21,700 bases of DNA from a virus. Position 1 is the first letter of the stretch; each line of letters begins with the position of its first letter. Location of the stretch: IMG/VR virus record IMGVR_UViG_3300025325_001564, positions 1 to 21,700 of that record; one strand, 5' to 3'. The notes below the pieces were generated by a model, which worked only from the letters and a program-made list of their open reading frames with translations, did not search any database and was not told the origin of the DNA. The position numbers and the translations under genes are program-made. This document shows positions 1 to 21,700 of this stretch, piece by piece.

Positions 1-623
1 GCATGTGGCATCACCAGCCCATAGATGTTGATTCCAGCGCGATAAAAGACCCCCTTGGCCGCGACCGGCAGGCTACGCCACGAATGGGTTGGTTCTCGAA
101 ACGAATCCCTGACCCCTGAGTAAAGTTGTACCAGCTTGTTATCCAGCAGGTTTCGGTAATACCGTATCCCAACATGGACGACCTCGTTGTGACGATTGGT
201 CGTTAGAAACACGATCCCTTCGGAGTTCTCCCCCATCTTGACAAGCGGGAGGCGTTCCTGAGGCCCGGCGTCGGCCTGGGCTTCCGCCAGCGCCACGATG
301 TCGGACATGAAGAGACTTTTGTTGTAGATCAAGCTTTTGAACTTTTGGTCCACGTCGTACTTGGCCTTGGGGTCAAGCATTTCGGTGGACGGTAATTCGG
401 CGTTCTGACGTGCGTACATCCCGATGGCCCTGAGTCGCATGGGTACCAGTAGTTTGGATGCTTCCCGAATCGCCATGACGGAATATAAGTCCGTCGCGAC
501 CACCAGGTCCTGGGAGGCCACGTAGGCCAGAAGCCCCCCAGGACCCAGGTTCCGGGCGTAATCCTCGATCAGCCCCCGTAGGGCCGAGCGTTCGGATTTG
601 AGGTATTGGAACCTTGTAGCCAT
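1..623 (-). CDS. Unrecognised protein, 3' end beyond the window
   Basis: An open frame of 207 codons runs leftward from an ATG at 623 to the window edge without a stop, so the C-terminus is missing. I do not recognise the family. The translation begins MATRFQYLKSERSALRG and is a soluble, mixed alpha/beta-looking sequence with no obvious nucleotide-binding or metal motif. The ATG lies 55 bases inside the preceding zinc-ribbon gene (stop at 569) and has a purine-rich GAAAG directly against it, which is too close for a good ribosome site. An in-frame GTG at 521, preceded by a G-run, is an alternative start that removes the overlap. Its place at the end of the replication operon suggests a DNA-metabolism role, but that is only context. 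Confidence 0.6.
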   Translation of the reverse strand, partial: MATRFQYLKSERSALRGLIEDYARNLGPGGLLAYVASQDLVVATDLYSVMAIREASKLLVPMRLRAIGMYARQNAELPSTEMLDPKAKYDVDQKFKSLIYNKSLFMSDIVALAEAQADAGPQERLPLVKMGENSEGIVFLTTNRHNEVVHVGIRYYRNLLDNKLVQLYSGVRDSFREPTHSWRSLPVAAKGVFYRAGINIYGLVMPH

Positions 624-1576
624 TCTTTCGGTATCGCGAGTCCGATTTCTTCTGCCTGTTGCCCGATGGTCGGGCCTTTCGTGATGATGAGGTTGAGTCT
701 CTCGAAGAAATGCTCCAAGTCTTCAAAATCAGGTTGTACCACCTGGTAGCCCTTGGCCTCGGCATAGTCATAAGCTGACTTTTTTCGCGGCTGACCATCG
801 CGGCCAATCGTGTTGGTCACGGTCTTGGAGACGTAGATCACGATGTCGTACAGTGCCTTGGGATGCGGTTGGCCACACTTGGTGCAGCGGCGCACAACCT
901 CGGGGTATCCTTCGATCTTGCACATCTGGCACACCGCAGGGTTGTACCGCACTTGTTCGAATTGCTCGACGTTCAACTGGGCAATCTGGTGGGTGTTGAA
1001 CATCGGGGCCTTGCACTGCTGGCACGCCAGAGCTTCGATCTGCATGAGGCCCCCGCAGCCTTTGCACTCGTTCTGTACATTGTTGTGAAGTTGCCGGATG
1101 TCCCGGTACTGGGCTCCGCTGCAGTACAGCACCTTGAGACCCCCGGGCACTACCATCTGGCGTTGCGCCGGGTCGACAATCGGGACATTCGCTGGAATCA
1201 AGGTTTTCTTGCCATTGGTTTCGATGTAGCGGCCGTGGTCAAACACCGGGATCACGATCTCGCTGGGGGCGGAGCGTTGCCCGCGGTCGGCCCGGAGCTG
1301 ACTCGTGGCTTTGCCGTAGCACGTGAGGCAGCGGCCCGTGGTGCTCTCGAATCCGTCGGTACATATGACCGGGGGCATGGTCTCCTTCTTGCCCGTCTTC
1401 TCGCTCACCCGTTCGATCCAATGGCGCCGGACCTCAGGGAAGCCGTTAGGGAACAGATCTTCCGGGGGTTGGAGCACCTGGATGGGAAGTTGGGACCCAT
1501 CCTGCAGGATGACGTTGGGCAGGAACGGCATCCTGCCGCTTGAGGTCGGTTTGGTCTTGGTGAAGGCGTCGTTCAT
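569..1576 (-). CDS. Zinc-ribbon protein of the replication operon
   Basis: This 335-residue protein is preceded by a clear AAGGAG site a few bases before its ATG. It carries two four-cysteine zinc ribbons: C171/C174 with C185/C188, and C216/C219 with C231/C234. A further trio, C72, C83 and C86, may form part of a third site with C152. Between them lie beta-rich segments (roughly residues 105-160), and the C-terminal third (about 240-320) is acidic and helical-looking. The family is not recognised. The position directly after the primase, and the multiple zinc ribbons, fit a nucleic-acid-binding role such as a single-strand binding or primosome accessory protein, but no specific function can be assigned from sequence. 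Confidence 0.8.
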   Translation of the reverse strand: MNDAFTKTKPTSSGRMPFLPNVILQDGSQLPIQVLQPPEDLFPNGFPEVRRHWIERVSEKTGKKETMPPVICTDGFESTTGRCLTCYGKATSQLRADRGQRSAPSEIVIPVFDHGRYIETNGKKTLIPANVPIVDPAQRQMVVPGGLKVLYCSGAQYRDIRQLHNNVQNECKGCGGLMQIEALACQQCKAPMFNTHQIAQLNVEQFEQVRYNPAVCQMCKIEGYPEVVRRCTKCGQPHPKALYDIVIYVSKTVTNTIGRDGQPRKKSAYDYAEAKGYQVVQPDFEDLEHFFERLNLIITKGPTIGQQAEEIGLAIPKEWLQGSNTSNPNARPYGG

Positions 1577-1615
1577 AGGTTCTCCTTGTAGTGGGTAGCT
1601 AAGTAGCCTGATGGT

Positions 1616-2476
1616 CTAGTTAGCTGGGTTAAACAGGTGTTTTATTTCTTCAGGTGACAGGTTATCCGGTTGGGCCCCTGGGTACTGGAGCACCGTCGCG
1701 GGTACCCCTTGGGCCAGGAGCGCTTGTTGAACGATTTTCCCAGAGGTTCTTCCGGAAACGTCGTTGTCAAACACCACGATAACACGGTCCGCCAGATTCT
1801 GCAAATGGGTGATTTGTGACGGCGTCACCTTGGTCCCCATGGTGGCGACGACGTTGTCGACCCCGTGCTGCTTGAGCCAAAGGCAGGCCTTGTACCCCTC
1901 GACCACATAAAGCAACGGGGTGCCCTTGGGCACCAGGTGGCCCCCGTAGAGCCATGACTTGTTTCGAGGTGCATAGTTGTGATCTACAGCACCCCGGAGC
2001 ATCGTCCCGGTATAGACTTTATACCGCGGTTCCACCCCGTCGGCCGCTCGCCCGCTGATTGCCACGAGACGACCACCGGGTGCCCGGATTGGGAACGTGA
2101 TGCGCTCGTACATCATGTCGTACCCGACTTCGAATTTCAGTAATGTGGCTTCGGAGAAACCTGTGTCCGCCAGGGCCACGGGGCAGTAGCGAAACAGCGC
2201 CAAGACCGATTCGTTCATCTGGTCGTTCGTTTCCCGGCGGATCGCGGGCATCAGGTTGACGCCGTCGAAATTATACCCAAGTAATTTCTTGAGGGATTCG
2301 AAATTTCCTGTGATCCCGCAGCTAAAGCACCGGTAGTGGCCACTGGCCAGATGGACTGAAAAACTTGGATGTGCCTCTTGTCCGCCCTTGTGGACAGGGC
2401 ACGCGGCAATCGCATGGGTATCGCTGGTACGACGCACCAGGTTGAGCCGGGCGTCGAGCTGGTCTAACAAATCCAT
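1616..2476 (-). CDS. DnaG-type primase, short phage form
   Basis: The 286-residue product should synthesise RNA primers for phage DNA replication. An N-terminal CHCC zinc-binding site is visible (C26, H29, C50, C53) in the usual DnaG context of CPVH followed by YRCFSCG. A TOPRIM catalytic fold follows, with the conserved glutamate in YVVEGYKA (E193), the motif VVATMGT, and the metal-binding VVFDNDVSG (D237, D239). The protein is about half the length of a cellular DnaG: the RNA-polymerase basic domain is compact and the C-terminal helicase-interaction domain is absent. Its ATG shares one base with the stop of the upstream helicase gene (TAATG), which suggests translational coupling and a functional helicase-primase pair. 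Confidence 0.9.
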   Translation of the reverse strand: MDLLDQLDARLNLVRRTSDTHAIAACPVHKGGQEAHPSFSVHLASGHYRCFSCGITGNFESLKKLLGYNFDGVNLMPAIRRETNDQMNESVLALFRYCPVALADTGFSEATLLKFEVGYDMMYERITFPIRAPGGRLVAISGRAADGVEPRYKVYTGTMLRGAVDHNYAPRNKSWLYGGHLVPKGTPLLYVVEGYKACLWLKQHGVDNVVATMGTKVTPSQITHLQNLADRVIVVFDNDVSGRTSGKIVQQALLAQGVPATVLQYPGAQPDNLSPEEIKHLFNPAN

Positions 2477-3789
2477 TAGTCGTTGAACCGGTTGGTCTCC
2501 TTGGATTCTTCCTCATCCTCCCCAAGGTACTTGGACGGAAGTTTCCAGTCGGGTTGACCGTTGGGCAACATGATGGGGCCAAGGCCATGACAGCATTTGT
2601 TCCCAACGGAGAAGCCGTCCAGCGTGGTCTCGCGGGCCGCCTGGACTAAAAAAACCGTACGTTCGAGACGTTTGTCATTGTCGAGCCGGAGCATGAGGTC
2701 ACAGTCCATCGCAAAGGCATCGGAGAACGCCGCGTCTCCCGTGACCCAGAGGCGTGCTCTCTCGCCCTTCCGATTCGCCTGGGTCGTGATGACACTCGGG
2801 AGCTTGAGCGCTTGGCAAAGGTGTTGCAGATCGTAACTGATGTTCCGGATGGTCTTGGGGTCGGCGTCCCGTTTCTTGGTCTGCTGATCCACCATCTTGT
2901 AGAGCGAGTCCACCAACAGGATGTCGGGCTTATATTCGTCGATCTTGGCCATGAGGGACGAGACCGTTCGGCCTTCGATGTTATCAGTCAGCGACGTGAT
3001 GATGATCTCCTGTTCATACGGAATCGTATTCCGAGACGTTAAGTATTCGCGGAACCTTGCCTCGTCGGTTTCAAACAAGCTGCCGCCGAGCACCTGGCCG
3101 TAGTCCACATGACACTGGATCGCGGCCGTACGGTTGAGCAGTACCTCCTCGGCCATTTCGCACGACACCACCAGGGAGCGCTTGCCAGCCCGTTGGGCCG
3201 CACACGCGATTTCCAGGAGCCGGAACGTCTTGGTAGATTTCATACGCCCATAGATCACGTTGAATGTCCCTGGCTGGATTCCGCCGGTTGCCTCGTTGAG
3301 CGGTGCCCAAGGCCAGGGAATTCCCCTCATCCTGCCGCCATGCTTGATGTCGAGGTACATTTGATAGAGCTTACCCGAGTGGCTCGACATAGTGATGTCT
3401 TTTGACATCATCATGCTGGAGCTGGCGGCCGAGGCCCCGCGGTGCAGTTCCGCGACGGCGTCGTCATACTGCTGCATCGCGATGTTGCTTTCCGCGTTGG
3501 CAATCGAGGCCCTGAGGGTAATTTCGACTCGCTCCTTATGAACCCTGTCCACTAGCTCCGAGACATTCATGGTGGTCTCGGGGGTGTACATGAACGCGGG
3601 GACAAGCCGTGTGATGTCCTCGAGTGGCGGGACGTTGGTGTGACGTTGGAAATATGCCCCGATGAATCCCCAGACGGCTTTTTCGTCTGGCGTGTAGAAC
3701 GATCGTTCCGTAACCCCAAGGCGCTTGGCCTCCAGGAAATTGGTCGAGCTTTCGATCGCTTTGGTCAAGAGCTTGACAGTACTGCTCAT
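2476..3789 (-). CDS. DnaB-like (RecA-fold) replicative helicase
   Basis: This is a probable superfamily-4 replicative helicase of 437 residues that would unwind the phage fork together with the adjacent primase. The N-terminal ~120 residues are helical, as in DnaB N-domains. The RecA-like core has a Walker A-like loop GRMKSTKT (about residues 181-188, K187), a Walker B strand ending PDILLVDSL, and the SF4 sensor segment ITTQANRKGE. The Walker A loop has Thr where the canonical glycine before Lys-Thr would be. The frame is open further upstream to 3912. I chose the ATG at 3789 because GAGGAA precedes it and it forms an ATGA overlap with the stop of the upstream gene, whereas the upstream extension has the low-complexity look of an out-of-frame translation. 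Confidence 0.87.
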   Translation of the reverse strand: MSSTVKLLTKAIESSTNFLEAKRLGVTERSFYTPDEKAVWGFIGAYFQRHTNVPPLEDITRLVPAFMYTPETTMNVSELVDRVHKERVEITLRASIANAESNIAMQQYDDAVAELHRGASAASSSMMMSKDITMSSHSGKLYQMYLDIKHGGRMRGIPWPWAPLNEATGGIQPGTFNVIYGRMKSTKTFRLLEIACAAQRAGKRSLVVSCEMAEEVLLNRTAAIQCHVDYGQVLGGSLFETDEARFREYLTSRNTIPYEQEIIITSLTDNIEGRTVSSLMAKIDEYKPDILLVDSLYKMVDQQTKKRDADPKTIRNISYDLQHLCQALKLPSVITTQANRKGERARLWVTGDAAFSDAFAMDCDLMLRLDNDKRLERTVFLVQAARETTLDGFSVGNKCCHGLGPIMLPNGQPDWKLPSKYLGEDEEESKETNRFND

Positions 3790-4373
3790 AGGATTTCCTC
3801 GAGTGTCTTGGTGGCGGCCAGCGCGGTCTTGAGGCTGACTCCGCGGAGTTGTTGTAGTTGTAATAATGCTTCGAGTACCGGGAGATCCCCAAGATGCAGG
3901 ATGTTGCCCCACAGGTTTTCGACTCGCTTGGTCAAGGGGAAATTGAATGGCGACGCGAGCATCTCGGTGATGAACTCCATGTTGTCCGCCGGTACCCCGT
4001 GGGTCAGGGCCACGCGGGCCACGTCCTCGAGGTCTCCCTTGATGACCGAGGGGGCACCGAACGCTACCCCACGGTACACCACGAGTCCGGCGGAACTGAA
4101 CTTGCCTGCGCTATAGTCATCCACGGCAAACCATGCCGTCATGGTCCCGGGGATCGACATCCCGACCTCAAGACCCCATTTTCTATGGGTTGAGCGCACC
4201 AGGGTGGCCATGTGGTAACTCGCGGCCTCCATGGCCATGATGGAGGTTATGGCCGGCCGTCGCAGTTCTTCCAGGCGCTCACCCGAGGGATTCTCCAGGT
4301 AATCCCCGTGGTCGAGAAACCGGTACTCCGGTTTTTCAGGAAGGACGGTTCCCCAGAATGCTCGCCAGAACAT
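3786..4373 (-). CDS. Unrecognised protein upstream of the replicative helicase
   Basis: A 195-residue protein of unknown family. The start at 4373 is preferred over the longer in-frame ATG at 4442 because a GAGGAA site stands about five bases before it, and the longer version would overlap the upstream gene much more deeply. It still overlaps that gene by 38 bases. The N-terminus is aromatic-rich (MFWRAFWGTVLPEKPEYRF). The C-terminal 60 residues look helical and leucine-rich. The stop overlaps the helicase ATG as ATGA. Genes in this position in other phages sometimes encode helicase loaders, but nothing in the sequence supports that here. Confidence 0.72.
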   Translation of the reverse strand: MFWRAFWGTVLPEKPEYRFLDHGDYLENPSGERLEELRRPAITSIMAMEAASYHMATLVRSTHRKWGLEVGMSIPGTMTAWFAVDDYSAGKFSSAGLVVYRGVAFGAPSVIKGDLEDVARVALTHGVPADNMEFITEMLASPFNFPLTKRVENLWGNILHLGDLPVLEALLQLQQLRGVSLKTALAATKTLEEIL

Positions 4374-4671
4374 CTCGTTCCTCGTGGTTGTGCTCCAGGG
4401 CGTTGGCAATATCGTCCCGTAGGCAGTTAAAAAAATAGGCAAAGGCCTTGAGGGTCTCGCGGTCCATCACCATGTTGTTGTTTGCAGCCGTGGGGCTGTT
4501 GGATATCGTGCCCTTGGCCACCAGCTCCCCACGGCTCGACAGCATGGCGAACTCACAGCCGAGCAACAACTTGGATTCCTCATCCGCTGGCCCAGGGGTT
4601 ATCCCGGGTTCCGGGGGGGAGATACGGAACTCCCCCCCGAGGATACGGATTTCTTTGATCTCGATCTTCAT
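4336..4671 (-). CDS. Small unrecognised protein, 111 aa
   Basis: The product begins MKIEIKEIRILGGEFRI, a beta-rich start followed by a proline-rich acidic linker, a second beta segment and a helical C-terminus rich in charged residues. No known family is evident. A strong GAGGAGGA ribosome site lies just upstream, and the ATG overlaps the stop of the preceding gene as ATGA. This supports real translation within the replication operon despite the small size. Confidence 0.72.
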   Translation of the reverse strand: MKIEIKEIRILGGEFRISPPEPGITPGPADEESKLLLGCEFAMLSSRGELVAKGTISNSPTAANNNMVMDRETLKAFAYFFNCLRDDIANALEHNHEERDVLASILGNRPS

Positions 4672-5108
4672 TTGTCCTCCTCTGGTTTTGTGATCTTGGC
4701 GGTGAAGCTCTTGGTCTTGATGGCCGTGAGGGCTTCGGACGGAAGGGCCTTGGCCTTCACCAAGGTCTCGAGCGTAGCGGTCAAGACGACAGGCTCCTTG
4801 GGTTCCACGAGGCCAGGGTATTGTTCGAGCGGGTTTGACAACAGGGTCTTGAGGACTGCGGTATCCACGAAGCGGTTCGGCGTGAGCGAGAGACTGAAGC
4901 TCTTGCCCGTTACATCACGGAAGTCCTTGTTTGATTCGGCCTCTTGCTTGGACAATTCGACGAGTCGTTTCTCGATCGCGTCTTTGTTATCTACAAGCTT
5001 GGTGTACAACCTGATTTTGTCGCCGTGCTCTGTCATCAGGATCTCGATCGTGCTGTTGGATTGATCGAGGGCATCGCGTTGAATTTTGATTTTTTCAGGT
5101 AAGCGCAT
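4668..5108 (-). CDS. Unrecognised protein with N-terminal coiled-coil tendency
   Basis: This 146-residue protein follows a good AAAGGAG site. Residues 1-65 are strongly charged and helical with regularly spaced leucines and isoleucines (for example in KLVDNKDAIEKRLVELSKQE), consistent with a coiled coil. The C-terminal half is lysine- and proline-rich and beta-like. No catalytic motif was seen and the family is unknown. It overlaps the next gene by four bases, and a 52-base gap separates it from the gene upstream of it in the operon. Confidence 0.72.
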   Translation of the reverse strand: MRLPEKIKIQRDALDQSNSTIEILMTEHGDKIRLYTKLVDNKDAIEKRLVELSKQEAESNKDFRDVTGKSFSLSLTPNRFVDTAVLKTLLSNPLEQYPGLVEPKEPVVLTATLETLVKAKALPSEALTAIKTKSFTAKITKPEEDK

Positions 5109-5160
5109 GGTACTCCTTTGGGGTATGGGTTAAGTAGATCGTCCTCTTATGAGCACCAGA

Positions 5161-5517
5161 TCATGTATTTTCACTGGCCCAGCGGGTCAAACGATCGTAG
5201 GCGTATTGCTCATGTTCCTCGGCCGTGGCCTTGAGGATACCGATGAGCCGGTCGAGTTGCTTTTTCTCATCGCCCGGGTGACACGGGGTCTTGGCAAACA
5301 CCCGGATCCCCACCTTGCTGAACTCAAGGTTACGGGCATTGTCCAGTTCGGCCGACACCCAGCCGATTTGGCTTGGATCGATACCCCGGAGATCCGGGGC
5401 CTCAACCTTCACCTCCACGGGGGTCATGACCGTGGCCCCGAGGTATCCTTGTTTTGTCGTGGTGGCGCCCCCGGTCCTCGCGCCCAACAGTGCGGAAAGT
5501 GCATCATTTCGATTCAT
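5161..5517 (-). CDS. Small unrecognised protein, 118 aa
   Basis: Translation is taken from the ATG at 5517, which has AAGGAG seven bases upstream. A longer frame from 5559 lacks such a site and overlaps the glycosylase gene further. The chosen version overlaps the end of the glycosylase gene by 14 bases. The N-terminal ~30 residues are Ala/Gly/Thr-rich and look flexible. The middle is beta-like, and the last 45 residues are a charged helix (around QLDRLIGILKATAEEHEQY). I do not recognise it. Confidence 0.7.
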   Translation of the reverse strand: MNRNDALSALLGARTGGATTTKQGYLGATVMTPVEVKVEAPDLRGIDPSQIGWVSAELDNARNLEFSKVGIRVFAKTPCHPGDEKKQLDRLIGILKATAEEHEQYAYDRLTRWASENT

Positions 5518-6181
5518 GGGTAAGCTCCTTGCTAAATTCTTTGGCCGACATCGCGGCACTCCAGGCCACCGATACGGCTTCCTTGAGTTGTGTCAACTGT
5601 GTCCCCGGGTTCTCCACCATGGACCCACGGGCGACTTTCCCGGGGTCCCACGACACCACCGCGGGGTATCGAAGTGTCTTGGCAATGCTTTTGCCAGGAA
5701 CCTCGAGGTAATGGACGGTGTCGGACGCCTTGGTGATGGTGTTGCGGGTCACAAGGGTCGCGGCTCTCTCGCCTAGCAGCAGGATGATCTTGGGGTCCAC
5801 GATGTAGATTTCCTGCATGAGCCTTGGGTTACAGGCGAGTAGTTCGTCTCGTGTAGGTGATCTCGGCTTACGCTTGATCCCTTCGTCGGTGTCCTCATCG
5901 TATGATGGCCGGCACAGCACCATCGAGGTGATGTAGACATCGTATTGGCGTGATATCCCCAGGGGGGTGAATATCTCGTCCAACAGACTCCCGGCCTCAC
6001 CCCTGAGGGGGAACCCGACCTTATCCTCGTAGGCGCCAGGTGGTTCCCCGATGATCATGAGGTTGGCATTTATCCCACCTTCACCGAACACCACCTTGGT
6101 TCGCCGCGTACACAGGTCAGGACACCGGAGGCACCCCTTGTACTCTTCGAATAGTTGTTTGATATCACTTCGTTTGTCCAT
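5504..6181 (-). CDS. Iron-sulfur uracil-DNA glycosylase-like protein (family 4 type)
   Basis: The 225-residue protein belongs by eye to the uracil-DNA glycosylase superfamily, closest to family 4. Four cysteines placed as in the 4Fe-4S site are present (C17, C20, C90, C117), and motif 1 reads GEPPGAYEDKVGFPLRG (from G45). Two usual active-site positions differ. The Asn expected before the third cysteine appears as Ser (YITSMVLCRP, S86), and the motif 2 His-Pro appears as Asp-Pro (SWDPGKVAR). Substrate or activity may therefore not be canonical. The ATG at 6181 is chosen because AAGGA lies eight bases upstream; an in-frame ATG at 6190 is crowded against that site. The start follows the upstream helicase stop by one base. 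Confidence 0.82.
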   Translation of the reverse strand: MDKRSDIKQLFEEYKGCLRCPDLCTRRTKVVFGEGGINANLMIIGEPPGAYEDKVGFPLRGEAGSLLDEIFTPLGISRQYDVYITSMVLCRPSYDEDTDEGIKRKPRSPTRDELLACNPRLMQEIYIVDPKIILLLGERAATLVTRNTITKASDTVHYLEVPGKSIAKTLRYPAVVSWDPGKVARGSMVENPGTQLTQLKEAVSVAWSAAMSAKEFSKELTHESK

Positions 6182-6182
6182 T

Positions 6183-7487
6183 TTACACATCCTTCTGGAC
6201 CCTGTAGCCCGAGACCGTCAGGGATTCCATTGTCTTGTTCAGTGTCCTGATGAAGGCTGGGTGCCGCGCCGCGTAAAACCATGCCTGCGGTTCTTGCCCG
6301 CCTTCACGTTCGAGCCGCCCAACCGTCTGGACCACGGCGTTGCGGTCTTTCATCGGGGTCACGACCCTGAGGGTATCGAGTGATGGTTCACTCAATCCTT
6401 CTTTTCCGAATAGCTCGATTGCCAAGGTAATGGGCTTGGTCCGGAGGTTCGCGAGCCGGACATCTGCCGGAGTTTCCATGATGTTGATCCCGGGGGCAAG
6501 GTCATGCAACCTGTCCCTGAGGTTCAACAATACTTGCCGACGGCTCGAGATGATGAGTTGCTTTCGAAGTTGACGGTATCCTTCTCGAATGTCTGTCTCC
6601 AGGACCCCGAGGTATTGTTCCGATTCGGCCAACTGGGTGACCGCCACGGCGTAGTTGTCGTCCAGCAGCAGGTCATCCATCCGGACGAGCCGGAAGAATA
6701 CCGAGGCCTTGGCCCTGGTGGAGTCTCGATAGAACACGTTCTTACTCAAGGCATGGTAGTAGACGAACGACAGGTAGTCCTCTCGCGCCAGGGTGGCGGA
6801 CAACCCTATGCGGCGCCCTGGGAAAGCATTGGCCACCCCGGAGAACACGGGGGCAGCGAGATGATGCATCTCGTCCATAATAATGCATCCATATATTTCG
6901 CCTAGCATACGCTTGTTAGTTTCATCGAGCGCAAGGACCGACTGGACCAGCGCGACGGTGAAGGGCTGGAGATCAAGATCTCCGGATATCACCCGGCCTA
7001 CCCGTTTGATCGACGTCTCCTTCAGGATCACCTCGGTCCATTGTTCCAGGATGTCTTTCGTGTGGGCCACCACCAGGGTCCAGCGACCGTACTCCACCGC
7101 GGCCTTGAGGGCGATGTACATCTTGCCCTCTCCGCACCGAAGACTCACGATAGCGTCGGACTGCCCTGGGGGCAGGGTCCCGGCGTCCCGGAGGAACTGG
7201 ATGGCATCGACCTGCAACTGGTCCCTCGGGACAATAGCGCAGTGCTCCGCCACCGTGGGGAAATCCTTGGGGCCACGGTAGTGCGTAGGGGTAGAGGCGA
7301 GGTCAAGGTAGTGCCTTGGGGCCACGATGTGGTCGGGGGTCTCGTGGTACAGTTTCACCACCTTGGCCACGGTTGCCCTTCCGGTGGGTAGTACAATATA
7401 CTGTAGGTCGTACATGGCTTTATCGGCCTCGGGGGTACCCCGGGGTAACCAAAGCATTTGATCCAGGAGGATACCCGTGTTCGACAT
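6183..7487 (-). CDS. Superfamily-2 DExH helicase (UvsW/SSL2-like)
   Basis: This 434-residue protein has the SF2 motifs in order. The P-loop variant is SLRCGEGKMYIAL (lysine kept, Met in place of Ser/Thr), followed by VVAHTKDILEQW (Ia), the Walker B DEMHH, GLSATLAR (motif III), and QTVGRLER (motif VI with the arginine finger). Such ATP-driven phage helicases, for example T4 UvsW, act in branch migration and in resolving R-loops or recombination intermediates. That role is inferred from family only. The start is uncertain: ATG 7487 gives the full frame but has no clear ribosome site and lies inside the divergent gene on the other strand, and ATG 7457 is an alternative that would leave a short gap. 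It is the first gene of the leftward operon. Confidence 0.85.
   Translation of the reverse strand: MSNTGILLDQMLWLPRGTPEADKAMYDLQYIVLPTGRATVAKVVKLYHETPDHIVAPRHYLDLASTPTHYRGPKDFPTVAEHCAIVPRDQLQVDAIQFLRDAGTLPPGQSDAIVSLRCGEGKMYIALKAAVEYGRWTLVVAHTKDILEQWTEVILKETSIKRVGRVISGDLDLQPFTVALVQSVLALDETNKRMLGEIYGCIIMDEMHHLAAPVFSGVANAFPGRRIGLSATLAREDYLSFVYYHALSKNVFYRDSTRAKASVFFRLVRMDDLLLDDNYAVAVTQLAESEQYLGVLETDIREGYRQLRKQLIISSRRQVLLNLRDRLHDLAPGINIMETPADVRLANLRTKPITLAIELFGKEGLSEPSLDTLRVVTPMKDRNAVVQTVGRLEREGGQEPQAWFYAARHPAFIRTLNKTMESLTVSGYRVQKDV
7465..7470 (+). promoter_or_regulatory. Shine-Dalgarno site deciding a GTG start
   Basis: AGGAGG stands six bases before the GTG at 7477 and fixes the start of the first plus-strand gene. 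It lies within the antisense of the first codons of the divergent helicase frame, so ribosome loading of one operon and the N-terminus of the other are encoded by the same bases. Confidence 0.85.
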
Positions 7488-8490
7488 ATATGATGATGCT
7501 GGAGCGTTACTGAAGCGGCTCTACCCAGATGTCTCTCAACTTCCCAAGTTTGTCCTCATGGGCCAACCCAGGCAATTCGATCTTCCAAAGTATGCGTCCG
7601 ATGACTTTGCCGTCGCGGTGCCGCTGCACGATGGGATCAAGTATGCTTACCCCTTGATGACCCCTGGGGCCACGGCGGTGAGTTGTCTCTACTTCGAACA
7701 TACGCATCAAAATCTTCCTGCTGATCTTCGCAAGGAAGCGGCCACTCGATTGCTCGAAGCATGTGACCACCATTCCCTGGAGGTGACGGAAAAAGTTGCG
7801 GAATTAGCGACAGAGTATCAGGAAGAAGAAAAAACCGCAAGTTTTAAGACCCGGTTCCCGGACCAAGGGATCGAGGGCACCCCGTGGTTCCCTCTCTCGA
7901 CGGCCGAACAAGTAAAGCTCGCGACAGACCTATACCCCCAGATCATCCGAAAACTGGCACCATCGGAACGACGGGAGTTTACCTTGAACCTGCAGAAACA
8001 GGCGTCGGCCCATGGGCTCGGGATGCCCGATACCGCTGCCCAGTGGGGCGGGAACGTCTTGGCCAAGGGGCTGGTGCTCGATGGCGTGGAGAAGCGGGCC
8101 TCCATGATGAATCCCCAGCAGGCCGAGTTGCTCCGGGGGGCGATTGACCAGATCCTTGTGATGTCACCCGAAAAGGTGGCATCGGTGTTTGAACAGCTGG
8201 ATCAAGAGCTTGGGTTTGATGTCCTGTGGGACACCAAGCTGCGGGATCCCCAGGCTATCCATGGGTTTTCTGAACCTGAGGTCGAGTTGGTGAAGTTCGC
8301 GGAGTTCGAAATGTCACGTGAACATTGGGACGCAGCGTGCGATGCGGGCCTGTTGGATGTCTTCGAAGACGACACCAAACGGGCACTTCGCCAGCACCCC
8401 GAGGTGTTGGACGAATACACCGGGACCCCGGTGCTCCAGCACATCCTCGACGGGCTCGAATCCCTTGGGATCGTCCAGGGGGACAACTGA
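7477..8490 (+). CDS. Unrecognised protein, first gene of the virion block
   Basis: The 337-residue product starts at a GTG with an ideal AGGAGG. It contains an alpha/beta N-terminal domain (about residues 1-110) with a segment around YAYPLMTPGATAVSCLYFEH, then a mostly helical, acidic and glutamine-containing remainder. No signal peptide, membrane segment or catalytic motif was found. Its position two genes before the portal suggests a head-morphogenesis or virion-associated protein, but the family is not recognised. In-frame composition and codon use match the neighbouring genes. Confidence 0.82.
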   Translation: MFDIYDDAGALLKRLYPDVSQLPKFVLMGQPRQFDLPKYASDDFAVAVPLHDGIKYAYPLMTPGATAVSCLYFEHTHQNLPADLRKEAATRLLEACDHHSLEVTEKVAELATEYQEEEKTASFKTRFPDQGIEGTPWFPLSTAEQVKLATDLYPQIIRKLAPSERREFTLNLQKQASAHGLGMPDTAAQWGGNVLAKGLVLDGVEKRASMMNPQQAELLRGAIDQILVMSPEKVASVFEQLDQELGFDVLWDTKLRDPQAIHGFSEPEVELVKFAEFEMSREHWDAACDAGLLDVFEDDTKRALRQHPEVLDEYTGTPVLQHILDGLESLGIVQGDN

Positions 8491-8559
8491 CGGATAATCA
8501 TGTATCGTGATGGCGATTCTGTAGCGATGAGGTGACTCTCGCGTGGACCAGAAACCCAG
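8491..8559 (+). other. Short intergenic gap with an 11-codon frame
   Basis: This 69-base gap separates two plus-strand genes. It holds a tiny ATG-to-TGA frame (8500-8535) reading MYRDGDSVAMR. Seven of its residues, DGDSVAM, recur at codons 34-40 of the next gene, in the same frame and exactly 150 bases away, with synonymous differences at the third positions. No promoter or terminator is evident in the gap. Confidence 0.4.
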
Positions 8560-9237
8560 ATGTCAAAAATTTCATCCCTATTCAATCGCCCAGAAATTCA
8601 TCCCCTTGTACTCGACGTCGGGCTCGTTGAAATCTTTGGGCCCGAGTGGATCACGTGGGATGGGGACTCCGTCGCGATGGCGGCGGCGAGACAATCGGGC
8701 GGATCGGTAAGTCGAGCTACACAGTCGAAAATTAACGGGTTGCTTGTGCTTCACGGTACCCATGGGTATTGGGAAGACTGGCGGGCATTTGAGGATGTCT
8801 CCTGGGGACTGTCGGGCCATCAGGTTGACCTCGCGCAATTGACCCCCTTGACCGCCGTGGTGCTGCTCTATGGGTACCGCACGGCCAAGTGGATTGATTC
8901 CAAGAGTGAATTCTCTGATGACGTCATTGCCTACATCTTGGCCGTGATGTTGAGCGAGCAGTTCAGTCTATTGCCTACTGACCTTGGGTTCCTGCAGTCA
9001 CGATTTCTTGAGGCTAATCCATTGGCCAGCAATAGGGCCGAGTTGGTGAAGGCGGGGTTGATCGCTGGGATCAAGACTCCAGCGAGCAATACCGAAGAGA
9101 ATGCGATCTCGGTCGAGTTACTTCGACATTCGAATTTGGAAACAGTGTTGGCATCCTCGTGTTCCATCGAGATCATTACCCAGCAGGCTGATGCATTTGG
9201 GCTAGGCCGTACCGTGCGGGCAGTATTGGAGGTTTAG
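8560..9237 (+). CDS. Unrecognised protein upstream of the portal gene
   Basis: A 225-residue protein beginning MSKISSLFNRPEIHP. It is predominantly helical and hydrophobic in the middle (roughly residues 95-145) but not convincingly membrane-spanning. No recognised domain was found. The ribosome site before the ATG is weak, so another start cannot be excluded, but no better in-frame start is available upstream before a stop at 8533. The last codons contain the ribosome site of the portal gene, which begins two bases after this stop, so the two are probably co-translated. It may be a head-packaging or connector protein by position only. Confidence 0.75.
   Translation: MSKISSLFNRPEIHPLVLDVGLVEIFGPEWITWDGDSVAMAAARQSGGSVSRATQSKINGLLVLHGTHGYWEDWRAFEDVSWGLSGHQVDLAQLTPLTAVVLLYGYRTAKWIDSKSEFSDDVIAYILAVMLSEQFSLLPTDLGFLQSRFLEANPLASNRAELVKAGLIAGIKTPASNTEENAISVELLRHSNLETVLASSCSIEIITQQADAFGLGRTVRAVLEV
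9228..9232 (+). promoter_or_regulatory. Shine-Dalgarno site of the portal gene
   Basis: GGAGG lies six bases before the ATG at 9239 and is embedded in the last codons of the preceding gene, whose stop is at 9235-9237. This fixes the portal start and couples it to the upstream gene. Confidence 0.85.
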
Positions 9238-9238
9238 C

Positions 9239-11098
9239 ATGAGTGTTACGTTTGGTAATCCAGATCGGCCCTCTACGGTTACGGACTTTGTCGCGCGGGG
9301 CGGTACCATTCGGTACCCAAACCCCTTCTTCGACGTGGCCCAGACCTACATGCCGACCACGGTCAAGCACCTGTTTAGTTTCTGCAAGACCTACTATCTT
9401 GGCAACGGGCTGGTCAACAACGTGATCAACCGGATGGCCTACTACCCAGTGACTAAGCTCCGGTACGGCCAGAAGACCAAGAACAAATCCACCGACGATT
9501 ATGTCGAATTGTTTGAAGAGCAACTGAACCTTGAATCCTTCCTCATTGAGGTTGGGGTCAATGTCCTGGTGTTCGGCAACGCCTACATGTCGGTTCACTA
9601 TCCGATCCGCAAGATGCTCACCTGCACGGCGTGCAAGCATGAGATGGCGGCCGACACGGTAAATTACAAATTCGAGCGATTTGAATTCAAGCTTAGTCCT
9701 TGTCCTCGATGCGGTTCCGTAGCGATCGCTACAGTACGGGACATGGCGATAGCATCGTCCAGGAAGATCAACTTGATCCGATGGGACGTGATGGACGTGG
9801 AGGTGTTTTTCAACCAAGCCAACGGGATGTCGTATTACATCTTGTCGGTCCCCATGACCACTGCCAAGGCCATTACCGAGGGCAACACCCTGTTGATCAA
9901 CGATACGCCCCAGGTGTTTATCGATGCGGTCAAGCGAAAGGAGAAGATTCTTCTCAACAGCCAGAATGTATTCCACATGAGGCGCCCGAGCCTCGCGGGC
10001 CAGGACATGGGCCTGGGGATCCCGTTGGTTCTCCCGGCGATGAAAGACCTCTACCTCATGCAGGTGTTGAAGAAGTCCCAAGAGGTCATTGCCCACGAAC
10101 ATATCGTGCCCTTGCGGATCCTCCACCCCGCTACCTCGACAAACGTGGATCCAATCCAAACGATGGATTTGACTTCATGGCAATCGACTGCCCGGTCAGA
10201 GTTGGCCCGTTGGCGGCAAGATCAAAACTATATCCCGATGCTCCCGATGCCCATTGGGTTCCAGTATCTTGGGGGCCAGGGAAAATCACTCCTGTTGACC
10301 AACGAACTCAAGCAGTTGTCCGAGAGCATCGTGATGTCGTTGAACGCTCCAATTGAGTTTGCGTTCGGCGGTTCGACTTACAGTGGCAGTAGCGTGACCC
10401 TCCGGATGCTGGAGAACCAGTTCCTACGCCACCAGAGCCAGCTACTTAAGTTGGTCAAGTTCATCACTTCGTCGATCTGTAATGTCCTTCGGATCGAGCC
10501 CCCTACGGTTGAGTTTACTTCACTCCGGACGGCTGACGATATTCAGCGCAAGAGCATCCTGATGCAGCTGAACCAGATGAATCGAGTTTCCGCCAGGACA
10601 TTGCTCGAGGAGTTCAACCTTGATCCTGCTGATGAAGAGAAGATGATCGAAACGGAGCTTGGGGCTCGTAACCGGATGGAACAAAAGCAATTCCTCCAAA
10701 GCGCTGAGAACCAAGGCAAAGCCCAGGTGATTGGCGCCAGGTACCAAAGCAACGCCCAGATGGAGGCCATGAAATCGACAAGCAGGCTCCAGGGAATGCC
10801 CTCGACCCAGGCGCAAGCCCAGGCGGAACAAGGGGGTGTCCAAGGAAGTCAGCCCGGGGGCCAGCCCGAAGGTCAGGAAGGCCCCATGGTGTTGTCGGAA
10901 AAGCAGATCAAGTCTGCAGTCAAGGAATTGGCAGGGTTGCAGGAAGGGGAACGGGCCCAGGCGCTCCAGCAATTGGGTCAGAAGATTGACCCCCAGAGCC
11001 TCCAGATGATCATTGGGATCCTGGGCCAGAAACCCAATGACAATATGAAACCACTGCCGGATCAGCGGCCGCCTCGGCGCCACAAGGCCCTGGTGTAG
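9239..11098 (+). CDS. Probable portal protein with inserted zinc ribbon
   Basis: The 619-residue product resembles tailed-phage portal proteins, the dodecameric ring through which DNA enters and leaves the head. Supporting features are the length, an N-terminal wing-like part, and a long helical stem region with the typical run of choosing, stacking and loop segments around QLSESIVMSLNAPIEFAFGG and GSSVTLRMLENQFLRHQ (about residues 360-405). A C-terminal helical and glutamine-rich tail (roughly 500-600) follows, with low-complexity Gln/Gly stretches near residues 520-560. Unusually, residues 129-158 contain a zinc-ribbon pattern (C129, C132, C155, C158) inserted in the N-terminal domain. The call rests on these features and on position before baseplate-type genes; no database comparison was possible. 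Confidence 0.72.
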   Translation: MSVTFGNPDRPSTVTDFVARGGTIRYPNPFFDVAQTYMPTTVKHLFSFCKTYYLGNGLVNNVINRMAYYPVTKLRYGQKTKNKSTDDYVELFEEQLNLESFLIEVGVNVLVFGNAYMSVHYPIRKMLTCTACKHEMAADTVNYKFERFEFKLSPCPRCGSVAIATVRDMAIASSRKINLIRWDVMDVEVFFNQANGMSYYILSVPMTTAKAITEGNTLLINDTPQVFIDAVKRKEKILLNSQNVFHMRRPSLAGQDMGLGIPLVLPAMKDLYLMQVLKKSQEVIAHEHIVPLRILHPATSTNVDPIQTMDLTSWQSTARSELARWRQDQNYIPMLPMPIGFQYLGGQGKSLLLTNELKQLSESIVMSLNAPIEFAFGGSTYSGSSVTLRMLENQFLRHQSQLLKLVKFITSSICNVLRIEPPTVEFTSLRTADDIQRKSILMQLNQMNRVSARTLLEEFNLDPADEEKMIETELGARNRMEQKQFLQSAENQGKAQVIGARYQSNAQMEAMKSTSRLQGMPSTQAQAQAEQGGVQGSQPGGQPEGQEGPMVLSEKQIKSAVKELAGLQEGERAQALQQLGQKIDPQSLQMIIGILGQKPNDNMKPLPDQRPPRRHKALV

Positions 11099-11101
11099 CC
11101 G

Positions 11102-14100
11102 GTGGCATACTTTACAACTGAGGAATCCGACGGTCACGCTAAAGACGCGGTAGAACGGGCGATCAAAGAAGTCTTCACCGACATAACCGTGGGGGACAAG
11201 ACCTTGCGGCTTGACGGTGTGCAGGTAGACCAGCGGCTTGACCCCCAGGATTACGAATCTCAGCGCCAAACCAAGTTGAAATCAGGGGTCTGGGGGATGT
11301 CGGTCTCGGGGCTGTTCTCGCTGTTGGATCAAAATGGAAAGGTCAAGGACACGGGTCGGGTCAAGCTCATGACCTTGCCGCAGAAGACTGCTCGCCATAC
11401 CTTCATCTTTGGAGGCCAGGAGTATCAATTCGATACTCAGTTTCGACTCAAGCCAGGGATATACACCCGGGTGACGGACGCGGGAGAGTTTGCCTCCAGG
11501 ATTTCGGCCGAGGGGAAATATTACCGCAATACCGAAATATTCTTTGATCCCCAGACCAAGGTCTACACCCTTGGGGTAGGGACTTCCCACGTACCCCTCG
11601 CGACCCTGTTGGATCTCATGGGGGTGTCGGTCCAAGAGCTTGAACTTGCGGTCGGCAAGGAGGTCGCAACCGCGAACCTGGGGAAGGCGAAGCCCGGGGA
11701 CTACAGCAAGCTCTACAAGGCGTTGTTCGACCTGGACCCTGGACCTAAACCGGATTACCAGGTGATCGTCCAGGCGCTCCATGACAGCAAGCTTGATCCT
11801 GATGCCACCGAGTACACCACGGGCATGAGGTTATCTTCGGTCGACAAGACCGCGATCCTCACGACCATGAAGAAACTGTTCAAGCTGGTCAGAGGGGAGA
11901 CAGAGGAGGATGACCCCAACAGCCTGGTGACCAAGTCGGTCCATTACTACGAGGACTATCTTCGTGAGTGGATCCTGAAACATGGAAGCGAAGTACGGCG
12001 AAAGATTTCCAACAAATTGCCTCACGCCAATAAGGTGGAGGATACGATCTCGACCTCCATCCTGATGCCGGCGATCGGGAAGCTCTTTACCGCGACCCCG
12101 TTGGCTCAACGGCGCGAACAGCACAATGTCGTAGACATTCTGTCGGGTACCGGCAAGACAACGCTCCGGGGTCCCGGGGGGATATCAGACCCCAACATGA
12201 TTCGGGACGACATGAGGACGATCCATTCGTCCCACATGGGGTTCTTGGACCCGATCAAGACACCGGAAGGTTCGACCATCGGGACAACCTTGTTCTTGTC
12301 TTCGTTGGCCAGGAAGCGGGGCAACGAACTGGTCGCGACCTTCATGGACGTGAAGACTGGCAAGGAGGTGGACCTCACGCCCAAACAAGTGTTCGACACC
12401 GTGGTGGCGTTCCCTGACGAGTATGACTTTGAGGTCAAGCCACCGAAGGCAAAATCCAGCAAGGTGATGGCTTCCCACCGGGGTGACGTGCGAGACTACC
12501 CGCCATCCGAGGTTCAATACGTCCCAGCTTCCCAGGCGGGACTGTTCCACCACACGACCAACCTGATCCCTTTTCTTCGATCGAACAACGGCGTCAGGGC
12601 CATGACGGCGTCTCGTCAGATCGAGCAGGCCATCTCCTTGACCCATCGGGAAGCCCCCCTGGTACAACTGAAGTACGGTCGCTCCGATTCGACCGCTGAG
12701 CAGGGGTTCGGTCGCTACCTTGGGGCCAGCCTCAGTCTAGTGGATGGTGAAGTTTCGTCTGTCCGGCAAGGCAAAATCATCGTGAAGGACAAGGCCGGGG
12801 CTTCCTCGGTAGTCAACACGTATCGAGATTTTCCACTCAACAACTCCAAGGGGTACATCAACTCCGAGGCCTTGGTATCCGTGGGGGATAAGGTGAAGAA
12901 GGGTCAGGTGTTGGCCGATACCAATTACACGAAGAACGGGACCCTTGCCCTTGGGACGAACCTTCGGGTCGCGTACGTCCCGTGGAAGGGCCTGTTGTTT
13001 GAGGATGCCTTGGCCATCAGCGAGTCCGCAGCCACCAAGCTGACTAGCGATCATCTCCACCAGTTCGTCGTGGAGTTGGGGGAGAAGTCGATCTCGGGTC
13101 GAGACAAATTCCGTAACTATTTTCCCAACAACATCTCCCATGCCCAGTCCCAGAAATTAGACTCCGACGGCGTCATCACGGTGGGGCAGGAAGTCAGCCG
13201 AGGGGATTACCTCTACGCGGGAATGTTTGAGAAAGAAGTTGATCCGGACAGCGAAGCGATCCTTCGGGTCGGGACCCGGGCGTTCCAATCGTTCGGTGAC
13301 TCCTCGATCCAGTGGGAGAAAGATTACCCCGGGGTCGTGACCGCGGTGGAGAAGTTCGCCAAAAAGTACATCGTCCACGTGAAGACCAAGGAACCGGCCG
13401 TCGAAGGAGACAAGCTGGTTGGGCGCCACGGGAACAAAGGGATCATCAGCAAGATTGTCCCGGATGCCGAGATGCCCCATGACCTCGAGGGCAAGCCATT
13501 CGAAATCCTGATGAACCCCGCGTGTTACGACGACAAGACAGAAGTTTTGACAGAAAATGGGTGGTTGCCTTTCTCACAGGTTAGTCAAGGCGACGTCGTA
13601 GCGTCTATGCATCCAAACGGAGAGTTAGTATATGAAAGTGTGCTGGCAGTTCATCGAAGTTTTTATGTTGGGCCAATGTACAGGATCAAGAATAAAAAAC
13701 TTGACCTTATGGTAACGCCAAACCATAGGATGTACACGCGAAAAGGAGACAGCAATGAGAAATCGCCGTATGAAATCAATGAAGCGAAGAAAATTTTTGG
13801 CCAGCGGCGCTACTACTTAAAGAATTCTGAAAAATGGGTGGGTAGTTCTGCAGAGGTTGTGCGCTTCGGAGAACCTGAAGATCGTGATGGTACTGGGCCA
13901 AAAGCCGACCCAAGAAAACTGGAAATAGCCCCCAGTGAATTTGCCGAGTTCCTAGGAGTGTTCATCGCCGAAGGCTGGGCGTGTAGGCGAGAGGGTGGCA
14001 TCTATGATGTGGGTTTAAGTCAGTCACAGAGATTGAATCCAGATAAATGCGTGGAGATCGAACGCTTTTTGGCTCTATTACCGTGGTCGTTTTCCAGGCG

Positions 14101-17100
14101 TGAAAGAGACAACGGTCAAGTTGAGTGGACTGCACGAAATAGGGAATTATGCCTTTGGCTCATGGAACATGTGGGCACAGGGGCCAAGAACAAACGTATA
14201 CCACGCCAGGCACTGGCGTGGCCGAGCGCTACCTTAGAATTACTGCTTAACGGGCTCATGCTGGGCGATGGATCGACACGAAATTCACCTCAAACGTCCC
14301 ACTACGACAACCGGAGGTATTTTACGGCCTCGAAAGGTCTGGCGGACGACGTGCAGGAACTTGCGCTTAAGCTTGGTGTTTCTGCACAGATAACGACACA
14401 AATTAGTTGTTTCAGAGAAACCGTTACGGATATCTTTGTGGTCAGTTTTTTGAAACGGTCAACACCTTCTGTTAATTGGCCAGGGAAAAAACATGCACAA
14501 GTGGAAAAGTGGGTACATTACGAAGGCGATGTATTCTGCTTGACTGTTCCCAGCGGGCTACTGTATGTTCGTAGGAATGGTGTGCCAGTATGGTCTGGTA
14601 ATTCTGTCGTCGGGCGTGTGAACCTGGGGCAAGTGTACGAGACCCTCGTGGGCAAGGTGGCGGCCAAGACGGGGAACCCCGTGGTGGTGGACAACTTCGC
14701 CTCCGAGCAAGACAACCATAAGTACGTGGCCGACATGTTGAAGAAGCATGGGCTTCAAGATCGCGAAATCGTGGTGGATCCGGTCGACGGACCCACGGAA
14801 AACCCGGTGCTCACGGGCAACCAATACATCTTTAAGTTGACCCATCAGGTTGATAAGAAGCTATCGGCTCGAGGGGCAGTGTCCAAGACCACGGGGGAAA
14901 GGCTCCAGTACACGGGTGACAAGATTCCATCGAAGGGCGGTTCCGAAGGTGGCCAATCGATCGGTATCCTCGACACCTACGCCCTGTTGGCCAACGGGGC
15001 AACGGCGAACCTCAAGGAGATGTTCTCGTACAAGGGGGACGCTCAGAATGCTTTGTTTTGGTCAACATTGAAGAACGGAGGTGTCTTGCCGGCCGCCGAG
15101 GTGCCGTTCACCGCAACCAAGTTTCTCGCGCTCCTGGAAGCCATGGGGGTACATGTCAAGAAGGATGGCAATTCGCTCCAACTGCTCCCCATGACGGATC
15201 GAGACATCGAGACCATGTCGGCCGGCGAATTGAAGAACCCCGGCCAGGCGCTCGACGCGAAGCTCCGGCCGTACCAAGGGGGTATCTTCGATTCCCAACG
15301 GACCGGTGGGCTCCATGGCAAGAAGTACACCCACATGAACCTCCCGTTCCCCGTGGTCAACCCGGTGACGCGGGACGGTGCCGTCAGGCTGTTGGCCTAC
15401 CACCATCCCGATCACGGCGGAACCCTTGTGGACAAGATTCTCGAGGGGCACCTGGGGTTGAATAAGAAAGGCGATATCGTCCCGGTCGTTGAAGCCACGG
15501 TCGTGGGGGGTGCGGCGGTGCAGAACCTGTTGGCCCGGATCGACGTGGACAAGAGCCTCAAGACCGTGGAACAGGATCTCGAGACCGCGGCACCGTCGAA
15601 TGTCAACACGATCAACAAGACCCGCAAGTACCTCAAGGCCTTGAAGGAGTTGGGCTACACGGCCGACCAGGCCTACTGCCTTACCAAATTTCCCGTGCTG
15701 CCACCGTTGTTCCGCCCCATCGTGGTGAATAAGAACGGGACCATCAGCAACGAGGATATCAATGAACTGTATCGTAAGCTCGGGGAGACGATCGAGGCGG
15801 TGAACCAAGGGGATAAGAAGTTACCTCCCGAAATGATGGCCCAGCGGTCTGCCGCGATCCAGGACATGGTCGACGCTGTCGCGATCTCGGGGTACAGCGC
15901 CCACAACCGAACGATGAAGGGGGTGATGCAGTTGATCTCGGGCACGAGCCCGAAGTACGGATTCTACCAGAAGAAGGTATTGAAGCGTCGGCAAGACCTC
16001 AGCGCCCGCAGCACCATCGTGCCGAACCCCGAGCTCGACGTCGACACCATCGAGGTGCCGGACAAGGCCCTATGGGAACTGTTCGGCCCGTTCGTCACCC
16101 GGTCGCTCGTGCAGTCGGGATATCCGGTCGCCAAGGCGGCGGAGCATGTGAAGGACAAGACCGAGGTAGCCAAGACCGCGCTGCTCAACGAGCTAAAGGA
16201 TCGTCCCGTCCTGATGAAACGAGATCCTGTGCTCCACAAGTTTGGTATCCAGGCGTTCCATGCGAAATCTTCGTCCGGCAACACGATTCGGATTCCCCCG
16301 AGCGTGACGACGGGATATGGGGCAGATTTCGATGGGGACCAAATTTTGGACACTGTTGTTGTATTTGCAACGGATTCGGTTTTGTGCCAGCATATACTGG
16401 AACAAGGAGCCGAAGACATGACTGCACGTTTGAAAACTGTGTTACCGACGATGGACATCCACGGGATGGTGTTCCTGTTAGACTTGCAGGATTTTCCTCA
16501 CGGTGAATTGATTGGAGCTAAGCAAGGAGAAAAGGGTCCCATCGAGTTCTACGCGGTGCCCAATGGAGTTTACGTTCTAGCCTTAGATGAGACTGTCGGC
16601 GCACTGGTGTGGTCACCCGTGACCGTATGGTCGAAGCATCTGGATCGTGAAATAGAGATCATCACACTGGCATCTGGACGACAGATCGTATCGGACGACG
16701 ATCCCCGTGCGGTCTACGGAATGGCCGCTGGTACGTTACTTTACGGACGCTTTCAACCTGCTACCGCAGTCGAGTCTCGGGTGCTGGTTCCTCGAGGCCA
16801 GCGCTTAAGCATCCCTGAAATACTACACAATGCATTCACAGGGGCGGAGAACTCTAATAGGCCTCGATCACACCAAGTATTTCCGGAAGTTGTACTGACA
16901 GAGAAACTCGGTTATTTCCTTGGGGCTGCCGCTGGCGATGGATGGGTTTCTTCTATAGATCAGATCTGCCTAGCATCGATAGATGATGATGTGGTACTCC
17001 GGTTTGCCGAAGGCCTCGCGGAGATGATGCAGACAGGGCTTGTGCCTTTTAGTCTCGCGCACGTCACCACATCCTACGGTGAAAGCCGAAGAGCCTCGTT

Positions 17101-19936
17101 TTCTGCGAGTAGTGCTGGCAAAGTTCTCGCGGGATGGATTGGAAAAGGTGCGGAGAACAAACACTTGCCTCCGTTCTTTTTGACATCTCCATTGGAATTT
17201 AGAAGGGGCTTGTTCGCGGGGTTGATGGATACCGACGGATCGATTTCGGTTTCTACAGCTAAAAGCAAGCCTCAGTTGATGTCCAATTTTACGAGCATCA
17301 GTTTGCGCCTGGTTCGTGAGGTACTGTTATTAGCGGCGTCACTAGGAGTACGTGGACGTATCACGGCTTTTAAGTCGTCCTCTACAGGTAAGCCCTCATG
17401 GATAGTTAGCTTCTCAAACTACGATGTCAAGAGGTGGGGCGGCGCAGGTATGGCGTGCTCACATAAACTGGAGCTATTACGTTCAATCGAGATAGGGATT
17501 ACCCCATCTCTCGTGCGCCACGATCTTGTTCCTATCTCTGTTTCCTTGGCCCAGCACATCTACAAAAGTATTCCTATGGAACGCAGCGCCCCGCAGGCTC
17601 GCAAGAATGCGTATTTCAACTTTAACAAGGCAGCGAAAGAAGGCTATGTAACACGAGATGCTGCTGAACGAGTCACATCTTACGTGTCAATAAATCAGAT
17701 TGTGGCCCACCCCGATGGCGCTCTGTGGTGGAACATCGTCCAGCAGACGGATGTTACGTGGGACATGGTGGAATCCGTGGAGGTCACGGGTATTCGGGAG
17801 ACGGGTTACGACCTCACGGTCCCGGGGCACGAGACCTTTATGAACGTCGAGGGTGTCGTGCTGTCCAACACCGTATCGGTCTACGTCCCGGCCACCGAGG
17901 CGGCGAAGGAAGAGGCCAAGGGTCTCGTCCCGAGCCGGAACCTCTTCGGCGTGAAGTCCGGATCCCTGATGCACAAGCCCCAGCATGAGCAGCAGTTGGG
18001 GCTTTACCTGTTGACCGAGGAGGGGAGGAACACAAACCAGGTGTTCCAAAGTTTCGACAAATTGATGGAAGCGTATGGCCGTCGACAGGTTCGCCTCCAG
18101 GACGTCGTGACCTTTGGGGGGCGCAAGACGACCTTAGGACGCCTCCTGGTGGCCAACGCGATCCCCATGGGTCGTCTACATGACGACTGGTACCAGAAGA
18201 TCGCGTACGACCGAAAATTCCGTCTGGACAAACATCAGGTCAACAGCCTGATGGTCCAGGTGGGCAAGACCCAGCCGGCCGATTTCCCCCAGTTCCTCAC
18301 GACCATGCGGCAACTGGGGGACAAGGCTGCCTTTACCCTCGGGGCGTCGGTCAGCATGGCGGATCTCAAGCCGATGAAAGATTTGGCCAAGCATCTTCCC
18401 AACGCCACGGACTCGGTCCGCCGGATCGAACAGTACAGCACGGCCCGTGATAAGGTCGAGCACGAGGCCAAGCGCCGGCTCTCGGCCCAGGACAACGGGT
18501 TGTACAAGACCGTTGTCTCGGGTGCCCGGGGGACATTCGACCAGTTGAAGCAGATTGTCTTATCGCCTGGCATGATTTCAACGGAGGCGGGCCGCGTGGC
18601 CCCCAAGCCGATCAACCGGTCGTATGCCGAAGGCTTGAAACTCGGGGACTACTGGACCACACTCCACGGGGCTCGGCTTGGCATGATCTCGAAGTCCCGC
18701 GGGACCGCGCTCCCGGGGTACCTGTCCCGCCAGATCATCAGCACGGTGGCAGATGCCCGGGTTACCACGGAAGATTGCCAGACGAGCCAGGGGATATACG
18801 AGGATGTGAAGAGTCGTGACATCATCGGGCGTTACCTGGCCAAGGCCCAGAAGATCGGGAACAAGTCAGTAGCTAAGGACACTCTTGTGGATGGCACGGT
18901 CGTGATGTCGGCCCGCAACGCAGGGGTATCGAAACTGTTGGTCAGGACTCCGTTGAAATGTGAAGCTCATGATGGCATCTGTGCCAAGTGTTTTGGCCGG
19001 TGGCACGACGGTAACGATCCGTCCGTCGGTACCAACATCGGGGTGATCAGTGGCCAGTCCCTTGGGGAACCCACGACCCAGTTGTCCATGAAGCTGTTTC
19101 ATGAAGGCGGCGTGGCATCCAAGGCTTCGAAACTCGTGGATCAGTTCGCCGTGGCCGAGACCCTGCTGAAAGCGCCGCTTCGTCTTAAGGACGAGGCCGT
19201 CCTGAGCCAGGTGACCGGTACCGTGACATCGATCAACAAGACCGCGACCGGATGGAAGGTCTTCGTTGGGACCAAGGAACAATTTGTCCCGGCGTCCAGG
19301 ACCCTGGAGGTTAAGGTTGGGACCAAGGTTCAACAAGGGGACAAGATTTCGTCTGGTCAGGTGAATGTCCACCAGCTCGCCAGCCTCGCGGGCATTGGGG
19401 CCGCGCAGAACCACATGGTAGGGTCTCTCCACGAACTCTACGGACCCCTTGGGGTTGACAAGCGCCACATCGAAACGGTGGTGCGCCACATGACTGACCT
19501 CGGGGTGGTGGATCAGGCCGACGGTGCCTCGGGGTTCGGGCGTGGTGATGTCGTCTCGATGGCCAAGATCGAGGCGTTCAACCGCCGCTACATGGCGCCC
19601 GACTGGGCCATTGGAAAAAAACTGGCGGAGAAGTACCTCAAGTATGGCCGTGGCACCGAGGTGACGGACCTGGTGGCCAAGGACCTCAAGGATCACAATA
19701 TCAATAGGGTCAAGATTGAAGATGGCGGGGCTGTCAAGGCCAACCCAATGATCCGGGGGGTCAACACCATGCCCTTGATCCGGACGGATGATTGGGCAGC
19801 CAAGATGTCGTTCGAGCGACTCCGCGGCACCATGGAGACCGGGGTCCTGACGGCCGCGAAGGCCGACATAGCGGGTCGGTGGCCCCTGCCGTCCATCGGG
19901 TTCGGCAAGATTCAAGATCCCAAAACAGCAGGGTAA
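11102..19936 (+). CDS. Fused beta-beta' RNA polymerase with two inteins
   Basis: The 2944-residue precursor would be spliced to about 2074 residues. Beta landmarks are: a GPGGISDP segment followed by IHSSHMGFLDPIKTPEG (374-390), LRVAYVPWKGLLFEDALAIS, GRHGNKG (774-780), MNP interrupted by intein 1 and continued as SVVGRVNLGQ, and a C-terminal clamp segment GGSEGGQSIGILDTYAL. Beta' begins near residue 1364 (DIETMSAGELKNP). It carries the catalytic ADFDGD (Asp1742, 1744, 1746) interrupted by intein 2, a bridge helix (GARLGMISKSRG), zinc-site cysteines C2559, C2620, C2627 and C2630, and a trigger loop with GQSLGEPTTQ and MKLFH (H2667). The N-terminal beta' zinc ribbon is missing. The GTG start lies three bases after the portal stop, with no good ribosome site. 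No alpha or sigma gene is seen nearby. Confidence 0.95.
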   Translation: MAYFTTEESDGHAKDAVERAIKEVFTDITVGDKTLRLDGVQVDQRLDPQDYESQRQTKLKSGVWGMSVSGLFSLLDQNGKVKDTGRVKLMTLPQKTARHTFIFGGQEYQFDTQFRLKPGIYTRVTDAGEFASRISAEGKYYRNTEIFFDPQTKVYTLGVGTSHVPLATLLDLMGVSVQELELAVGKEVATANLGKAKPGDYSKLYKALFDLDPGPKPDYQVIVQALHDSKLDPDATEYTTGMRLSSVDKTAILTTMKKLFKLVRGETEEDDPNSLVTKSVHYYEDYLREWILKHGSEVRRKISNKLPHANKVEDTISTSILMPAIGKLFTATPLAQRREQHNVVDILSGTGKTTLRGPGGISDPNMIRDDMRTIHSSHMGFLDPIKTPEGSTIGTTLFLSSLARKRGNELVATFMDVKTGKEVDLTPKQVFDTVVAFPDEYDFEVKPPKAKSSKVMASHRGDVRDYPPSEVQYVPASQAGLFHHTTNLIPFLRSNNGVRAMTASRQIEQAISLTHREAPLVQLKYGRSDSTAEQGFGRYLGASLSLVDGEVSSVRQGKIIVKDKAGASSVVNTYRDFPLNNSKGYINSEALVSVGDKVKKGQVLADTNYTKNGTLALGTNLRVAYVPWKGLLFEDALAISESAATKLTSDHLHQFVVELGEKSISGRDKFRNYFPNNISHAQSQKLDSDGVITVGQEVSRGDYLYAGMFEKEVDPDSEAILRVGTRAFQSFGDSSIQWEKDYPGVVTAVEKFAKKYIVHVKTKEPAVEGDKLVGRHGNKGIISKIVPDAEMPHDLEGKPFEILMNPACYDDKTEVLTENGWLPFSQVSQGDVVASMHPNGELVYESVLAVHRSFYVGPMYRIKNKKLDLMVTPNHRMYTRKGDSNEKSPYEINEAKKIFGQRRYYLKNSEKWVGSSAEVVRFGEPEDRDGTGPKADPRKLEIAPSEFAEFLGVFIAEGWACRREGGIYDVGLSQSQRLNPDKCVEIERFLALLPWSFSRRERDNGQVEWTARNRELCLWLMEHVGTGAKNKRIPRQALAWPSATLELLLNGLMLGDGSTRNSPQTSHYDNRRYFTASKGLADDVQELALKLGVSAQITTQISCFRETVTDIFVVSFLKRSTPSVNWPGKKHAQVEKWVHYEGDVFCLTVPSGLLYVRRNGVPVWSGNSVVGRVNLGQVYETLVGKVAAKTGNPVVVDNFASEQDNHKYVADMLKKHGLQDREIVVDPVDGPTENPVLTGNQYIFKLTHQVDKKLSARGAVSKTTGERLQYTGDKIPSKGGSEGGQSIGILDTYALLANGATANLKEMFSYKGDAQNALFWSTLKNGGVLPAAEVPFTATKFLALLEAMGVHVKKDGNSLQLLPMTDRDIETMSAGELKNPGQALDAKLRPYQGGIFDSQRTGGLHGKKYTHMNLPFPVVNPVTRDGAVRLLAYHHPDHGGTLVDKILEGHLGLNKKGDIVPVVEATVVGGAAVQNLLARIDVDKSLKTVEQDLETAAPSNVNTINKTRKYLKALKELGYTADQAYCLTKFPVLPPLFRPIVVNKNGTISNEDINELYRKLGETIEAVNQGDKKLPPEMMAQRSAAIQDMVDAVAISGYSAHNRTMKGVMQLISGTSPKYGFYQKKVLKRRQDLSARSTIVPNPELDVDTIEVPDKALWELFGPFVTRSLVQSGYPVAKAAEHVKDKTEVAKTALLNELKDRPVLMKRDPVLHKFGIQAFHAKSSSGNTIRIPPSVTTGYGADFDGDQILDTVVVFATDSVLCQHILEQGAEDMTARLKTVLPTMDIHGMVFLLDLQDFPHGELIGAKQGEKGPIEFYAVPNGVYVLALDETVGALVWSPVTVWSKHLDREIEIITLASGRQIVSDDDPRAVYGMAAGTLLYGRFQPATAVESRVLVPRGQRLSIPEILHNAFTGAENSNRPRSHQVFPEVVLTEKLGYFLGAAAGDGWVSSIDQICLASIDDDVVLRFAEGLAEMMQTGLVPFSLAHVTTSYGESRRASFSASSAGKVLAGWIGKGAENKHLPPFFLTSPLEFRRGLFAGLMDTDGSISVSTAKSKPQLMSNFTSISLRLVREVLLLAASLGVRGRITAFKSSSTGKPSWIVSFSNYDVKRWGGAGMACSHKLELLRSIEIGITPSLVRHDLVPISVSLAQHIYKSIPMERSAPQARKNAYFNFNKAAKEGYVTRDAAERVTSYVSINQIVAHPDGALWWNIVQQTDVTWDMVESVEVTGIRETGYDLTVPGHETFMNVEGVVLSNTVSVYVPATEAAKEEAKGLVPSRNLFGVKSGSLMHKPQHEQQLGLYLLTEEGRNTNQVFQSFDKLMEAYGRRQVRLQDVVTFGGRKTTLGRLLVANAIPMGRLHDDWYQKIAYDRKFRLDKHQVNSLMVQVGKTQPADFPQFLTTMRQLGDKAAFTLGASVSMADLKPMKDLAKHLPNATDSVRRIEQYSTARDKVEHEAKRRLSAQDNGLYKTVVSGARGTFDQLKQIVLSPGMISTEAGRVAPKPINRSYAEGLKLGDYWTTLHGARLGMISKSRGTALPGYLSRQIISTVADARVTTEDCQTSQGIYEDVKSRDIIGRYLAKAQKIGNKSVAKDTLVDGTVVMSARNAGVSKLLVRTPLKCEAHDGICAKCFGRWHDGNDPSVGTNIGVISGQSLGEPTTQLSMKLFHEGGVASKASKLVDQFAVAETLLKAPLRLKDEAVLSQVTGTVTSINKTATGWKVFVGTKEQFVPASRTLEVKVGTKVQQGDKISSGQVNVHQLASLAGIGAAQNHMVGSLHELYGPLGVDKRHIETVVRHMTDLGVVDQADGASGFGRGDVVSMAKIEAFNRRYMAPDWAIGKKLAEKYLKYGRGTEVTDLVAKDLKDHNINRVKIEDGGAVKANPMIRGVNTMPLIRTDDWAAKMSFERLRGTMETGVLTAAKADIAGRWPLPSIGFGKIQDPKTAG
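13523..14602 (+). mobile_element. Intein 1 (360 aa) with LAGLIDADG endonuclease, in the beta part
   Basis: Residues 808-1167 of the polymerase precursor. The intein begins with Cys808 and ends with Asn1167 followed by Ser1168. Removal restores MNPA joined to SVVGRVNLGQ, matching the beta segment LNPLGVPSRMNIGQ. Block A reads CYDDKTEVLTENGW. Block B has T872 and H875 in MVTPNHR, and block F is FCLTVPSGLLYVRRNG. The residue before Asn is Gly instead of the usual His. Two LAGLIDADG motifs, LGVFIAEGW (E957) and LLLNGLMLGDGS (D1056), are intact, so the homing endonuclease may be active. Local composition is much more AT-rich than the exteins: hand counts gave 70 of 180 GC at 13621-13800 and 71 of 120 at 13381-13500, which supports recent acquisition. 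Confidence 0.93.
16340..17869 (+). mobile_element. Intein 2 (510 aa), atypical Gln-start, with LAGLIDADG endonuclease
   Basis: Residues 1747-2256 of the precursor. Alignment of the exteins (ADFDGD joined to TVSVYVP, against DFDGDQMAVHVP of bacterial beta') places the first intein residue at Gln1747, the last at Asn2256 and Thr2257 as the +1 residue. Block B reads GRQIVSDDDP: Ser1864 and Asp1867 occupy the usual Thr and His positions. Block F is GYDLTVPGHETF (D2237, H2243), and Ser2255 precedes the terminal Asn. LAGLIDADG motifs are LGYFLGAAAGDGW (D1946) and LFAGLMDTDGSI (D2043 or D2045), apparently intact. About 50 extra residues separate the N-terminus from block B compared with intein 1. 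Most of the intein is lower in GC than its exteins, but the last ~170 bases match the surrounding gene. Confidence 0.9.
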
Positions 19937-21057
19937 TGGTGCTGAACCGCGATGATCAGCTCACGAGCCTGAAGTTACCAGACCCTGGGGGCGGGTGGGT
20001 ACCGCCGGATCGGCCTGTCCTGATTGAAACGGCGGAAGTCGTGCGGGTGGATCCAGATCTGTGGACGTGTGATCTGGAATGCAAGTTCTCGGGCCGTAGA
20101 CCGTCGAACATTGAGATCGGGGGCCTGGGGGTCAGTCGCAACGGCACCATGATGGGGTACATGCCCCAGGTGGGGGACAAGTGCATCGTGGCCCACCTGT
20201 CGGACGTCCGGAGCCCCGTGATCCTGATGTTCCTCCCGGTGGTGGCCCAGAGGGGCTACGCCCGGGGTCGCCGCAAGGCCATGCGGCCGGGTGACACCAT
20301 GATGTCGTCGGAATCAGGGAACTACGTCCACGTGCATGCCGGTGGAATCGTCGACATCGCGGCCGACCCCGTGACCCGCCGGATCTTCATCCCCCTGCTC
20401 CACCAGATCAAGGACATCTGTGAAAACTATACCCTCGAGACCGCCGGGGGCGAGTTCCGTTGGAAGAACCGTCGGGATGAGAAGGGGATCGACGGGACCC
20501 CGGTGGAGCTGGTCTACGAGGTCAAGGAATTCAGCAAGGGTGAGGTGGTCTTGGTGTTGAAGCAAGGGAACGTGACCGACGTGACCGACATGCCAGACCG
20601 TCCCGTGGACCACAGGGCTGTGCAAAAGGATGGCGAAGAAGTGTTTCGCTGCACTGTCGACCGGGCCGGTAACCTCAAGGTCACGGCCGCGAGCACGACG
20701 CTCGAATTCACTGATGATTTCGACATGACGGTCGAGGGTGAATTCAACATGTCGGCTACCGGGAAGGCGAAACTAAATGGAGACTCAGGCGTAGAATTGG
20801 CAAATGCCACGGAACCAGCGGTCTTGGGCACGACCCTCAAGACCCAGTTGGAGGCGTTCCTCACGGGTATGTCCGTCTTGATGGACAGCCTGGCGGCCAC
20901 GGGGGCCGCCTTGGCTGTTGCGGCGCAAGGTCCTTTGGCAGCCCTACAACCTGGGTTCCAGCAGATTGCCCCTGCGGTCACGACTACCAAGGGGTCGATC
21001 GAGACGTTCAAGACTTCCCTGGCCCAGGCGTTGGCTCGTGACACCAAACTATCGTAG
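19936..21057 (+). CDS. Baseplate/spike-like virion protein (gpV/gp5-type)
   Basis: The 373-residue product starts at an ATG sharing its A with the polymerase stop (TAATG). The frame is open further upstream, but that part is an out-of-frame reading of the polymerase gene. Residues about 25-115 look like an OB-fold of the kind found at the base of phage membrane-piercing spikes, with PQVGDKCIVAHLSDVRSPVIL. Residues about 245-310 show short alternating beta strands (NLKVTAASTTLEFTDDFD, then MTVEGEFNMSATGKAKL) suited to a needle or beta-helix. The C-terminal part (AVLGTTLKTQLEAF onwards) is helical. This suggests a tail-tip hub or spike protein of a contractile or long-tailed phage. Translational coupling to the polymerase places both in one late transcript. 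Family assignment is by pattern only. Confidence 0.7.
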   Translation: MVLNRDDQLTSLKLPDPGGGWVPPDRPVLIETAEVVRVDPDLWTCDLECKFSGRRPSNIEIGGLGVSRNGTMMGYMPQVGDKCIVAHLSDVRSPVILMFLPVVAQRGYARGRRKAMRPGDTMMSSESGNYVHVHAGGIVDIAADPVTRRIFIPLLHQIKDICENYTLETAGGEFRWKNRRDEKGIDGTPVELVYEVKEFSKGEVVLVLKQGNVTDVTDMPDRPVDHRAVQKDGEEVFRCTVDRAGNLKVTAASTTLEFTDDFDMTVEGEFNMSATGKAKLNGDSGVELANATEPAVLGTTLKTQLEAFLTGMSVLMDSLAATGAALAVAAQGPLAALQPGFQQIAPAVTTTKGSIETFKTSLAQALARDTKLS

Positions 21058-21066
21058 ACTAGAGTC

Positions 21067-21700
21067 ATGGCGAACCTGTTCAAACCCAAGCCCCAGTTGA
21101 CCGACACGTTCGAGAAGGCCGCGAGCCTCAGTATCCAGTTGGCCAACCCGCCGGAGGACTGGGAATCCGAGATCACGGACTACGCCTACCGGTTGCACCC
21201 CTGGCTCGTGGACTTTACCATCGCGATCGAGTTTCTCAAGAAGTTGCCGGATCGTCAGTATGGGATCGGGAGCATCTTGGTGTCGGCCAAGCAGCCAATT
21301 TCGCCCGAGCGTCAGCTCGGAAGCGCCTTCCAGCAAGGACCACAAAGTCAAGGAGCTGAGCAGGAGGTAATGGCCAGTATCCCGTTGATCATTGCCGAGG
21401 GGACCCTCGCGCCGCTCGATATCTTCATCTCGGGATCAACGGTCTGTGCCCTGGACGAAGACAATTTCAAACGCAAGGCTGGGGAACTCACCCAGATGGG
21501 CAAGTATACGGGCCGGATTTCGTCCGACCCCACGCTCATTGGGTACCTATGGCCACCGTCCCGTACGTTCTTTTTTGGGTCCGGGGGCATGGACATGGGG
21601 TCCGCCATGATGGGGGGTGTCAAGCTGGCGGAAGACAGTCGTCTCGACGATGCCAAGTTTTTCTACAAGGCCCAGCTTCTTGGGGTTGAGGAACTTGAGA
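21067..21700 (+). CDS. Probable virion protein, 3' end beyond the window
   Basis: An ATG at 21067, nine bases after the previous stop, opens a frame of 211 codons that continues past the window. It begins MANLFKPKPQLTDTFEKAAS. The N-terminal part is acidic and aromatic (HPWLVDFTIAIEF), followed by a Gln-rich linker near residue 95. After that comes a segment SIPLIIAEGTLAPLDIFISG whose look recalls structural proteins next to portal or tail genes, but I cannot name a family. The ribosome site is weak. Position after the baseplate-like gene supports a role in the virion. Confidence 0.65.
   Translation, partial: MANLFKPKPQLTDTFEKAASLSIQLANPPEDWESEITDYAYRLHPWLVDFTIAIEFLKKLPDRQYGIGSILVSAKQPISPERQLGSAFQQGPQSQGAEQEVMASIPLIIAEGTLAPLDIFISGSTVCALDEDNFKRKAGELTQMGKYTGRISSDPTLIGYLWPPSRTFFFGSGGMDMGSAMMGGVKLAEDSRLDDAKFFYKAQLLGVEELE

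What the first reader, a model, noticed from the sequence alone, without database searches (positions are those of the whole stretch)
16340..17869. Intein 2 departs from the canonical splicing chemistry at four positions
Extein alignment across the catalytic loop (ADFDGD then TVSVYVP) forces the first intein residue to be Gln and the +1 residue to be Thr. The block B Thr/His pair appears as Ser1864 and Asp1867, and the penultimate residue is Ser instead of His. A class 1 intein needs Cys or Ser at position 1 for the first acyl shift and relies on the block B histidine. A class 3 intein would have Cys at the block F position where Asp2237 stands. So the mechanism is not one of the standard ones: either Thr+1 attacks the N-terminal junction directly, or an internal residue does. 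Since splicing is needed to make the polymerase active centre, the intein is probably functional.
Basis: partly seen in the sequence, partly recalled or inferred. Interest (0 to 1): 0.85.

Follow-up and report, generated by a model that had tools for sequence, protein, structure and literature searches.

The report
Phage polymerase inteins lacking standard nucleophile
A self-removing insert in the active site of a phage RNA polymerase, and related inserts from 26 other phages, lack the first amino acid and the histidine that almost all such inserts use to start cutting themselves out, yet they are conserved and in two phages the gene is even split in two, so they probably use a different splicing chemistry.

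Summary
Window 16340-17869 encodes a 510-residue intein directly after the catalytic DFDGD of a fused beta-beta' phage RNA polymerase, with Gln1, Asp at B:10, a Ser-Asn end and Thr+1. It is neither alone nor decayed: scans of viral contigs found the same intein at the same site in 26 other phages (median pairwise identity 37% among 23 aligned). Residue 1 varies freely (Q, C, A, D, E, K, L, F, Y; never Ser or Thr). Block B is [S/T/A]DDD[P/E]R, the F-block His is Glu, and the end is LSN|T. Two members are naturally split; the one close pair has dN/dS about 0.14. Two related same-site inteins keep Cys1 and HisB:10, which suggests a concerted switch. A 2014 review counts one functional intein without HisB:10, and defines class 2 by Ala1 and KlbA orthology; this family fits none of the three class definitions. 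Most likely Thr+1 attacks the Asp(-1) bond directly, in a carboxylate-rich active site. Splicing was not tested.

The parts
11102..19936 (+). fused beta-beta' RNA polymerase gene, 2944 codons, interrupted by two inteins
   Evidence: Pfam Rpb2_6, Rpb2_3, Rpb1_2, Rpb1_4, Rpb1_5 above cut-off and Rpb1_1 below it
16322..16339 (+). N-extein end ADFDGD: catalytic Asp triad at -5, -3, -1
   Evidence: Asp(-1) and Asp(-5) 23 of 23, Asp(-3) 22 of 23
16340..17869 (+). the intein, Q1..N510
16340..16363 (+). block A QILDTVVV; residue 1 carries no conserved nucleophile
   Evidence: residue 1 has 9 residue types in 23 members
16628..16639 (+). WSKH: Ser98 and His100 invariant in the aligned family
16691..16720 (+). 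block B SDDDPRAVYG: Asp121 at B:10, Arg123 at B:12
16910..16945 (+). LAGLIDADG motif 1 (GYFLGAAAGDGW) of the homing endonuclease
   Evidence: sequence, read by eye; Gly191, Gly195, Gly199, Asp200, Gly201, Trp202 invariant in 11 members
17207..17239 (+). LAGLIDADG motif 2 (GLFAGLMDTDG)
   Evidence: inside the Pfam LAGLIDADG_3 match
17798..17839 (+). block F ETGYDLTVPGHETF: Glu487, Asp491 (F:4), Glu498 at the usual His position
17855..17869 (+). block G VVLSN: Ser509 (G:6), Asn510 (G:7)
17870..17872 (+). Thr+1, first C-extein residue
   Evidence: Thr in 23 of 23 aligned members; also in same-site inteins L135, L160, L161, L226, L227
13523..14602 (+). intein 1 of the same gene, 360 aa, Cys1...WSGN|S (context only)

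Best explanation
This is a functional, mobile intein of a phage family not covered by the three intein classes. Shown from sequence: residue 1 carries no conserved nucleophile, HisB:10 is Asp, the F-block His is Glu, G:6 is Ser, and Asn G:7 and Thr+1 are invariant. Inferred: Thr+1 attacks the Asp(-1)-x1 peptide bond directly, as Cys+1 does in class 2, and forms the branched ester in one step. Asp F:4 helps the Thr hydroxyl. The DDDxR loop of block B holds and protonates the scissile bond in place of Thr/His. Asn510 then cyclises, helped by Ser509 and Glu498, and an O-to-N shift gives ADFDGD-TVSVYVP, the active polymerase.
For: Conservation: 27 distinct phages (32 loci less five copies) carry this intein; all 26 with a readable N-junction have it directly after DFDGD or a close variant. 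Residue 1 is Q8 E3 C2 A2 D2 F2 Y2 K1 L1 in 23 aligned members, and Y, L and D in three more, so 24 of 26 have no Cys, Ser or Thr there. Its entropy is 2.84 bits against a median of 1.54 for the splicing domain. No Cys column is conserved; the best has 9 of 23, which argues against a class 3-like Cys. Asn510 and Thr+1 are in 23 of 23. Splicing looks needed and kept: two members are split genes with a 25- or 21-residue N-intein and a Shine-Dalgarno-like sequence before the C-part; dN/dS for L202/L204 is 0.18/1.26 over the intein, 0.12/1.0 and 0.08/0.78 in the N- and C-splicing parts. The model (pLDDT 79.6, pTM 0.80) aligns to inteins over residues 22-530 (2cw7 Z 23.9, 3.7 A, 396 aligned). Same-site inteins L226 and L227, with the same DFPR..VP.G insert, keep Cys1 and HisB:10, consistent with joint loss of nucleophile and His. 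Class 2 shares Asp F:4 and Ser G:6 (PMC4031507 section 8).
Against: No splicing was measured. Known class 2 inteins need HisB:10 and use Cys+1, a better nucleophile than Thr (PMC4031507; PMC5222942). The models are below pLDDT 50 at the N-junction (residues 1-23) and their coordinates could not be inspected, so the Thr+1 to Asp(-1) distance is unknown. Other conserved hydroxyls (Ser98, Thr483, Thr493, Thr499, Ser509) could act instead. Only one pair was close enough for dN/dS, and its 20-codon extein flanks were too short to serve as a yardstick. Asp(-1) is invariant, so its own role cannot be separated from the polymerase's need for it. The tree does not show one origin (19% of bootstraps; not rejected either).
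Confidence: 0.55

Rival explanations
1. The first attack comes from another group: an internal hydroxyl (Ser98, Ser/Thr118, Thr483, Thr493, Thr499 or Ser509) makes an ester branch as Cys F:4 does in class 3, and Thr+1 takes over the acyl group.
For: Several Ser/Thr outside the standard set are invariant in 23 of 23; residue 1 is unconstrained as in class 3.
Against: No WCT motif: Arg at B:12, Asp at F:4 and Leu at G:5 in 23 of 23. Ser98 is His in the related intein L226. B:7 is Ala in L186. Thr493 and Thr499 lie in a search pattern, so their invariance is partly by construction, and an invariant hydroxyl may be structural.
Confidence: 0.17
2. Asp(-1), the third catalytic Asp of the polymerase, attacks its own carbonyl to make a cyclic anhydride, perhaps helped by a metal held by the DxDxD and DDD carboxylates; Thr+1 then takes the acyl group. 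The intein borrows the host enzyme's active site to start splicing.
For: Asp(-1) in 23 of 23, Asp(-5) in 23 of 23, Asp(-3) in 22 of 23, and Asp119-121 in 23 of 23. All 26 members with a readable N-junction sit at this one site. The N-arm is about two residues shorter than in solved inteins in both alignments (residue 3 pairs with intein residue 5), which could bring the DxDxD nearer. That Asp at -1 promotes N-terminal cleavage of intein fusions is recalled, not from a call.
Against: The Asp triad is fixed by polymerase function anyway, and single-site occurrence follows from homing. Model confidence at the junction is low. L186 has Asn at -3.
Confidence: 0.13
3. The intein no longer splices, or only cleaves; the polymerase gene is dead or works in pieces.
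For: The residue-1 nucleophile and the histidines at B:10, block F and G:6 are all gone. One of the two inteins without HisB:10 listed in 2014 was a degraded pseudogene (PMC4031507 section 4). In 11 members beta' is also interrupted by a stop 85-91 residues after the intein, so a polymerase working in pieces is not absurd.
Against: The same non-standard set is conserved across 27 phages, with low dN/dS in one pair, an open 2944-codon frame and two split members. An unspliced insert directly after DFDGD would be expected to destroy the polymerase active site.
Confidence: 0.1
4. It splices by class 1 chemistry through an N-terminal nucleophile because the N-junction lies elsewhere.
For: Cys16 lies in this intein's N-terminal region, and two of 26 members have Cys1.
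Against: Any other junction leaves extra residues inside the catalytic loop. Same-site inteins with Cys1 or Ser1 also start right after DFDGD. No Cys column near the N-terminus is conserved.
Confidence: 0.03

Closest known systems
Class 2 inteins (Mja KlbA and orthologues)
   Same: No Cys/Ser/Thr at residue 1; Asp F:4; Ser at G:6; Asn G:7 (PMC4031507)
   Different: Class 2 has Ala1, Cys+1 and a required HisB:10, and all members known in 2014 are KlbA orthologues; here residue 1 is nearly any residue, +1 is Thr, B:10 is Asp, the F-block His is Glu, and the host is RNA polymerase
Class 3 inteins (WCT)
   Same: No nucleophile needed at residue 1; phage origin proposed; Thr/Ser at +1 (PMC5222942; PMC4031507)
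   Different: No Trp B:12 (Arg), no Cys F:4 (Asp), no Thr G:5 (Leu) in 23 of 23
Class 1-like inteins at the same DFDGD|T site (L135, L160; L226, L227; split L138/L161)
   Same: Same host gene and insertion site, Thr+1, Asp F:4; L226/L227 also share the DFPR..VP.G insert and start right after DFDGD
   Different: They keep Ser1 or Cys1 and HisB:10, and end HN|T (L135, L160) or [WY]D|T (L226, L227, L161) instead of SN|T
Tko CDC21-1 intein and orthologues
   Same: Functional without HisB:10 (PMC4031507; PMC6333167)

Membership tests
Intein (HINT fold, blocks A, B, F, G, in-frame insert) | HINT fold and C-terminal Asn/Asp/Gln with a +1 nucleophile, in frame in a host protein | tested here: met
   Pfam Intein_splicing at E up to 0.01 in 11 of 11 members scanned (this one below the curated cut-off, 28.2 against 35.8 bits); PDB inteins at Z up to 23.9; N510|T
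Class 1 intein | Cys, Ser or Thr at residue 1 | tested here: not met
   Gln here; 24 of 26 members have none of the three, 2 have Cys
Class 1 intein | His at B:10 (most conserved intein residue, not an absolute criterion) | tested here: not met
   Asp in 26 of 26; 8 of these match neither block-B search pattern
Class 2 intein | Residue 1 not a nucleophile, Ala1 | tested here: not met
   No conserved nucleophile, but Ala in only 2 of 23
Class 2 intein | HisB:10 | tested here: not met
   Asp in 23 of 23
Class 2 intein | Cys+1 | tested here: not met
   Thr in 23 of 23
Class 2 intein | Asp F:4 and Ser G:6 | tested here: met
   23 of 23 each
Class 2 intein | Direct attack of +1 on the N-junction | not testable with these tools
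   needs biochemistry
Class 3 intein | WCT: Trp B:12, Cys F:4, Thr G:5 | tested here: not met
   Arg, Asp, Leu in 23 of 23
Bacterial intein-like domain (BIL) | No +1 nucleophile | tested here: not met
   Thr+1 in 23 of 23

The most novel reading that the evidence does not exclude
A fourth intein class that starts splicing without any intein nucleophile by borrowing the host polymerase's own catalytic carboxylates: Asp(-1), possibly with a metal held between DxDxD and the intein's DDDxR loop, activates or attacks the N-junction.
Probability: 0.12. Interest if true: 0.95.

Novelty: new variant of a known kind. Interest (0 to 1): 0.82.

Why it matters
HisB:10 is described as the most conserved intein residue, with one functional exception counted in 2014 (PMC4031507), and only two mechanisms without an N-terminal nucleophile are established there. 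A later paper (PMC7664689) does say that several inteins lack the block B or penultimate His and still splice, so single losses are not new; a whole family that lacks the nucleophile and all three histidines together would be. Same-site inteins with Cys1 and His offer a natural comparison, so how the scissile amide is activated becomes directly testable by swapping residues. Indifference to residue 1 and the lack of a conserved Cys would also suit cysteine-free protein ligation, and the natural split with a 21-25 residue N-part is a convenient format.

Tried and rejected
Close-relative search with the single protein found only this phage's own contigs and one distant endonuclease match, and the C-extein search only the own contigs. 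Cultured phage records: 138 records match this intein, the 40 listed only over 24-30% of it, in the endonuclease part; nothing for L188 or L227. Plasmids gave nothing for L188. Bacterial and archaeal genomes: no relative with alignment A2; with A7 there were 40, and none shows DFDGD or DDD[PE]R in the forward frames of the loci fetched; two LSNT matches there are not in such a context.

I first read the intein as decayed: compared with L135 and L160 it seemed to lack one residue of block A. Rejected when searches showed the same register in other contigs.

RNA-level removal: no Rfam match at E up to 0.1 in 15900-18300. N-intein as mimic of the polymerase strand that follows DFDGD, suggested by the profile match through position 36: best z 1.68, 27 of 400 shuffles as high, at one of five offsets tried; not supported. 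One clade for the 25-row family against four outgroups: the tree needs two changes of the label and shows one origin in 19% of bootstrap trees; holding it together is not rejected (p-AU 0.474), so monophyly is possible and not shown. MAFFT of this intein with L135 and L160 misaligned blocks B and G and was not used. MAFFT also did not place the first residues of L227 in the family's register; my statement that they correspond rests on both starting right after DFDGD and on the pattern x-x-x-G-x-V. hhalign against eight class 1-like inteins aligned the endonuclease only. The one-line screen missed L199 and L211 and printed four rows (L018, L032, L057, L075) that are not inteins. In one search my expression printed a later match for L209 (+1 as L); searches show Thr there.

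Literature: 10 searches. No listed title or abstract concerns this family; 'class 4 intein' gave 0 and 'intein' with 'NADFDGD' gave 0. Several listings were capped, and the library holds open-licence papers only.

Full report
What was checked. The window is one virus record. ORF 11102-19936 is a fused beta-beta' RNA polymerase with two inteins. Intein 2 lies at 16340-17869, starts with Gln directly after ADFDGD and ends Ser-Asn before Thr. Deleting exactly these 510 residues restores the length of the catalytic loop seen in intein-free homologues. Intein 2 is identical in three more contigs, and a fourth carries its last 135 residues.

Is it alone? Single-sequence searches suggested so, and the same-site inteins found first, L135 and L160, are class 1-like with Ser1, HisB:10, HN and Thr+1. 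But a scan for the block-B peptide DDDPRAVYG hit 20 contigs, 17 besides this phage's own three. In 15 of these 17 the same frame shows DFDGD or a close variant upstream, followed directly by the insert; the other two, L172 and L180, turned out to be split. A profile from ten of them plus this intein, whose patterns were Q[IT][FVI][TS]DDDP and DLTVPGxET, gave 32 loci. After removing this phage's extra copies (L182, L183, L192) and two exact duplicates (L196, L212), 27 distinct phages remain: this one and 26 others. L207 lacks the N-half and L206 the C-half, so N-junction, block B and C-junction are each readable in 26.

The conserved chemistry. In the 23 full-length aligned members (identity 28-76%, median 37%), residue 1 is Q8 E3 C2 A2 D2 F2 Y2 K1 L1. 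The split members L190 and L208 and the half L206 add Y, L and D. Residue 1 ranks 16th most variable of 129 splicing-domain positions. B:10 is Asp in 26 of 26 readable; eight of these (L186, L190, L193, L199, L200, L203, L209, L211) match neither block-B pattern and so were not selected for it. B:7 is Ser or Thr except Ala in L186. In 23 of 23: Asp119-121, Arg123, His100, Ser98, Glu487, Asp491 (F:4), Glu498, Leu508-Ser509-Asn510 and Thr+1. Note the bias: DLTVPG and ET of block F belong to a search pattern, so the invariance of Asp491, Thr493, Glu498 and Thr499 is partly by construction. Glu498 aligns with the F-block His of the Ssp DnaB intein. No Cys column is conserved.

A scan free of the splicing blocks. 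Thirteen are contigs of this phage or of known members. Screening all loci then held for DFDGD followed by a plausible C-junction found two new same-site inteins, L226 and L227 (for its misses see Tried and rejected). I read 15 of the 67 other loci, including these two, in full. L226 and L227 start with Cys, have SDDHS and SEDHS in block B, Trp at the Glu498 position, and end YD|T and WD|T. They share the DFPR...VP.G insert with the family. L227's CYYGQVLV fits the family pattern x-Q-h-G-x-V by eye, though the aligner did not place it so. The family therefore differs from them at residue 1, B:10, B:12, the F-block position and G:6-G:7 together. No intermediate was seen among the loci screened. 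The tree does not resolve whether the family is one clade.

Is it functional? Three signs. (1) The set is conserved over large distances. (2) The only close pair, L202 and L204, has dN 0.18 and dS 1.26 over the intein, 0.12 and 1.0 in the N-splicing part, and 0.08 and 0.78 in the C-splicing part. (3) In L190 and in L208/L212 (two contigs with the same intein sequence) the polymerase gene is split inside the intein: an N-gene ends DFDGD + 25 or 21 residues + stop, and a C-gene can start at an ATG preceded by GGGAGG or AAGGA. A split kept in this form makes most sense if the halves are joined by protein trans-splicing (inference).

Structure. AlphaFold2 with the 23-row alignment gave pLDDT 79.6 and pTM 0.80 for this intein, and 80.6 and 0.71 with L188 as query. 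Both align to solved inteins over the splicing and endonuclease parts (2cw7 Z 23.9, 3.7 A, 396 aligned; and Z 23.6, 3.9 A, 399 aligned). In nearly all intein rows the first aligned residues pair model residue 23 (intein residue 3) with residue 5 of the solved intein, or the equivalent: the N-terminal arm is about two residues shorter than usual. The first 23 residues have pLDDT below 50, so this is a hint only.

Mechanism. Shown: no Cys, Ser or Thr at residue 1 in 24 of 26, loss of HisB:10, F-block His and penultimate His, retention of Asp F:4, Asn and Thr+1. Inferred: the +1 Thr forms the branched ester, since it and Asn are the standard reactive groups left. Whether it attacks Asp(-1) directly (my preference, 0.55), receives the acyl group from an internal hydroxyl (0.17) or from Asp(-1) itself (0.13) is open. 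I put the probability that the family splices without using residue 1 at about 0.85.

What is known. [quoted passage not shown] of two inteins without it, one was a pseudogene and one (Tko CDC21-1) uses Lys58; all class 2 inteins known then are KlbA orthologues with Ala1 and Ser G:6 and need HisB:10; about 5% of functional inteins have another residue at G:6; F:4 is most often Asp. Class 3 is defined by WCT (PMC5222942, passages). PMC7664689 (passages) stresses that inteins tolerate many active-site combinations and that several splice without these histidines, which tempers the novelty of any single change. PMC6333167 (passages) shows that bulk at -1 can replace HisB:10 in an evolved DnaB intein. 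Mycobacteriophage class 1 inteins often lack the penultimate His (PMC5050341, passages). A lineage of phages with multi-subunit polymerase is described in PMC7481178; the word intein does not occur in it (search listing; passages on other terms). No description of this family was seen in the listings of ten searches of an open-licence library, so 'not described' is provisional.

Origin. GC at third codon positions is about 0.5 in both inteins and about 0.8 in the exteins next to them, fitting horizontal acquisition. The low-GC3 block around intein 2 runs from about 16193 to 17702, so the last 55 or so codons of the intein look like extein in codon use; the shift at the N-side is less well supported.

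Noticed in passing
L138 6185-6262 and L161 1132-1821 (same 69.7 kb contig): A split intein at the same polymerase site: DFDGD|S + 26-residue N-intein before a stop; the C-part with TDDH block B ends YD|T on a separate ORF. L132 has a 129-residue N-part before a stop; no C-extein was found in its contig.
   Followed up: partly
L186, just before 3863: The polymerase catalytic motif reads MDFNGD: the middle catalytic Asp is Asn in this phage, next to a family intein.
   Followed up: no
window 16193-17702 versus 16340-17869: The low-GC3 block is shifted against the intein: about 50 codons of N-extein look like intein and the last 55 codons of the intein look like extein, as if the intein were a recombinant.
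   Followed up: partly
window 13523-14602: Intein 1 (NPA|CYDDKTEV, block B VTPNH, end VWSGN|S): class 1-like with penultimate Gly and GC3 about 0.46.
   Followed up: no
L184, L187, L190, L191, L200, L201, L202, L205, L207, L208, L211: In these 11 members the beta' frame stops 85-91 residues after the intein, so beta' seems to be broken a second time; L135 has a further polymerase ORF after such a break.
   Followed up: partly
L134 2698-4026: An ORF of a related phage, apparently the counterpart of window ORF 9239-11098, carries its own intein (Cys1, end SAN|S).
   Followed up: no
L293 (Fredinandcohnia onubensis): A 517-residue ORF with an endonuclease domain like this intein's, in a bacterial genome, with no recognisable intein C-junction read.
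   Followed up: no
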